DNA from: Brooklawnia propionicigenes
Lineage (GTDB): Bacteria; Actinomycetota; Actinomycetes; Propionibacteriales; Propionibacteriaceae
NCBI RefSeq assembly: GCF_030297015.1
Contig: NZ_AP028056.1
Location: forward strand, 816,939-880,938
Direction of reading: 5' to 3'
Length of the DNA: 64,000 nucleotides
Part shown: piece by piece, positions 1 through 64,000 of the stretch
Layout of the letters: every line of letters begins with the position of its first letter
How positions within the stretch are numbered: the stretch's first letter is position 1
Translations under genes and position numbers: made by a program
Notes under the pieces: generated by a model
Databases searched by the model: none
What the model saw: only the letters and a program-made list of their open reading frames with translations
Told to the model about the DNA's origin: nothing

Positions 1-1
1 G

Positions 2-1729
2 AAGCCACTTGAGCAATTCCCCGGCTGGGGTAGGCACTTATGGCGCATGAGAACTGAACTCGGCAACCGAGCGACGTTCTCGAAACGCACGTACTTTGCG
101 GAAGGGCGCCCTTGGTACGAGTGGCACCAATTGCCGCCTGACCACGACGCGCACCCATGGGTAATCACGTTCGCGTTCGTGGCGACGCACAACCACTTCG
201 TGCTCGACCGGGGCGGCAAGGTGTTCAACCGGTCGGCGCCGGTGATCAAGCTGCCGGCGGAGGCGTCCGAGGACGATCACCTGAGGCTGCTCGGTGTCCT
301 GAACTCGTCGACCGCCTGTTTCTGGTTGAAGCAGAACAGCCACAACAAGGGCAGCACGGTTGACCAGAAGGGGGCTCGCCAGACGACCGTGGCGTGGGAG
401 AACTTCTACGAGTTCACTGGCACGACCCTGCAGGACTTCCCGCTCCCGAAGGCCCTCCCGCTGGAGCGCGCCCGCATTCTCGACACCCTTGCCCAGCAAC
501 TCACCCGCCACCAAGTCGCAACGCTCATCGAATCCACCACCCCGACCGCTGAACTGCTCCGCGACGCCGAAGCCGCCCAGACGTCCCTCCGAAACCAGAT
601 GATCGCCCACCAGGAGGAACTGGACTGGGAGGTGTACGCGTCCTACGGGCTGCTGGATGAGGCGCTCACCTACGACGACGAACCCCCACTAGTGAAGCTT
701 GGCGAGCGCGCGTTCGAGATCGTCCTCGCCCGCAAGATCGCTGCCGGTGAGGATGACACCTCGTGGTTCTCCCGGCACGGGTCCACCCCGATCACCGAGA
801 TCCCGACCCATTGGCCGGCCGCCTACCGCGACCTCGTCCAGCGGCGCATCGACGCGATCGGGTCCGTGGATGCGATCCGGCTGCTGGAGGCTCCCGAGTT
901 CAAGCGGCGTTGGGCGTCCGAACCGTTCGACAAGCAGGCCGAGACCGCGCTGCGCGGCTGGCTGCTCGACCGAGTGGAGAACCGGGAGTTGTGGTTCAGT
1001 GCGCAGGGCCACCCGACTCCGCAGTCGGTCAGCCAGTTGGCCGACGTGCTCGGCCGGGACGCCGAGTTCCGTGGCGTCGTCGAGTTGTGGCAGCGCCGCC
1101 GTGACGTCAACCTCACCGAGGCGCTGACCACGCTGCTCGACCCCGAGGCCGTGCCCTACCTGGCCGCGTTCCGGTTGAAGGATTCGGGGTTGCGCAAGTC
1201 CGCCGAGTGGCAGCACACCTGGGCGCTGCAGCGGCGCGAGGATGCCGGCGAGACCCTGGCCATCCCGGTGCCGCCGAAGTACACCAACGCCGACTTCCGC
1301 AAGCAGTCGTACTGGTCGGCCCGCGGCAAGCTCGACGTGCCCAAGGAGCGCTTCATCCTCTACCCGGGCGCAGGGCGGGAGACCGACCCGACGCCGCTGC
1401 TCGGCTGGGCGGGCTGGGACCACGCCCAGCAGTCCCTCGCTCTGGCCACGATCATCCAGCAACGCCAGGCCGAGGGCGCCGACGACTCGACGCTGGTCCC
1501 GCTGGTCGCGGGGATGGCCGAACTGCAACCCTGGGTCGAGCAGTGGCACGCGTCCGTCGACCCGCTGTTCGGCATCAGCCCGGCCGCGTTCTGCGGCGAA
1601 CAACTCCGGGGCCATTGCCAGGCCCTCGGCGTCACCCTGGACGACTTGGCGCGCTGGCGTCCCGCAGCATCCTCACGCGGGCGCTTGCGTCCCGCGCCAC
1701 TGACCCGCGGAAGGAGGGCCCGTTCGTGA
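2..1729 (+). CDS. pglX: BREX-2 adenine-specific DNA methyltransferase PglX, C-terminal part (5' end outside window)
   Basis: The frame is open from base 2 with no stop, so about 576 residues of a protein that in this family is near 1200 residues are visible; the catalytic N-terminal half lies left of the window. The visible part has the target-recognition style region (VLNSSTACFWLKQNS near the start, TTLQDFPLP) and the family C-terminal region (SWFSRHGSTPITEIPTHW). PglX is the methyltransferase of the phage growth limitation/BREX type 2 system and marks host DNA. The stop overlaps the GTG start of pglY, with an AAGGAGGG ribosome site inside pglX. Identity rests on the family-like C-terminus plus the pglY-pglZ-brxD-brxHI order that follows. 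Confidence 0.9.
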   Translation, partial: KPLEQFPGWGRHLWRMRTELGNRATFSKRTYFAEGRPWYEWHQLPPDHDAHPWVITFAFVATHNHFVLDRGGKVFNRSAPVIKLPAEASEDDHLRLLGVLNSSTACFWLKQNSHNKGSTVDQKGARQTTVAWENFYEFTGTTLQDFPLPKALPLERARILDTLAQQLTRHQVATLIESTTPTAELLRDAEAAQTSLRNQMIAHQEELDWEVYASYGLLDEALTYDDEPPLVKLGERAFEIVLARKIAAGEDDTSWFSRHGSTPITEIPTHWPAAYRDLVQRRIDAIGSVDAIRLLEAPEFKRRWASEPFDKQAETALRGWLLDRVENRELWFSAQGHPTPQSVSQLADVLGRDAEFRGVVELWQRRRDVNLTEALTTLLDPEAVPYLAAFRLKDSGLRKSAEWQHTWALQRREDAGETLAIPVPPKYTNADFRKQSYWSARGKLDVPKERFILYPGAGRETDPTPLLGWAGWDHAQQSLALATIIQQRQAEGADDSTLVPLVAGMAELQPWVEQWHASVDPLFGISPAAFCGEQLRGHCQALGVTLDDLARWRPAASSRGRLRPAPLTRGRRARS

Positions 1730-4700
1730 GTGCCCTGCTGCGTGACATCTTCACCATCCCCGAGACCACCTCGAGCGCCGACTACGTGCTGCGGCTCACC
1801 GAGAGCGTCGACGCCGCGCACCTGGACCGCACGCTGGACGACTACGTGGTCACCGACCCGATCGCGCGCGCGTTCGACACCGCGCTGGGGGTCGTCGGCG
1901 AGGCGATCGACGCCAACACCAGCAAGGGCGCGTTCCTTACCGGCACGTTCGGATCGGGCAAGAGCCACTTCATGGCGGTGCTGTATGCGCTGCTGCGTCA
2001 GCATCCCAAGGCCCGGGCGATCCCCGACCTGACGGCGGTCATTGCCCGCCACGACCCGCACCTGCAGGACCGCAAGGTGCTGCCGCTGACCTTTCACATG
2101 CTGGGCGCCACGTCGATGGAACAGGCGCTGTTCGACGGCTACCTGCGTCAGGTGCGCGACCTGCATCCCGACGCCACGCTGCCGCTGCTGCACCAGACCG
2201 CGCGGTTGCTGGCCGACGCCGACGCGCTGCGCGGGCGGCTGGGCGACGACGCGTTCTTCGCCGGCCTCAACGAGGGTTCCGGGGCAGCAGACTCGTGGGG
2301 CGCGGTGCTCGGCGACGCCGGCACCTGGAACGCCGAAACCTACGAGGCGGCGAAGGCCGCGTCCGCCACCGACCCCCGGCGCGCCGAACTGGTGGCCGCC
2401 CTACAGCAGCACTACTTCGGCTCCTATGTCGGCCAGGCCACCCACGTCGGGCTGGACGAGGGCCTGACCGCGATCACCGAGCACGCGCAGTCGCTCGGCT
2501 ACGACGCGGTCGTGCTGTTCCTGGACGAACTGGTGCTGTGGCTGGCGTTCCGCATCCGTGACCATGAGTTCTTCGGAACCGAGAGCCAGAAGCTCACCAA
2601 ACTGGTCGAGGGCGGCCAGGGCGGCAGGCCGATTCCGCTGGTGTCGTTCGTCGCCCGCCAGATGGACCTGAAGCGCTGGCTCGCCGACTCCGGGGCCAGC
2701 GGGGCCGAGCAGCAGACCCTGGAGCAGTCATTCAACTTCCAGGAGGGGCGGTTCCGCAAGATCACCCTCGGCGACGACAACCTGCCCTACGTCGCCAACA
2801 AGCGGCTGCTTACCCCGCGGGACGACGCCGCGGCCGCCCAGATCGACGAGGCGTTCGCGCGGCTGGACCGGCGGGCCGAGTCGTGGGACGTGCTGCTCGA
2901 CGGCATCAACACCGACGCGTCGCACAAGGGCGCCGACGCCGCCCAGTTCAGGCTCACCTACCCGTTCTCGCCCGCGCTGGTTTCGACCCTGCGGTCGCTG
3001 GCCGGGGTGATGCAGCGTGAACGCACCGCGTTGAAGGTCATGCAGCAGATTCTCGTCGACCGCCGCGACACCCTGACCATCGACGACGTCATCCCGGTCG
3101 GGGACGCGTTCGACTACCTGGTGACCGGGGCCGCCGGCGACCAGCCGCTGGACGAGGCCTCCGCGGCGCTCTTCCGAGCGGCGAGCACCCTCTACCAGCA
3201 GCGCCTGCAGCCGCTGATCCTCAAGGAGTACGGACTCACTGCCGCCGACCTGCTTGATGCCGGGCCGGCGCGTCCACCCGCCCTGGAGGCCGACCTGCGG
3301 CTGGCGAAAACCCTGCTGCTCAGCGCGGTGGCGCCCAACGTGCCGGCGCTCAAGGGGCTGACCGCGGGACGACTGGCGTCCCTGAACCACGGGTCGATCC
3401 GGTCGCCGCTGCCCAACGGTGAGGCTGCGGTCGTGCTGGCCAAGGTGCGGCAGTGGGCGGCGCAGGTGCCCGAGATCAAGGTCGAGACCGACGCCCGCAA
3501 CCCGCAGATCTCGCTGCAACTGTCCGACGTCGACTACGAGTCGATCATCGACCGCGCCCGCGGCGAGGACAACACCGGACGCCAACGCGACCTCATCAAG
3601 CGGCTGGTCGCCGAGGCGTTCGGGCTGGCCGACCTCGGCGCCCAGGACATGCTCGGCGGCTACACCCACCGGCGGGTGTGGCGCGGCACGGTGCGCGACG
3701 TCGGGCTGGTGTTCGGCAACGTCCGCGACGCCGGCTGGCTGACCGACGAGCACTTCCGGGCCCCGCAGGGCACCTGGAAGTTCGTCATCGACCACCCGTT
3801 CGACGACCCGGGCCACTCACCGACCGAGGACCACGCCCGCATCGACGCGATGCGCGCGCGTAACTGGGACGAGAACACCATCGTGTGGCTGCCGCGGTTC
3901 TTCAGCGACGACCGCATGAAGGACGTCAGCCGCCTCGTGGTGCTCAACTACCTGCTCGAGGGGACCGGCGAACGGTACGCCAGCTACGCCGACCACCTGT
4001 CCGAAACCGGGCGGGTGCAGGCGAAGGCGATCCTGCAGTCCCAGCGCGAGGCGCTGCTGCACCGGCTGCGGCAGGCTATTCAGGTGGCCTACGACGTCGA
4101 GTCGCCGGTACGCGCCGGCGACGTCGTGAGCGGCGCGGCCCACCCGGACGTGCTGTCGTCGCTGACCCCGACGTTCACCCCGCGGCCACCCGCCGGCGGG
4201 ACGCTGCGCCAGGGCTTCGAGGCGCTGGTCGACGACGCGTTCGCCAGCAGCTACCCGGGCCACCCGCGCTTCGAACCCGGCGAGGTCGAGGTGCGGCCAC
4301 GCGACCTGCAGGCTGTCTACGGCTACGTCGAACAGGCGCTGCGTGACAGCGAGGGGCGCGTCCCGCTCGGCGCGGACGCCGTCGTCGTCCGACGGATCGC
4401 GAACCCGCTCGGGGTCGGCAAGGCGGCCGAGACGCACTTCCTGATGGGCGACGAGTACTTCGGCACCTGGGGCCCGGAGTTCGAGCGGCGCCTCGGGGCC
4501 CGGGACGCCGACGCCCTCGGCCCGGTGACCGTCGGCGAGGTGCGCGGCTGGATCCAGGCGATGGAGCCCGCGCTGGGGTTGACCCGCGAGGTCGCCGACC
4601 TGGTGATCCTGGCGTGGGCGGCGCTGCGCCGCCGGGCCTGGTTCTCGCACGGGGCGCCGATCCCGGCGCCGAAGCCGGGCGGGCTGCGCGACGAGATGGA

Positions 4701-5523
4701 GCTGCGCGTCCAGCCGATGCCGACCCAGCAGACGTGGGAGGTGGCGAGGACGCTGGCCGGCTCGGTGTTCGGGGTGAACGCGTCGGCCTACGTCACCCCC
4801 GCCGAGGTCGCGAACCTGGCGTCCGCGGTGCACGGCCGGGCCGTCGAACTCAACCAGCCCGCCCACCGGCTGGCCGGCTCACTGGAGCGGGCGCGGACGA
4901 AACTGAGGATGGGTGTTTCCGCTGCTCCGGGCCGCCTGGCGACCGCGCGGGCGACGGCGGAGTTGTGTGACGGACTTCGCGGGCTGCAGGGCCTGCCGCT
5001 GATCGAGCGGCTGGCCGCGGCCGGGGCCGGTGCGGCGGCGCTGCCGGAGCCCACGGATGCCGGGCGGTCGCTGAAAAGTGCCGCCGAGGTCGCGGGGCTG
5101 CTGGACAGGTTCTCGTGGCAACGGTTCGAGCCGCTGTTCGCCGGGAGGCAGGGCGAGGGCGTCCGGGCAGATGAGGCGGCCGGCATCCTGCGGCGGCTGA
5201 GTGAGGCGGTGGACGCCGACGAGTTCAGCGTCCCGATTGCCCCGGCGCTCAAGCGGGCCGAGGACGAACTGTTCGCCTGGTTGGCGCGCGGGGCGAAACC
5301 GGACGTACCGGCTGGACCGGATGTTGGTGGGCAGACCCCCGGCGCGACCGAGGCTGACGACGAGCTCGAAACCGGGAGCCAACCCCGGCGGGCGGCGTCC
5401 GGCGGGGCGAGGATCAGCCGCGGACGCGGTGCCCGCGACGCCCGTGCTGCCGCCGCCCAACTGGAGGCGTTCGTCGCCGAGCATCCAGACGATGACGTCG
5501 TCGTCGAATGGCGGGTCGAATGA
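1726..5523 (+). CDS. pglY: BREX-2 system ATPase PglY
   Basis: A 1265-residue P-loop ATPase, close to the usual length of PglY. Walker A is GTFGSGKSHF near residue 75 and a Walker B-like VVLFLDEL lies near residue 261. GTG at 1726 is chosen as the start because it overlaps the pglX stop (GTGA) and has AAGGAGGG eight bases upstream; the same frame runs open further upstream, but that part is out of frame with pglX and lacks a ribosome site. The C-terminus is low-complexity, rich in Gly, Ala and Arg. PglY is essential in the Streptomyces Pgl system; its exact biochemical role is not settled. The stop overlaps pglZ by 4 bases, so translation is coupled. Confidence 0.93.
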   Translation: MSALLRDIFTIPETTSSADYVLRLTESVDAAHLDRTLDDYVVTDPIARAFDTALGVVGEAIDANTSKGAFLTGTFGSGKSHFMAVLYALLRQHPKARAIPDLTAVIARHDPHLQDRKVLPLTFHMLGATSMEQALFDGYLRQVRDLHPDATLPLLHQTARLLADADALRGRLGDDAFFAGLNEGSGAADSWGAVLGDAGTWNAETYEAAKAASATDPRRAELVAALQQHYFGSYVGQATHVGLDEGLTAITEHAQSLGYDAVVLFLDELVLWLAFRIRDHEFFGTESQKLTKLVEGGQGGRPIPLVSFVARQMDLKRWLADSGASGAEQQTLEQSFNFQEGRFRKITLGDDNLPYVANKRLLTPRDDAAAAQIDEAFARLDRRAESWDVLLDGINTDASHKGADAAQFRLTYPFSPALVSTLRSLAGVMQRERTALKVMQQILVDRRDTLTIDDVIPVGDAFDYLVTGAAGDQPLDEASAALFRAASTLYQQRLQPLILKEYGLTAADLLDAGPARPPALEADLRLAKTLLLSAVAPNVPALKGLTAGRLASLNHGSIRSPLPNGEAAVVLAKVRQWAAQVPEIKVETDARNPQISLQLSDVDYESIIDRARGEDNTGRQRDLIKRLVAEAFGLADLGAQDMLGGYTHRRVWRGTVRDVGLVFGNVRDAGWLTDEHFRAPQGTWKFVIDHPFDDPGHSPTEDHARIDAMRARNWDENTIVWLPRFFSDDRMKDVSRLVVLNYLLEGTGERYASYADHLSETGRVQAKAILQSQREALLHRLRQAIQVAYDVESPVRAGDVVSGAAHPDVLSSLTPTFTPRPPAGGTLRQGFEALVDDAFASSYPGHPRFEPGEVEVRPRDLQAVYGYVEQALRDSEGRVPLGADAVVVRRIANPLGVGKAAETHFLMGDEYFGTWGPEFERRLGARDADALGPVTVGEVRGWIQAMEPALGLTREVADLVILAWAALRRRAWFSHGAPIPAPKPGGLRDEMELRVQPMPTQQTWEVARTLAGSVFGVNASAYVTPAEVANLASAVHGRAVELNQPAHRLAGSLERARTKLRMGVSAAPGRLATARATAELCDGLRGLQGLPLIERLAAAGAGAAALPEPTDAGRSLKSAAEVAGLLDRFSWQRFEPLFAGRQGEGVRADEAAGILRRLSEAVDADEFSVPIAPALKRAEDELFAWLARGAKPDVPAGPDVGGQTPGATEADDELETGSQPRRAASGGARISRGRGARDARAAAAQLEAFVAEHPDDDVVVEWRVE

Positions 5524-8231
5524 CCGCGGACGTGATCCCCGGCGCAACCGTGACGCCGGCCGTGGCCCGGGCCATCATCGACCAGGCCCGCGCCAGCCGA
5601 TACCCGCACGGGGTGCTGGGGCTGCGCGCCAGCCCGGCGGCAACCAGACAGGTCAGCTTCACCCACCGCGATCAGCCGGTTCAGATCGTGCCCGCCGCGT
5701 CGGCCCTGGCGGTGCGCGAGGCGATCCGGCAGGCCGAGCCGAGCGGCTGGTTGGTCGTCGTCACCGACCGCAGCGACGACGACCTGGGCCCCGGGCTGCT
5801 CGCCCAGTTCGTCTGGCAGCGGCTGCGACACCCCAACCCGTGGCAGGCCGTACAGCAGCGGTTCAGCGCGAACGGCGTCGACGCCAAACTGCTGCAGACC
5901 CGGCAGGCCCGCGAGGTCGCCACCGGCCTGCTCGAACTGTCCCCGCCCGACGGCTGGCCGCCCGCCCCGGCCGGCGTCCTCACCCGCGACCACGCGCTAG
6001 GCTGCGTCGCGCGAACCGAACTGGGACTGCCCGACGGGCCGGTCGACCTGATCACCGTGCTGCACTGGTCGACCCAGCGTGGCCTGGCGGCGACGATCGC
6101 CCGGCTGCGGGCCCGCGCCGGCGAGGCCACGGTCGACGCCGTGCTCGACTGGATCGCCGAAGCCGCCGGCGAGGCGGCCCCGCTGGTCGCCGCCCTGCTG
6201 CGAGCCGGGAACCCGAGCGACATCGTCCCGCTGGGGGTGGTGCTCGACTGCCTGCTGCAGTCCCCGACCAGGCAGGACGCCGAGCTCGCGCTGGCCCGGC
6301 TCGAACATCGCTGGGGCGACGTGCCGCGTGCTGCGCTGCAGGCCACCGCCCGACTGTCCGGAGTCGTGGTCACCGGCCTGCTGGGTGGCCGGGCGACCGT
6401 CGAGAACGCCCGTCAGGTGCTCGTTCGAGCCGACGAGTTGTTGACAGAGGCGCAGGCTCTGCCCTTGGCGGGGGCCTCCCGGTTGCTGCCCTCGGGACTG
6501 ACCCGACGGCTCAGGGCTCTCGCCGAGACCTTTCGGACGGTGCCCAATGACGACCCGGTCAGGCTGGAGGCGGCGTGGGCGAAGGTGACCGAACACGAGC
6601 TCAGCGAGGTCGACCCCCGGGTCGCGCCAGCGCGGGCAGGCGTCCGGTTGGCCCGCTGGCTGCGGACTCCCGACGTTCCGACGGCCACGCTGGCCGAACT
6701 GGCCGGCAGGCACCTGGCCGTGGACGCCTGGGTCGACTCGGCGGTCAACGACGCCGAGACCGGGGTCGACGAGCACAGCCTGGCTGCCGCGCTCGAGCAC
6801 GTGCTGGGGCAGGTGCAGCAACGTCGCGACGACCACGACCTTGTCTTCGCGGCGGCACTTGCCCGGGAAGGCTGCGGTGGACGCGTCCCGGGGCTGCTCG
6901 GGCTGGAGGATCTGCTGCCCGAGGTCGTCGTCCCGCTCGCCCGCAAGTATCCGACGCTGCTGCTCGTGTTGGACGGCATGAGTGCCGGGGTCGCCACCGA
7001 GATCCTGACCCACGCGACGCTTGAGTTCGATCTGCAGGAGTGCCAGTTGCCGGGAGCCACCGCCCGGACGCCGGCGTTGGCGGTGCTACCCACGGTCACC
7101 GAATTCAGCCGGGCGTCCCTGCTCAGCGGACGCCTCACCTCGGGCCAGCAGGACGCCGAACGCGCGGGATTCGAGGCTCTCGCCCAGGCGCACAGTCTTG
7201 GCGAGGTGAAGCTGGTCCACAAGAAGGGACTCGACAGCTCGCGGCAGGGTTTCGAACTGGCCGACGACGTGCGGCAGGCGATCTCGGACGTCGACCGGTA
7301 CAAGCTGGTCGGCTGCGTCCTCAACACCATCGACGACGCCCTCGACCGCACCGATCCGGGCGGCACCGACTGGACCGCCGAGACCGTCAAACACCTCGCC
7401 CCGCTGCTGCGGGCGGCGATGTCCGCGGGACGCCTGGTGGTGCTCACCAGCGACCACGGCCACGTGGTGGAGCGGCGGCGCGGCACCCAACGAGGCACCG
7501 GCGTGGGAGGACGCTACCGGGCCGCGACCAGCGGGCCGGTCGAGGCCGATGAGGTGCTGGCCAGCGGGCCGCGCGTGCTGACTCCCGATCATCAGGCGGT
7601 GCTGGCCGTCAACGAGCGGCTGCGGTACGGGCCACTGAAGGCCGGCTACCACGGCGGTGCGGCGCCCGCGGAGGCCGTAGTGCCGGTCGCGTTGCTGACC
7701 CCCTCGACGCTCGTCCACGACCTGGTCGTGGCACCAGTCGCGGAACCGGACTGGTGGGAGACCGCCGGCATCTCCGGTGGCGGTGGGCTAGGTGTGCTCG
7801 GCGCCAACGGGCCGGCGTCCGCGCCGTCCGGACGTGTCGCCCGGGTGAAGGCACCCGAGCGGCAACCCGACCTGTTCAGCGAACCCGAACCGGTGCCGGC
7901 GGGTGATCAGCCCGGGGTGGGTGCCGCCCTGGTGGCCAGCGCCACCTACCGGGCCCAGAAGTCGCTGGTCGGACGCCTGGGAGTCACCGATGAGGCGATC
8001 GCGACCTTGGTCGACGCCTTGGCGTCCGCGACCGACCGGCGACTGCCGGCCGGTCGCGTCGCGCCTGTGCTGGGGGTGAGCGCCAATCGGGTGCCGATGG
8101 TGATGAGTCAGGTCGCGAAACTGCTCAACGTCGAGGGCTACCCCGTGGTCTCGACCGACCCCGCCACCCAGGCGGTCACCCTGGACGCCGCGCTGCTCGC
8201 CGAGCAGTACGGGGTGTATCAGACTCCATAA
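5520..8231 (+). CDS. pglZ: BREX-2 alkaline-phosphatase-superfamily protein PglZ
   Basis: About 903 residues. The PglZ alkaline-phosphatase-like domain is visible from LVLDGMSAG (near residue 483) to the metal-binding SDHGHV (near 644). The C-terminal segment ends in a predicted helical DNA-binding-like domain. The start is ATG at 5520, in ATGA overlap with the pglY stop; ATG at 5508 in the same frame is an alternative, and neither has a strong ribosome site, so coupling to pglY is likely. PglZ is the signature protein of all BREX types. The next gene begins 215 bases later, an unusually wide gap for this operon, and the gap contains a repeated promoter-like motif. Confidence 0.93.
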   Translation: MTADVIPGATVTPAVARAIIDQARASRYPHGVLGLRASPAATRQVSFTHRDQPVQIVPAASALAVREAIRQAEPSGWLVVVTDRSDDDLGPGLLAQFVWQRLRHPNPWQAVQQRFSANGVDAKLLQTRQAREVATGLLELSPPDGWPPAPAGVLTRDHALGCVARTELGLPDGPVDLITVLHWSTQRGLAATIARLRARAGEATVDAVLDWIAEAAGEAAPLVAALLRAGNPSDIVPLGVVLDCLLQSPTRQDAELALARLEHRWGDVPRAALQATARLSGVVVTGLLGGRATVENARQVLVRADELLTEAQALPLAGASRLLPSGLTRRLRALAETFRTVPNDDPVRLEAAWAKVTEHELSEVDPRVAPARAGVRLARWLRTPDVPTATLAELAGRHLAVDAWVDSAVNDAETGVDEHSLAAALEHVLGQVQQRRDDHDLVFAAALAREGCGGRVPGLLGLEDLLPEVVVPLARKYPTLLLVLDGMSAGVATEILTHATLEFDLQECQLPGATARTPALAVLPTVTEFSRASLLSGRLTSGQQDAERAGFEALAQAHSLGEVKLVHKKGLDSSRQGFELADDVRQAISDVDRYKLVGCVLNTIDDALDRTDPGGTDWTAETVKHLAPLLRAAMSAGRLVVLTSDHGHVVERRRGTQRGTGVGGRYRAATSGPVEADEVLASGPRVLTPDHQAVLAVNERLRYGPLKAGYHGGAAPAEAVVPVALLTPSTLVHDLVVAPVAEPDWWETAGISGGGGLGVLGANGPASAPSGRVARVKAPERQPDLFSEPEPVPAGDQPGVGAALVASATYRAQKSLVGRLGVTDEAIATLVDALASATDRRLPAGRVAPVLGVSANRVPMVMSQVAKLLNVEGYPVVSTDPATQAVTLDAALLAEQYGVYQTP

Positions 8232-8239
8232 GGTCGTCT

Positions 8240-8427
8240 AAGGGATTTGCATATACGAGCCCACCGTGACGTCGCCCATCGTCCGTGCTCCGGTTCGGGA
8301 GTTCGAAGCTCGGCAGAACGGGAACTGACCCATGGCAGAACAGGCGCTCACCGCAGTGCAGGCCGGGGACAAGACGTCCGTTAGCGTGTCAGGCCGTATC
8401 GTCCCTTATAAGGAAAATGCTTATACG
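8240..8427 (+). promoter_or_regulatory. Paired degenerate repeat, possible operator or promoter elements
   Basis: AAGGGATTTGCATATACG at 8240-8257 and AAGGAAAATGCTTATACG at 8410-8427 agree at 14 of 18 positions and bracket the gap between pglZ and the extra ATPase gene. The second copy overlaps the 8-bp palindrome CTTATAAG (8405-8412). They look like two copies of a regulatory site, but no known regulator consensus is matched. Confidence 0.45.
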
Positions 8428-8433
8428 TCGTGA
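8332..8433 (+). CDS. Possible 33-residue small ORF between pglZ and the AAA+ ATPase
   Basis: ATG at 8332 opens a 33-residue frame that ends in TGA at 8431-8433, just before the start of the ATPase gene. The peptide begins MAEQALTAVQAGDK and ends YKENAYTS. There is no strong ribosome site (only CGGGAA upstream). The second repeat copy lies inside the frame, so the ORF may be a by-product of the regulatory sequence. I do not recognise it. Confidence 0.25.
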   Translation: MAEQALTAVQAGDKTSVSVSGRIVPYKENAYTS

Positions 8434-8439
8434 TAGGTT
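8434..8439 (+). promoter_or_regulatory. -10 box for a leaderless AAA+ ATPase transcript
   Basis: TAGGTT, preceded by TG one base away (extended -10), stands exactly 7 bases before the ATG at 8447. This spacing puts the transcription start at the start codon. It suggests that the ATPase gene has its own promoter within the BREX operon. Confidence 0.55.
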
Positions 8440-8446
8440 CTTACAC

Positions 8447-9628
8447 ATGGACCCGGTGATGAATCCTTTCCGTCCCGGCGCCGGTCGCAGGCCTCCAGTC
8501 CTTGCCGGCCGGGAGCGGATTCTGGCCAGCTTCGACGTGGTCCTGAGACGTGCCGAGGAGTTCGGTGAGGGTGACCGGAGCTGGGTCGTCACCGGGCTCC
8601 GCGGAGTGGGAAAGACGGTGCTTCTCAACGAACTGATGGGTCAGGCCAACGTTCGAAAGTGGATCGTTGCGAAAGTCGAAGCGTCATCGTCCACCCCCTT
8701 ACGAAAGATCCTCGCGACAGAGCTGGTCAAGGCGATGCGTACTGCCACGGGCAGGCATCCCAACGGCTCCCACCTCAAACGCGCACTGGGTGTCTTGAAG
8801 TCCTTCACGCTGAAGCTGGGGATCGAAGGAATCACGCTCGGCGCCGAGGTTGAGCCGCAGCACGGTGTCGCTGACAGCGGCAGATTCGGCCACGACCTCA
8901 CAGCTCTCCTTGAAGTGGTCGGTGAAGCTTCACTCGATTTCGGTGTCGGGACGCTCATCCTGGTTGATGAGCTGCAGGAAGCCTCCAGCTCCGACCTCGA
9001 AGCAATCAACATGGCCGTCCACGCGCTCGGTCAAGCTGACGTTCCACTTCCAGTGTTCTTCGTAGGTGCCGGCCTCCCGTCACTACCAGCACAGCTCGCT
9101 GAAGCAGCCAGCCACGCCGAGCGGCTGTACGTGTACCAGCCGGTCGGACTCCTGGGGTCGGACGACGTGCGCAAGGCCTTGGTAGAGCCCTGTCTCGATC
9201 TGGGCGCAACCTGGGAGGAGGACGCACTCAGTGCTGCGCAGCACGTGGCCCGCGGATATCCCTACTTCGTTCAGTCCATTGGCAAGCACGTCTGGGATCT
9301 GGCACCCGGTCCTGTCGTTCGCGCCGACGACGTCTTGGCGGGCAGCGCCCTGGCGCGGGAAGAGATCGACGCCGGACTCTACCGATCCAGATGGGAACGG
9401 GCCACGGCCGCCCAGCGCAGACTGCTGATCGGCATGGCCCAACTGAGTAGAGAGAACGCCGTCGAGATCGGCGAACTTGCCACTCACTTGAGAAAAGCCC
9501 GGACATCAGACCTTTCGGTTGCACGAGGGGAATTGATCAAGAAGGGATTGGTCTACGTCCCTGAAAGGGGCTTGGTCGCATTCACAGTGCCCGGGATGTC
9601 GGACTTCGTGCTGAGTCAGGAAGAGTGA
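8447..9628 (+). CDS. AAA+ ATPase with C-terminal winged-helix-like region, inserted in the BREX-2 operon
   Basis: A 393-residue protein. The N-terminus has the pattern NPFRPGAG..PPVLAGRE common in Orc1/Cdc6-like stand-alone bacterial ATPases. Walker A is GLRGVGKT (residues 50-57), Walker B LILVDELQ (near 171). The last 70 residues (ELATHLRKA ... VARGELIKKGLVYVPERG) look like a winged helix that could bind DNA. It is not one of the six canonical BREX-2 genes, yet it sits on the same strand between pglZ and brxD and overlaps brxD by 4 bases. ATG at 8447 is preferred over upstream starts because the family N-terminus begins there and a -10 box lies 7 bases before it. Codon use is slightly less GC-rich than in its neighbours, as expected of a later insertion. 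Its role in defence is inference. Confidence 0.8.
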   Translation: MDPVMNPFRPGAGRRPPVLAGRERILASFDVVLRRAEEFGEGDRSWVVTGLRGVGKTVLLNELMGQANVRKWIVAKVEASSSTPLRKILATELVKAMRTATGRHPNGSHLKRALGVLKSFTLKLGIEGITLGAEVEPQHGVADSGRFGHDLTALLEVVGEASLDFGVGTLILVDELQEASSSDLEAINMAVHALGQADVPLPVFFVGAGLPSLPAQLAEAASHAERLYVYQPVGLLGSDDVRKALVEPCLDLGATWEEDALSAAQHVARGYPYFVQSIGKHVWDLAPGPVVRADDVLAGSALAREEIDAGLYRSRWERATAAQRRLLIGMAQLSRENAVEIGELATHLRKARTSDLSVARGELIKKGLVYVPERGLVAFTVPGMSDFVLSQEE

Positions 9629-10977
9629 TCCCAGGAGTGAGTCAAACAGTCTCCCCCAGGCGCCGCCGCGAGGTGATCGATGCGCTGCGCCGCGGCACCG
9701 TGCCCGCCAACGGGTTGGACCTGCTCGCCGTCGGGCTCGACCGCTTCGGCCCGGCACTCGACGCCGAACTGGACGCAGTGTCCGGCGGATCGGCGGTCTT
9801 CAAGGCCGTTCGCGGCGAGTACGGCTCGGGCAAGACGTTCTTCACCCGGCATCTGGCCGAGCGTGCGCTGCGGCGGGGCTGGGCGAGCGCCGAGGTGCAG
9901 ATCAGCGAGACCGAGACCCCGCTGCACCGCCTCGAGACGGTCTACCGGCGCATCACGGAGTCGCTGCGGACCGCGACCGTCCCGCCGAGCGCGTTCCGGT
10001 CGAGCCTGGACAGCTGGCTGTTCACCCTCGAGTCGGACGCCATCGCTGCCAACCCGACGCTCGCCGGCGCGTCCGACGCAGCCTTGACCGTCGAGGTGGA
10101 TCGACTCCTGGAGAGCCGGCTGGCCGCGATATCGACCAAGACGCCGGCGTTCGCGCAGGCGCTGCGCGGCTACCGGGCCGCGTCCCTTGTCGGTGACGCG
10201 CCCACCGCGGGCGGCCTTGCGGCCTGGGTGGGCGGGCAGCCGCACGTGGCGGCGTCCGCCAAACGTGCCGCGGGCGTCCGCGGCGACCTCGACCACTTCG
10301 GGGCGATGGCCTTCCTGCAGGGGCTCCTGACTGTTCTGAAGGACGCAGGCCACCCCGGGCTGCTGGTCGTGCTGGACGAGGTCGAGACCCTGCAACGCGT
10401 CCGCGGCGACGTGCGCGACAAGGCGCTGAACGCCTTGCGGCAGCTGATCGACGAGGTCGACTCGGGACGCTACCCCGGCCTCTACCTGCTCATCACCGGC
10501 ACGCCGGCGTTCTTCGAAGGGCCGTCCGGACTTTCGCGGCTGGCCCCCCTGGCCCAGCGCGTCCACACCGACTTCACCACCGACGCCCGGTTCGACAACC
10601 CGCGCGCGGTGCAGATGCGGCTGCCCGGTTTCAAGCGCGACAGCCTCGTGGAGCTGGGAGGGAAGGTGCGGGACCTGTACGCCGAGGGGTCCGCGGACGC
10701 CGGCCGGATCCGCGCTGTCGTCGATGACGCCTATCTGGGTGACCTGGCGGACGCAGTAGCCGGCTCGCTGGGCGGTCGGATCGGGGTGGCGCCCCGGGTG
10801 TTCCTGAAGAAGCTGGTCAGCGACGTCCTCGACCGGGTCGACCAGTTCGCGGACTTCGACCCTCGCGTCCACTACGCGCTGACGGTGTCCGAGGGGGAGC
10901 TGACGGCAGTGGAGCGCAATGCCGCGCGGAGGACGTCCGACCTGGATGCGATCGAGCTGGACACCTCGGGCGCCTGA
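9625..10977 (+). CDS. brxD: BREX-2 P-loop ATPase BrxD (DUF2791 family)
   Basis: A 450-residue P-loop protein with Walker A GEYGSGKT (residues 64-71) and Walker B VVLDEVET near residue 247, matching the BrxD/DUF2791 ATPases of BREX type 2. GTG at 9625 overlaps the preceding stop (GTGA) and has AGGAAG just upstream; GTG at 9637 is an alternative. Its stop overlaps the brxHI start (TGATGA-type junction). The C-terminal part (IGVAPRVFLKKLV) is typical of the family. BrxD is thought to work with BrxHI. Confidence 0.88.
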   Translation: MIPGVSQTVSPRRRREVIDALRRGTVPANGLDLLAVGLDRFGPALDAELDAVSGGSAVFKAVRGEYGSGKTFFTRHLAERALRRGWASAEVQISETETPLHRLETVYRRITESLRTATVPPSAFRSSLDSWLFTLESDAIAANPTLAGASDAALTVEVDRLLESRLAAISTKTPAFAQALRGYRAASLVGDAPTAGGLAAWVGGQPHVAASAKRAAGVRGDLDHFGAMAFLQGLLTVLKDAGHPGLLVVLDEVETLQRVRGDVRDKALNALRQLIDEVDSGRYPGLYLLITGTPAFFEGPSGLSRLAPLAQRVHTDFTTDARFDNPRAVQMRLPGFKRDSLVELGGKVRDLYAEGSADAGRIRAVVDDAYLGDLADAVAGSLGGRIGVAPRVFLKKLVSDVLDRVDQFADFDPRVHYALTVSEGELTAVERNAARRTSDLDAIELDTSGA

Positions 10978-13103
10978 TGACCGGCTTCGACGCCCTCCAC
11001 CCCGTGGTGCAGCACCACATCGTCAACGAGTTGGGGTGGCGCGAACTGCGACCGCTGCAGGACGATGCGGTGGCGCCGCTGCTGGCCGGTGAGGACGCGC
11101 TGCTGCTCGCCCCGACCGCCGGCGGCAAGACCGAGGCGGCGCTGTTCCCGCTGCTGACGCGGATGGCAGGCGAATCGTGGAGCGGCACGTCACTGCTGTA
11201 CGTGTGCCCGTTGCGGGCGCTGCTCAACAATCTCGAGGCGCGGGTGAACCGGTACGCGTCCTGGCTGGGACGCTCGGCTGCCGTCCGGCACGGCGACACC
11301 TCACAGGGCGTGCGCCGACGGATGATGGTGGATCAACCAGACATCCTGCTGACGACACCGGAGTCGCTCGAGGCGATGCTGGTGTCGGCGACGATCAACC
11401 CCCGGTCACTGCTCAGCGAGGTGCGAGCGGTGGTGGTCGACGAGGTGCACGCGTTCGCCGGTGACGACCGCGGCTGGCATCTGCTGGCCGTCATCGAGCG
11501 ACTGACGAAGCTGGCCGGACGCCCACTGCAGCGGGTCGGGCTGTCCGCGACGGTGGGGAACGCCGACGACCTACTGGCGTGGCTGCAGGGCAGCAAGCGG
11601 GGCCGACGTCCCGGACGCGTGCTCGCGCCGAAGGCGATTGGCGGTGGGGCGCCGGAGATTGCGCTCGACTACGTCGGGTCGCTGCCCAACGCGGCGACCG
11701 TGATCGCGCGGTTGCACCGCGGCGAGAAGCGGCTGGTGTTCGCCGACTCGCGGCGGACCGTCGAGCAGCTGGGCGTCGGGCTGGCGGAGCTCGGGGTTGA
11801 AACGTACGTGTCACACTCGAGCCTTTCGGTCGCGGAGCGGCGACGTTCCGAGGCTGCCTTCGCGCAGGGACGCGACTGCGTGATCGTGGCCACCTCGACC
11901 CTCGAGCTCGGGATCGACGTCGGCGACCTCGACCGGGTGTTGCAGGTCGGCTCCCCTTCGACGGTGGCGTCGCTGCTGCAGCGGGTAGGGCGGACGGGAC
12001 GTCGCCCGGGCGCGGTCCGGAACCTGACGGTGTTGGCTCCCGACGATGACGCGCTGCTGCGCGCGACCGGGTTGCTGCTGTTATGGTCGGAAGGGTACGT
12101 CGAGCCGATCAGCCCTCCCCCGCACGCGGCGCACATCGCGGCCCAGCAGGTGCTGGCGTTGGCGCTTCAGGAGCGGCAGATCGGGCGCCACACCTGGCAG
12201 GACTGGCTCGACGGCCTGGAATTGGTGCCACCGACAGAGGCGGACGCCATCGTCGAAGGACTGCTCGCCAAGGGCGTGCTGGACGAGGACTCCGGCATGC
12301 TGTTCGTCGGCCCGGAGGCCGAGAAGCGCTACGGGCGGCGGCACTTCATGGAACTGATGAGCGTGTTCACCTCCGACCCCCAGGTGACCGTGCTGCACGG
12401 ACGCACCGAGATCGGCGCGGTCGACCCGATGGTGCTGGTGTCGAAGGTGCCCGGGCCGCGGCGCTTGACGCTCGCCGGGCGCACGTGGACGGTGACCGCG
12501 GTCGACTGGACGCGGCGCCGGGCATACGTGGAACCCTCCGAGGGCTCCGGGACCGCGCGCTGGCTCGGGACGTCCGCGCCGTTGCGGGGACGGCTCGTGG
12601 ACGCGATGCGGCGCGTCCTGCTCGGAGCCACGCCCCACGGGGTGGGCCTTTCAGGGCGGGCGTCCGAACGGTTGGCCGGGCTGCGCGCCGAACTCGGCGA
12701 CCGGGTCGACGCCGAACGCACAGTCGTCCTGCACGAGGACGGCCAGACGCGGTGGTGGACCTGGGCGGGCGGACGAGCGAACGCGGTCCTGCACGCGGCC
12801 CTGGACGCCGTCGCCCCCGAGCTGTGCCACCCCGACAGCACCTACACCAACGACCACATCGTCCTGCGCGGCGAAGCGACGGAGTCCGGGCTTGGGGCCG
12901 CGCTCGCGGCCGCGAACCAGCGCTTCGGCGAAGATCTCGCCGGCGTACAGCCCGAAGTGATGCAGCGAGCAGTCCAAGAGCTTAAGTTCGGCGACCTGCT
13001 CCCGGACACCCTCGCGCACGCCACGTTGAGCGAACGACTCGCCGACCACCCCGGCGCGGCCAGTGCAGTTGGGCGTCCGCGCGTCGAACGCTGGACGTTG
13101 TGA
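10977..13103 (+). CDS. brxHI: BREX-2 superfamily 2 helicase BrxHI (Lhr-like DEAD/DEAH helicase)
   Basis: A 708-residue SF2 helicase. Motif I is APTAGGKTE (near residue 45), motif II VVDEVHAF (near 154), motif III LSATVG, and motif VI LLQRVGRTGRRPG (near 335), as in Lhr-type helicases. ATG at 10977 overlaps the brxD stop. BrxHI closes the canonical BREX-2 gene set, and the operon ends here: the next 200 bases carry no gene and then an insertion-sequence remnant begins on the other strand. Confidence 0.9.
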   Translation: MTGFDALHPVVQHHIVNELGWRELRPLQDDAVAPLLAGEDALLLAPTAGGKTEAALFPLLTRMAGESWSGTSLLYVCPLRALLNNLEARVNRYASWLGRSAAVRHGDTSQGVRRRMMVDQPDILLTTPESLEAMLVSATINPRSLLSEVRAVVVDEVHAFAGDDRGWHLLAVIERLTKLAGRPLQRVGLSATVGNADDLLAWLQGSKRGRRPGRVLAPKAIGGGAPEIALDYVGSLPNAATVIARLHRGEKRLVFADSRRTVEQLGVGLAELGVETYVSHSSLSVAERRRSEAAFAQGRDCVIVATSTLELGIDVGDLDRVLQVGSPSTVASLLQRVGRTGRRPGAVRNLTVLAPDDDALLRATGLLLLWSEGYVEPISPPPHAAHIAAQQVLALALQERQIGRHTWQDWLDGLELVPPTEADAIVEGLLAKGVLDEDSGMLFVGPEAEKRYGRRHFMELMSVFTSDPQVTVLHGRTEIGAVDPMVLVSKVPGPRRLTLAGRTWTVTAVDWTRRRAYVEPSEGSGTARWLGTSAPLRGRLVDAMRRVLLGATPHGVGLSGRASERLAGLRAELGDRVDAERTVVLHEDGQTRWWTWAGGRANAVLHAALDAVAPELCHPDSTYTNDHIVLRGEATESGLGAALAAANQRFGEDLAGVQPEVMQRAVQELKFGDLLPDTLAHATLSERLADHPGAASAVGRPRVERWTL

Positions 13104-13309
13104 CTCAGCCCCAGACCCCAGCCAGTGGGTGACGTCTGGTTGGAAGAGACCGGGGCGCGCTGGATCGAGAAGAGCTGCGAGCCCAGACGACATTGCGACG
13201 GTCGGGAGTCGCAGGGAGCGGTCAGACTCGTGACCTCCGCTGAGATGACCGCCCAAGCGCAACGGGACGTGCGGCTGACGGTTCCCTGGTCGGCGTCGAT
13301 CGAACGGAT

Positions 13310-13963
13310 CTAGTTGTATTGCCCTGTGAGGTTGTGATCGCGTTCTGATGGTGCTTGGCCGCCGATGCCGGTGTGGGGTCGGTAATGATTGTAGTGGTGA
13401 AGCCAGGCGGTGTAGGCCTGTTCGCGTTCGGTTTCGCTGGTGTACGGGCGTGAGTAGGCCCATTCGTTGGCCAGGATGCGGTTGAATCGTTCGACTTTCC
13501 CGTTGGTCTGGGGCCGGTAGGGCCTGGTCTGGCGGTGTTTGATGCCGTCGCTGGTCAAGACGTCGTTGAACAGGGCGGAGCGGTAGCAAGAGCCGTTGTC
13601 GGTCATCACTGCTGCCACGCTCACCCCGATACTGGTGAAGAACGCCAAGGCCCGGTCGATGAATCCGGCAGCGGTCTGTTTCCGTTCGTCGTCAAGGATC
13701 TCGGAGTAGGCGACCCGGGAGTAGTCATCGACAGCGTGGTGGAGATACCGGTAGCCCCGCGGCCGGGCCGCGGCCCGGCCGGTTTTCGCTTGCGCAGAGC
13801 CCCGCCCGTGGGCTCGCCACCCGCCACCGTCGGGGATACGGCCCTGTTTCTTGATATCGACATGGACCAGTTCCCCGGGGGCTGTCTTCTCATAGCGCAC
13901 CGGAACGGTTGGACGCACGGGCAGCCCGGTGGCCTGATCGATATCGGCCAGGGCCGGCATCCG
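13310..13963 (-). pseudogene. 5'-truncated IS481-type transposase (DDE integrase core)
   Basis: The 217-residue frame holds the whole rve/DDE catalytic core of IS481-type transposases: first Asp in VHVDIKKQG, second in VMTDNGSCYR, Glu in GKVERFNRI, followed by RPHTGIGGQAPSERD. Full-length family members are about 320 residues and start with a helix-turn-helix. That part is missing: similarity stops abruptly at MPALADIDQATGLP, near 13963, where unrelated sequence starts. No terminal inverted repeats or target-site duplication could be recognised, so this is a dead fragment left at the edge of the BREX region. Confidence 0.85.
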
Positions 13964-13964
13964 A

Positions 13965-14164
13965 TCCGAAAAACGTACGGCTGCTCAGACGTCTTCGGCG
14001 TCTTCAGCGCCCGCACCGTGGGCGACCACCGGGATCACCGTCGCCCTCGCGCTCATCATCATCGCCATCTACGGCCCCCGTCACGGTGATAGATCGTCGT
14101 TGACACCAGGCGATGTTGGCGAGGTCATCGGGCTCGCACTGGGAGCGGGAGCCGGAATCGCTGC
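13965..14164 (+). pseudogene. Possible remnant of a small membrane protein
   Basis: In the frame of base 14022, the + strand reads as plausible protein: a Ser/Ala/Thr-rich stretch, a membrane segment (GITVALALIIIAIYG), then LTPGDVGEVIGLALGAGAGI. It has no start, begins where the transposase fragment ends and runs into the oppositely oriented gene at 14165. It may be the tail of a gene interrupted by the insertion sequence, but chance cannot be excluded. Confidence 0.25.
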
Positions 14165-14746
14165 CTATTCCCGCGGCAGGAAGACGTGGAGCTTGTTGCC
14201 GTCGTCTTGGATGAGCGCTGCCCGCGGCTGCTTTGACACCAAGAAAACCTCGACGAAGTCCCCGGCGGAACCGGCGAAGTTCAAGGCGAGGACGATGTAC
14301 GCCGTCATTCGGTAGTCATCCGGCAGCGTGAGCAGGGAGGCCAGCAGCACGATCCCCCAGAAGACAACCGGCGCGAGTGCCACGATCACTGCGGTGCGCC
14401 GGGTGAGGTACGCGCGGTTTCCGGTGGTCAGGAATGGGAATCGCACCTTGTACGAGGGCCTGACCTTGGTCAGAAGTTGCAGTGTGATCCCGTGGGTCGC
14501 TTCGTGGAGTGCCATGTACACGAGGCAGGCGGCCAACGTCACGGGGATCGTGACGACCGGAGACCAGCCGGTCTCGAGTGGCAGACGGAGCAACAGGCCG
14601 GCTGCGACAGCGATGAGGGCGACCAACACGAAGATGCCCTGCACCACAAACGTGAGCTTCTTATCCTTCTTGAGGTCGACCGTCAGATGCTCTGTGTAGG
14701 TGACCGGGAGTTCCGTGGTGTCCTGCACGCTGCGCTCTGCACCCAT
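14165..14746 (-). CDS. DUF3267 family membrane zincin-type peptidase
   Basis: A 193-residue membrane protein with two N-terminal hydrophobic segments (residues 31-54 and 62-79), then the HExxH-type motif HEATH at residues 81-85 next to a membrane span, and two more spans in the C-terminal half. This is the layout of DUF3267 putative membrane zinc proteases. The substrate is unknown. It stands alone on its strand between the insertion-sequence scar and another membrane-protein gene, with 66 bases to that gene. The HExxH motif supports the metal site; proteolysis itself is inference. Confidence 0.75.
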   Translation of the reverse strand: MGAERSVQDTTELPVTYTEHLTVDLKKDKKLTFVVQGIFVLVALIAVAAGLLLRLPLETGWSPVVTIPVTLAACLVYMALHEATHGITLQLLTKVRPSYKVRFPFLTTGNRAYLTRRTAVIVALAPVVFWGIVLLASLLTLPDDYRMTAYIVLALNFAGSAGDFVEVFLVSKQPRAALIQDDGNKLHVFLPRE

Positions 14747-14812
14747 GTTTCCCCTCGCGGAGCCGGTTAGCGCGCTGGTGTCGCGCGTGGTTCGGCCTCG
14801 TCCATGCCCATC

Positions 14813-15667
14813 CTATTGGTTTGTTGCGGGCGGTCGGGGAAGTCCAGCGACTCGGCGCGCGTAGACGGTGGCAGCTGCAAGGCTGGCGCCGACAACAACG
14901 GAAACCATCACCATCGGAACGAGTACGCTCGTGTCTCCGCTCGCGACGATCAGCGCCATCGCGGCGATGATGCTCGATCCCATCAGCACGGAGAAGACCA
15001 GTGTCGGCACGATCAAGAACAACCCCGTCTCGTTTCCGCGCAGGGCGAGAGCGCCGATGATGATCATGCCCGGCAGGACCACGGCCAGATCGATGACGTG
15101 GATGGGGTTCACGATCAGCCCGGCTAACTCAAGGCTTGGCGGCGCCTCCTCCGAAATGGTAGCTGGAATGATCTCGCTCAACCACAACAGGGCGAAGAGC
15201 ACGCCGGTGCCGATCGGGACCCACGCTGCGAACACCCGGGTTGCGCCGCGTGGGTATATCGATGGGCGTGCGCTCGTCGCGAGCGCAGCGATCAGGGTGT
15301 AGAAGACAAGCCCGAGAATCGCGACGTAGACGAGAAACAGGCGACCGAAGTGCACGGCGAAGGCGTAAACAATGTAGGCGTACAGCAGATAGAACAACGC
15401 ACCGACCCAGAGCAGCGTCGCTCTCAGGGAACCGGCGCGCATCCTGATCGCACCCACGGTCAGGACGACGACCGCCAGAAGGTTGCCGATGTCTTGCCCT
15501 CGCGCCTGCAGGACCCAATTCTCGGTTTCCTCCTGGTACGGCCAAGGAGCGAGCAGGCCGAGCAGGCTCGCGAGGGTGACGATTGCGGCAATCACGAAAG
15601 ACGCGACAACAAGGGATGCTCCGGGTCGTTGCACGACGGACTGGATGCGGTTCTGGTTAGTGTCCAC
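14813..15667 (-). CDS. Multi-pass membrane protein of unknown function
   Basis: A 284-residue protein with about eight hydrophobic segments spaced through its whole length, for example VVASFVIAAIVTLASLLGLL near residue 20 and VLPGMIIIGALAL near residue 200, and a short polar C-terminal tail. No enzymatic motif or known family was recognised. It lies upstream of the DUF3267 gene on the same strand, so the two may be co-transcribed. The region upstream of it holds only degraded sequence. Confidence 0.7.
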   Translation of the reverse strand: MDTNQNRIQSVVQRPGASLVVASFVIAAIVTLASLLGLLAPWPYQEETENWVLQARGQDIGNLLAVVVLTVGAIRMRAGSLRATLLWVGALFYLLYAYIVYAFAVHFGRLFLVYVAILGLVFYTLIAALATSARPSIYPRGATRVFAAWVPIGTGVLFALLWLSEIIPATISEEAPPSLELAGLIVNPIHVIDLAVVLPGMIIIGALALRGNETGLFLIVPTLVFSVLMGSSIIAAMALIVASGDTSVLVPMVMVSVVVGASLAAATVYARRVAGLPRPPATNQ

Positions 15668-15880
15668 ATATCAGAGCATGCCTCGCTAGGCCTTGGACGT
15701 CGGAAGCACATGCTTGGAACGGGGATCGTGCGTTGGTCTGGACGGTGAAGGCGGCGCCCCGACAACACCTCGGCTCTGTAGCGTCGAACCGGCGCCCGCC
15801 ACTGTGAATGTCGCGGCGCGCGAGAACCGCGAGCGCAGCTCGATCCCGCTCGTTGCGACGTTCTACGTCGTGGCGGGTCC

Positions 15881-15902
15881 GCTCGTGGCCGTCACGATCG
15901 CT
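15881..15902 (+). repeat. 22-bp direct repeat, copy 1
   Basis: The 22 bases starting GCTCGTGGCC and ending GATCGCT are repeated exactly at 17081-17102, 1200 bases away in the same orientation. Flanking bases do not match. This copy lies a few bases from the broken 3' end of the flavodoxin remnant. Confidence 0.8.
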
Positions 15903-15907
15903 GCCAG

Positions 15908-16144
15908 GGCGGCGCTGCTTTGCGCCTTGCTGCTTCGCCGACTCGCGTGTCGACCGGCTTGACATGGAGAACGTGTGTGGGTCGGCTCGCCGACCACGGG
16001 CAGATCGATATCGGCATCCGGCGCGTCCGGAGCTGACACTGCGTCCACCACGTCGGTGCTTTCACCGCCGATTCCGGCCGCGATCTCGCGCGCGACTTGC
16101 CCGGTGTTTCCCCACAGCGATTCGAAGACAACTACCGCGCGCAT
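15908..16144 (-). pseudogene. Flavodoxin-domain remnant with frameshift and 3' truncation
   Basis: Reading on the minus strand from ATG at 16144, MRAVVVFESLWGNT followed by VAREIAAGIG is the FMN-binding start of a flavodoxin, continuing to VVGEPTH, the second flavin-loop motif. Frame is then lost by an extra ACAC-type insertion near 15972, and the similarity continues in another frame as FSMSSRSTRESAKQQGAKQ. It ends near 15908, next to the 22-bp repeat. A functional flavodoxin domain would be roughly twice as long, so this is a broken gene. Confidence 0.7.
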
Positions 16145-16250
16145 GCCTCCACCGTCGCCGACGGAACAGCGCCCGTCCACGCGGGCGGCACTCCGGCTGC
16201 GCCGTTCCGCACAGCCGGGTAGGGTTGCGACGAACGGGAGATCGGAAGAG

Positions 16251-17030
16251 ATGAAGAAGCTGAATGAAGTGAGCCCCATCTGGCACGCCGTGGTCTGGAT
16301 CGTCGCATACGTGCTGCTGGTTCCCGTGGGGGACAGGTTGTCGGAATTGGTCGGAGAACCTAATTCGGTGACAGCGCCCCTTCTCGTCGTGCTCGCGATC
16401 GTGCTGATCGTCTACGTGAGTCGCAACGGCTGGCTCCGCTATTACGGTGTTCGTTCCTTCCGGAGCGGCGACTTCACAAAGACGCTCTTGTACCTCCCGC
16501 TGCTCGCGATCGTTTTACTGCAGTACGCGAAGGGCTGGCGGGAGGGCCTCGACCTAACGGCGGTGCTGCTGATTGTCGCTCTGATGGTATGCGTCGGCTT
16601 TATCGAAGAGTTGGTGTTTCGAGGGTTCCTGTTCCGTGCGATCCTCACCAAGAGCACGCTGACGCGGGCCATCGTCATCTCGGGTGTGACTTTCGGGATT
16701 GGGCATATCGTGAACCTGGCGCGCGGCTACACAGGTGTCGAGCAGATCATCCAGATCGGCTTCGGGGTGGTACTCGGGATCGTACTCGCGTTGCTGTTCG
16801 CAGTCACCGGCACGATCGTCCCGCTCATCATTTTCCACACCCTTCTGAACATCAGCGGCAACGTGACAGCGCCCGACGCCGGATTCGACGTAATCATGCT
16901 CGCGATCACGATCCTCATCAGTGTCGGCTACGCCGTCTACCTCGTGACTGTCCTCCGACGGAAGGGCCCGGCCCCCGAAATGCAGCTGACGCTCTCGCCG
17001 AGAGCTGACCGCTCGGCGCATGTGCGCTGA
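16251..17030 (+). CDS. CPBP family intramembrane metalloprotease (CAAX/Abi type)
   Basis: A 259-residue membrane protein with all three CPBP signatures: EELVFRG (near residue 118), FGIGH (near 147) and FHTLLN (near 195), which carry the Glu and His residues of the intramembrane protease active site. Seven or eight hydrophobic segments are visible. ATG at 16251 is used because the hydrophobic N-terminus starts there and GGGAG lies 10 bases before it; the frame extends further upstream without coding character. Members act in prenyl-protein processing, bacteriocin self-immunity or as unknown-function proteases. The gene lies between the two copies of a 22-bp repeat and between gene remnants, so it may have arrived by transfer. 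Confidence 0.82.
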   Translation: MKKLNEVSPIWHAVVWIVAYVLLVPVGDRLSELVGEPNSVTAPLLVVLAIVLIVYVSRNGWLRYYGVRSFRSGDFTKTLLYLPLLAIVLLQYAKGWREGLDLTAVLLIVALMVCVGFIEELVFRGFLFRAILTKSTLTRAIVISGVTFGIGHIVNLARGYTGVEQIIQIGFGVVLGIVLALLFAVTGTIVPLIIFHTLLNISGNVTAPDAGFDVIMLAITILISVGYAVYLVTVLRRKGPAPEMQLTLSPRADRSAHVR

Positions 17031-17080
17031 CCGTCACTGGACGAGGAGGAAGGCCAGAACCGTGACGCGACGGATCGTCT

Positions 17081-17102
17081 GCTCGTGGCCGTCACGATCG
17101 CT
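17081..17102 (+). repeat. 22-bp direct repeat, copy 2
   Basis: Exact match of 15881-15902 in the same orientation. It lies about 45 bases from the end of the serine-recombinase remnant, so both copies sit beside broken genes and together bracket the CPBP gene. Confidence 0.8.
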
Positions 17103-17145
17103 ACGCTGACGGCGCCCGTGGCTAGGTCGCTTTTCGGCCGATGGC

Positions 17146-17345
17146 CGCGCTCGTGTGCTCGCGGTCGAAGAGGCCGAGCGTCGTTGTCCTCGTCGACGTA
17201 GATCGCCTTGAACAGAGCTTGGTTGCACAGCCGACGGTTCGCGTCGTCGGCTTTGGCGTAGCTGTCGGCTACGTTGGACATGAGCGCCGTGCCGCTGATG
17301 TCTCGGCGCACGTCGGGCCATCAGACCAAGTCGCAGATCGCAAGC
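17146..17345 (-). pseudogene. C-terminal fragment of a large serine recombinase
   Basis: On the minus strand the frame with MSNVADSYAKADDANRRL, then CNQALFKAIYVDEDN, matches the conserved C-terminal stretch of large serine recombinases (the A-x-RR-x-x-NQA-x-F pattern followed by an acidic turn). Upstream the same frame reads ICDLV, an in-frame TGA at about 17322, then WPDVRRDIS, so it cannot be translated intact. The catalytic resolvase domain is absent. It is a relic of an integrase-carrying element. Confidence 0.6.
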
Positions 17346-17387
17346 CCATGACCCAACGCACGCGTCCCGACCACCCGGAAACCGACC

Positions 17388-17393
17388 TATGAT
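17388..17393 (+). promoter_or_regulatory. -10 box for the metallophosphoesterase gene
   Basis: TATGAT lies 31 bases before the ATG at 17425, giving a short leader with a GGCGGTG ribosome-site-like stretch. It contains the alternative ATG at 17389, which argues that translation begins at 17425. Confidence 0.4.
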
Positions 17394-17424
17394 CGATGCA
17401 GGATCAACACACGGCGGTGATGAT

Positions 17425-18336
17425 ATGAAGACGATGCAGCGCCTCACTAACGCCTACCAGAACGCCCGGGTGGAGGAAATCGACGGGCACTCCCGCTACA
17501 TCATCATGAGCGACTGCCACCGAGGCGACGGCTCGGTCTCTGACGAGTTCCTCAAGAACAAGAACGTCTTCCTGGCAGCAATGGAGCATTACTGGAAGGA
17601 GGGGTTCACCTACATCGAGGCCGGCGATGGCGACGAACTCTGGGAACACCAGTACAAGCACATCATCAAGGCGAACCGGGCCGTGTGGGACCAGCTGCTG
17701 CATTTTCATCGTGCGGATCGCTACATCCGGATGTACGGCAACCACGACATCCGGTTGAAGGATCCGGGCTTCGTGCGCGCGAACCTGTGGACGGCCGCAG
17801 ATCCGGACTCTGGGGACGTGGAACCGTTCTTCACCGGACTCGAGGCGATTGAGGCCGTGGTGTTGCAGCACCGTGACACTCGGCAGGAAATCCTGATCGT
17901 GCACGGCCATCAGGGCGACTTCGCCAACGACCAGTTGTGGCAGTTCAGCAGGTTCACACTGCGCTACTTCTGGAGGTATCTGCACGCGTTCGGGGCCCAC
18001 AGCCCCTCCAGTCCGGTACGCAACTCGTACAAACGGCACAAGGTGGAGCGTAACTACGTGAAGTGGATCCGGGAGAACGGCATCGCGTTGATCTGCGGGC
18101 ACACCCATCGGGAGAAGTTCCCCAAGCACAACGAGTTGCCCTACTTCAACGACGGCTGTTCCCTGTACCCCTCACACATCACCGGGCTCGAGATCGAGAA
18201 CAACGAGATCAGCTTGGTGCGCTGGCGCGTCGACCCGAACGAGGAGGGCTTTCTGCAGGTCACCCGGCGGGTCATCGCCGGGCCGGAGCCACTGGACAGG
18301 TTCGACCTCAAGCGGAGGGTGCCGAGCGCCGACTGA
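17425..18336 (+). CDS. Calcineurin-like metallophosphoesterase
   Basis: A 303-residue protein with the full metallophosphoesterase motif series: SDCHRGDG (near residue 28), GDGDELWE (66), GNHD (105), HGHQGD (near 160) and CGHTH (near 224). These supply the dinuclear metal site. Overall it resembles UDP-2,3-diacylglucosamine hydrolase-like or Ser/Thr phosphatase-like members, but the substrate is not known and a Gram-positive host would lack lipid A. The start at 17425 (MKTMQRLTNAYQNA) fits the family N-terminus better than ATG at 17389. The gene is monocistronic, facing a convergent gene across a hairpin. Confidence 0.82.
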   Translation: MKTMQRLTNAYQNARVEEIDGHSRYIIMSDCHRGDGSVSDEFLKNKNVFLAAMEHYWKEGFTYIEAGDGDELWEHQYKHIIKANRAVWDQLLHFHRADRYIRMYGNHDIRLKDPGFVRANLWTAADPDSGDVEPFFTGLEAIEAVVLQHRDTRQEILIVHGHQGDFANDQLWQFSRFTLRYFWRYLHAFGAHSPSSPVRNSYKRHKVERNYVKWIRENGIALICGHTHREKFPKHNELPYFNDGCSLYPSHITGLEIENNEISLVRWRVDPNEEGFLQVTRRVIAGPEPLDRFDLKRRVPSAD

Positions 18337-18423
18337 TGCCACCCGCGGGCTGGCGCCTTCGATGCTGAGAGCGTCCCAGGAACCCGTTGCGGCCATCATC
18401 GCCGCACCGCGTGCACTCGGCCT

Positions 18424-18450
18424 TCAGGGCCCTGGCTGAGATGGCCCTGA
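18424..18450. terminator. Hairpin between convergent genes
   Basis: TCAGGGCC (18424-18431) and GGCCCTGA (18443-18450) form a perfect 8-bp stem with an 11-base loop, between the 3' ends of the metallophosphoesterase and the gene at 18487. There is no T-tract, so the terminator role is probable only from position. Confidence 0.4.
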
Positions 18451-18486
18451 TGAGCCGACGGAGATGGCTTCATCCTGCGGTCGTGC

Positions 18487-19551
18487 TCAGGCAATGACGC
18501 CGATGCGCAGTTCGTCCAGGCCCCACCACAGTAGGGGGCGCACGCTGGCACGCATGTCGTTGAGCGCGCTTGCGGATCGCACCGACACCCCGGCCAGCAC
18601 CATCACCGACTCGCCCGCCCGGAAGGCGGTCTCGGTCGCAGCCAGCAGGTTGAATGGGCGTTGCTCGATGTCGGGCAGTTCGCCGTTCGCGTCGTCACCA
18701 TCCGAGCTCAAGGCACGTGCCGAGACCAGGCTGTGCAGCACTTCCCCGCCGTCCGGGCGCAACGCGGCGATGAACAGGGTCACCTCTGCGCTGACCGCTC
18801 CTTCCGAAAGCCCCCACTCGTCCCGCAGCGACAGGTTGACCCGGCTGTAGAAGTTGTGCAGCGCGGCGGCTATCATCAGCCGTCCGTTCGAGGCAGGCGT
18901 GAAGACGGTACCGCAGGCCACCGACAGCCATGCCTGATGCAAAGGCACCAGGCCGAACAGCTCATTGAGTCCCCAGGTCGCATCGGGATCCACCGACAGG
19001 TCGGCGTCCACCACCAGGTGACCGATCTCTCGCCTCGCGAAGGAGCGGTCCTGCACCTGCATGGTGTTGAGCCAGCCTGCCGACAGCGGCCCGCGGCGTT
19101 CGAGACTGAATGGCGAGCGGTACTGGGTCAGTTCGGGATCGGCGGGCAGGACGACGTGCGGGTCCAATGCGGGCAAAGGCAGCTGGGCCTTGGTGAACAG
19201 GGCCGCGAAGTGGCTCCTCTGCGCCTTGCGGAGCTCGGCGTATCCCGCCAGCACCGCCGCGAGCCGGGTCTGCAACTGACGGCGAGCGAGTGCACGCTCG
19301 GCGTCCCAGCTCGTGGCGTCGTGGGCGATTGCGGTGCCCCGCACGGCCCATCTGGCGCGCGTCGCGGCGATCTCTGCCCGCGCCTGCGCGGCCTCGTCGC
19401 TCGACACCAGGGCGCGAGTCCGTTCGAGAAAGGCGTGCTGCGCCGCGCACAGCTCGGTTGGCGCGGGCATGGCAGGGTGGGTTGCGCGCAGTGCTGCCGC
19501 CGGGTCAAAGCCTCGCCCGGTGAACTGCGGATCTGAGGGAGGAAGGATCAC
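18487..19551 (-). CDS. Protein of unknown function, 354 residues
   Basis: I do not recognise a family. GTG at 19551 is chosen because GGAGG stands 9 bases upstream (19561-19565); a TTG at 19596 in the same frame has no such site. Residues 20-120 are predicted to be long, Ala/Arg-rich alpha helices; the C-terminal 150 residues alternate short hydrophobic stretches (VTLFIAAL, VMVLAGVSV) typical of beta strands. No signal peptide or membrane segment is present, so it is probably cytoplasmic. It is the only gene on its strand between a convergent neighbour and the acyl-CoA synthetase start region, and may be downstream of that gene in the same transcript. Confidence 0.7.
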   Translation of the reverse strand: MILPPSDPQFTGRGFDPAAALRATHPAMPAPTELCAAQHAFLERTRALVSSDEAAQARAEIAATRARWAVRGTAIAHDATSWDAERALARRQLQTRLAAVLAGYAELRKAQRSHFAALFTKAQLPLPALDPHVVLPADPELTQYRSPFSLERRGPLSAGWLNTMQVQDRSFARREIGHLVVDADLSVDPDATWGLNELFGLVPLHQAWLSVACGTVFTPASNGRLMIAAALHNFYSRVNLSLRDEWGLSEGAVSAEVTLFIAALRPDGGEVLHSLVSARALSSDGDDANGELPDIEQRPFNLLAATETAFRAGESVMVLAGVSVRSASALNDMRASVRPLLWWGLDELRIGVIA

Positions 19552-19697
19552 TTCGCGGGACCTCCAATGCGGGACACGGGATGCGTCCTTGATCAATTGT
19601 CGCGGGTCCCGGGCGCAATGAACAGGGTGGCCGTGGCTCTCAGGCCGAGGCCAGCGTCGTCAACGATCACCACCGCAGCCGGAGGCAACCCAGACCC

Positions 19698-21419
19698 TTA
19701 GCGGAAGTCGCGGTCGTAGTACTGCCCCTCGTCGCTGCCAGCGGCCACCCGCTCGGCCTCGAGGTTCCGCAACTCGACCCGGCGGGTCTTGCTTGACACT
19801 GTCTTGGGCAGCTGTTCGACGAACTCGATGATCCGGACCAACTGGAAGGCGTTCAGGGTCCGGCGACTGTGCTCGAACACCGCGGCTGCGGTGTGCCGGT
19901 CGGCCTGCCAACCGGCGGCAAGACAGATGTACGCCTTGGGGACGGCGCCGCGCACCTCGTCGGGAGATGGGACGATCGCGCACTCGACGACCGACTCGTG
20001 CAGCATCAGCGCGCTCTCCACCTCGAATGGGCTGATCTTGTAGTCCGAAGCCTTGAACACGTCGTCCGCCCGTCCGACGTAGGTGATGTAACCGTCGGCA
20101 TCGCGAGACCCGATGTCCCCGGTGTGGTGGTATCCGCCACGCCAGGCCTCGGCAGTGAGGTCGTCCGCGTCGTGGTAGCCACCCATCAGACCGAGATGGT
20201 GCACACGGAGGTCGAGACAGATCTCGCCCTCGCCGGCGCCTTCGACCAGGACATCGGTCGCCGGGTCCTTCAGCACCACCGCGTAGCCCGGCATCGGACG
20301 TCCCATCGCGCCGATCCGAACCGGTTGACCGGGCGAGTTCCCCACGCAGCAGGTCATCTCGGTTTGGCCGTAGCCGTCGCGGATCGTGTTGTGCCACGCC
20401 GACCGCACCTTGTTGATCACCTCGGGGTTGAGCGCCTCACCGGCTCCGACCAGTTCGCGCGGCGGGCGGGACAACCGCGACAGGTCGGCCTGGATGAGCA
20501 TCCGCCAAACCGTCGGGGGCGCGCAGAACGACGAGACCTCGTGGGAGTCCATCACCTCCATCAGCGTCTCCGCACTGAAGCGCGCGTAGTTGAAGATGAG
20601 CACGGTGGCCTGCGCCAGGAAAGGGCTGAAGAAGTTGCTCCAGGCATGCTTGCCCCAGCCGGGCGAACTGATGTTCAGATGCACATCCCCGGGACGGACC
20701 CCGAGCCAGAACATCGTCGAGAGATGGCCGACCGGGTAGCTGACCTGAGTATGGCGAACGAGCTTGGGATGGGCGGTGGTCCCCGAGGTGAAGTAGAGCA
20801 GCGAGGGTGAGTCCGCTGGCGTCGGGCCGTCCGGGACGAACGTGTCGGGGGCGTCGTAGCTTTCGGAGTAGCTCCGCCAGCCATCATCGGGCTGCTCCCC
20901 CACGCTGACCCGCGTCGTCCCCCTTCGCACCAGGTGGAACCGTGCCGCCAACGACGCGGGTGCGATGGCGAAGCGGGTGTCCGCGGTCTCAACGCGCCAG
21001 GCCAGATCGATATCCGACACCAGAGTGGAGGTGGGGATCGCGACGGCGCCAACCTTCAACAGCCCCAGGAGGATCTCCCACAGTTCGATGGTGTTGTTGA
21101 GCATCACGATCATTGAGTCGCCGCGGCGAACCCCCAGGGACGTGAGCCAGTTGGCGACCTGGTCGGAGCGCCTCGCCAGCTCCGCATATGACCAACTGGT
21201 GGCGTCCAGGTTGGAGTCCACGATCGTCACGGCTGCCCGGTCGGGGTGTTCGCCCGCGACGACATCGAACCATTCGAGGGCGAAATTGAACTCCTCCAAC
21301 TGTGGCCAGCGGAACTCCCGGACCACTTTGTCGTAGTCGTAGACGTTGTCGAGCAGGAAGTCGCGCGCGCCCCGCACCGCGTCGGTTGCGGGGGTGGCAG
21401 TTCGGAGCGGATGGCTCAT
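19698..21419 (-). CDS. AMP-binding acyl-CoA synthetase (ACSM/medium-chain type)
   Basis: A 573-residue acyl-adenylate-forming enzyme that activates a carboxylic acid with ATP and loads it on CoA. P-loop-like YFTSGTTAHPKLV lies near residue 206, the adenine-binding YGQTEM near 348, the hinge-region YHTGDIGSRDADGY near 430, and the catalytic C-terminal Lys in SSKTRRVEL near 545. Length and the opening residues (FNFALEWFDVVA) match acetyl-/medium-chain acyl-CoA synthetases. ATG at 21419 is used; sequence further upstream in the same frame shows no family similarity. It is divergent from a diaminopentanoate-dehydrogenase-like gene, with a FadR-type operator between them. The actual acid is unknown. 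Confidence 0.85.
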   Translation of the reverse strand: MSHPLRTATPATDAVRGARDFLLDNVYDYDKVVREFRWPQLEEFNFALEWFDVVAGEHPDRAAVTIVDSNLDATSWSYAELARRSDQVANWLTSLGVRRGDSMIVMLNNTIELWEILLGLLKVGAVAIPTSTLVSDIDLAWRVETADTRFAIAPASLAARFHLVRRGTTRVSVGEQPDDGWRSYSESYDAPDTFVPDGPTPADSPSLLYFTSGTTAHPKLVRHTQVSYPVGHLSTMFWLGVRPGDVHLNISSPGWGKHAWSNFFSPFLAQATVLIFNYARFSAETLMEVMDSHEVSSFCAPPTVWRMLIQADLSRLSRPPRELVGAGEALNPEVINKVRSAWHNTIRDGYGQTEMTCCVGNSPGQPVRIGAMGRPMPGYAVVLKDPATDVLVEGAGEGEICLDLRVHHLGLMGGYHDADDLTAEAWRGGYHHTGDIGSRDADGYITYVGRADDVFKASDYKISPFEVESALMLHESVVECAIVPSPDEVRGAVPKAYICLAAGWQADRHTAAAVFEHSRRTLNAFQLVRIIEFVEQLPKTVSSKTRRVELRNLEAERVAAGSDEGQYYDRDFR

Positions 21420-21836
21420 GGAATGAAAGCGTAAAGGCTGCGACCGCTGAGTGGCGCGGTGCCCATCGCGCGACCATCGGGAGTTCTGCCCCAGCCGAGC
21501 GAGCCGGCTATTGGGCGGCGCGCTGCACGTGCGCGGCACGCGCAGCGGGGATCGAACCGCAGTCTGGCCGAGACGCTCGAAGGGCCGCGGCACGCCACCC
21601 ACCGACGCGGCGTCGAGCCAGCCGATGACACCGCTGGCGTCCTCCATACCCAACTGCAATGCGACCCCGGTGCCTGGGATCGGGCCGTCGACCACCGGCC
21701 CGGTGCGATAGCGGCGAACTCCGGTGTAGCAGATGGCGAGGAACAACGCCTAGTCAGACAATCATTGTTACTGTGAAAGTAGTCCTTCCGGGGACTGCCT
21801 GGAAGGTTGCAGGTTGCATCAAGGGAGATGAAGATT
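21420..21836. other. Divergent intergenic region, no gene seen
   Basis: 417 bases between two divergent starts. Long open frames cross it, but none shows recognisable protein similarity. The only structured signal is the operator-like palindrome at 21751-21768. It most likely holds both promoters. Confidence 0.5.
21751..21768. promoter_or_regulatory. FadR/GntR-type operator candidate
   Basis: TAGTCAGACAA (21751-21761) fits the TNGTNNNACNA consensus of FadR-subfamily GntR repressors, and overlaps the perfect 11-bp palindrome ACAATCATTGT (21758-21768). It lies 69 bases before the + strand gene, within the divergent promoter region. No GntR regulator gene is in the window. Confidence 0.45.
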
Positions 21837-22919
21837 GTGACCGATCAGAGGATTCGAGCCATTCAATACGGTTGCGGGAAGATGAGCATCCACACGATGC
21901 AGTTCATGCTGGATCACGGCGTCGACATTGTGGGTGCACTCGACATCAATCCCCACGTCGTCGGCAAGGACATCGGCGAGATCATCGGAGGTGAGGCCCA
22001 TGGTGTGGTCGTCACCGACGCGTCGATGGCCGACGAACTCCTCGCGGCCCTGAAGCCCGACGTCGCCGTCATCACTACGATGAGCACCATCGCGGACATC
22101 TACGAGGCCATGGCGACGTGCGCCCGAAACGGGGTCAACGCGATCTCGACCGCAGAAGAAGCCATCTATCCGCAGAACTCCTCGCCCACGCTCGTCGCTG
22201 AACTCGATGCGCTGGCGAAGGAGAACGGCTGCACGTTGACTGGTTCCGGTTATCCGGACATGTACTGGGGCGTCCTGGTGGACACGCTCGCGGGATCCCT
22301 GGACAAGCTCACGAAGATCACCGGCTCCTCGTCCTACAACGTCGAGGACTACGGAATCGCGTTGGCCAAAGGCCACGGTGCCGGGCTCACGCTGGACGAG
22401 TTCGCCGCCAGCGTCGGTCAGTTCAACGACCTCAGTTCGGAGGAGATCGCCCGAAAGATCACCGGCGGCGAGATCGCTCCGTCGTACATGTGGAATCAGA
22501 ACGGTTGGCTGTGCGAGCGGCTCGGCTTGACCCCGGTATCGCAGGTTCAGAAGCAGGTCCCACTGACCCACGACGAGGATTTGAGATCGTCCACGCTCGG
22601 CATGACGATCAGGGCCGGTGATGCTACCGGCATGTCGGCGGTGGTAACGACGGAGACCGCTGAGGGCATCACGATCGAGACACAGTGCATCGGCAAGGTC
22701 TACGCTCCCGACGAGTTCGACCGCAACGAGTGGACTTTGCACGGAGAACCGGATGTGACCATCACGGTGGACCGGCCTGACACCGTCAAGCTGACCTGCG
22801 CCAACCTGATCAACAGAATCCCAGCGCTGATCGATGCCGAGCCCGGCTACGTATCGACCGACCGGATGCCGAACAACCGGTACCTGGTCAAGCCCATGCA
22901 CGACTATCTGACAAGCTGA
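21837..22919 (+). CDS. Dihydrodipicolinate-reductase-like / 2,4-diaminopentanoate dehydrogenase-like protein
   Basis: A 360-residue oxidoreductase. The N-terminal Rossmann motif (IQYGCGKMS) and the layout DALAKENGCTLTGSGYPDMYWG resemble the dihydrodipicolinate reductase-fold family that includes clostridial 2,4-diaminopentanoate dehydrogenase. GTG at 21837 is preferred: AAGGGAG ends 9 bases before it, whereas the ATG at 21828 directly abuts that site and has no spacing. No other gene of ornithine fermentation is nearby, so the substrate may be a different amino or keto compound. A TTTTT-tailed hairpin follows, so the gene is monocistronic. Confidence 0.7.
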   Translation: MTDQRIRAIQYGCGKMSIHTMQFMLDHGVDIVGALDINPHVVGKDIGEIIGGEAHGVVVTDASMADELLAALKPDVAVITTMSTIADIYEAMATCARNGVNAISTAEEAIYPQNSSPTLVAELDALAKENGCTLTGSGYPDMYWGVLVDTLAGSLDKLTKITGSSSYNVEDYGIALAKGHGAGLTLDEFAASVGQFNDLSSEEIARKITGGEIAPSYMWNQNGWLCERLGLTPVSQVQKQVPLTHDEDLRSSTLGMTIRAGDATGMSAVVTTETAEGITIETQCIGKVYAPDEFDRNEWTLHGEPDVTITVDRPDTVKLTCANLINRIPALIDAEPGYVSTDRMPNNRYLVKPMHDYLTS

Positions 22920-22926
22920 ATCGCAC

Positions 22927-22945
22927 GGGTATAAATACCCTTTTT
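22927..22945 (+). terminator. Intrinsic terminator
   Basis: GGGTA and TACCC form a short stem with loop TAAA, followed directly by TTTTT, 8 bases after the stop of the dehydrogenase-like gene. Confidence 0.75.
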
Positions 22946-23156
22946 CCAGCGCGACCGTCACAGTTCATGCAATCGCGGGCTCTATCAAACCAACAGCCAT
23001 CGCACCGATGACCGAGCCCGATGGTAGAGGCGACCGCGTCGAGTATCCGAGACTTCTCGGCGCGGCTCGCTCTCGTCTACCGCAGGCAGTCCGGCGCCCC
23101 GCTGCCTCGGCAGGTGCTGCCCTCGACCACGAATAGGTCTTGGTGCCCCACTCGTG

Positions 23157-23162
23157 TAAGCT
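23157..23162 (+). promoter_or_regulatory. -10 box of a leaderless leader-ORF transcript
   Basis: TAAGCT lies exactly 7 bases before the ATG at 23170, predicting a transcript that begins at that codon. Confidence 0.6.
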
Positions 23163-23169
23163 ACTGCCC

Positions 23170-23277
23170 ATGTTGACGACTGCGCGCACGCTGGCCGGTG
23201 TGGCCACGCACGCGTCGTCCCTGTTCTCCTCCGGCTGTTGTCGGTGTTGTTGCCGCATGCGCGGCGCCCGCTCCTGA
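23170..23277 (+). CDS. Cysteine-rich leader peptide (35 residues), probable cysteine-responsive attenuator
   Basis: ATG at 23170 opens a 35-residue frame whose C-terminal part contains CCRCCC (five Cys in six residues) shortly before the stop at 23275-23277. There is no ribosome site, but a -10 box 7 bases upstream predicts a leaderless message. In mycobacteria, leaderless poly-cysteine short ORFs are known to act as cysteine-responsive attenuators of downstream operons. Here a series of hairpins and a NIL-domain gene follow within 100 bases. The regulatory role is inference by analogy; the ORF, its Cys run and the promoter arrangement are seen directly. Confidence 0.65.
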   Translation: MLTTARTLAGVATHASSLFSSGCCRCCCRMRGARS

Positions 23278-23345
23278 TCCTTCGTTGATTGAAGGACCCC
23301 GGTCGCGTACCTGGGGCAGGGAGTTGGGCACGGAATCCTCCCAAC
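23278..23345 (+). promoter_or_regulatory. Hairpin series after the Cys leader, attenuator candidate
   Basis: TCCTTC (23278-23283) pairs with GAAGGA (23291-23296) directly after the leader stop codon, and GTTGGG (23323-23328) pairs with CCCAAC (23340-23345) 25 bases before the NIL gene start. CCCC/GGGG between them could form a competing stem. The second hairpin could sequester or expose the region before the ribosome site at 23358. No U-tract is present. Confidence 0.45.
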
Positions 23346-23370
23346 AACCCTTCACCAGGAGAACACAGCC

Positions 23371-23601
23371 ATGACTCTCGATCTACTCTTCGTCGGTGCG
23401 AACAGCGGCCGCGCCACCCTCGACCAGCTCGGCGCCGAACTCGACGTGCGCTACCGACTCATCGCCCAGCGGATCACCACCATGGAGATCTTCCCCGTCA
23501 GCGTGTTGACCGTCGAACTGGACGCCGACGCCCCCGCCCTCGACGCCGCCACTTCATGGTTCGCGCGGCGCGGCATTCACCAGCTCGCTGCAGCGGTCTG
23601 A
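23371..23601 (+). CDS. Stand-alone NIL-domain protein
   Basis: A 76-residue protein (LDLLFVGANSGRATLDQLG ... FPVSVLTVELDAD ... ARRGIHQLA) that matches the small ferredoxin-like NIL domain found at the C-terminus of the methionine importer ATPase MetN, where it senses methionine. Here it stands alone. AGGAGAA (23359-23365) lies 5 bases before ATG at 23371. Its position after a poly-cysteine leader ORF points to a role in sulfur amino-acid sensing or metabolism, which is inference. Confidence 0.7.
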   Translation: MTLDLLFVGANSGRATLDQLGAELDVRYRLIAQRITTMEIFPVSVLTVELDADAPALDAATSWFARRGIHQLAAAV

Positions 23602-23701
23602 ACCTATCGGTCGCCTCGCCGAGAACAGCCGACCTACTCGATCGGTTGGCTCAGTCGTCCGTTTGCCGAATCAGACCTTCCAGCGGTTTGCCGGCCACGG
23701 C

Positions 23702-23707
23702 TAGGGT
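23702..23707 (+). promoter_or_regulatory. -10 box for leaderless importer ATPase gene
   Basis: TAGGGT lies exactly 7 bases before the ATG at 23715 and no ribosome site is present, so the importer operon probably starts with a leaderless message separate from the NIL gene. Confidence 0.6.
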
Positions 23708-23714
23708 GACACCC

Positions 23715-24596
23715 ATGGCAGCCGACACCTCCGCAGCCACCATGTCGTCCACCTCGCGCGCCCCCAGCGTGCGGTTCGAGCATCTCACCAAGATCTACTC
23801 CGGACGATCCGACCACCCCACGGTCGCTGTCCAGGACGTGACCCTCAGCATCACCGCGGGCAGCCTCACCGTGCTCGTCGGCTCGTCCGGCTCGGGCAAG
23901 ACGACGCTGCTGCGCAGCGTCAACCGAATGGTCACCCCAACCAGCGGCCGAGTACTGATCGACGATCACGACGTCTCGGAGCTCGACGCGGTCAAGCTGC
24001 GCCGCACCATCGGATACGTGATGCAGGAATCCGGCCTGCTCCCCCACAAACGCGTCATCGACAACATCGCCATCGTCCCGCGTCTCAACGGCGCCACGAA
24101 GGCGTCCGCTCGCGAACGTGCCCTCGAGCTGATGACCGTGGTTGGTCTCGACCAGCGACTCGCCACCAGGTTCCCCGCCGAGCTGTCCGGCGGTCAGCAG
24201 CAACGTGTCGGGGTGGCGCGTGCACTCGCCGCGAACCCGCGGCTGATGCTGATGGACGAACCATTCGGCGCTGTCGACCCCATCGTGCGCTCCGACCTGC
24301 AGCGCGAATTGCGCCAACTGCAAGACCAGCTCGGCATCACGATCCTGTTCGTCACCCACGACATCGCCGAAGCACTCGCTCTGGGCGACCAGATCGTCGT
24401 CCTCGCTGAGCGGGGACGCATCGCCCAGCAAGGTACCGGAGCCGAACTGATCGCGCAGCCGGCCGACGAATTCGTCGCAGACTTCCTCGGGCTGGGCGCC
24501 GGGCGCGACCTGCATCTGCAAGACAGCGACGGAACCCAGCTCGTGATGGACGCCGACGGGCGTCCCATCGGACGACTGAGCGGACACCGCCGATGA
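23715..24596 (+). CDS. ABC importer ATPase, OpuCA (quaternary amine/osmoprotectant) type
   Basis: A 293-residue ATPase: Walker A GSSGSGKTT, Q-loop MQESGLLPHKRV, signature LSGGQQQRV, Walker B LMLMDEPFGAVDP, H-loop VTHD. The Q-loop sequence and the DEPFGAVDPIVR stretch are typical of the OpuCA/ProV branch that energises glycine betaine, carnitine and choline uptake. It lacks the tandem CBS domains often found at the OpuCA C-terminus, having only a short tail. Its stop overlaps the first permease start by 4 bases. Two permeases and, after two nucleoside-salvage genes, a binding protein complete the system. Confidence 0.85.
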   Translation: MAADTSAATMSSTSRAPSVRFEHLTKIYSGRSDHPTVAVQDVTLSITAGSLTVLVGSSGSGKTTLLRSVNRMVTPTSGRVLIDDHDVSELDAVKLRRTIGYVMQESGLLPHKRVIDNIAIVPRLNGATKASARERALELMTVVGLDQRLATRFPAELSGGQQQRVGVARALAANPRLMLMDEPFGAVDPIVRSDLQRELRQLQDQLGITILFVTHDIAEALALGDQIVVLAERGRIAQQGTGAELIAQPADEFVADFLGLGAGRDLHLQDSDGTQLVMDADGRPIGRLSGHRR

Positions 24597-25231
24597 CCTG
24601 GCTTGTCAACAACTGGTCGACCGTCCTGCAGGCGCTATGGTCGCACCTGGCGCTCGCTATTCCGGCCATAGCGCTGAGTTTCGTGCTTTCGCTTCCGGTG
24701 GGATGGTTGGCTTACCGCTACCGGTGGTCGCGTTTCGTGCTCGTCACCGGCAGCTCGCTGATCTACGCGATCCCTTCGCTCCCATTGTTGATCGTGTTGC
24801 CTGCTCTGATTGGCACGACCGTCCGCTCACCGGTCAACGTCGTCGTCGCACTCACCGGCTATGGCATGGCACTGATGGTGCGTTCGACCGCCGACGCGCT
24901 GGACAGCGTCAACAGGGACACCGTCATCTCCGCGACGGCCCTCGGCTATTCCGGAATCCGACGACTCATCGCCGTGGAACTGCCCTTGGCCGGTCCTGGG
25001 CTGCTAGCCGGGTTGCGGGTCGTCTCAGTCAGCACCATGGCGCTGGTCACGGTCAGCGCGGTGCTGGGCATCCCGAGCCTGGGCACCCTGTTCACCGACG
25101 GCTTCCAGCGCGGAATCGTGGCCGAGATCGTTACCGGGATTGTCAGCACGGCCGCGCTCGCAGTGCTGGTGGACCGCGCCCTGGTGGCGATCGGCTGGCT
25201 ACTGCTGCCATGGACGCGGGCACGAACGTGA
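24593..25231 (+). CDS. ABC importer permease, OpuCB type (first of two)
   Basis: A 212-residue inner-membrane permease with five or six hydrophobic segments and the coupling-loop region ATALGYSGIRRLIAVELPLAGPGLLAGLR, the EAA-type motif of binding-protein-dependent permeases. ATG at 24593 overlaps the ATPase stop. It pairs with the next gene to form the membrane channel of the importer. Confidence 0.82.
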   Translation: MTWLVNNWSTVLQALWSHLALAIPAIALSFVLSLPVGWLAYRYRWSRFVLVTGSSLIYAIPSLPLLIVLPALIGTTVRSPVNVVVALTGYGMALMVRSTADALDSVNRDTVISATALGYSGIRRLIAVELPLAGPGLLAGLRVVSVSTMALVTVSAVLGIPSLGTLFTDGFQRGIVAEIVTGIVSTAALAVLVDRALVAIGWLLLPWTRART

Positions 25232-25902
25232 ACTACCTCGCTCAGGCATTCGCATGGATCGCCGATCCGGCCCACCAGGGCGGACCTGGCGGTATCTGGG
25301 CGCGATTGGGTGAGCATCTGCTGTACACCCTGATCGCCACAACAGCTGCCGCCGCCATCGCGATTCCGCTGGGCTATTGGATCGGCCACACCGGACGCGG
25401 CCGTGGGCTGATCGTGGGCGCCACCGGGGTGGCGCGGGCGCTGCCCACGTTGGGCGTCCTCACCTTGATCGCATTACTCGCCGGGGTCGGCGTCGGGGCC
25501 CCGCTGGCTGCGCTCGCCGTGCTCGCGTTGCCCTCGATCCTGGCCGGAGCGTATGCGGGTCTGGACGCGATCCCCGCCTCGACGATCGACGCCGCCCGCG
25601 CATTGGGCATGAGCGAATGGCAGGTGCTCACCCGTGTGGAGATACCGCTGGGCCTGCCGCAGCTGATCGGCGGGCTGCGGTCGGCGACCCTGCAGGTGGT
25701 GGCCACCGCCACCCTGGTCGCCTATGTCGGCGGCGGTGGGCTGGGGCGCTATCTGTTCCTGGGGTTGAAGACCCAGGACTATCCGCAGATGCTGGCAGCG
25801 TCCCTGCTCGCAGTTGGGCTTGCCATCACGGGTGAGGTCTGCTTCGGTGTGCTGTCATGGCTCATCGGCCGGCGGCGGCCGTTAGCCTTGTCGAATGAGT
25901 GA
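25228..25902 (+). CDS. ABC importer permease, OpuCD type (second of two)
   Basis: A 224-residue permease with six hydrophobic segments; the EAA-type loop reads DAARALGMSEWQVLTRVEIPLGLP. GTG at 25228 overlaps the first permease stop (GTGA) and is preferred over ATG at 25210. The stretch LARGYLA-like region of the family appears here as GVARALPTLGVLTLIALL. It overlaps the ribokinase start by 8 bases, so importer and ribokinase are translationally coupled. Confidence 0.82.
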   Translation: MNYLAQAFAWIADPAHQGGPGGIWARLGEHLLYTLIATTAAAAIAIPLGYWIGHTGRGRGLIVGATGVARALPTLGVLTLIALLAGVGVGAPLAALAVLALPSILAGAYAGLDAIPASTIDAARALGMSEWQVLTRVEIPLGLPQLIGGLRSATLQVVATATLVAYVGGGGLGRYLFLGLKTQDYPQMLAASLLAVGLAITGEVCFGVLSWLIGRRRPLALSNE

Positions 25903-26824
25903 GCATCGGGTTTATGTCGTGGGCAGCATCAACCAGGACCTGCTGATCAGCACTTCGAGCTATCCGAAACTCGGCGAGACGGTGCATGGCCACACGGTGG
26001 CATACGACGCGGGAGGCAAAGGCGCCAACCAAGCGGTGGCCGCGGCACGACTCGGAGCGACCACCCGCTTCGTGGGCTGCGTCGGCTCGGACGACTCCGG
26101 CATCGCCATGACCGAGAACCTGCGCGCCAACGATGTCGATATCGCCCATGTCACCACCGTGGACGACGTGGCCACCGGGCTGGCGGTAGTGACCCGCACG
26201 GATTCGGGTCAGAACGCGATCATCGTGATCGCCGGAGCCAACGCCGAGCTGAACCCGGACCGTGTCGCCGCCGGGCTCACTGCCCTGACCGCCGGGGACA
26301 TCCTCGTGGTGCAACTCGAGATACCGATACCGGCGGTCGAGACCGCGCTGCGGATCGCCCGCCAGCGGGGCGCGACCGCGATCCTCAACGCCGCCCCAGC
26401 AGGGGCGGTGGCAGATCTGTTGCCCGACGTGGACATCCTGGTGGTCAACGAATTCGAAGCGGCCACGGTGGCCGGGCTCGACCGCGTCGACGAGCTCGAC
26501 TTCGCGGCAGTGGCGGGGCTGCTCGCCGAACGGCATTCGCGGGCGGTGATCGTCACCGTCGGCAGCGACGGCGCCTGGCTGGCCGCCGGCGGTCAGCTCA
26601 CCAAGATCGATGCCTTGCCCGTGACCCCTGTCGACTCGACCGGGGCCGGCGATGCCTTCGTCGGGGCCTTGGCAGCTCTGCTCGCGCAGGGCCATCCGCT
26701 GGAGCAGTCGACTCGCTGGGCTGCCGCCGCGGGAGCACACGCCTGTCTGAAGGTCGGCGCTCAGGTGGGCGCCCCAACCCTCGACGATCTGACCGCGATC
26801 TTCGGTCTCGATTTCGGTCGGTGA
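25895..26824 (+). CDS. rbsK: Ribokinase (PfkB family)
   Basis: A 309-residue sugar kinase that phosphorylates ribose, or a close relative, at the expense of ATP. The N-terminal PfkB signature GGKGANQAVAAARLG is at residues 43-57 and the C-terminal ATP/catalytic signature DSTGAGDAFVGAL is near residue 248; both match ribokinases well. ATG at 25895 overlaps the permease stop. It lies 4 bases before the nucleoside hydrolase, which would supply free ribose. Its embedding in an importer operon suggests that the imported substrate is ribosylated. Confidence 0.87.
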   Translation: MSEHRVYVVGSINQDLLISTSSYPKLGETVHGHTVAYDAGGKGANQAVAAARLGATTRFVGCVGSDDSGIAMTENLRANDVDIAHVTTVDDVATGLAVVTRTDSGQNAIIVIAGANAELNPDRVAAGLTALTAGDILVVQLEIPIPAVETALRIARQRGATAILNAAPAGAVADLLPDVDILVVNEFEAATVAGLDRVDELDFAAVAGLLAERHSRAVIVTVGSDGAWLAAGGQLTKIDALPVTPVDSTGAGDAFVGALAALLAQGHPLEQSTRWAAAAGAHACLKVGAQVGAPTLDDLTAIFGLDFGR

Positions 26825-26828
26825 CAGC

Positions 26829-27797
26829 ATGCAGATCTTGATCGACACCGATCCCGGCATCGACGATGCCATTGCCCTGCTGCTCGCCTTGCAGTGCCCC
26901 GATCTCGATGTGGTCGGCATCACGACCGTCGCCGGCAACGTGGGCCTCGAGCAGGCCACGCGCAATGCGGCCGGCTTGCTGCAACTGGCCGGACGCACCG
27001 ACATCCCGTTGCACTACGGCGCGGCCGGTCCCCTTTCCGGACCGTCGCGCAGTTCCGCGGCCCATGGCCTCGACGGCTTGGGCGGGGTGGCATTGCCGCA
27101 CGACCGGGTCGAGGCAGCACCGGACGCGGCTCAGTTCATCGTCGATACCGTGAACGCCAGCCCTGGTGAGGTGACCTTGGTGACGATCGGACCGCTCACC
27201 AACCTCGCGCTGGCACTGGAGCTCGACCCCGGGCTGGCCGGCAAGACCGGTGGATTGATGATGATGGGCGGCGCGGAAGGCGCCGGCAACATCACGCCCT
27301 CGGCCGAGTTCAACTTCTGGTGCGACCCGCCGGCCGCGCAGCGGGTTCTCGCTGCCGGCTTCCCGAATCCGATCATGGTCGGTCTGGACGCCACCCATCA
27401 GGCCTTCATGTCGCCCGGTGTGCGCGAACTGCTCTATCAAATCGATCATCAGCAAGCACGTTTCATCTTCCAGATCACGCGCGAGTACGCCGACTACTAC
27501 TGGCGGACGCACCGCCAGGTCGGGGCCGAGTTGTGCGATGTGCTGGCCATTGCGCTATTGAGCCGCCCGCAGCTGGTGAAGCTGGTGGACGCCCATGTGG
27601 AGATCAGCACCAACGGTATTACTGAGGGACGCTCAGTAGTCGCCCGCACGGACCGATTCCGTGACCTGGCGCCGAACGCCAAGGTCGCCACATCGGACGT
27701 CGCGACCCGGGAGTTCTTCGAGTTCTTGCTGACAACGCTGTTCCCCGACGATCGGGGCGACATCGTCCGAGTGCTCGACCACGAGTACCGCCGTTGA
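26829..27797 (+). CDS. Inosine-uridine-preferring nucleoside hydrolase
   Basis: A 322-residue N-ribohydrolase. The Asp cluster that binds calcium, DTDPGIDDA, is at residues 6-14, and the later metal ligand Asp is in VGLDATHQ; the pocket segment EFNFWCDPPAAQ is characteristic. The enzyme splits nucleosides into base and ribose. It follows ribokinase by 4 bases, making a nucleoside-to-ribose-5-phosphate salvage pair. Base preference cannot be told from sequence. Confidence 0.88.
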   Translation: MQILIDTDPGIDDAIALLLALQCPDLDVVGITTVAGNVGLEQATRNAAGLLQLAGRTDIPLHYGAAGPLSGPSRSSAAHGLDGLGGVALPHDRVEAAPDAAQFIVDTVNASPGEVTLVTIGPLTNLALALELDPGLAGKTGGLMMMGGAEGAGNITPSAEFNFWCDPPAAQRVLAAGFPNPIMVGLDATHQAFMSPGVRELLYQIDHQQARFIFQITREYADYYWRTHRQVGAELCDVLAIALLSRPQLVKLVDAHVEISTNGITEGRSVVARTDRFRDLAPNAKVATSDVATREFFEFLLTTLFPDDRGDIVRVLDHEYRR

Positions 27798-27811
27798 GCC
27801 GACAAGGACGC

Positions 27812-27855
27812 GGGTTCGCATCGCTGGATGGGTTCGCATCGCTGGATGGTTCGCA
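27812..27855 (+). repeat. 18-bp tandem repeat, about 2.4 copies
   Basis: GGGTTCGCATCGCTGGAT at 27812-27829 and 27830-27847 is followed by a partial copy, GGTTCGCA (27848-27855). It lies in the 115-base gap between the nucleoside hydrolase and the binding-protein gene. Confidence 0.85.
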
Positions 27856-27912
27856 CGGCGTGACGACACTTGCTGAGTTAGCGTGGCAGGAAGCCAACAA
27901 GGAGGCTCTCCG

Positions 27913-28821
27913 ATGAAGAAAACCCCTGCATTGCTCACCGCTGTTCTGTTCGCCGTTACCCTGGCTGCCTGCGGGAGCCAGGATCCGCTGAGCGGCTCAA
28001 GCGATCCCGGTTCGCCATCGGGCCAAGCGATCGTCATCGGCTCGCAGCAGTACTACTCCAACGAGATCATCGCCGAGCTGTATGCGCAGGCCCTGGAAGC
28101 CGACGGCTACCAGGTCGACCGGCAGTATCAGATCGGCCAGCGAGAGGTCTACCTACCCGAACTGGAGTCCGGGGATATTGATCTCATTCCCGAATACAGC
28201 GGCAACCTGCTGCAGTATCTGGACTCGTCGTCCAGCGCGAGCACCGGCGCCGAAGTGCTGGCAGCCCTCGCTGATGCGCTTCCGGCAGGTCTGCGGGCGC
28301 TCGATGCCGCCGAGGCGACCGATCAGGACTCCTACACCGTGACCCGCGCGACGGCCGAACAGTACGGGCTGTCCTCGATCGGCGATCTGACCAAGCTGCC
28401 GCAACCGGTCACCGTCGGGGCGAACTCGGAGTTCGCCACCCGCCCCTACGGCATCCCGGGCCTGCTGAGCACCTACGGCGTCCAGGCGACATTGACGCCC
28501 ATCGAGGACTCGGGTTCAGCGCTGACCGTGAAGGCACTGGTCGACGGCACCGTCCAGGTCGCCGACATCTACACCGCCAGCCCGGCGATCGCGGCAAACG
28601 ATCTGGTCAGCCTCGACGATCCCGAGTCGTTGATCCTGCCGCAGAACGTCGTCCCGGTCGCATCCGACACCGTCGACGAGCCGGCAGTGGCGATCATCAA
28701 CAAGGTCACCGCCCAGCTGGGCATGACCGACCTGATCGCACTGAACCAGCGCAGCGTGGACGAGGAACTCCCCTCGTCCAAGATCGCGTCCGACTGGCTC
28801 ACCGAGAAGGGGCTGATCTGA
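27913..28821 (+). CDS. Substrate-binding lipoprotein of OpuAC/OpuBC type
   Basis: A 302-residue lipoprotein: signal peptide with lipobox LAAC and Cys at residue 20, then a Ser/Gly/Pro-rich linker and the OpuAC fold opening IVIGSQQYYSNEIIAELYA and ESGDIDLIPEYSGNLLQYL, as in glycine-betaine/choline-binding proteins. It completes the importer begun at 23715, although 4 bases-to-coupled gene order is broken here by a 115-base gap. Ribosome site GGAGG is 7 bases before ATG at 27913. The binding cage residues are not clear enough to name the substrate. Confidence 0.85.
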   Translation: MKKTPALLTAVLFAVTLAACGSQDPLSGSSDPGSPSGQAIVIGSQQYYSNEIIAELYAQALEADGYQVDRQYQIGQREVYLPELESGDIDLIPEYSGNLLQYLDSSSSASTGAEVLAALADALPAGLRALDAAEATDQDSYTVTRATAEQYGLSSIGDLTKLPQPVTVGANSEFATRPYGIPGLLSTYGVQATLTPIEDSGSALTVKALVDGTVQVADIYTASPAIAANDLVSLDDPESLILPQNVVPVASDTVDEPAVAIINKVTAQLGMTDLIALNQRSVDEELPSSKIASDWLTEKGLI

Positions 28822-29324
28822 TGACCGCTGCTGTCGACATCCTCCGCGACAGTTTTGAGCGAGTCGCGGACGACCTGCCGGCCGCTCTCGAAGGACTCAC
28901 CGCCGAGCAGTTGCTCTGGCAGCCCGCGCCCGCGGCCAACCACATCGCCTGGCTCGCCTGGCACATCGGACGCTGCGAGGACGCCCAGATCGCCCCGATC
29001 GGTGCCGTGCCCCAGGTCTACCAAGACGGCTGGGCGAAGCGTTTCGCCTTGCCGTCGGGTCCCTCGGCGACCGGATACGGCCAGAGCATCGAGCAGGTGC
29101 GAGCATTCCCATTGACCGATCCGAGCCTGTTCACGGGCTACTACGCTGCCGTGCACGCGGCCACCCAGCGCGTGCTCGACGGGTTGAGCGATGATGATCT
29201 CAGCAGCACCGTCGAGGACTCCTACCGGGTGACCGTTGCCGTACGACTCGTATCGATCGTGAACGACATCACCCAGCACCTGGGGCAGATCGGCTATCTG
29301 CGCGGACTCATAGAGAAGGGGTAA
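28821..29324 (+). CDS. DinB/DUF664 family protein
   Basis: A 167-residue four-helix-bundle protein. It opens with the DinB-like helix and HIAWLAWHIGRCED and ends DITQHLGQIGYLRGL, where the His residues are the expected metal ligands. The family includes mycothiol- and bacillithiol-dependent transferases and many uncharacterised actinobacterial proteins. ATG at 28821 overlaps the binding-protein stop, so it is translated with the importer gene. Its contribution to the operon is not known. Confidence 0.78.
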   Translation: MTAAVDILRDSFERVADDLPAALEGLTAEQLLWQPAPAANHIAWLAWHIGRCEDAQIAPIGAVPQVYQDGWAKRFALPSGPSATGYGQSIEQVRAFPLTDPSLFTGYYAAVHAATQRVLDGLSDDDLSSTVEDSYRVTVAVRLVSIVNDITQHLGQIGYLRGLIEKG

Positions 29325-29331
29325 CACACGA

Positions 29332-30135
29332 ATGAATGGCACTTGGCAAGGGCCCATCGCGATCATCGGGGCCGGACAACTCGGCAGTTCACTGCTCGAG
29401 GGTCTGGTGCGGCTCGGGGTCGAACCCAGCACCATCCATGCCGCCACCCGCACACCGGCCCACGCCGAACATCTCGCCGAGCGCTTCGGTGTGATCCCGG
29501 CGGACGCAGCCAGCGCAGCGGCTCAGGCGTCCAGCATCATCATCATTTCGGTGCGTCCCGACCAGGTCGTCAACGCGCTCGATGAAATCCATGACCAGAT
29601 CCAACCCGGTGCCATCGTCGTGTCGATGGCGGCCAACCCCGATCTGGCCACCCTCGCCGCGCATCTGCCGCCAGGCACTCCGCTGGTGCGGGTGATGCCG
29701 AATCCAGCGATGGCCGTCAACGCCTCGCTGACCGGCATCTGCCCGGCTGACGACTGCCCTCCCGCCGCGGTCGCGAAGGTCCGCGCCTTGTTCAGCGAGT
29801 TCGGTTCGTTGGTGGACGTCCCCGAATCACAGATCGGCTTGATCGGGTCACTGGCTGGTCACGGCCAGGCGGTGGTGTACTACGTGGCGGACGCGATGGT
29901 GCAGTGGGGCGTCCTGGAGGGCTTCAGCCGAGCTCAGGCACGGACGATCGTCGCCGGCGCTATCGCCGGGGCGTCCAAGGTGCTGAACGAGACCACCGCC
30001 TCACCCAACGCGCTGCAGAACCGGGTCACCACACCCGGCGGCAGCACGGTGAAGGCGATGACCGAGCTGGACGCCCAAGGCGTGCGGGCAGCGGTGATCG
30101 AATGCATGGATGGCGGACGTTACGCGCGGCGCTGA
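29332..30135 (+). CDS. proC: Pyrroline-5-carboxylate reductase
   Basis: A 267-residue enzyme that reduces pyrroline-5-carboxylate to proline. The dinucleotide-binding motif IIGAGQLGSS is at the N-terminus, MPNPAMAVNAS in the middle, and the C-terminal ProC signature TTPGGSTVKAM is intact. The ribosome site AAGGGG is about 10 bases before ATG at 29332. It is 7 bases after the DinB gene in the same direction. Proline is an osmoprotectant, so its position behind an OpuC-type importer is suggestive but not proof of an osmotic role. Confidence 0.9.
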   Translation: MNGTWQGPIAIIGAGQLGSSLLEGLVRLGVEPSTIHAATRTPAHAEHLAERFGVIPADAASAAAQASSIIIISVRPDQVVNALDEIHDQIQPGAIVVSMAANPDLATLAAHLPPGTPLVRVMPNPAMAVNASLTGICPADDCPPAAVAKVRALFSEFGSLVDVPESQIGLIGSLAGHGQAVVYYVADAMVQWGVLEGFSRAQARTIVAGAIAGASKVLNETTASPNALQNRVTTPGGSTVKAMTELDAQGVRAAVIECMDGGRYARR

Positions 30136-31491
30136 CTACTGCCCCTGATCGCTGCGGGCGTCTATGACGGCGCCCGCAGCCTGGTCCAAGGAGATGCCCT
30201 CACGCTCGGCGATGGTGACCAGGTCGGCGTACTCGGGCTTGCTGCGCCGCACCCCGTAGCCGCTGGCCACCTTCACCCGCACGTCGCCGTACCGGGTCGC
30301 GACGGTCTGCTCGACGCGGTCGAGGGTATGACGGTGGCACAGATGCTCGCGCACCCCGATGGTGGTGGTGTGCCGGAAGATGGCGCGCACCACCTCCTCA
30401 GCGGCTGCCGGTGGACACAGGCAGGTCAGCAGCACGCCCGGGCGTCCCTTCTTCATGCTCACCGCGGTGGTGAAGACCTCGACCGCGCCGGCGGCGAAGA
30501 TCTGCTGCTGGGCATAGCCGATGGCTTCACCGGTCATGTCGTCCAGATTGCAGCTCAGCTCGATGACGTCGTCGCCCGAGCCGGTCTCCGCGAGCTCGCC
30601 GAGCAGTGCGCGGACGCAGTTCGCGGCCTCGAAATCCTTGGAACCCATGCCGTATCCGGCCGCCGTCACAGTCATCGCCGGCAGCGCGGGGACGAATTCG
30701 TCCACGAAGTGTTTGAGCAGGGCGGCGCCGGTAGGCGTACACAGTTCGCCGCGGATCGTCCCGCCGTATACCGGGATGCCGCGGAGCAGTCGCTCGGTCG
30801 CCGGCGCCGGCACCGGGACGATGCCGTGCGCGCAACGTACCTTGCCGCTGCCCACATGTACCGGGGACGCCAGCACTCGCTGCGGAGCCAGCCAGCTCAT
30901 AAGTAGACAGGCGCCGACGATGTCCGCGATGGCATCAGCCTCCCCGACCTCATGGAAGTGCACCTGATCGACCGGCAGACCGTGCACGGCGGATTCGGCT
31001 GCGGCCAGCTGCGAGTAGACCGCGATCGCGTCGGCGCGGGCCTGTTCGGGGATGTCCAGCCCGTTCACGACCTCGACGACCTGCGGGAAACTGATGTGCG
31101 AATGGGTGTGCCCGCGTGCACCCTCATGATCCTCGTGCCCGTGCGGATCGTGGGGATGATGGTGGTCATGCGACGTGCCGTGATCGTGAGCGTCGCCATG
31201 GTGGTGGTGTTCACCACCCTCGCCATGGTGATGCTCATTGCCGGCAGACGCGTCGGGGTGATCGTCGACGTCCACACTGTGCTCGCTGACCCCGTGCACA
31301 CTGACGTTGATATGAGTGCCGGTGATGCCGCACTTGACGCTCGATTCGGCGGTGACGCTCACTCCGGGCAACCCGAGACCGTTCATGACCTGCAGGAATT
31401 CGGCGCGGCGCTGCGGCAACAGCTCCAGCAGGGCCGCGGTCAGCATGTCGCCGGCCGCGCCCATCCCGAGGTCCAGGTAGAGCGTCGTCAC
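30136..31491 (-). CDS. larC: Nickel-pincer cofactor biosynthesis protein LarC
   Basis: A 451-residue protein that inserts nickel into the pyridinium-bis-thiocarboxylate mononucleotide to finish the nickel-pincer cofactor of lactate racemase. It opens TTLYLDLGMGAAGDML, as LarC does, and carries a long His/Asp/Gly-rich stretch near residues 90-135 suited to nickel handling. In many lactobacilli larC is split by a ribosomal frameshift; here the frame is continuous. GTG at 31491 overlaps the larB stop by 4 bases. No larA or larE is in the window. Confidence 0.9.
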   Translation of the reverse strand: MTTLYLDLGMGAAGDMLTAALLELLPQRRAEFLQVMNGLGLPGVSVTAESSVKCGITGTHINVSVHGVSEHSVDVDDHPDASAGNEHHHGEGGEHHHHGDAHDHGTSHDHHHPHDPHGHEDHEGARGHTHSHISFPQVVEVVNGLDIPEQARADAIAVYSQLAAAESAVHGLPVDQVHFHEVGEADAIADIVGACLLMSWLAPQRVLASPVHVGSGKVRCAHGIVPVPAPATERLLRGIPVYGGTIRGELCTPTGAALLKHFVDEFVPALPAMTVTAAGYGMGSKDFEAANCVRALLGELAETGSGDDVIELSCNLDDMTGEAIGYAQQQIFAAGAVEVFTTAVSMKKGRPGVLLTCLCPPAAAEEVVRAIFRHTTTIGVREHLCHRHTLDRVEQTVATRYGDVRVKVASGYGVRRSKPEYADLVTIAEREGISLDQAAGAVIDARSDQGQ

Positions 31492-32258
31492 TTGGCCACC
31501 CCCATGTGGTTGATCATGCTGGCCAGATAGCCGGCGCCGAATCCGTTGTCGATGTTGACCACGCTGACCCCGCTCGCGCACGAGTTCAGCATGCTGAGCA
31601 GTGCCGCCAACCCCGAATAGGAGGCACCGTAGCCGACACTGGTTGGCACCGCGATGACCGGGCAGTCCGCCAGCCCGGCGACGACGCTCGCCAGCGCCCC
31701 TTCCATACCTGCCAGCACAATGATCACCGAGGCGTCCATGATCTCGTCGGTGTGCGAGAGCAGCCGGTGCAGCCCGGCAACCCCCACATCGTAGAGCCGC
31801 ACGATCTCGTTGCCGAGGGCCTGCGCGGTGATCGCGGCCTCCTCGGCGACCGGCTGGTCGCTGGTGCCGCCGGTGGCGATCACGATGCGTCCCATGCCGT
31901 CGGGCGGCGGCATCGTCCCGGCGACGGCGATGCGGGCCTCGGGGAAGTACTCCAAGCCCATTCCGGTATCCAGGCCCGCTTCCAGCTCAGCAGCGGCATC
32001 GGTCTCCAGACGCGTGATGAGCACCGCGTGCTGGCCTGCGGCAAGCAGCGCGGCAGTGATCGCCCGGATCTGTTCCGGAGTCTTGCCCGAACCGTAGACG
32101 ACCTCGGGGATGCCTTGGCGAAGTCCGCGGTGCAGGTCGAGCTTGGCGAAGCCCAGGTCTTCGAACGGCGCCTGCCGCAACCGCTGGACGGCGTCGTCCA
32201 CGCCCACTTCGCCGCTGGCGACCTGCCGCAACAACCGCGTGGTCTCGCGCTGGTCCAC
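31488..32258 (-). CDS. larB: Nickel-pincer cofactor biosynthesis protein LarB
   Basis: A 256-residue LarB, which carboxylates and hydrolyses nicotinic acid adenine dinucleotide in the first step of pincer-cofactor synthesis. The PurE-like C-terminal core is clear (AGMEGALASVVAGL, PTSVGYGASYSGLAALL, NSCASGVSVVNIDNGFGAG). GTG at 32258 has AGGTGGGG just upstream. It is the first gene of a two-gene unit with larC. The partner enzyme genes larE and larA must lie elsewhere if the pathway is complete. Confidence 0.9.
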   Translation of the reverse strand: MDQRETTRLLRQVASGEVGVDDAVQRLRQAPFEDLGFAKLDLHRGLRQGIPEVVYGSGKTPEQIRAITAALLAAGQHAVLITRLETDAAAELEAGLDTGMGLEYFPEARIAVAGTMPPPDGMGRIVIATGGTSDQPVAEEAAITAQALGNEIVRLYDVGVAGLHRLLSHTDEIMDASVIIVLAGMEGALASVVAGLADCPVIAVPTSVGYGASYSGLAALLSMLNSCASGVSVVNIDNGFGAGYLASMINHMGVAK

Positions 32259-32324
32259 TACCCCACCTGTTTCTGCCCGCTCACCGGGCCATCGAGAACG
32301 TTACAGCGAATCCCGCAGCCGACC

Positions 32325-33020
32325 TCACTGCAGGCCCGACGGGCGCACCGCGACCGACTCGATGACCGCATCCTCGGTTGCATCCAGGGCGAGCTTCACG
32401 GCCGCGGCCACCGATTCGGGACGCAGATAGGCCTCGGGGGTGTACGGACGCCCGGCCCGAGCCTGCAGTGCGACCTGCATGTCGGTGTCGACCCGGCCCG
32501 GATGGATCGAGGCCACCCGCAGCCGGCCACGTTCCTCTTCGCGGAGCGCGTCGGTGAAGGCCCGCAGGGCGAACTTGGACGCGGAGTAGGAGCCGTTGCC
32601 CGCTCCGGCGTGGAAACCGGCACCGGAGTTGATGGTGACTACCTGACCGTGTGAAGCGCGAAGCAGCGGCAGCAGCAGCCGCGTCAGATCGGCCACGGCA
32701 ACAACGTTGAGCTCGAACTGGCGGCTCCACGTCTGGCGCGAGGTCTGGGCAATGGTGCCCCCCTCGCAGATCCCCGCCGAATGCACGACCGCATCCAGGC
32801 TGTCCAGCTCGGCTGCCGCGTTCGCGACCGCCATTGGATCGGTGAGATCCGCGACGAAGGGCGCAGCGTCCGGGAGCAGGTCGACCACCGGCTGGACCGT
32901 TTCGATTCGGGTGCCGCCCACCAGCACCCGCCAGTCACTCGCCAGCGCATCCGCGACTGCCCGTCCGATGCCGCGACTGGCCCCGGTGATCAATACGACT
33001 CGTCGCTTCGCTGCTGTCAT
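32325..33020 (-). CDS. Short-chain dehydrogenase/reductase
   Basis: A 231-residue SDR oxidoreductase: cofactor-binding TGASRGIG near residue 13, NAG-equivalent HSAG near residue 85, and the catalytic pair in YSASK near residue 145 with Ser in INSGAG before it. The length is typical of classical SDRs. A -10 box 6 bases before the ATG at 33020 predicts a leaderless transcript. It is transcribed towards larB with 66 bases between them. Substrate unknown. Confidence 0.85.
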   Translation of the reverse strand: MTAAKRRVVLITGASRGIGRAVADALASDWRVLVGGTRIETVQPVVDLLPDAAPFVADLTDPMAVANAAAELDSLDAVVHSAGICEGGTIAQTSRQTWSRQFELNVVAVADLTRLLLPLLRASHGQVVTINSGAGFHAGAGNGSYSASKFALRAFTDALREEERGRLRVASIHPGRVDTDMQVALQARAGRPYTPEAYLRPESVAAAVKLALDATEDAVIESVAVRPSGLQ

Positions 33021-33026
33021 GTCTCT

Positions 33027-33032
33027 ATCCTA
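33027..33032 (-). promoter_or_regulatory. -10 box, leaderless SDR gene
   Basis: TAGGAT on the minus strand, 6 bases before the ATG at 33020; no ribosome site between. Confidence 0.55.
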
Positions 33033-33153
33033 TTGGGGTCGCCCAGAGCGGCTCACGAGCTGACAGGCGCGGGGCCGAACACCCCGGTCAGAGCCTCCAT
33101 CTTGGCGTTGGCAAGCAGAAATAAGGGCAGCTACCCGTTTGGCGACCGTGGTT

Positions 33154-33183
33154 TTGCATTCGGCTCGAACTTCACGCTATAGT
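33154..33183 (+). promoter_or_regulatory. Promoter of the tRNA-Asp/tRNA-Phe pair
   Basis: TTGCAT (33154-33159) and TATAGT (33178-33183) are separated by 18 bases; transcription would begin near 33190, about 25 bases before tRNA-Asp. Confidence 0.65.
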
Positions 33184-33215
33184 TTCCGAGTTGCCTGAAC
33201 AAGGCAACGCGACCT

Positions 33216-33292
33216 GGCCCCGTAGCGCAGTTGGTTAGCGCGCCGCCCTGTCACGGCGGAGGTCGCGGGTTCGAGTCCCGTCGGGGTCGCCA
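33216..33292 (+). tRNA. tRNA-Asp (GTC)
   Basis: A complete cloverleaf: acceptor GGCCCCG with CGGGGTC, anticodon stem CCGCC/GGCGG around loop CTGTCAC with anticodon GTC (33250-33252), T-arm GCGGGTTCGAGTCCCGT, discriminator G and an encoded CCA (33290-33292). Confidence 0.96.
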
Positions 33293-33293
33293 A

Positions 33294-33367
33294 GGCCAGG
33301 TAGCTCAGTTGGTAGTAGCGTTCGCCTGAAAAGTGAAAGGTCGGCGGTTCGACCCCGCCCCTGGCCA
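33294..33367 (+). tRNA. tRNA-Phe (GAA)
   Basis: Starts one base after tRNA-Asp. Acceptor GGCCAGG pairs with CCTGGCC, anticodon stem TTCGC/GTGAA (one G-T pair) encloses CTGAAAA with anticodon GAA (33328-33330), T-stem GGCGG/CCGCC. The D stem has one mismatch (GCTC against TAGC). CCA is not encoded. Confidence 0.93.
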
Positions 33368-33524
33368 CCCCGACATGCCTGATCAGGCCCACCATCGCGG
33401 TCGAGATGGGGCCCATAGCCGGCTTGAGCCAGCCAACTCCGGGCAGGCGCGAATGCGGCTGGCCCACTCGTCCACTGAGCAGTACGTACGTGCCTCCCCC
33501 GTCCGCCCACTCCTGAACGCTCGA

Positions 33525-33618
33525 CGTAAATGAGTTCGCTCGCGTTGCAACAGAAGCGAACTCACTTACGGCGAGCGAACAGTACCGACAGCGAGCGAAC
33601 AGTACCGACAGCGAGCGT
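33525..33618 (+). repeat. Long inverted repeat followed by 20-bp tandem repeats
   Basis: Bases 33525-33540 and 33555-33570 can pair over 16 positions with one mismatch (core TGAGTTCGCT/AGCGAACTCA) and a 14-base loop. Directly after it, the unit GCGAGCGAACAGTACCGACA occurs at 33571-33590 and 33591-33610, plus a partial copy to 33618. The GAGCGAAC motif is shared by hairpin and tandem units. The hairpin may terminate the convergent gene or the tRNA transcript. Confidence 0.8.
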
Positions 33619-33632
33619 ACTGCCGGCCGGAC

Positions 33633-34589
33633 TCAGCGCACGTAGACCTTCATCCAGCGCGTGATCTCCGCGAAAACCTCATCGCGCACCGGCTGCGGCG
33701 ACAGCGTCAGGTCGTGCAAGCCGCCCTCGATACGAATCAGGGTCACCACTGGCCCCAACCGCCATGCCAGCGGAGCCAGCTTGTCGACAGCGAGCACCAG
33801 GTCGACCGATTTGAGAGACTCATCCCACTCGGTTGCGTTCAGATCGCTGCGAGCGCTGATCATCATCAGAACCGGGCATTCGATCGCCAGCCCGGCTGCG
33901 ACTTTGGCCTGGCCTGCCAGGATGGCTTTCACCCAACCGAGGCGGGGGATGAAGCCCTTGTTCGATTTGTAGTCCAGGTCGTAGTCCCACTCGCCCTTCA
34001 TGGAACTGGAGATGCTCTCGGCATACAGGGCCGATTCGCTGACCGGGATTCCGGAGGTGGGTTTGAACGCCGCCGCCGTCTCCAGCAGTGGCCGCTTCGC
34101 GCGCAGCATCAGATCGGACCCGCTCATGTCCAGCCAGGGTGAGTTGAGCACGACCCCATTGACCGGACGGTCGGTCTGGGCGGCCCACAGGCTGGCGATC
34201 AGCCCGCCCGTGGAGTGGCCCATCAGCGTGATCAGGTCGTGCCCATCCTCGCCGATCAGCCGGTACGCCTCGTCGAGTTCACTGACGTAATCGTCCAGAC
34301 TCGTGATGTATCCGGCGAACAGACCCGGACGCAGATTGCGGCCGTAGCGCCGCAGATCGATCGCGTAGAAGTCGAAACCGCGTCTGTTCCAGTAGTCAGC
34401 CAGGTGCGTCTGGAAGAAGTAGTCATTCCAGCCGTGGACGTACAACAGCGCCCGATCATGCTCGGGTTCGTTACGCCGGACCAGTGTCGCGGTCAGTGGC
34501 TCGTCCGGCTCACCGTCGACCGCTGCGGCATCGGCGACTTGCCAGGCACAAGCACGATAGCCGGGCAACAGACGATCATCTGTCCACAT
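33633..34589 (-). CDS. Alpha/beta hydrolase (serine aminopeptidase/lysophospholipase-like)
   Basis: A 318-residue alpha/beta hydrolase: oxyanion region LLYVHGWNDYF near residue 50, nucleophile elbow GHSTGG near 125, a later acidic residue in MMISARSDLN and the catalytic His in GGLHDLT near the C-terminus. It resembles the serine aminopeptidase S33/monoglyceride lipase group. No signal peptide, so intracellular. It follows the DUF3073 gene by 24 bases on the same strand and may be co-transcribed with it. Confidence 0.82.
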   Translation of the reverse strand: MWTDDRLLPGYRACAWQVADAAAVDGEPDEPLTATLVRRNEPEHDRALLYVHGWNDYFFQTHLADYWNRRGFDFYAIDLRRYGRNLRPGLFAGYITSLDDYVSELDEAYRLIGEDGHDLITLMGHSTGGLIASLWAAQTDRPVNGVVLNSPWLDMSGSDLMLRAKRPLLETAAAFKPTSGIPVSESALYAESISSSMKGEWDYDLDYKSNKGFIPRLGWVKAILAGQAKVAAGLAIECPVLMMISARSDLNATEWDESLKSVDLVLAVDKLAPLAWRLGPVVTLIRIEGGLHDLTLSPQPVRDEVFAEITRWMKVYVR

Positions 34590-34613
34590 GGGCGAAACTC
34601 GGCGAGGCTGACC

Positions 34614-34841
34614 TCAGCGACGATCCTCGTCATCGTCAGGGTCGTACGCAACCAGGTCATCCTCGTCGTACTGACCCACGAGATCAGCGTATTGTTCCGG
34701 AATCTCGGCGTAGATGTCCTCCACGCTGCTGGATTCCCCACGGAGCTCTCGCTCCAGTGAAGCCAGATCTGTGTTCACCGCACGATACTTCAGATCGCGG
34801 GCTACCTTTGTCTGCTTCGCCTTTGCACGGCCGCGCCCCAT
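34614..34841 (-). CDS. DUF3073 family protein
   Basis: A 75-residue protein opening MGRGRAKAKQTKVARDLKY, the conserved start of the actinobacterial DUF3073 family; the second half is acidic and ends in a run of Asp and Glu. A GAGGGGG site lies about 11 bases before ATG at 34841. The frame runs further upstream, but the family starts here. Function unknown; the basic head and acidic tail suggest nucleic-acid or protein binding. Confidence 0.88.
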   Translation of the reverse strand: MGRGRAKAKQTKVARDLKYRAVNTDLASLERELRGESSSVEDIYAEIPEQYADLVGQYDEDDLVAYDPDDDEDRR

Positions 34842-35085
34842 ATTGGGTCGACCCCCTCGCTTTGTCCCTCGCGACCGTAGCCGCGGCATAGTGAATAAGA
34901 AACTGTCGTGGCACCTAGGCTACCCAATCGAACGCCGCTAGGCCAAAGCCGGGCCGAAGCGTGGGCAGCCGATTTGGGCACCGGGCACCGTGGCATCGGC
35001 CACCGATCCCAGTCCGACAGGCAGATTCACCCTTGCGAATAATGAGAACCGACCGGCAACCCTTGAACCGGGGAGAACAGCTGTT

Positions 35086-36141
35086 TCAGCGGTGCTGCCC
35101 AGCCAGCTCCACCCGCGGATCCTCGGCGGACGATGCGACCATCTCGCCGCAGATCCAGGCGTCCACGCCGCGGTCGGCCAGCAGCTGCACGGCGGCGTCG
35201 GCGTCCTCGGGGGCCACCACCGCCGCCATCCCGACACCCATGTTGAGGGTCGCCTCGATATCGCGCTGACTCACCTGCCCCAACCGCTGCACCAGCGCGA
35301 AGATCGCCGGCGGCGTCCACGCTCCCCGGTCCAGATGCGCGGTGACTGTGCCGGGCAGCACGCGGGCCAGATTGTTGGCCAGCCCACCACCGGTGATGTG
35401 GCTCATTGCGTGCACCTGGACGCCATGGATCAAGGCCAGCGCGTCCAGCGCGTAGACCCTGGTGGGCTCCAGCAGTTCCTCGCCGACGGTGCGGCCCAGC
35501 TCCGGGATCGACGCTTCCAGGCTCAGCCCGGCTTCGTCCAGCAAAACCCGGCGCACGAGCGAGTAGCCGTTCGAATGCAGGCCGGACGACGCCATCGCCA
35601 CGACCACGTCGCCTGGACGCACCCGTTCGGCGCCGATCATCTCATCGGCCTCCACCACGCCGACCGTGGCGCCGGCCATGTCGAAATCGTCGGGTCCCAT
35701 CAGCCCCGGATGCTCCGCGGTCTCACCGCCCAGCAGTGCCGCCCCGGCCGCCACGCACGCCTCGGCGATCCCGCTCACGATGCTGGCGATGCGCTCGGGG
35801 ACCACATGTCCGCAGGCGATGTAATCGGTCACGAACAGAGGTTCGGCACCGCAGACCACCAGGTCGTCCACGAGCATGCCGATCAGGTCCCAGCCGACGG
35901 TGTGGTAGATGCCCATGGCCTGCGCGATGGCGACCTTGGTGCCCACCCCGTCGGTGCTGGTGGCCAGCACCGGACGCCGGTATCCCTTGAGCGCCGAGGC
36001 GTCGAAGCAGCCGGCGAAGCCGCCCAGCCCGCCCATCACCTCGGGCCGGGTGGCCCGCGCGACATGGCTCTTCATCAATTCGACGGCACGGTCGCCGGCC
36101 TCGATGTCAACCCCGGCGCGGGCGTAGGCGGACTGGCTCAT
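35086..36141 (-). CDS. purM: Phosphoribosylformylglycinamidine cyclo-ligase
   Basis: A 351-residue AIR synthetase, fifth step of purine synthesis. TSTDGVGTK near residue 55 and GGETAEHPGLMG near 140 are AIR-synthetase signatures, followed by HSNGYSLVRRVL. ATG at 36141 overlaps the purF stop (ATGA) and has AGGAGAA just upstream; the longer frame upstream is the purF gene in another phase. purF and purM form one transcription unit. Confidence 0.95.
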   Translation of the reverse strand: MSQSAYARAGVDIEAGDRAVELMKSHVARATRPEVMGGLGGFAGCFDASALKGYRRPVLATSTDGVGTKVAIAQAMGIYHTVGWDLIGMLVDDLVVCGAEPLFVTDYIACGHVVPERIASIVSGIAEACVAAGAALLGGETAEHPGLMGPDDFDMAGATVGVVEADEMIGAERVRPGDVVVAMASSGLHSNGYSLVRRVLLDEAGLSLEASIPELGRTVGEELLEPTRVYALDALALIHGVQVHAMSHITGGGLANNLARVLPGTVTAHLDRGAWTPPAIFALVQRLGQVSQRDIEATLNMGVGMAAVVAPEDADAAVQLLADRGVDAWICGEMVASSAEDPRVELAGQHR

Positions 36142-37583
36142 GCGTTCTCCTGGTCGATGCCCAGCGCGGCCGCCGCCCCGTGGGGAATGTGAATCGGGTA
36201 CTTTCCGTCGAAGCAGGCCGAGCACAGCTGACTGGCATCCAGCCCGACCGACATGTGCAGCCCGGCCAGGCTGACGTAGCCGAGCGAGTCGGCCTCGATC
36301 GCCTGCGCGATCTCTTCGGTGCTGAGCCCGGGCGCGATCAGCTCGGCGCGAGTCGCGAAGTCGATGCCGTAGAAACAAGGCCACTCCACCGGCGGGCTGC
36401 TGATGCGCACATGCACCTCTCTGGCCCCCGCCTCCCGCAGCATCCGGATCAGCGCGCGCTGCGTGTTGCCGCGCACGATCGAATCGTCCACCACCACCAG
36501 CCGCTTGCCGGCGATCACCTCGCGCAACGGATTGAGCTTGAGCCGGATGCCGAGCTGACGGATCGTCTGCGAGGGCTGAATAAAGGTTCGTCCGACGTAG
36601 GAGTTCTTCACCAACCCCATACCGAACGGGATACCGGATTCGCGTGCGTAACCCAGCGCGGCCGGGGTGCCCGATTCGGGCACGGGGATGACCAGGTCAG
36701 CTTCCACCGGATACTCGATGGCGAGCTGCCGGCCGATCTGCACCCGGGTGGGCTGCACCGGACGCCCGGCGATCTTCGTATCCGGACGGGCCAGGTAGAC
36801 GTATTCGAACAGGCAGCCCTTGCGGTCGGTCTCCGCGAAGCGACGGCTGCGCAGCCCGGCCGAGTCGATCGTGATGAACTCCCCCGGCTCGACCTCGCGC
36901 ACGAATGTCGCGCCGACGATATCCAGCGCGGCGGTCTCGGAGGCCACCACCCAGCCGTTCTCCAGTCGTCCCAAGACCAGCGGACGAACCCCGTTGCGAT
37001 CGCGGGCCGCATACAGCGCGGTCTCGGTCATGAACACCAGGCAGAAGGCACCGGCCAGCTTGGGCAACACGTCCAGCGCGATCTGCTCGATGGGCTCCCC
37101 ATCCGGATAGCTCGCCATCAGCGCCGTGATCAATGCGGTGTCGTTCGAGGAGTCCATCTTGTCCTTGTGCGGGACATCTTCTTGTTCGGCCGCCGCCAGC
37201 AGCTCCTCGATCTCATCGGTGTTGGTGAGATTGCCGTTGTGGGCCAGCGCCAGTCCGCCACCACCGATCTGCCGGAAGGTGGGCTGAGCGTTCTGCCACA
37301 CCGACGCACCGGTGGTCGAATAGCGGTCATGCCCGATGGCCAGATGCCCGGTCAGAGAACTCAGCGTGGCCTCGTCGAAGACCTGGCTGACCAGGCCCAT
37401 GTCCTTGAAGACCATGATGCGTTTGCCATTGGACACAGCGATGCCGGCGGACTCCTGGCCGCGGTGCTGTAGGGCGAACAACCCGTAGTAGGTGAGCTTC
37501 GAGACGGCCTCGCCGGGCGCGTAGACCCCGAAAACCCCGCATTCTTCGTGCGGCAGATCGTCAGTCATTCCGGGTGACGTCAC
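36138..37583 (-). CDS. purF: Amidophosphoribosyltransferase
   Basis: A 481-residue enzyme for the first committed step of purine synthesis. Cys15 in HEECGVFG is the processed glutaminase nucleophile, and VVVDDSIVRGNT near residue 350 is the PRPP-binding loop. The four Cys positions near the C-terminus (LCSACF) fit an iron-sulfur enzyme of the Bacillus type. GTG at 37583 is chosen because a -10 box lies 6 bases before it, predicting a leaderless message; ATG at 37568 is the alternative. Confidence 0.95.
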   Translation of the reverse strand: MTSPGMTDDLPHEECGVFGVYAPGEAVSKLTYYGLFALQHRGQESAGIAVSNGKRIMVFKDMGLVSQVFDEATLSSLTGHLAIGHDRYSTTGASVWQNAQPTFRQIGGGGLALAHNGNLTNTDEIEELLAAAEQEDVPHKDKMDSSNDTALITALMASYPDGEPIEQIALDVLPKLAGAFCLVFMTETALYAARDRNGVRPLVLGRLENGWVVASETAALDIVGATFVREVEPGEFITIDSAGLRSRRFAETDRKGCLFEYVYLARPDTKIAGRPVQPTRVQIGRQLAIEYPVEADLVIPVPESGTPAALGYARESGIPFGMGLVKNSYVGRTFIQPSQTIRQLGIRLKLNPLREVIAGKRLVVVDDSIVRGNTQRALIRMLREAGAREVHVRISSPPVEWPCFYGIDFATRAELIAPGLSTEEIAQAIEADSLGYVSLAGLHMSVGLDASQLCSACFDGKYPIHIPHGAAAALGIDQENA

Positions 37584-37589
37584 TGAGCG

Positions 37590-37595
37590 ATCCTA
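37590..37595 (-). promoter_or_regulatory. -10 box, leaderless purF
   Basis: TAGGAT on the minus strand, 6 bases before GTG at 37583. Confidence 0.55.
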
Positions 37596-37731
37596 TCGCG
37601 GCCTCCGGGCAGGCGACCACCGCAGCCAGTGGCCGGACGAGGCCCACGTATCGCAGGTCGGCGCCTTCGGTATTCGCTAGAGGATATGGGATAATGGGCA
37701 TCGCGTTTTCAACGATGAAGGGAAACCAGAG

Positions 37732-38694
37732 ATGCGCGTAACGATCACCGATCTCGATCACGATTCTTGGGCAATCGAGCAGGGCGTCGCCGAGGCCGAG
37801 GGCGTCGAGTTCCAGATCATTCACGGCGGCAAGGACGCCGGTCTTGATCCGCGGGTGAAGGGCTCCAACGGCTTGCTGGTGCAGTACGCCGATATCACGG
37901 CAGAGGTCATGGACTACCTGCTGCCCGAGCTGAAGGTCATCGGCCGTTACGGGGTCGGTGTCGACACCATCGACCTGGATGCAGCCGAACAACGCGGCAT
38001 CGTCGTGGTGAACGTGCCCGACTACGGCACCCAGTCAGTGGCCGATCATGCGATCACGCTGGCGCTGGCCGTCGCCCGCAACCTGTCCACCCTGGATGCG
38101 CTGGCCCGCAAGTCCACCATGGACCTCGCCACGGCGATGCCGATCCATCAGTTCGTCGACCAGACCTTCGGCGTGCTGGGCTTCGGCGCGATCGGACAAA
38201 CCTGCGCCAACAAGGCCCGCGGTCTTGGATTCCAGACCCAGGTCTGCGATGTGATGATCCCGCAGGGCACCACCGAGGTCGACGGTTTCCCGGTCGTCAG
38301 CCAGGACGAACTGCTGGCCACCAGCGACATCATCAGCGTGCACGTCCCGCTGATCCCGGCAACCAAGCACCTGTTCAACGACGAGACCTTCGCCAAGATG
38401 AAGGACGGCGCGATCATCGTCAACACCGCGCGCGGTGGCGTCATCGACACAGACGCCCTGATTCGCGCTGTCGAGTCGGGCAAACTGCGCGGCGCCGGCC
38501 TGGACGTGCTGGAGATCGAGCCGGTGCCTGCCGACAGCCCGCTGCTGAAGCTCAACCGCGTCATCCTGAGCCCGCACGCCGCGTACTACTCCGAAGAGTC
38601 CTATTTCCAGCTCAAGCGCCGCACCATGCAGAACGTCATCGACGTGCTCAAGGGACGCGAGTGCAAGAACATCGTGGTGCCGCGCAAGAAGTGA
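37732..38694 (+). CDS. D-isomer 2-hydroxyacid dehydrogenase (phosphoglycerate dehydrogenase-like)
   Basis: A 320-residue NAD-dependent dehydrogenase with the family's Rossmann motif GFGAIGQT near residue 149, the catalytic Arg in NTARGGVID near 235, Glu in LDVLEIEP near 262 and His in SPHAAYYSEES near 283. The AYYSEES ending resembles C-terminal-binding-protein-like members rather than SerA, and there is no ACT domain. GAAGGGAA lies about 10 bases before ATG at 37732; GGATAAT at 37689-37695 is a good -10 candidate. The keto-acid substrate is unknown. Confidence 0.85.
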   Translation: MRVTITDLDHDSWAIEQGVAEAEGVEFQIIHGGKDAGLDPRVKGSNGLLVQYADITAEVMDYLLPELKVIGRYGVGVDTIDLDAAEQRGIVVVNVPDYGTQSVADHAITLALAVARNLSTLDALARKSTMDLATAMPIHQFVDQTFGVLGFGAIGQTCANKARGLGFQTQVCDVMIPQGTTEVDGFPVVSQDELLATSDIISVHVPLIPATKHLFNDETFAKMKDGAIIVNTARGGVIDTDALIRAVESGKLRGAGLDVLEIEPVPADSPLLKLNRVILSPHAAYYSEESYFQLKRRTMQNVIDVLKGRECKNIVVPRKK

Positions 38695-38699
38695 TCTCC

Positions 38700-38705
38700 T
38701 AATGT
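38700..38705 (+). promoter_or_regulatory. -10 box, leaderless pdxH
   Basis: TAATGT, 7 bases before ATG at 38713, which supports that start over the GTG at 38707. Confidence 0.55.
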
Positions 38706-38712
38706 TGTGCAC

Positions 38713-39354
38713 ATGCAGCGGCATCTAGCACATCAACGCAAGAGCTACGAGCAGGGCCAATTGGACGAGGCGGACGCGACCGCCCAGCCATTGGCCCTGT
38801 TCTTGCGTTGGCTTGCCGACGCCGAGAAATCGAAGAACGTCACCGAGTCCAACGCCATGACGCTGGCGACTGTGGGATCCGACGGTCGCCCATCCACCCG
38901 CGTGGTGCTGATCAAGGACGCGGACGAGCGCGGTCTGGTCTGGTACACCAACTACGACTCGCGCAAGGCTCAGGAGTTGGCGGTTCATCCCCAGGCCGCA
39001 CTGCAGTTCCATTGGGTGGAGCTGGAACGGGTCGTCCGCATCGAAGGCCTCGTCGAAAAGGTCAGCGCCGAAGAATCGGACGCCTATTTCGCAGTTCGTC
39101 CGCTCGATTCGAGGATCGGGGCCTGGGCGTCGCCCCAATCGCAGGTAATCGCCAATCGCGGGGTACTGCTGGCCAATGCCGCCCGATATGCCTCCCGCTT
39201 CGGGCTTAACCCACCGCGCCCGCAGAACTGGGGTGGTTACCGACTGATACCCGACTACTGGGAATTCTGGCAGGGACGCAAATCCCGGCTGCACGACCGC
39301 ATCCGTTACCGGCTCAGCGATGGCCACTGGATCAGCGAACGCCTGGCCCCGTAG
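38713..39354 (+). CDS. pdxH: Pyridoxamine 5'-phosphate oxidase
   Basis: A 213-residue FMN enzyme that makes pyridoxal 5'-phosphate. [22 protein letters not shown] carries the FMN-phosphate contact, [14 protein letters not shown] lies in the barrel, [16 protein letters not shown] is a PdxH signature, and the C-terminal [15 protein letters not shown]...W binds substrate. The start at 38713 is set by a -10 box 7 bases upstream and the usual family N-terminus. Confidence 0.93.
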
Positions 39355-39412
39355 GCGCAACCGAAGGCCGTCGGCGCTGGGGTGCCGGGCATTGCGATGG
39401 TTCAATCGAGGC

Positions 39413-39886
39413 ATGAAAATCGGAATAGGAAGTGACGGTTCAGGCTACGGCCTGAAGGGCATCATCGTTGATCACCTGATCGCCTCGGGACACGAGGTCG
39501 TCGACTACGGACCGGGCGAGGGCGAGCAGCCCGAGTACTCTGCCACCTACGCGCGCAAGGTCGCTCACGCGATCCGCGACGGCGAGGTCGAGCGCGGGGT
39601 GCTCATCTGCGGCACCGGTATCGGCATCTCGATCTCGGCGAACAAGGTGCGCGGCATTCGTGCAGCGGTCTGCTCCGAACCGTTCACCGCTCGCCACACC
39701 CGCGAGAACAATGGCTCACAGATCATCGCCTTCGGCGCGTTCGTGGTGGGGCCCGAGATGGCCAAGGCCATCGTGGACGCCTTCCTCGGCACCGAGTTCA
39801 AGGGTCTGGTCGACCAGGAATTCAACGACCGCTTCAACAAGATCGCAGCCATCGAGGACGAGGAGCTCGCCATCGCGCAAGGCTGA
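39413..39886 (+). CDS. rpiB: RpiB/LacA/LacB-family sugar-phosphate isomerase
   Basis: A 157-residue aldose-ketose isomerase. The catalytic Cys in ICGTGIGISISANK and the phosphate-binding stretch RHTRENNGSQIIAFGAF define the family. Opening residues (KIGIGSDGSGYGLK) are typical of ribose-5-phosphate isomerase B, but galactose-6-phosphate isomerases share them; the longer C-terminus is common in actinobacterial RpiB-like proteins. Start at ATG 39413, with GAGG close by and a TTCAAT -10-like box 6 bases before it. A strong terminator follows. Confidence 0.83.
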   Translation: MKIGIGSDGSGYGLKGIIVDHLIASGHEVVDYGPGEGEQPEYSATYARKVAHAIRDGEVERGVLICGTGIGISISANKVRGIRAAVCSEPFTARHTRENNGSQIIAFGAFVVGPEMAKAIVDAFLGTEFKGLVDQEFNDRFNKIAAIEDEELAIAQG

Positions 39887-39950
39887 ATTGGGGCACAGGG
39901 TTTTCTCATAACTCGCACAGGGTTCCCCAATAGAGGTTTTGCCTAACCCA

Positions 39951-39998
39951 AACAACGCCGCGGCTCTATTAAGAGAATCGCGGCGTTGTTTTATTTTC
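39951..39998 (+). terminator. Strong intrinsic terminator
   Basis: AACAACGCCGCG (39951-39962) pairs with CGCGGCGTTGTT (39979-39990), a perfect 12-bp stem, with a smaller inner stem (CTCT/AGAG), followed by TTATTTT. It ends the rpiB-like transcript. Two copies of GCACAGGGTT lie just upstream (39893 and 39915). Confidence 0.88.
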
Positions 39999-40178
39999 TC
40001 ATATTCCATGAATGCCCTTTGACAAGGGATGTCGTCGCGCCGACCCTGTGATGAACAGCGGGTATAAGAACTCGCCGGCGCATCGAAGGCGAGCCTTGGC
40101 TGGCTTGTCGGTGACTATTCCGGTTCCTATTCTTTGGAATATCAGACAGAGGATTCCCGAATCCAGAAAGGGCCGATC

Positions 40179-40460
40179 ATGAGCACCATCACCGCCATCA
40201 AGTCCTGCACCACCACCTCTTGCGCTTTCAACCACGACGGCTGCACGGCCTTCGCCATCACCGTCGGCGGCCAGGGAGCCAAGGCTTCCTGCGGCACCTT
40301 CATCACTCTCGACGCCCGCGGCGGCCTGCCCACCAACAACGGCCAGGTCGGCGCTTGCCAGCGTCTCGAGTGCGTGCACAACTCCGATCTGATGTGCACC
40401 GCCGAGTCGATCGATATCGCCGGCGCCGATGCGGAGTGCCTCAGCTACCAGGTTCGCTGA
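40179..40460 (+). CDS. DUF1540 cysteine-rich protein
   Basis: A 93-residue protein with paired Cys motifs (SCTTTSCAFNHDGC near the N-terminus, CQRLECVHNSDLMC near residue 65), the pattern of two DUF1540 domains, thought to bind a metal. GAAAGGG lies about 9 bases before ATG at 40179. The gene is flanked by terminators and is therefore monocistronic. Function unknown. Confidence 0.82.
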   Translation: MSTITAIKSCTTTSCAFNHDGCTAFAITVGGQGAKASCGTFITLDARGGLPTNNGQVGACQRLECVHNSDLMCTAESIDIAGADAECLSYQVR

Positions 40461-40479
40461 CTGATCACCCGGCCCAGGG

Positions 40480-40548
40480 ACGTGAGCTGAACCAGCTCAC
40501 GTGAGACGCGTGGGTCCCCGCCGAAGCGGGGACCCACGCGTCTTCTCG
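40480..40548. terminator. Tandem hairpins, bidirectional terminator
   Basis: ACGTGAGCT/AGCTCACGT (40480-40488, 40494-40502) is followed by a perfect 18-bp stem (40504-40521 with 40526-40543) closed by the tetraloop CGAA. It lies between convergent 3' ends at 40460 and 40565. T-rich bases follow on the + strand (TTCTCGTTT). Confidence 0.85.
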
Positions 40549-40564
40549 TTTGTGACGGAGCGGC

Positions 40565-41404
40565 TCAGATGTGCGGTAAGCGCATCGGTGCGCTGTCGAC
40601 CAGTCCCTCGACTTCGCGGCACAGATCGTCCAGCGTCGAGACCTCATGCTCGAAGGCCGCGAACACGGAGTAGGTCTCGGTCGGCTCCACCGTCAGCATC
40701 GTGATGCCGGTGCGGTCGACGTCGGCGCAGAGCACCTGATTCCACGTGTGGGGGCAGCCGCCGAGCGCGGACTTCCGGGCGCACAGGCGTCCCCCGATGG
40801 ATCCGTTCAGCACTGCATCGCGAATCCCGCGTAGCGAGTCGTCGCTCAGCGCCATCACCACGTGGTGCGCGTCGAACTCGTCCTCGGCGGAGGGAAAGGC
40901 TCGCTCGACCGTTTCGGTGAGCAGCTCATCGAAGCCGAAGCAATGCACGCCGGCGCTGTCGTGAATCAGGCAACGCTCGGCCTCGACCACGCCCAGGCGG
41001 CCATTGGGAGCGCCGGCGATGGCCGACACCGTGTCAGGCAACTCGCCCGCAGCGATCAGCTCATCGGTGATCCAGTCGGGCTGCCACTCCAGTTCGCCCA
41101 GCAGATGGACGGTGGCCGCCACCAAGCGGAACTGCACTTCCGGCGACTCCTTGGTGATGTCCAGGCGGACGCTGAAGCGCTCCCCGCATTCCATCTGCCA
41201 GAGCGGATCGTCCTCACCCGGGCAGGCCGCGACGACCAGCTTGCCGCTACGGGAGATGCCATGAACCATGGCATCACAAGAGATCATCGGAGTACACCGG
41301 TAGGCCAGTATGGCCGGGTTCCCGGCGCCTCGCAGGATGCGCTCGGTCATCGAGCGGGCGGTTCGGTCGCAGTCGATCGCCTCGACAGGGACACTTTCGG
41401 TCAT
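40565..41404 (-). CDS. Probable iron-regulated protein, DUF2470-like
   Basis: A 279-residue protein. The N-terminal half (AYRCTPMISCDAMVHGISRSGKLVVAACPG, RLDITKESPEVQFRLVAATVHLLGELEW) resembles the split-barrel-like part of actinobacterial DUF2470 proteins linked to haem or iron; the similarity is moderate and the assignment is tentative. Seven Cys residues are scattered through it. AGAGGGG precedes ATG at 41404. A DtxR/IdeR-like box lies 28 bases upstream, so it is probably repressed by iron. Confidence 0.6.
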   Translation of the reverse strand: MTESVPVEAIDCDRTARSMTERILRGAGNPAILAYRCTPMISCDAMVHGISRSGKLVVAACPGEDDPLWQMECGERFSVRLDITKESPEVQFRLVAATVHLLGELEWQPDWITDELIAAGELPDTVSAIAGAPNGRLGVVEAERCLIHDSAGVHCFGFDELLTETVERAFPSAEDEFDAHHVVMALSDDSLRGIRDAVLNGSIGGRLCARKSALGGCPHTWNQVLCADVDRTGITMLTVEPTETYSVFAAFEHEVSTLDDLCREVEGLVDSAPMRLPHI

Positions 41405-41431
41405 CTGTGGCGAACCCCTCTCATCTATGTC

Positions 41432-41450
41432 TTAGGCAAGGCTAGGCTCA
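41432..41450. promoter_or_regulatory. DtxR/IdeR-type iron box
   Basis: TTAGGCAAGGCTAGGCTCA matches the DtxR/IdeR consensus TTAGGTTAGGCTAACCTAA at 14 of 19 positions, including the AGGCTA core. It lies just before the gene that starts at 41404 on the minus strand. Confidence 0.6.
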
Positions 41451-41545
41451 GATGACGTCAAAGGAAAGCCGGTCTCAGATATTTCCGCAAGTTTCTTGTT
41501 TTCTATTGCCGGTGTTAGTCTCCACCGACCACACCGGTTCGAGCG

Positions 41546-42883
41546 CTACTCCGCCAAGGCCGCCAGCAACAGGGCTTCGGCCAGACAGACCGCCTCCCAG
41601 TCCGGCACGTAGAGCGATTCATCGATACCGTGCATGCGGCAGTCCGGATCACTGACCGCAGTGGCCAGGACACCGGCCCGCGGGAATGTGGTCTGGAACT
41701 CGGCGATCATGCCGATGGTGCCGCCGGTGCCGATCTGCATCGGATCGACGCCGAAGGCCTCCCGCCATGCCCAGTTGGCCTTTTCTTCGAGATCGTCGGG
41801 CAGCGGAGTGCGGCAGGGTTCGGCCGCTTCACCATCGGTGATGACCAGCTGCGCTCCCCATTCGACCTTGGCTTCGAGATGCTTGTGCAGGCACTCCAGC
41901 GCGTTGACTCCGGTGTCACCGGGGGCGATACGCAGGGAGATCCTGGCCTTCGCGACCGGGATCAGGGTGTTGGACGAGGCCGCAATCGGCGTGGTGTCCA
42001 GCCCGATCACGCTGATGGCGGGCTTCAGCCAGGTACGGGCCGCGATCGGGCCGCTGCCGATCAACTGAACGCTGTCGAGCACCGCGGAATCGGCCCGAAC
42101 GCTTTCGGCGGTCTGCTCGACTGTGGTGTCCTCGCTACTCACCAGGCCCTCGACGGCAACATCGCCGTTCTCGTCGTGCAGGGTCGCCAGCAGCCGGCAC
42201 AAGGTGGTCAGGGCGTCCGGCACCACGCCACCGAACTCACCGGAGTGGATCGCGTGGCTCAGGGTGCGGACCTCGACAACGCAATCGACGACTCCACGCA
42301 GGCTGGTGGTGAAGGCCGGCTGGCCGATACCCCAGTTTCCGCAGTCGGCAACGATGTAGAGATCTGCCGCGAGATCATCGGCGTTGTCGGCGAGGATGCG
42401 TCCGAGGGTGGGTGAGCCCATTTCCTCTTCGCCTTCGATGAGGACGATGACATTCACCGGGGGCTTGCCGTCGAAGGCCCGCAGCGCCGCCAGATGGGCG
42501 GCCACGCCGGCCTTGTCGTCGGCGGTGCCGCGTCCGTAGAGCCGGTCGCCACGACGCTCGGCCTTGAACGGATCCGACGACCAGTGCGTCGGATCGCCGG
42601 TGGGCTGGACGTCCATGTGCGCGTAGAGGCAAACCGTCGGCTTGCTCGGATCGACGTCGAAGTGCGCGATCACCGCGGGTTGACCGCCGGCCCTGACGAT
42701 CTTCACCCGATCGCAGTTGAGTTCCTGCAGATGGTGTGCGACCCGTTCGGCGATCGCCTGCATGTCGGAGGCATGCTCGGGCTGCGAGCTGACCGACGGA
42801 ATAGCCACCAGCCCCACCAGATCCTCGGTCACTGACGGCAGCACAGCCTGAGCGCGTTCACGAATCGTGGCAACATCAACCAT
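41546..42883 (-). CDS. M20 family dipeptidase/deacylase
   Basis: A 445-residue zinc exopeptidase. Metal-binding motifs are YAHMDVQP near residue 83, GRGTADDKAG near 117, EGEEEMGSP near 150 with the catalytic Glu pair, DCGNWG near 178 and the last His in SDPDCRMHGIDE near the C-terminus. This is the layout of M20 (DapE/ArgE/CPG2) dipeptidases. ATG at 42883 is preferred to the upstream start because a -10 box stands 7 bases before it. Substrate not predictable. Confidence 0.86.
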   Translation of the reverse strand: MVDVATIRERAQAVLPSVTEDLVGLVAIPSVSSQPEHASDMQAIAERVAHHLQELNCDRVKIVRAGGQPAVIAHFDVDPSKPTVCLYAHMDVQPTGDPTHWSSDPFKAERRGDRLYGRGTADDKAGVAAHLAALRAFDGKPPVNVIVLIEGEEEMGSPTLGRILADNADDLAADLYIVADCGNWGIGQPAFTTSLRGVVDCVVEVRTLSHAIHSGEFGGVVPDALTTLCRLLATLHDENGDVAVEGLVSSEDTTVEQTAESVRADSAVLDSVQLIGSGPIAARTWLKPAISVIGLDTTPIAASSNTLIPVAKARISLRIAPGDTGVNALECLHKHLEAKVEWGAQLVITDGEAAEPCRTPLPDDLEEKANWAWREAFGVDPMQIGTGGTIGMIAEFQTTFPRAGVLATAVSDPDCRMHGIDESLYVPDWEAVCLAEALLLAALAE

Positions 42884-42890
42884 GATCCTG

Positions 42891-42896
42891 ACCTTA
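42891..42896 (-). promoter_or_regulatory. -10 box, leaderless dipeptidase gene
   Basis: TAAGGT on the minus strand, 7 bases before ATG at 42883. Confidence 0.55.
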
Positions 42897-42974
42897 CTCC
42901 CGCCGGCTTCGAGGTTGCGTCTGGTCCGCGGCACCAAGGTCACCGACGGGTTCGCGCCGGGGCGGCGGCTGCGC

Positions 42975-45230
42975 TCAGGCCATGGCGGCCGGGATGGGCG
43001 CCGCCCAGGCCTCGCGGATCTCGTCCAGCGGCAGCGAGAAGAATCCCTCCACGGTCAGCTCGCGTTCGCGGTTGACCAGGCCGATATCGGCCACCGGGAC
43101 GCCGTGGTCGGCGCACAGCGCACGGAATGCGTCCAGTTTGGGTCGCTGCACCGACACCAGGGCGCGGGCCGGAGTCTCGCTGAACAGCATCGCGGTGGCG
43201 TCCAGGCCCTGGGGCAGCGTCACGGTCGCACCGTAGCCGCGGCGCAGGCAGGACTCGGTGAGCGCAATCGCCAGTCCGCCCTCCGACAGGTCATGGGCGC
43301 CGCCGAGCAACTCCTGCTTGGCGGCCTTGATCATCACTGTGGCGAGCGCCTGCTCGGCGTCCAGGTTGGGGAACGGCGGCAGGCCGCCGAGATGACCGTG
43401 TATGGTCTCCGACCAGGCCGAACCCCCAAGTTCTTCCTTGGTCTCACCCAGCAGCAGGACGCTGTCCCCCGGCTTCGCGAAGCCCATCGGGATGCGCTGG
43501 CGCACATCGTCGATGACGCCCAGGATGCCCACCTGCGGGGTGGGCAGGATATTGCGTCCGCCGGTCTGGTTGTAGAAGCTCACGTTGCCGCCGGTCACCG
43601 GCACGCCGAGGGTCCGGCAGCCATCCACCAGCCCCTTGATGGCCTCCACGAATTGCCACATGACTTCGGGGTCTTCCGGCGAACCGAAGTTCAGGCAGTC
43701 GGTCACCGCGACCGGCTGCGCACCCGAGACCGCCACATTGCGGTAGGCCTCGGACAATGCCAGCTGGGCACCCAGATAGGGATTGAGCTGGCAGTACCGG
43801 CCGTTGGCGTCGGTTGCCAGTGCGATACCCAGGTTGGTGAGTTCGTCGATGCGCACCATGCCGGCATCATCGGGCTGAGACAGCACGGAGTTGCCACGCA
43901 CGAAGCGATCGTACTGATCGGTCACCCAGCTGCGATCGCACAGATTCGGCGACGCGACCAGCCTGAGCAGCTGAGATGCCAACTCGGGGCCCTCGCTGGA
44001 GCGCGGCAGATGGTTGTCGTGGTCGGCGTTCAGCGCGTCGATCCAGTCCGGGCGGCCCTGCGGGCGGTCGTAGGTCGGTCCCTCGTGGGCGACGGTGCGG
44101 GGGTCGACGTCGACGATGCGCTGACCATGCCAGTCGATGTACAGCCGGTTACCCTCGATCAGTTCGCCGACCACCGTGGCCTGCACATCCCACTTCGCAC
44201 AGATCTCCATGAACCGTTCGACGTCGTCCGGCTCGCAGATCGCCATCATGCGTTCCTGGGACTCGCTCATCAAGATCTCTTCGGGGCTCATCGTGTAGTC
44301 GCGCAGCGGCACCAGATCGAGCTCACAGTGCATGCCGCCGTCGCCGGCCGAAGCCAACTCGCTGGTCGCACACGAGATACCCGCGGCACCGAAGTCCTGC
44401 AATGCCGTGACGACGCCCGCGGAGAACAATTCGAGGGTGCATTCGATGAGCAGCTTCTCCATGAAGGGGTCGCCCACCTGCACGGCCGGACGCTTCGACG
44501 GCTTGGAATCGTCGAAGGTCTCCGAGGCCAGGATCGACGCGCCGCCAATACCATCGGCGCCGGTCGACGCTCCGTAGAGGATGACCTTGTTGCCAACCCC
44601 GGTCGCCTTGGCGAACTTCAGGTCCTCATGCCGCATGACGCCCACGCACAGCGCGTTGACCAGCGGATTGTCCGCATAGGTGGCGTCGAAGTAGACCTCG
44701 CCGCCGATATTGGGCAGTCCAAGACAGTTGCCGTAGCCGCCGACGCCGGCAACGACTCCGGGCAGCACACGGGCGGTGTCGGGGGCTTCCAGCGGGCCGA
44801 ACCGCAGTCCGTCCATGACTGCGATCGGTCGGGCGCCCATCGCCAGGATGTCGCGGACGATGCCGCCCACACCGGTGGCCGCCCCCTGGTAGGGCTCGAC
44901 GAACGACGGATGGTTGTGTGACTCCGACTTGAAGGTGATCGCATAGCCCTGGCCGATGTCCACCGCACCGGCGTTATCTCCGATGCCGGCCAACAGCGCA
45001 CCGCGCGGAGTCGTCTGCGGCAGTGCTGCGAACCGCTTCAGATGGATCTTCGAGGACTTGTAGCTGCAGTGCTCCGACCACATGACGGAGTACATCGCCA
45101 GTTCGGCGCCGGTTGGCCGGCGTCCCAGCAGCTCGCGGATTCGCTGGTACTCATCTTCTTTGAGCCCGAGGGCTGCCCACGGCTGCTCGGCGTCCGGAGT
45201 TTCACGGGCATTCTGCACGGTGTCGACCAC
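42975..45230 (-). CDS. purL: Phosphoribosylformylglycinamidine synthase, large subunit
   Basis: A 751-residue short-form PurL, which needs separate PurS and PurQ, both present next to it. [12 protein letters not shown] near residue 50, the ATP/Mg stretch [19 protein letters not shown] near 105 and [13 protein letters not shown] near 215 are family signatures; [14 protein letters not shown] comes near residue 645. GTG at 45230 has no ribosome site but a -10 box 6 bases upstream. Transcribed separately from purSQ, 119 bases away. Confidence 0.95.
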
Positions 45231-45236
45231 GTACTA

Positions 45237-45242
45237 AGGCTA
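45237..45242 (-). promoter_or_regulatory. -10 box, leaderless purL
   Basis: TAGCCT on the minus strand, 6 bases before GTG at 45230. Confidence 0.55.
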
Positions 45243-45349
45243 GCCGAGCGCGCCACGCTCCTCACGCGGTGATCGAGTTGCGGCCATGTGCAACAACGGC
45301 CCGGCGATTGCGCATGCGAGTCGCCGGCGCAACCGCGAGCCGGTACCGA

Positions 45350-46020
<671 letters not shown>

Positions 46021-46024
<4 letters not shown>

Positions 46025-46266
46025 GACTCTTCCACCCGCACGTCGAAGCTCTCGATGACCGTGTTGGCGAGCAGTTTCTCGGCGGCGTCGCGGATCTGGT
46101 CGATCCGCTCGTCGGTCAACTCCCCCTCGACGGTGATCTCGAAGCGTTTGCCCTGACGCACCGTCAGGCCCTGATAGCCGAGGCGCTGGAGCGATCCGGT
46201 CACTGCCTTGCCCTGAGGATCGAGGATCTCGGGCTTGGGCATCACGTCGACGACTACTCGTGTCAT
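46021..46266 (-). CDS. purS: Phosphoribosylformylglycinamidine synthase, small subunit
   Basis: An 81-residue protein of usual PurS length, opening [21 protein letters not shown] and containing [16 protein letters not shown]. PurS bridges PurL and PurQ in the three-part enzyme. It starts at ATG 46266 with a -10 box 6 bases upstream, inside the short gap after purC, so purSQ appears to have its own leaderless promoter. Confidence 0.94.
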
Positions 46267-46272
46267 ACCGGC

Positions 46273-46278
46273 AGCTTA
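46273..46278 (-). promoter_or_regulatory. -10 box, leaderless purS
   Basis: TAAGCT on the minus strand, 6 bases before ATG at 46266. Confidence 0.55.
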
Positions 46279-46282
46279 TCGC

Positions 46283-47155
46283 CTAACCGAGCTTGAGCTC
46301 GCGACCCGTCAAGCGCTGGAAAGCGGTGAGATAGCGCTCACGGGTCTTCGCCACGATTTCGGGGGGCAGTGCGGGAGGCGGGGTGTCAGTCGTGCGGTCC
46401 CAGCCCGATTCGTGCACCAGCCAATCGCGCAGGTACTGCTTGTCGAAGCTGGCCAGCTTGCCGCGCGACCATTCCTGCGCATCCCAGAAGCGGGACGAGT
46501 CGGGCGTCAGCACCTCGTCGCCGAGCACCAGCGTGCCATCGGCGCGCAGGCCGAACTCCAGTTTCGTGTCGGCCAGAATGATCCCCCGCTCGCGGGCGAT
46601 CTGCTCGGCTCGGGCGTAGATCGCCAGCGTGGCATCCCGCAGCCGGGCGCCGAGTTGCTCACCGATCTCGGCACACATCGTCTCGTAGGAGATGTTCTCG
46701 TCGTGTTCGCCCAACTCGGCCTTGCGGGCCGGGGTGAAGATCGGCGTCTCCAGGCGTGAGCCGTCATGCAGTCCAGCCGGCAGCGGGACCCCGCAGACCA
46801 TGCCGCTCGCCTGGTACTCCAGCCAGCCCGAGCCGGTGAGGTAGCCCCGGGCCACCGCCTCGATCGGCACCATGTCGAGGCTCTCCACGATCATCGCCCG
46901 CCCGGCGACCTCCTGCGGGACGTCGGCGGAGATCAGGTGATTGTCGATCAGACCGGAGAGTTGATCGAACCACCACAGCGAGAGCTGAGTCAAGACGATG
47001 CCCTTGTCCGGGATCGTGGTGTCGAGCACGTAGTCATATGCGGAGATGTTGTCGGTGGCCACCATCAGCAGCTGGCCTGGATCGGGCAACGCATAGAGTT
47101 CGCGCACCTTGCCGGCATGGATGAGGGGCAACCCGAGATTCCCGTATTGGCTCAC
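46283..47155 (-). CDS. purC: Phosphoribosylaminoimidazole-succinocarboxamide synthase
   Basis: A 290-residue SAICAR synthetase. It has HAGKVRELYALPD at the N-terminus, the signatures VEAVARGYLTGSGW (near residue 100) and ADTKLEFGL (near 200), and LTPDSSRFWDAQEW. GTG at 47155 is set by a -10 box 6 bases upstream; there is no ribosome site. Upstream on the + strand a membrane-protein gene diverges from it. Confidence 0.95.
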   Translation of the reverse strand: MSQYGNLGLPLIHAGKVRELYALPDPGQLLMVATDNISAYDYVLDTTIPDKGIVLTQLSLWWFDQLSGLIDNHLISADVPQEVAGRAMIVESLDMVPIEAVARGYLTGSGWLEYQASGMVCGVPLPAGLHDGSRLETPIFTPARKAELGEHDENISYETMCAEIGEQLGARLRDATLAIYARAEQIARERGIILADTKLEFGLRADGTLVLGDEVLTPDSSRFWDAQEWSRGKLASFDKQYLRDWLVHESGWDRTTDTPPPALPPEIVAKTRERYLTAFQRLTGRELKLG

Positions 47156-47161
47156 ATCGCC

Positions 47162-47167
47162 AGCCTA
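47162..47167 (-). promoter_or_regulatory. -10 box, leaderless purC
   Basis: TAGGCT on the minus strand, 6 bases before GTG at 47155. Confidence 0.55.
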
Positions 47168-47387
47168 GCGGCGCGTTCCCGCATGGGTCTTCCGCGTTCA
47201 CCGTGCCTGATCTTCTTCAGTTGGGGCGTTGGATCGATCCAAATGGCGGTTTTCGCTCGATTCGGCGTCAAGTGAAGAAGACCAGGCACGGCCGGCCGGT
47301 GGTCCGCCAAACGGGAGCTGCTCCGGAGTGGCGGCCGGACCCACCTGTGAGCCGGCCACTAGAGTTGGCGTCAAGGAGGGTCCACTG

Positions 47388-48404
47388 GTGCTCGAGCTCG
47401 TTTTCTTGGCTGCAGGCCTGCTGGCCCTGGCCGCGGCCGTTGCTGTCGTGCTGGCCCAGCGCACCCCTGCCGAACACGCTCAGGCCGCCATCCGGGTCGG
47501 TCTTCTCGAACCGGAGTCCCGCCTCAATCCCCCCGCCGATCTGCGTCCGGGCATGCTGGGCGCGCTCATCGACGGCGAAGTCAGCGACCGTGACCTCAAG
47601 TTGACGCTGCTCGACCTGGCTGCCCGCGGCTATCTCACCATCACGCCCACGACCACAGCCTCCGGGCGGTCCACCTGGCAGCTCGACCGTACGGTCAAGC
47701 CGATCGACGCGACGCTGCTCGGTTACGAACACGCACTGCTCACCCGGCCGTTCGAGAACGGCTCGGTCCTGCTCAACCAGCTCGCCCGAGACCCGGCGAA
47801 ACCCCTTGAGCAGGCGCGGACCGCCGTGTCCGAAGAGGTCCGGGCGAAGGGCTGGTTCCTCACCGACGCCAAGAGCCGCCATTCCCGGTGGGGGTGGATC
47901 GGAGCGCTGGTCTTGGTGCTCGGACTACTGGCGACCGCTTTCATGCTCATCGACTGGGCCGCCACCAACGACTTCCGCGGCGTGATCGGCGGCCTGGGTG
48001 TCGTCGCTGCCGGGGTGCTACTGGCCTCGAAAGGGCGGGCCCGCAGCTCACACACGCCGGCTGGCGTCACGGCTTTGACCCATGCCGAGCAACTCAAGTC
48101 GGCGCTGCATGACCTGCAGCCCGAAGAGATCGCCGTCGTCACTGCCGGCGCCGAGTTCAGCCGCCTGCTGCCGTGGGCGATCGGCTTCGGCGCCGAGACG
48201 AAGCTGGCGACAGCCGTGGACGACGAGTTGCAGCGCGCCGCCAAGTGGGGCCAGCACGTCGAGCTGCAGCTGAGTTGGCTCACCTCGGAAGCCGGGCACC
48301 AGGTCGATGGCGACGCCCGGAAGATCGCAACGGAGGTGGCCACGGTGGTCAATCGCAAGACCAACGGACGCGGGCACGCCCAACGGGTGGCGACCCCCGC
48401 CTAG
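47388..48404 (+). CDS. Membrane protein of DUF2207-like type, function unknown
   Basis: A 338-residue protein with an N-terminal membrane segment (residues 2-24), a cytoplasmic region with GALIDGEVSDRDLKLTLLDLAARGYL (a winged-helix-like stretch as in the C-terminal part of DUF2207 proteins), two closely spaced membrane segments near residues 170-220 and a soluble tail. GTG at 47388 has AAGGAGG 8 bases upstream, and TAGAGT at 47360-47365 is a suitable -10 box. The start is therefore leadered, unlike its neighbours. Family assignment is tentative. Confidence 0.65.
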   Translation: MLELVFLAAGLLALAAAVAVVLAQRTPAEHAQAAIRVGLLEPESRLNPPADLRPGMLGALIDGEVSDRDLKLTLLDLAARGYLTITPTTTASGRSTWQLDRTVKPIDATLLGYEHALLTRPFENGSVLLNQLARDPAKPLEQARTAVSEEVRAKGWFLTDAKSRHSRWGWIGALVLVLGLLATAFMLIDWAATNDFRGVIGGLGVVAAGVLLASKGRARSSHTPAGVTALTHAEQLKSALHDLQPEEIAVVTAGAEFSRLLPWAIGFGAETKLATAVDDELQRAAKWGQHVELQLSWLTSEAGHQVDGDARKIATEVATVVNRKTNGRGHAQRVATPA

Positions 48405-48463
48405 CCGGGCCGGGTTCCCCCACCGGACTAAGCTTTTCGCTGCGAACGACAGGAGGCGCAACG

Positions 48464-49792
48464 ATGACCACTCCGCCGAACGATCCCGGCCGGGGCCAGC
48501 CGTCCGGCACCTTTGGCCACAGCGGTCAGAACCCGGGCGGCTACGACCCGGACAGCTCGAGGAGATATGGCCGAGGCATCTCGGGAAGCGACGGCCCCGC
48601 CGATCAGCCTGCAGGCTATGTACCCCGTTTCGCCCAGCAGGGGCCCAGCCAGCCGGCGGCCGCACAACCAGGCTTCGGTCAAACCGGACAGCCGGGCTAC
48701 AACTACTACGCTGCGCAGCAGCCCGGCCAGCAGGGTCCTGCGCTGGCCGACTCGACTGCCTGCAGTCCCGGGCAGCAGCGCCGGTTCGCGGGTGCCTACC
48801 GGCCGCAGGATCCCCAGAAACTCAAGCGGCGCCGCCTGATCGCCGTCATCGTCATCGTGGCAGTGGTCCTCGGTATCGGGGGCTATCTCTTCTTCAACTG
48901 GTTCACCTCACGCAATGATGAGCGCGACAGCCAGGCCGCGATGAATGGCCTGCTGACCGCGCTTCAGGCAGGCGACGCAACCGCGGCGCTCAGTTACCTC
49001 GACCCGGGTTCGATTGCTGTCGACGGCCAGCCGCTGCTGACCGATGCGGCAATAGCGAACAACCCGAACACTTTCGCTTTCAACCCGAACTTCGTGTCCA
49101 GCAAGTCGGGTGGCGGCTACAGCCATCAGGCCAGCGTCCAAATCAACGGCACGACGCGAGTCGTTCAGTGGGATGTCAAGGAGATCGACGGCACTTGGAA
49201 AGTGGAAGGGGCCGACGTCCTCGGCCAGATCAACCTGGGCAACGGCCAGTCGGTGCAGATCAACGGCATCGCGGTTGGCCCGGGGCCGACAACGCTGAGC
49301 GCCCTGCCAGGAAGCTACACCGCGAGTTCCGAACTCGCGCTGCTCTCGTTCGCGCCCAGCCAGGCCGATTTTGACATCTTCACCGGCGGGCAGACGTCGA
49401 TCGACGCTGAACTGATCGTTGCCGACGGGGTGCAAGAGCAGGTCGTCGATCAGGTCCGCGAGATCCTCAACGGCTGCGTGGCGGCGAAGGCCTCCCCGGG
49501 CACCTGCAACTGGGCGATGACCTTCTCCAACGGGCATGCGGTGGACGGCACCATCACCTGGACGCTGTCGCCGGAAGATCCTGCCTCCCAGATCACCGTG
49601 CCGACCACCGGGTGGACCGCAGCGGAGGCCTACACGCAGACCTTCGCCTTGCGGTACCAGACGATCGCGGCCGGCGAGGGCCAGTTGGACGATGGCAGCC
49701 GCGGCAAGTTCGACGGTTATACCGCCACCCGGACCAGCTACTTCAGTCTGGACCTGTCGGGCGACACTCCCGTGATCAGGCTGGTGTCCTGA
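48464..49792 (+). CDS. Single-pass membrane protein with disordered Pro/Gln/Gly-rich head
   Basis: A 442-residue protein. Residues 1-110 are Pro, Gly, Gln and Ser rich and probably disordered; KRRRLIAVIVIVAVVLGIGG near residue 125 is a membrane anchor with positive residues inside; the remaining 300 residues lie outside and include an NTF2-like opening (NGLLTALQAGDATAALSYLD) and two Cys (NGCVAAKASPGTC) that could form a disulfide. AGGAGG is 7 bases before ATG at 48464 and TAAGCT at 48429-48434 a -10 box. No family recognised. Confidence 0.7.
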   Translation: MTTPPNDPGRGQPSGTFGHSGQNPGGYDPDSSRRYGRGISGSDGPADQPAGYVPRFAQQGPSQPAAAQPGFGQTGQPGYNYYAAQQPGQQGPALADSTACSPGQQRRFAGAYRPQDPQKLKRRRLIAVIVIVAVVLGIGGYLFFNWFTSRNDERDSQAAMNGLLTALQAGDATAALSYLDPGSIAVDGQPLLTDAAIANNPNTFAFNPNFVSSKSGGGYSHQASVQINGTTRVVQWDVKEIDGTWKVEGADVLGQINLGNGQSVQINGIAVGPGPTTLSALPGSYTASSELALLSFAPSQADFDIFTGGQTSIDAELIVADGVQEQVVDQVREILNGCVAAKASPGTCNWAMTFSNGHAVDGTITWTLSPEDPASQITVPTTGWTAAEAYTQTFALRYQTIAAGEGQLDDGSRGKFDGYTATRTSYFSLDLSGDTPVIRLVS

Positions 49793-49849
49793 TCACGGTG
49801 CCGGCGCCGCTCGTCCACCAGGAGGCTGCCTGCGGGATCGCTCGCTGAG

Positions 49850-49884
49850 GTCTGCAGAGGGTGTGCCGTCTGCAGGGGTGTGCC
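49850..49884 (+). repeat. Short imperfect tandem repeat
   Basis: GTCTGCAGAGGGTGTGCC (49850-49867) is followed by GTCTGCAGGGGTGTGCC (49868-49884), one base shorter, between two convergent genes. Confidence 0.65.
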
Positions 49885-49891
49885 CTAAGCC

Positions 49892-51325
49892 TCAGAGAAC
49901 TGTCCCGGGCTGATACGCGGCCGCTTGCGGATCGGCGTCCACCAGCGGAGTGATCTTGGCCACCACGCGCTCCACCTGGCGGGCGGCTGCCCCGGTCAAC
50001 TCCAGCGGTGCGCTGACCAGATGATCCAGCTCTTCACGGCTCAATCCGAGCCGCGAATCGGCAGCCAGCCGGTCGAAGAGCTGATTCGTCCGGTCACCGG
50101 TGGTACGCATCTCCAAGGCGACGGCGACTGCATTCTGTTTGATGGCCTCGTGGGCGTCCTCGCGTCCGACTCCCTTGCGGACCGCGGCCATCAGCACCTT
50201 CGTCGTGGTCAGGAAGGGTAGATAGCGATCGAGCTCGGCGGCGATCACCTTTGGGAAAGCGCCGAACCCGGACAAGACGGTCAAGAAGGTCTCGTAGAGC
50301 CCATCGAGCGCGTAGAAGGCGTCCGGCAGTGCGATGCGCCGCACCACCGAGCAACTGACGTCGCCCTCATTCCACTGGTCGCCGGCCAGTTCGCTGATCA
50401 TCGACAGGTAGCCGCGGATCACCACGGCGAGCCCGTTGACTCGCTCACAGCTGCGGGTGTTCATCTTGTGCGGCATCGCCGACGAGCCCACCTGACCCTC
50501 CGCGAATCCCTCGGTGACCAGCTCGTTTCCGGCCATCAGCCGGATGCTGGTGGCCAGATTCGACGGCGCGGCCGCGGTTTGGGCGAGTGCGGAGATCGCA
50601 TCGAAGTCGAGCGAGCGCGGGTAGACCTGGCCGGTCGAGTCGAGCACCTGCCCGAATCCCAGCCCGGAGGCGATCCGCGTCTCGAACTCGTCGAGCTTGG
50701 CGAGGTCACCGCCGAGCAGGTCGAGCATGTCCTGGCTGGTGCCGACCGGACCCTTGATGCCGCGGGCGGGATAGCGTCCGATCAGGTCATCGAGGCGGGC
50801 ATGGGCGATCAGCAGCTCGTCGGCGCAGGTCGCGAACCGCTTGCCGAGGGTGGTGACCTGCGCGGCCACGTTGTGGCTGCGTCCGGCGATCGGCTGATCG
50901 GTGTAACGGGCGGCCAGTTCACCAAGCCGCGCGAGCACGGTGACCGTTCGGGAACGGATCAGTCTCAGCGCCTCGAGCACCTGCATCTGCTCGACGTTCT
51001 CGGTGAGGTCGCGGCTGGTCATGCCCTTGTGGATGTGCTCGTGACCGGCCAGCGCATTGAACTCTTCGATGCGTGCCTTGACGTCGTGGCGGGTGATGCG
51101 CTCGCGGGCCGCGATGGAATCGAGATCGACCTGATCGACGACGGCGAGGTAGTCAGCGATCACTTGGTCGGGGTCGTCACCGCCGAATTCGACACCGAGG
51201 TCCCGCTGAGCCTCCAGCACCGCGATCCACAGCTTGCGTTCGGCGATGATCTTGTTGATCGGCGACCAGATCGAGCGCATCTGCTCGGACGCATAGCGGT
51301 TGGCCAGCACGTTCGGGATAGTCAA
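49892..51325 (-). CDS. purB: Adenylosuccinate lyase
   Basis: A 477-residue lyase that acts twice in purine synthesis. The fumarase/aspartase signature GSSAMPHKMNTRSCERVNG lies near residue 285, TSRDLTENVEQMQ near 100 and the catalytic His region AGRSHNVAAQVTTLGKR near 147. The start is TTG at 51325: AAGGAGA lies 5 bases upstream (51331-51338) and the family N-terminus (TIPNVLANRYAS) begins there. It is 13 bases after purD and is transcribed with it. Confidence 0.93.
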   Translation of the reverse strand: MTIPNVLANRYASEQMRSIWSPINKIIAERKLWIAVLEAQRDLGVEFGGDDPDQVIADYLAVVDQVDLDSIAARERITRHDVKARIEEFNALAGHEHIHKGMTSRDLTENVEQMQVLEALRLIRSRTVTVLARLGELAARYTDQPIAGRSHNVAAQVTTLGKRFATCADELLIAHARLDDLIGRYPARGIKGPVGTSQDMLDLLGGDLAKLDEFETRIASGLGFGQVLDSTGQVYPRSLDFDAISALAQTAAAPSNLATSIRLMAGNELVTEGFAEGQVGSSAMPHKMNTRSCERVNGLAVVIRGYLSMISELAGDQWNEGDVSCSVVRRIALPDAFYALDGLYETFLTVLSGFGAFPKVIAAELDRYLPFLTTTKVLMAAVRKGVGREDAHEAIKQNAVAVALEMRTTGDRTNQLFDRLAADSRLGLSREELDHLVSAPLELTGAAARQVERVVAKITPLVDADPQAAAYQPGTVL

Positions 51326-51338
51326 CTGATTCTCCTTG

Positions 51339-52598
51339 TCAAATGGCCTTGGCGGCGATATCGGAGCGGCAGAATCCGTCCGGGAAGTCGATCTTGGCGA
51401 TGTGCTCGTAGACGGCCGCGCGGGCATCTGCGAGATCATCGCCGATACCCACGACCACCAGGACGCGACCGCCGTTGGCGGTCAGTCGTCCGTCGGCGTC
51501 GAGCGCTGTGCCCGCATGGATGACGTGCACCCGGTCGGTTTCGGGAGGCAAGCTGATGTGGCCGCCCTTGCGCGGCGAGCCCGGGTAGCCCTTCGCAGCG
51601 AGTACCACACAGACCGCAGCCCGATCATCGAAGCCAAGCCGGCCGACCTCAGCCAACGATCCGGTGGCCGCGGCATAGAGCACCTGGCCGAGCGGCGTGT
51701 GCAGCAGCGGCAGCACGACCTCGGTCTCCGGGTCACCGAACCGGGCGTTGAACTCGACCACTCGTGGCCCGGCCTTGGTGATGGCCAGGCCGACGTAGAG
51801 CAGGCCGGCGAAAGCGGTGCCGAGTACGCGCATCCGGGCCAGGGTCGGGGTGACGACCGTGTCCATCACTTCCTGGACGGTGCCGGGGGCGAGCCAAGGC
51901 AGCGGAGTGTAGGCCCCCATGCCCCCCGTGTTCGGCCCGGCATCGCCGTCGCCGACACGTTTGAAGTCCTGAGCGGGCTGCAGCGGCAGGGCATCAGTGC
52001 CATCGGTGATGACGAACAAGCTGGCCTCGGGGCCATCGAGATACTCCTCGACGACCACCTGCTCACTGCCTGCGCCATGCTCGAGTGCGGCGTCGCGGTC
52101 GGTGGTGACCAGCACCCCCTTACCGGCGGCAAGGCCATCATGTTTGACCACATAGGGCGGACCGAATTCGTCGAGAGCAGCTGCCAGCTCGGCGGGAGTC
52201 CGGCAGACGCGATAACCCGCGGTGGGCACCCCGGCCTCGGCCATGATCTGCTTGGCGAACGCCTTGGAACCTTCCAACTGGGCGGCGGCCGCGCTCGGGC
52301 CGAAGCAGGCAATGCCCTTGGCCCGCACCGCGTCGGCGACGCCGGCAACCAGGGGCGCTTCCGGCCCGATGACCACGAGATTCGCCCCGACCTCGTCGGC
52401 CAAGGCGCTGACAGCCTCGGGGTCACACGGATCGACCGGGTGATTGGTGCCGACCGCCGCCGTGCCGGGGTTACCGGGGGCGATGTGCACCGCCTCAACC
52501 GACGGATCATGCGAGATGGCCAGGGCCAGGGAATGCTCTCGTCCCCCCGATCCCACCACCAGAACGGTCAACGGAATACCAAGTTGGGCTGCGCTCAC
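51339..52598 (-). CDS. purD: Phosphoribosylamine-glycine ligase
   Basis: A 419-residue ATP-grasp enzyme, second step of purine synthesis. N-terminal [14 protein letters not shown] is the family start, [18 protein letters not shown] near residue 85, the ATP-grasp loop [13 protein letters not shown] near 145 and [17 protein letters not shown] near 290. GTG at 52598 is set by a -10 box 6 bases upstream, without a ribosome site. purB follows in the same transcript. Confidence 0.95.
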
Positions 52599-52604
52599 GC
52601 TGCA

Positions 52605-52610
52605 ACTCTA
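52605..52610 (-). promoter_or_regulatory. -10 box, leaderless purD
   Basis: TAGAGT on the minus strand, 6 bases before GTG at 52598. Confidence 0.55.
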
Positions 52611-52662
52611 GTGGTCCGCGGCGGTGACCAGCCACGTGCTTCGGTGCGGAACCAGGCACGCA

Positions 52663-52722
52663 GCGCTCTGCGCACCTTCTGTCTCAGCACCCGCCGCGCT
52701 CTGCGCACCGTCTGTCTCGGCA
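52663..52722 (+). repeat. 33-bp imperfect direct repeat
   Basis: Copies start at 52663 and 52696, both opening GCGCTCTGCGCACC and differing at a few bases afterwards (TTCTGTCTCAGCA against GTCTGTCTCGGCA). It lies in the 269-base divergent gap between purD and the nickel-type importer, in which no gene is seen. Confidence 0.7.
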
Positions 52723-52867
52723 TCAACACCATCACCGATATGCTCCAAAGCACGGCCGATCCACGAACCGAGATCGCCTGACAGCCCGCACCGGTGAACG
52801 TAACCGCCATGTAATGACCACTTGCTACCGTCGAGGTTGGCAGATTCCCGCAAAGAAGAGACTCAGT

Positions 52868-54454
52868 ATGCGCATCCCGACACTCCTGGTCGCTGCCGTG
52901 ACGGTGTTCACCGTGACAGCCTGCCAGGCGTCCGGGACCACCTCGCCGCAGCCAGCCGAACCGGAGACGGCGCTACGCCTGGCCGAGACCAACGAGTACG
53001 AGACCCTCAACCCGCTGGAATACACCTTCTCGATCACGTCGAAGTTCTACGACTCGCTGGTCGCCGTCGGAGCCGACGGGCTGGAGCCCGAGCTCGCCAC
53101 CGAGATGCCTGTCTCCAACGCCGATCTGACCGAATGGACGGTGCACCTGCGCGACGGCGTCACCTTCAGCGACGGCTCGGCCTTCGACTCAGACGATGTC
53201 GTGGCCGCCTACCAGGCGGTTCTCGACCCGGCGACGGCCTCCCCGCTGCGCGGCAACTATGAACTGGTGAACTCTGTGCGAGCAAGCGACTCGTCCACTG
53301 TCGTCTTCGACCTTGCCACGCCCTACGCGGGCTTCCCCGTGCTGCTGACACTGGGCATTCCCGCCGCCGAGACGGTCGGCGGATCAATCCTTGATTCACC
53401 GCTTGCCCGCGAGCCCGTCGGTACCGGCCCCTACACGCTGACCAACTGGCAGCAGGGCACCTCCATGACTCTGACCGCCCGCGACGACTACTGGGCCGGC
53501 AAACCACTCATCGAGCAGATCTACATCGGCTTCGTCAGCGACGAGAATGCCCGCGCGCAACGGCTGCTTTCCGGCGACTTCGATGGTGCGCAGCTGTCTT
53601 CCCTAGTCGCGAACCAGCTCAATGGGCAGCAGGGGCTGGAGACCTTCGTCAATCCGTCCGGCGACTACCGCGGCATCACCCTTCCCGAAAGCCAGCCGAT
53701 CTTTCAGGACCCGAATGTGCGCATTGCGCTGAACCTGGGCACCGACCGGCAGACCATGGTCGACGGCATCCTCGCCGGGCACGGCCAAGCCATCAGTACC
53801 CCGATCACGCCGTCGTTCGGTGCGGCCTACAACGCGGATGCTGCCTTTGGCTACAACCCGCAACAAGCCGCCGCCCTGCTGGACGCGGCCGGATGGACGC
53901 CGGGCAGCGACGGCGTGCGCGCCAAGGACGGCATGCGTTTCTCATTCGAGTTGATGTACTTCGCCGAAGACACCGTGCGCCGCGATCTCGCGCAAGCGTT
54001 CGCGTCCGATATGGCGAAGCTCGGCATCGAGGTGCAGCTGCTCGCGGTCGACCGGCCGCAGGCGAAGCAGAGGCTCGCCACCACGGCATTCGTCTTCGGC
54101 GGAGGCGACGTGCCCTACGACCCCGACACCCAGCTCTACACCACCGTGCACTCCTCATTCGCGGACTTCGACCCGAACGATCCGTACTCGAATGCCAGTC
54201 AGTACCGCAACCCGGCGGTCGACGCCCTGCTCGATCAGGCCCGTGCCGAAGCCGACCCGGACGCTCGCGCCGCCGACTACCAGCAGCTGCAGATGCTGCT
54301 GGTAGTCGACCCCCCTTCGGTGACCTTGTTCGCCCTCGATCACACCTATGTGGCCCGGAACCTCGACCAGTACTCCCCGATCGAGCACGTGGTCGAGCCC
54401 CATGAGCACGGCATCGCCTGGGGCCCCTGGTGGAATGTGGCGAGCTGGCGATGA
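52868..54454 (+). CDS. Peptide/nickel-type ABC substrate-binding lipoprotein
   Basis: A 528-residue family 5 (DppA/NikA-type) binding protein. The signal peptide ends in a lipobox with Cys19 (TVTAC). Family landmarks include NPLEYTFSITSKFYDSLV, GVTFSDGSAFDSDDVVAAYQ and PVGTGPYTLTNWQQG. The operon continues through two permeases and a double ATPase directly into urease, so nickel is the most likely substrate; a small peptide or urea-related ligand cannot be excluded. AAGAAGAG precedes ATG at 52868. TACCGT at 52830-52835 is a -10 candidate. Confidence 0.83.
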   Translation: MRIPTLLVAAVTVFTVTACQASGTTSPQPAEPETALRLAETNEYETLNPLEYTFSITSKFYDSLVAVGADGLEPELATEMPVSNADLTEWTVHLRDGVTFSDGSAFDSDDVVAAYQAVLDPATASPLRGNYELVNSVRASDSSTVVFDLATPYAGFPVLLTLGIPAAETVGGSILDSPLAREPVGTGPYTLTNWQQGTSMTLTARDDYWAGKPLIEQIYIGFVSDENARAQRLLSGDFDGAQLSSLVANQLNGQQGLETFVNPSGDYRGITLPESQPIFQDPNVRIALNLGTDRQTMVDGILAGHGQAISTPITPSFGAAYNADAAFGYNPQQAAALLDAAGWTPGSDGVRAKDGMRFSFELMYFAEDTVRRDLAQAFASDMAKLGIEVQLLAVDRPQAKQRLATTAFVFGGGDVPYDPDTQLYTTVHSSFADFDPNDPYSNASQYRNPAVDALLDQARAEADPDARAADYQQLQMLLVVDPPSVTLFALDHTYVARNLDQYSPIEHVVEPHEHGIAWGPWWNVASWR

Positions 54455-55491
54455 GCGCGACAGCCGTTGTTACGCCCAGGCGAGAACGCAAGCCTGCCGA
54501 AGCCATCCGCCGCGGCCGCCCGGCCGCAATCATGCGCCTGATCCTGCGCCGGCTCGGCTGGCTGGTGCCGCTGTTGGTGGCGCTGAGCCTCCTGGTGTTC
54601 GCGCTGGCCGAGCTGTCGCCGGCCGACGCATCGTCGGCCTTCCTGGGCTCGCAGGACGAGTTCACCAGCGGGGCCGGACGCCAGGGCGTCGAGCAGGCCA
54701 TCGCGCAACTGCCCTGGTGGCAGACCTGGTTGCGTTGGCTCGCAGGTCTGGTGACCGGTGACCTCGGGTATTCGATGTCGGCACGGATGCCGGTCGCCGA
54801 TGTGGTTTCGGCCCGGCTACCGTGGACCCTGCTGCTGATGGGCGGAGGCCTGCTGCTGGGGTTCGCTGTGTCGATTCCGCTGGCGGTGGTGGCGGCCAGG
54901 CGTCCTGGTCGGCTGGTTTCCCGAATGCTCGACATGGTGATGTGGGTGGTCTCCGCGGTGCCGCCGTTCCTGATCGGACTGGGGCTGATCGCGGTCTTCT
55001 CGTTGAGCCTGCGGGCCTTGCCTGCCGGTGGGATCAGCACCCCGGGCATGCCCGGTGGCATCGCCGATACCGTACGGCACCTGATCCTGCCGGTGACTGC
55101 CGTCGCGATCGGGCAATTGCCGTGGATCACCCTGCATCTGCGCAAGGCCCTGGTGGAGGCGTCCGGGGATCCTGGGGTGCGGGCGGCGAGGCTACGTGGC
55201 GTGCCCGAGCGCACGGTATTCGCGCGCCACATCCTGCCCACCGCGATGATCCCGGTCTTGGCAATCACCGGCGCCCGGCTGACCGAGGTGATCGCCGGTT
55301 CGGTGCTGGTCGAGCAGATTTTCTCCTGGCCGGGGCTCGGCCAATCCCTGGTGAGCGCGGCGCTGGCGCAAGATTTTCCGCTGCTGGGCGTCGTGTCGAT
55401 GCTGTTGGCCGCGATGGCGTTGATCGGCGGCTTGCTCGCCGATGTGGCACTCGTCTGGCTCGATCCGAGGACGGATCCTCATGAGCTATGA
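54451..55491 (+). CDS. DppB/NikB-type ABC permease
   Basis: A 346-residue permease with an N-terminal membrane segment, the NADAS-like LSPADASSAFLG stretch, then the core of five membrane segments and the EAA-type loop EASGDPGVRAARLRGVPERTVFARHILP. ATG at 54451 overlaps the binding-protein stop. The position after the binding protein and before a DppC-type gene fits NikB in a nickel importer. Confidence 0.83.
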   Translation: MSATAVVTPRRERKPAEAIRRGRPAAIMRLILRRLGWLVPLLVALSLLVFALAELSPADASSAFLGSQDEFTSGAGRQGVEQAIAQLPWWQTWLRWLAGLVTGDLGYSMSARMPVADVVSARLPWTLLLMGGGLLLGFAVSIPLAVVAARRPGRLVSRMLDMVMWVVSAVPPFLIGLGLIAVFSLSLRALPAGGISTPGMPGGIADTVRHLILPVTAVAIGQLPWITLHLRKALVEASGDPGVRAARLRGVPERTVFARHILPTAMIPVLAITGARLTEVIAGSVLVEQIFSWPGLGQSLVSAALAQDFPLLGVVSMLLAAMALIGGLLADVALVWLDPRTDPHEL

Positions 55492-56329
55492 ACTGACGTT
55501 GCCGAGAGCGTCCGTCGCCGGGCAGATCCTCCAGAGGGTCACCTGGCCTCGACTTCTTGCCGGTCTCACCGTGGCGGCGCTGATGGCGTATGCGATCGTC
55601 GTGCCGCTGGTCAACGTGGTTCCGCTGACCGATGTCGCCTATCAGACCGGCGCTCAACCACCGTCTGTGGCTCACCTGTTCGGTACGGACCTGGCCGGCC
55701 GCGACCTGTTCGTCCGCTGTGCCTACGGCCTGCGGATCTCGATCCTGGTGGCGTTGGTGGGCGCGCTGAGCGCGATCGTCATCGGCTCGGCGGTCGGGGT
55801 GACCTGCGGGCTGATCGGCGGGCGTTTCGACCGCTGGACGATGCGGGTCGTCGACGGCTTCAACTCCCTGCCGCACCTGCTGCTGGGCATCGTCATCGCG
55901 GCGACCTTCCGCGGCTCCCTGCTGGCGATCATCATGGTCGTCGCGCTCACGCACTGGCCGCAGAGCGCACGGCTGACCCGCGCGGAGATGCTTGCCGTCG
56001 GGGTGCGCGATCACTACCGTGCGGCCATCACCCAGGGCTTCACCCGCGCACAACTGTTGCGCTACCACGCCCTGCCGCGGCTGGCCAACCAGCTGAGTGT
56101 GGCGTTCGGGCTGCTGATTCCGCACGCGATCTGGCACGAGTCGACGCTCACCTTCTTGGGGCTGGGTCTTCCGCCCCATCAACCGTCGCTGGGTTCGCTG
56201 CTCAACCTCGGTCAGCAGGCGCTGCTCACCGGCAGCTGGTGGACGCTGGCTGCTCCGGCCGGCCTGCTGGTCGTCACGACCGTGGCCATCACCGCGCTGA
56301 TCAAGCCGAAGGAGCAGCACCATGGCTGA
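55481..56329 (+). CDS. DppC/NikC-type ABC permease
   Basis: A 282-residue permease: FGTDLAGRDLFVRCAYGLRIS is the DppC-type entry motif, followed by five membrane segments and the EAA-type loop MLAVGVRDHYRAAITQGFTRAQLLRYHALP. ATG at 55481 overlaps the preceding gene by 11 bases. Its stop overlaps the ATPase start. Confidence 0.85.
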   Translation: MSYELTLPRASVAGQILQRVTWPRLLAGLTVAALMAYAIVVPLVNVVPLTDVAYQTGAQPPSVAHLFGTDLAGRDLFVRCAYGLRISILVALVGALSAIVIGSAVGVTCGLIGGRFDRWTMRVVDGFNSLPHLLLGIVIAATFRGSLLAIIMVVALTHWPQSARLTRAEMLAVGVRDHYRAAITQGFTRAQLLRYHALPRLANQLSVAFGLLIPHAIWHESTLTFLGLGLPPHQPSLGSLLNLGQQALLTGSWWTLAAPAGLLVVTTVAITALIKPKEQHHG

Positions 56330-57875
56330 GCATGCGCCGCTGTCACCGCACGGCCATCCGGGGGCCGTCGTGACGATCCGCGATCTGCGGGTCAGCTTCG
56401 GGAACCATCCCGCGGTCAACGGCGTCGATCTCGACCTGCAGCCCGGTGCTCTCCATGTGCTGCTGGGGCCTTCGGGAGCCGGCAAGACCACCGTGATCAA
56501 CGCGCTCACCGGTATGGTGCCGCGCGCCGCGCGCCGCAGCGGCCGGATCGACCTGGTCCACGGCGACGACCACTGGGACCTGATGACGCTCTCGTCGCGT
56601 GCCTTCCGTTCCCGGGTTCTCGGCCGGGTGATCGGCACCACGATCCAAGGATCGGTGACCGCTTTCACCGCAACCAGGACGCTCCGCAGCCAGCTTCGCG
56701 AGGCGATGCGGGTTGTCTCGCCGAGGTCGGGGCTGCTGCCCGTCCACCCCCACCTGGCGAGCTCGGACGATGAGCAGCGCATCCGCGAGCTGTGCTGGGC
56801 GGCCGGCGCCGAGGTCGAATGGCTCGACCGCTATCCGCACGAGCTGTCGGGCGGCCAGCTGAGCCGGCTGGGCCTGGTGGCGGCAATGATCGGGCACCCG
56901 CCGGTGCTGCTGGCCGATGAGCCCACCTCGGGGCTCGACGCCCAGTCCGCGGCGATCCTGGTGAGGGCACTCGCCAACTTCGCGCACAGCGGCCACAGCG
57001 TGCTGCTCATCACTCACGAGGCCGAGCTCGCCCGCCGCTACGGCGACGTCGTGTCGATCATGAAAGACGGTGCGATCACCGCGCATGGTGATCCCCGTCA
57101 ACTCATCGCATCACGCCCAGCCATCCGCCGCACGGGCACCGTCGCCGCCCAGGCGCCAGATCGCAGCCTGACGGCTCGTGGCGTCACTCGCGTGCTGAGC
57201 GGACGCGAGATCGTCCGTTCGCTTGATCTCGATCTGCCGCGCGGGCAGATCGTCGGGCTGGCGGGAGCCTCCGGGGTGGGCAAGTCGACGCTGGCGTCCA
57301 TGATGGCGCTGCTGGTCGCCCCGGATGAGGGGACGATCGAACTCGACGGCCGGCCATTGCACGGCGCCGGGCTGACACTGGCTCCCGCCGTGCGTCGCCG
57401 GGTTGGCTGGGTCTCCCAACAACCATTCACCGCGATGGATCCGCGGATGAGCCTGGCCAAGGCGATCGAACTCCCCGCCAGGCTTGCAGGGCTTGAGATC
57501 GACGCCTACCAGGCCGCACGATGGTGCGGCCTGGCGCCGGAGTTGCTCGACCGCCGACCCGATCAGGTATCCGGGGGGGAGTTGCAGCGAGCCTGCATCG
57601 TCCGGGCGCTCGCCTTGCGGCCCGACTATCTGATCCTGGACGAGATCACCGCGATGCTGGACGCCGAGACGGCCCGTGATGTGCTGGCCCGCGTCCGGAA
57701 AGTGACCGACCAACGGGGTATCGGGGTGCTGCTGATCTCACACGACCAGTCGGCGTTGGATGAGTTCGCCGACCTCCGGTGGACCATGACAGCCACCCCT
57801 GACGGCCCAGTATTGCGTCCAACCGAGGAACAAACCGAGATCAAGGAGTTCGACCATGCATCTCACACCAGGTGA
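56322..57875 (+). CDS. Fused double ABC ATPase (DppD-DppF/NikD-NikE type)
   Basis: A 517-residue protein with two complete nucleotide-binding domains. Domain 1: Walker [10 protein letters not shown], signature LSGGQLSR, Walker [14 protein letters not shown]-loop ITHE. Domain 2: Walker [10 protein letters not shown], signature VSGGELQR, Walker [13 protein letters not shown]-loop ISHD. In most nickel or dipeptide importers these are separate genes. AAGGAG lies 7 bases before ATG at 56322. The urease gene ureAB begins 20 bases before its stop, which ties importer and urease into one operon. Confidence 0.9.
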
Positions 57876-58551
57876 CCAGGAACGGCTCATGCTGGCGTTG
57901 GCCGGCATCGTCGCCCGCGACCGGCAGGCGCGCGGCATCAAGCTGAACTATCCGGAGGCCATCGCCATCCTGACCTCATGGGTCATCGAGCGCGCCCGCG
58001 AGGGGGTCAGCGTGGCCGAGCTCATGCAACTGGGACGCGAAGTACTCGGCCCCGACGACGTGATGCCCGGCGTCGCCGACCTGATCACCGAGGTGCAGGT
58101 GGAGGCGATGTTCCCCGATGGACGCAAGCTGGTCACCTTGCACCACCCCATCGCCGCGACCGGTGCTGCCGAAGGACCCGGAGCTGTCCGGGTACGTCCC
58201 GGCACCGTAGAGCTCAACGCCGATCGGTCCCCTGCCGAGCGCATCGAGCTGACCATCACCAATACCGGCGACCGACCCGTGCAGATCGGCTCGCATCTTC
58301 ATCTGCCCGACGCGAACTCCGCTCTCGACTTCGACCGCGACAAGGCGTTCGGTTTCCGGCTGGATATCCCGGCCGGCACCTCGCACCGTTTCGAACCGGG
58401 AGTCTCGCGCACCGTGCAGGCGGTCACCATCCGCGGACGGCGGCAAGTCCCCGGCCTGCAGTTGGGCAAGACCGACGGCGGCGACCTCGGTCCGCTCCCC
58501 TCGTCCGCCACCACCACCGATAGCGACGCCGACCAGACCAAGGAGGCCTGA
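57856..58551 (+). CDS. ureAB: Urease gamma-beta fusion subunit
   Basis: A 231-residue fusion. Residues 1-100 are urease gamma (opening [21 protein letters not shown], then [14 protein letters not shown]); residues 105-205 are urease beta ([35 protein letters not shown] then [10 protein letters not shown]). Most bacteria encode them separately; fusions are known in Helicobacter and some actinobacteria. The C-terminal 25 residues are an extra Ser/Thr/Asp-rich tail. AAGGAG lies 6 bases before ATG at 57856. Confidence 0.93.
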
Positions 58552-58552
58552 A

Positions 58553-60253
58553 ATGCAGATCAGCCGTGAGAAGTACGCGTCGCTGTACGGGCCGACCAGC
58601 GGAGATCAGGTCCGGCTGGCCGACACCGACCTGTGGATCGAGGTCGAGAAAGACCTGACCATCGGAGGCGACGAGGCCGTTTTCGGCGGAGGCAAGTCGA
58701 TCCGCGAGTCGATGCTGCAGGGTTCGGTCACCAGCGCCGAAGGCGCCCCGGATACGGTCATCACGAATGCGATCGTGCTGGACTGGTGGGGAATCGTGAA
58801 GGCCGATGTCGGCATCAAGGACGGCGCGATCGTGGCGCTCGGCCGGGCGGGCAACTCCGACGTCAGCGACGGCGTCCACCCGCAGCTGCAGATCGGCCCG
58901 TCCACCGAGATCATCAGCGGCGAGGGCAAGATCTTGACCGCGGGCGGGTTCGACTCGCACGTCCACATGATTTCGCCGTCGCAGACCATCGAGGCCTTGT
59001 CGACCGGCATCACGACGATCAGCGGTGGCGGCACCGGCCCGGCCGAGGGCACCAAGGCCACCACGGTGACGCCGGGGCCCTGGCATCTGCGCCTCATCCA
59101 TCGGGCGATGGACCCGTTCCCGGTGAATGTGCTGCTGCTGGGCAAGGGCAATACGGTGAGCGCCGAGGGGCTCGCCGAGCAGGCCCTGGCCGGGGCGGGC
59201 GGATACAAGGTGCACGAGGACTGGGGCTCGACTCCGGCCGCCCTGGACGCCGCGCTGCGGGCCGCTGACGAGTGGGGGCTGCAGGTCGCCCTGCACTCGG
59301 ATTCGCTGAACGAGGCCGGCTTCGTCGAGTCGACCATCAAGGCGATCGCCGGACGCTCGATCCACGCGTTCCACACGGAGGGCGCGGGTGGCGGTCACGC
59401 CCCCGACATCTTGAAGCTGGCCGGTGAACCGTACGTGCTGCCGGCGTCCACCAATCCGACGCTGCCGCACACCAAGAACACCGTCGACGAGCACCTCGAC
59501 ATGTTGCTGGTCTGCCACCACCTCAATCCGAAGGTGCCCGAAGACCTGGCCTTCGCCGAGTCCCGCATCCGGGCGACCACCATCGCGGCCGAGGACATTC
59601 TGCACGACATGGGCGCGCTGTCGATCACCTCCTCCGACGCGCAGGCGATGGGCCGGATCGGTGAGGTCATCACCCGGACCTGGCAGGTCGCCCATGTCAT
59701 GAAAGCGCGGCTGGGGTCGCTCGGCGGCGGGCTGCCGGCCGACAATGAACGGGCCCGGCGCTATGTGGCGAAATACACCATCAACCCGGCGATCGCGCAC
59801 GGGGTGGACGGCTATCTCGGCTCGATCGAGGTGGGCAAGATGGCTGATCTGGTGTTGTGGGATCCCCGCTTCTTCGCGGTGCGCCCGGAAATGGTGATCA
59901 AGGGTGGCGCGGTGGTCTGGGGCTCGCTCGGGGATCCGAACGCGTCCATCACCACTCCACAGCCGACCCTCGAGCGGCCCACTCTGGCTGCCCCGGCGGC
60001 GCCCGATCTTTGCGTTTCGTTCGTTTCTCCCGCAGCACTGGACGCCGGCCTGGCCGACCAGCTCGGGCTGCGGCGCAAGCTCCTTGCAGTGTCGAGCACC
60101 CGCGAGACGACGAAGGCCGACATGAAGAACAACGACGCCACGCCGAAGATCGACATCGACCCGGAGACCTTCGCGATCGACATCGACGGCGTCCGCATCG
60201 AACCGGAGCCGGCCGATGTGCTGCCGGCGGCCCAGCTCTACACCCTCTACTGA
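58553..60253 (+). CDS. ureC: Urease alpha (catalytic) subunit
   Basis: A 566-residue UreC, of usual length. The nickel ligands are visible: H136 and H138 in DSHVHM, carbamylated Lys K219 in [13 protein letters not shown]249, H275 in [14 protein letters not shown] and D363 in SSDAQAMG. The flap has C322-H323 in [21 protein letters not shown], so the catalytic His and the flap Cys are in place. ATG at 58553 follows the ureAB stop by one base with AAGGAGG upstream. It hydrolyses urea to ammonia and carbamate. Confidence 0.97.
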
Positions 60254-60278
60254 GCCGTTGACCGAGACGAACAGCGCG

Positions 60279-60926
60279 ATGTCCGGGCTGCTGTTGACCT
60301 TCTTGGCCGATGTGCGCCTGCCGGTGGGAGCCCATACTCAGTCGGCCGGCCTCGAACCCGCGCTGCAGGCCGGGATGCCGGCCGGTGCCGTGGACCGCTT
60401 CATCCGAACCCGACTGGAGACGGTCACCGAGGTTGAGGCGGGCACCGCGGTGGTGGCCAGAGCCGTCGAGCTCTCGGGCGGGGATCTGGCGGCAGTCGAG
60501 AGCGCCTGGGCGGCCCGCACTCCGAGCCGGGCGCTGCGCGACAACGCCCATCAACTCGGACGCGGACAGTCGCGGCTTCTCGCCACTTTGTGGCCGACCG
60601 AGCGTGACCATCATGATGCGCGATACTGCCGGGCGATCGTGCTGGGGGTCACCGCTGCCAGAGCCGGGCTGGACGCGCACGATACGGCCCGTCTGGTCGG
60701 CTACGACGATCTGCAGGCGGTGACCTCGGCGCTGCTCAAGCTCGAACCCGGCGATCCGGTCGAGGTTGCAGCCCTCACTCGAGACCTGCTGAGCGAGGTC
60801 GAGGCGATGGCCGATCGGGTCGCCGGGCTCACGGCGCCGGAGCAGATCCCGGCCCACGCGGCGCCACAGCTGGAACTATGGACTGAGCGTCATGCTCACA
60901 CGACAGAAAGGTTGTTCCGTGCCTGA
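60279..60926 (+). CDS. ureF: Urease accessory protein UreF
   Basis: A 215-residue helical protein that controls UreG GTPase activity during nickel insertion. [28 protein letters not shown] is the family opening, and [21 protein letters not shown] is characteristic. The start is set at ATG 60279; TTG at 60258 is an in-frame alternative. The gene overlaps ureG by 8 bases. Sequence is divergent from enterobacterial UreF but colinear. Confidence 0.88.
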
Positions 60927-61659
60927 ATCCGCTGTTCCCACCCGCGCGATGCGTCTCGGGGTGGCCGGGCCGGTCGGCACCGGCAAGAGTTCACTCATCG
61001 CGATGATCTGCCGGCAGCTGTCGGATTCGCTGTCGCTGGCAGTGGTGACCAATGACATCTACACCGATGAGGATGCCCGTTTCCTGAAGGCGGCAGGGGT
61101 GCTGGACCCGGAGCGCATCCGGCCGGTGGAGACCGGAGCCTGCCCGCATACCGCCATCCGCGATGACGTCACGGTGAATCTGCTGGCCGCGGAGGATCTG
61201 GAGGCCGATTTCGCGCCGGTCGACATCGTCCTGATCGAATCGGGCGGAGACAATCTGACCGCAACCTTCTCCCCCGCGCTGGTCGATGTGCAGATCTTCG
61301 TGCTCGATGTGGCAGGTGGCGGCGACGTGGTGCGCAAGGGCGGGCCGGGTATCGCCCGGGCCGATCTGCTGGTGATCAACAAGACCGATCTCGGGCCATT
61401 CGTCGATGTGGACGTCGACCGGATGATCCGGGAGGGACGCGAGGTGCGGGCCGGTCGTCCGGTGCTCGGGGTGTCCAGGACCGATCCGGAGTCGATGACG
61501 GCGCTCAAGCAGTGGGTGCTCGACAGTCTGGCGAGCTTCCGCAGCGGCCATCACGTGGCGGTCGATCCCGGCCCGATGGCCCCGCACGTGCACGCTGACG
61601 GCACGGTGCACTCCCATGCCGACAGTGCGCCCGGGCATGCGCACGTCCACCAGCATTGA
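60919..61659 (+). CDS. ureG: Urease accessory GTPase UreG with histidine-rich C-terminus
   Basis: A 246-residue GTPase that drives nickel delivery to urease. P-loop GPVGTGKSS (residues 17-25), CPH nickel motif in [25 protein letters not shown] and NKTDL are all present. GTG at 60919 is chosen because GAAAGG lies 8 bases before it; ATG at 60892 is the alternative. The last 25 residues contain eight His ([12 protein letters not shown] ... HAHVHQH), a metal-binding tail absent from most UreG proteins. No ureE is present in the cluster, so the tail may supply the missing nickel-storage role. Confidence 0.94.
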
Positions 61660-62399
61660 TGCGTACCCGGATCGAGGTCACACCGGACGCCGACCGGCCT
61701 CGGGTCGACCTACGCGGGGACGTGCTCGCTCCCCGTATCCTGTCTGCGACGCCGGTCGGGGCGCAGGTCGCCCTGGTGGGGACGCAGATGGTGCTGCTGG
61801 CCGGCGACAGCATCGGCATCGACATCGTCGTGGCACCGGGTGGCCGGCTCGAGATCGTCGAGCCGGTCGGTACCGTCGCCTACGGGGGCACCGGCCGGTC
61901 CCGTTGGGAGGTGTCCATCGAGGTGGGGGCGGGCGCCACCCTGATCTGGGAGGGGCAGCCCTTCGTGGTGTCGGATGGCGCGACCGTGCTGCGGACCACC
62001 GACATTCGGCTCGGCGATGGCGCGAGGCTTCTGCAGCGCGAGGTTCTCGCGTTCGGACGCTCCGGTCAGCACGGCGGCGACCTGGTGAGCTGCCTGCACG
62101 CCCGGTCCGCCGATGGCTTGCCACTGCTGATCGAGGACCTCGATCTGGCCCGTGGCAAGCGTGAACGCCTGGGGGTACTCGGGGACGACCGCGTCCTCGA
62201 CTCGATCATCGCGCTGGGCTGGCGTCCCGAGGGTGACATCCCTGCCGGGCCCGCTGCCTTCGAGTTGGCCGAGCCAGGCGTCCTGCTGCGACAGCTGGGA
62301 CGCGAGCACGCCCACCAGCCCATGGATGCCTGCTGGCAGGCGTGGCGCGGTCAGGACGCTCTCAGCGGGCGGTCGCCGGGCCCGGCGACCGCATCGTAG
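61659..62399 (+). CDS. ureD: Urease accessory protein UreD/UreH
   Basis: A 246-residue UreD, scaffold of the UreDFG complex. The family core is visible: GTQMVLLAGDSIGIDIVVAPGGRLEIVEPVGTVAYGG near residue 45, then EVSIEVGAGATLIWEGQPFVVSDGA. ATG at 61659 overlaps the ureG stop by one base. It is the last gene of the importer-urease operon, followed by a convergent gene 24 bases away. Confidence 0.9.
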   Translation: MRTRIEVTPDADRPRVDLRGDVLAPRILSATPVGAQVALVGTQMVLLAGDSIGIDIVVAPGGRLEIVEPVGTVAYGGTGRSRWEVSIEVGAGATLIWEGQPFVVSDGATVLRTTDIRLGDGARLLQREVLAFGRSGQHGGDLVSCLHARSADGLPLLIEDLDLARGKRERLGVLGDDRVLDSIIALGWRPEGDIPAGPAAFELAEPGVLLRQLGREHAHQPMDACWQAWRGQDALSGRSPGPATAS

Positions 62400-62423
62400 C
62401 GAACTCCACCCGCGTTCGCCGCG

Positions 62424-63668
62424 TCACCCTTGCGCGGTCTTGTGGTGCGCCTTCAGCTCGGGCAACTGGCTCAGCAGCGGCCCCAGCTCGCGGGCGGCGG
62501 CTGCGTCCACGACCTCTTCGCGGCTGAAACCGAGCAGGAAGAGCACGGCGTCCAGATAGGGCAGATTCAGCGACGTGTCCGCCGAGGCCCGGACCGCGGG
62601 CTTGGCATTGAACGCCACCCCCAGACCGGCCGCAGCGAGCATGTCGAGATCGTTGGCACCGTCACCGATCGCGACCGTGCGTGACAGCGGCAGCCCCTCG
62701 GCCGCGGCGAACTCGCGCAGCTTCTGCGCCTTGGCAGCTCTGTCGACCACCGGGCCGCTGACGCGTCCGGTCAGCACGCCATCGATCACTTCGAGTGAAT
62801 TCGCATAGACATGTTCGATGCCCAGCTCGGCTGCCAGCGGTCCGACGACCTCGATGAAACCGCCGGATACCAGCCCGACGGCGAAACCGAGATCTTGCAG
62901 GGTGCCGACCAGCGTCCGCGCCCCGGGCGTCAGCCGAACCGCCTGGCGCACCTCGTCGAAGATGGACGCAGGCAGTCCGGCAAGCTTCGAGACCCGCTGA
63001 TGCAGGCTGGTCGCGAAATCGATCTCGCCGCGCATCGCGGCGGCCGTCACTTCGGCCACCTCGGCTTCGCGTCCGGCGTGCGCGGCCAGCAACTCGATCA
63101 CCTCATCGCGGATGAGAGTGGAATCCACATCCATGACGACCAGGCGGCGGCCCTGCCGGGCCAGGCCGGCGGGCGAGACGGCGACATCGAATCCTGCTTG
63201 CGCCGAGGCCTGAGCCAGCGCCGGACGCAGATCGGCGACCTCGGCATGCGAGACCCAGAACTCGATGCTGGTCATCGGCTGGCGCGACAGCCGGCGGCTG
63301 CGGTCGATGTTGCCGCCATGCTCGCTGATCACCCGGGCGGCCGCAGCGACGTGCTCGGCCAGTAAAGGGCGCCCGAGCAGCGTCACCACAACGCGTTTCG
63401 GACGCGGTGGATTGTCGCCGACACCCTCCCGGATATGCAGCGTCACCCCAAGCCGAGCGCATGTCCCGGCCAGCTTGTCGGTCAACCCGGTGACATCTTC
63501 GGGCAGCGAACCGAGCAGCAGCGCCAAGATCAGCTGCTCACGCACCACCACCTGCTCGAAGTCGAGGATCTCCGCCCCGGCGGAGGCTATCGCGTCCATC
63601 AGCTGAACCGCCATGCCAGGGGCATCGGTGCCGGTGATGGTCGCAGCCAGCGTCTGCCGCTCGTTCAT
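62424..63668 (-). CDS. serB: Phosphoserine phosphatase with N-terminal ACT-type domains
   Basis: A 414-residue HAD phosphatase, last step of serine synthesis. The N-terminal 160 residues resemble two ACT domains (amino-acid sensing). The HAD core starts VVMDVDSTLIRDE near residue 180 with the nucleophile Asp, continues with VSGGFIEVVG near 290 and ends with GDGANDLDML near 350. Long, two-ACT SerB proteins are common in actinobacteria. It follows purA by 15 bases on the same strand. Confidence 0.93.
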   Translation of the reverse strand: MNERQTLAATITGTDAPGMAVQLMDAIASAGAEILDFEQVVVREQLILALLLGSLPEDVTGLTDKLAGTCARLGVTLHIREGVGDNPPRPKRVVVTLLGRPLLAEHVAAAARVISEHGGNIDRSRRLSRQPMTSIEFWVSHAEVADLRPALAQASAQAGFDVAVSPAGLARQGRRLVVMDVDSTLIRDEVIELLAAHAGREAEVAEVTAAAMRGEIDFATSLHQRVSKLAGLPASIFDEVRQAVRLTPGARTLVGTLQDLGFAVGLVSGGFIEVVGPLAAELGIEHVYANSLEVIDGVLTGRVSGPVVDRAAKAQKLREFAAAEGLPLSRTVAIGDGANDLDMLAAAGLGVAFNAKPAVRASADTSLNLPYLDAVLFLLGFSREEVVDAAAARELGPLLSQLPELKAHHKTAQG

Positions 63669-63683
63669 GTCGCCCGGGACCGC

Positions 63684-64000
63684 TCAGACCAACGGGTTGA
63701 TGATGATCGACTCTTCGCGTCCCGGGCCCACCCCGATGCCGCTGATCCGGCAATGGATCAGATCCTCCAGATGGTGAACGTAGGCCTGGCAGTTGGCGGG
63801 CAACTCGTCGAAGCTGCGCGCGGCCGAAATGTCTTCGGTCCAGCCGGGCACGTACTCGTAGATCGGCTTGGCAGCGCACAGCTCGGGCTGGGTCATCGGG
63901 TAGACGTCGCTGCGGGTGCCGTTGATGTCGTAGGCCACACACACCGGGATCTGGTCCCAGCCGGACAGCACGTCCAACTTGGTGAGGAAGATATCGGTAC
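63684..64000 (-). CDS. purA: Adenylosuccinate synthetase, C-terminal part (5' end outside window)
   Basis: About 105 C-terminal residues of PurA are visible; the frame is open at the right edge, where [16 protein letters not shown] is read, the conserved PurA C-terminal stretch. [12 protein letters not shown] and the final [16 protein letters not shown] are also typical. PurA makes adenylosuccinate from IMP, followed by PurB elsewhere in this window. The GTPase N-terminal part lies right of the window. Confidence 0.92.

Follow-up and report, generated by a model that had tools for sequence, protein, structure and literature searches.

A lone ORC/STAND-type ATPase gene at the pglZ-brxD junction of a BREX type 2 operon, a candidate exchangeable accessory defence module

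The 64,000-nucleotide stretch of Brooklawnia propionicigenes DNA analyzed here (the window) carries a BREX type 2 operon with an additional ATPase gene between pglZ and brxD. On balance, we lean towards reading this gene as an exchangeable, stand-alone accessory defence module that occupies a cargo slot at the pglZ-brxD junction of actinobacterial BREX-2 operons. An exchangeable module is favoured over a subunit of BREX because of the gene's position, the exchange seen at the junction, its base composition and its ancestry, and a defence activity is suggested by the other genes that occupy this slot in relatives.

The BREX operon and its inserted gene

The operon was classified as BREX type 2 using PADLOC and NCBIfam, with pglX, pglY, pglZ, brxD and brxHI in order. 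In what follows, G000 is the window's genome, other G numbers are surveyed genomes and L numbers are loci that were read. The features, all on the + strand, are:

47..1729, +, C-terminal part of pglX (NF033451, 813 bits against a cut-off of 400; the gene starts before the window)
1735..5523, +, pglY/brxC (PADLOC PDLC02488, 1445 bits; NF047891, 995 bits, below its cut-off of 1700)
5508..8231, +, pglZ (NF033446, 779 bits against a cut-off of 200)
8232..8446, +, leader of the insert (215 bases, GC 57% versus 73% in pglZ)
8434..8439, +, -10-like TAGGTT, 7 nt 5′ of the ATG, a putative leaderless-type promoter by TANNNT conservation
8447..9628, +, inserted gene for a predicted ORC/STAND-type AAA+ ATPase with a C-terminal winged helix (393 aa)
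9637..10977, +, brxD (NF033438, 651 bits against a cut-off of 350; start set by comparison)
10977..13103, +, brxHI helicase (PADLOC PDLC02503, 985 bits)

The PglY open reading frame has a mechanical start at 1207, but homology begins only at about residue 177. Upstream, just outside the window, lies pglW, whose product is 65–70% identical to a G082 protein that PADLOC identifies as PglW at 1303 bits, and the full operon order is therefore pglW-pglX-pglY-pglZ-ATPase-brxD-brxHI. Directly 3′ of brxHI, an ORF of transposase type is found on the − strand at 13310–13960; it has the integrase core domains rve and rve_3 and is a possible island edge. BREX varies within the window's species, as a second genome of the species (G096) gave no BrxD match.

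The ORF at 8447–9628 is intact, with 393 codons, and its neighbours pglZ and brxD are both matched by profiles, in agreement with the first-pass annotation of this DNA, which had placed an extra 393-residue ATPase gene between them. The ATG start fits, since M-D-P also begins the close copies and the relative from Mycobacterium gordonae described below. The same annotation had coupled the gene to brxD by a 4-base overlap, which depends on GTG 9625 being the brxD start and is probably an artefact of start codon choice. An in-frame brxD ATG is found 4 nt past the ATPase stop in G110, G082 and G093, and alignment with these loci makes GTG 9637, 8 nt past the ATPase stop, the more likely start in the window. 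The distance from the pglZ stop to the ATPase ATG in three sister loci is 35, 92 and 92 bases.

Contents of the pglZ-brxD junction

We counted inserts longer than 400 bp at each junction of the operon, leaving out two near-duplicates and one remnant. The pglZ-brxD junction was occupied in 17 of 69 loci (10/15 in Propionibacteriaceae, 7/54 outside) and the pglX-pglY junction in 8 of 48 (0/10 in the family, 8/38 outside), and no insert was found at pglY-pglZ (0/63) or brxD-brxHI (0/67). Comparing pglZ-brxD with brxD-brxHI gives a Fisher p of 5e-6, a test that ignores relatedness among loci that are not independent. Close to the threshold, the 459 bp pglX-pglY gap of L076 was counted and the 370 bp pglZ-brxD gap of L089 fell just under. 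It had been suggested that the gene breaks the canonical operon order; the insert is indeed there, but an insert at this junction is common in the family.

Within Propionibacteriaceae, the slot holds this ATPase in four loci and a three-gene XRE cassette in two, and the further contents are PDC-M07A/B, a DrmD-like HEPN helicase with a TmtA-like protein, a PIN protein with a FitA-type antitoxin, and SoFic. Family contents other than the ATPase read in the operon direction. SoFic and PDC-M07, which PADLOC lists as one- and two-gene modules, resemble the ATPase in occupying this slot in relatives but are unrelated to it, SoFic being a Fic-domain protein and PDC-M07 consisting of an AAA_21 ATPase and a small partner protein. 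Outside the family, GmrSD_N proteins occupy the slot in four loci, reading against the operon, and one of these slots also holds an RT_III-A reverse transcriptase. BrxU/GmrSD has reportedly been located in a BREX island (PMC8565348). No named family was found for the slot contents of L072 and L099, and the XRE cassette likewise has no named defence family. Two genomes carry that cassette, which includes an XRE-type HTH protein, in this slot (L034 11761–13209, and L039); the outer two proteins of the L034 copy had no Pfam or PADLOC match, and it is possibly a toxin-antitoxin unit.

The pglX-pglY junction is a second cargo junction, seen outside Propionibacteriaceae. Five of its eight occupied loci were searched: L062 has a dGTPase and a DDE transposase, L085 an RmrA-like protein paired with a DUF4411 protein and L106 a weak DzbB match, and the inserts of L089 and L095 had no match. 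Two further loci differ in arrangement. L035 and L036 (G017 contigs 11 and 12) are two BREX-2 loci with identical pglZ and brxD, either a duplication or an assembly repeat, and L046 (G124), in which the N-terminal part of pglW is joined almost directly to the C-terminal part of brxD, is a large-deletion remnant of a BREX-2 operon.

An exchange at the junction is visible in G110, a metagenome-assembled genome in which contigs C98 and C99 are 94.6% identical over 2239 bp of pglZ and 97.1% over 866 bp of brxD, with SoFic in the slot of C98 and this ATPase in that of C99. Since the two contigs break off at an identical brxD position (residue 293), they could represent strain variants within a single assembly. 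Decay is evident in the C98 operon, where pglZ lacks the first 154 residues and carries an in-frame stop; the 12.7 kb upstream yielded neither pglX nor pglY, and pglW was found neither there nor in the next 19.5 kb. That the SoFic-bearing copy of the swap pair is decayed weighs against reading the slot as defence cargo, as does the presence of some contents with no named defence family. Unrelated genes, several of them for defence, occupy the junction in relatives, and these, along with the G110 swap and the plasmid-borne nearest non-BREX relatives, give good support to the proposal that the operon served as the site of a mobile cargo gene.

At E ≤ 1e-100, close copies of the ATPase are present in 5 of 198 Propionibacteriaceae genomes, namely that of the window and four others at 99, 86, 80 and 80% identity. 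All five, the window's included, lie between pglZ and brxD; the first-pass annotation held that a gene scattered and never linked to BREX-2 elsewhere would be an incidental insertion, and the close copies do not show that pattern. The 99% copy is in G182, a genome placed in a different genus and showing 9% contamination, and the BREX genes on its contig hardly differ from those of the window; on these grounds the copy could be either a contaminant or the result of a very recent transfer. G082 and G093 also resemble each other closely, with 98% identity in pglZ.

A gene found at the same BREX-2 junction in five of five close copies and spaced tightly to brxD (4–8 nt) could also be a BREX-dedicated accessory, either an ORC-like partner of BrxD/BrxHI or a regulator of the operon acting through its winged helix. 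Other genes at the junction argue against this, since unrelated genes take the same place and 5 of the 15 family loci have nothing there. Across all BrxD loci read, the ATPase is present in 5 of 76, and it is absent from all 58 of those read outside Propionibacteriaceae. We therefore regard a dedicated accessory as rather unlikely, and for the earlier idea of one that senses phage replication or regulates BREX we found nothing in favour beyond position and spacing.

Fold and family of the ATPase

In Pfam, only generic AAA domains were above cut-off (AAA_16, E 1e-13). The ATPase had no match in NCBIfam, and the PADLOC search returned mad8 only (E 0.009 over 27 residues), with no known anti-phage family matched; PHROG 6841, which it does match, is a family of unknown function. 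That no family library names the ATPase counts against a defence role. A sequence search against solved structures gave no match at E ≤ 1, and matches came from the fold search alone. The AlphaFold model used for it, built with input sequences from the window, genome contigs and viral contigs only, has a pLDDT of 91.4 and a pTM of 0.87. Its best solved match was PABY2304 (2qen; Z 24.9, rmsd 4.2, 323 residues), with SSO1545 (2fna) at Z 22.3 and Orc2 (1w5t) at Z 21.6 (rmsd 5.5, 341 residues), and plant and animal STAND proteins matched less well (Z 15–18). BrxB, BrxF and the PglW C-terminal domain, which PMC12839542 discusses, are not named among the 50 structure matches listed, an absence that carries no weight in either direction.

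The protein is predicted to consist of an ORC/STAND-type AAA+ core followed by a C-terminal winged helix, the latter at about residues 321–392 in the predicted secondary structure. Walker A is at residues 50–57 and Walker B at D174-E175, with a conserved R226. Residues G50, G53, G55, T57, D174, E175, R226 and G270-Y271-P272 are invariant across 34 aligned homologues, and K56 is kept in at least 90% of them. We take G270-Y271-P272 to be the G-x-P lid motif, and Walker A, Walker B and this GYP lid motif are all present. The earlier description of an Orc1/Cdc6-like ATPase with a C-terminal domain was right, given the winged helix in the model and a match of the whole chain to archaeal ORC-type ATPases with a winged helix. 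Those ORC/MNS-type ATPases (2qen, 2fna, 1w5t) resemble the insert along almost its entire chain, with an AAA+ core, a lid and a winged helix in common (overall, 323–341 residues at rmsd 4.2–5.5), but they are only 14–15% identical to it, and a common fold says nothing on function; unlike the archaeal ORC-type proteins, the insert has no known origin or replication context. No effector domain is attached to the AAA+ domain and winged helix, and no nuclease family was found using Pfam, PADLOC or NCBIfam, with ATPase-plus-winged-helix structures covering model residues 1–393.

Two roles inside BREX were considered and rejected. BrxD, the product of the next gene, is described as an ORC-Cdc6 ATPase in PMC12839542, a description that would suit an accessory working with it, and like the insert it is an ORC-type P-loop ATPase. 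However, profile comparison of the two gives only a 37-residue Walker A match (probability 66), and the Pfam BrxC_BrxD family (PF10923) reaches 16.0 bits, below its cut-off of 22.2, so the ATPase is not a recognizable BrxD duplicate. PglW is a second candidate, with winged helices and an inactive STAND domain at its C-terminus according to PMC12839542, and a replacement of PglW by the ATPase was rejected because PglW is present upstream in all three of G000, G082 and G110:C99.

The kind of gene is already known, since PMC12839542 reports auxiliary nuclease effectors in BREX loci. These auxiliary or backup effectors are additional defence genes within the core operon or alongside it, thought there to be a second layer, and the insert is likewise placed; it recurs within or next to a BREX core locus, in that paper's sense of the phrase, in five of five close copies, and the four of these on the tree are one clade. 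The GmrSD-type, PIN and HEPN domains of the effectors treated in PMC12839542 recur among the slot contents here. The effectors in the part of its catalogue covered here are nucleases, whereas the insert is an ORC/STAND ATPase that matches no nuclease family. We found no description of exchange at one BREX junction in the sections of PMC12839542 covered, and none of this gene or the pglZ-brxD slot in the article text searched. A non-nuclease ORC/STAND cargo and exchange at the pglZ-brxD junction appear to be new, as far as these sources extend.

Ancestry, expression and proposed role

Beyond the close copies, the wider family is found in 89 of 197 Propionibacteriaceae genomes (E ≤ 1e-10) and 123 of 394 genomes of the class (E ≤ 1e-20), and 116 of 72,556 plasmid records, 41 loci in predicted viral contigs and 1 of 50,697 phage records hold further relatives. 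No BREX was seen in the contexts of these relatives that were read, which also speaks against a BREX-dedicated accessory. In a tree of 45 rows, from which the 99% copy (G182) was left out, the four BREX-linked copies form one clade with a support of 100/100, grouped with a copy from an M. gordonae plasmid (61% identity) and copies from Rhodococcus plasmids (51%). All five BREX-linked copies come from a single family and the four in the tree from a single clade, so the linkage could go back to one event, a point against the cargo-defence reading. G142 holds a decayed remnant from the clade, which is 74% identical over 82 residues at the C-terminus, has lost a large internal part and contains a stop; the 19 kb read around it contain no BREX gene, another point against dedication to BREX.

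The question of scatter raised by the first-pass annotation thus divides: the close copies are all BREX-2-linked, but the wider family (~28–50% identity) is scattered, its largest groups with common neighbours covering 5 of 40 loci. Such scatter, together with relatives on plasmids and predicted viral contigs, would fit an insertion that is incidental or selfish, in which the junction tolerates a solitary mobile ATPase or regulator that plays no part in defence, and the general lack of common neighbours also counts against a defence role. The other nameable slot occupants are mostly defence or toxin-antitoxin genes, which points the other way, and so does selection on the gene. The dN/dS between divergent copies is 0.08–0.10 for the ATPase, 0.07–0.11 for brxD and 0.23–0.31 for pglZ, values that are rough because dS between copies is 1.1–1.5. 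Judged from these values the ATPase gene is under purifying selection, which indicates that it is kept for a function, and we consider an incidental or selfish insertion quite improbable. Selection like that on brxD would also suit a BREX-dedicated accessory.

Several relatives have neighbourhoods of their own. The window's genome has a second family member with 43% identity (L049 8635–9819; G000:C1:1419634-1420803) that adjoins a gene reading by eye as a phosphofructokinase, a neighbour also seen in two other genomes of the genus and one that does not favour a defence role. Both relatives on Rhodococcus plasmids (L190, L191) have a DUF4268 gene in their vicinity, together with a small unnamed gene on the opposite strand.

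The base composition of the ATPase gene (GC 62.2%, third positions 71%) differs from that of the BREX neighbour genes (68–73%, third positions 88–92%, with brxD at 90%), and the whole window is at 66.9%. Actinobacterial leaderless promoters have a TANNNT element spaced just before the start codon. Among the 35 of 43 homologous loci whose start aligned to the window's, some of them near relatives, TANNNT ends 6–8 nt before the start codon in 31, and any other single spacing up to 99 nt occurs in 0–3 of 35. Together with TAGGTT 7 nt before the ATG, this supports the earlier proposal that the gene has its own promoter, and such a promoter-like element counts against a dedicated BREX accessory. 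The leaders resembled imperfect dyads, but significance against shuffled sequences (p < 0.05) was seen in just 2 of 36, which is chance level, so no palindromic operator is claimed; autoregulation of the gene is a guess.

Taking the ATPase as an exchangeable defence module, we propose that it would be a stand-alone ATP-switch protein made of an ORC/STAND-type AAA+ domain and a winged helix, whose ancestry probably lies in a plasmid-borne lineage. The gene would be driven by a leaderless promoter of its own that reads on into brxD-brxHI, and the protein may act as a second defence layer alongside BREX. As predicted from the fold, it would bind and oligomerize on invading phage or plasmid DNA in an ATP-dependent manner through the winged helix, and this assembly could block replication or transcription. 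We consider ATP-dependent assembly on invading DNA to be the most likely mechanism for a protein of this predicted structure.

A broader and more tentative possibility is that solitary winged-helix ATPases of the ORC/STAND type form an unrecognized single-gene family of defence against mobile elements, widespread in Actinomycetes and on plasmids and prophages, of which one lineage was captured by the BREX-2 pglZ-brxD slot as a second layer that acts independently of BREX under its own promoter, which is leaderless and perhaps autoregulated. Should the ATPase prove protective, a family present in 123 of the 394 sampled class genomes would gain a function, and the pglZ-brxD slot would be worth searching for defence genes not yet described. 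The swapping of unrelated defence modules at one junction, with two other junctions closed in every locus counted, suggests that the BREX operon itself serves as a platform for cargo, with certain docking points preferred.

Upstream of the 61% relative on the M. gordonae plasmid (L130 1906–5156) is a two-gene pair that reads by eye as McrBC-like, with weak REase_II matches in PADLOC for the first gene only and an IS3 transposase between the pair and the relative. The same M. gordonae genome has a shortened second copy on another contig (L131 8682–9326; G726:C1), 61% identical over residues 1–188.
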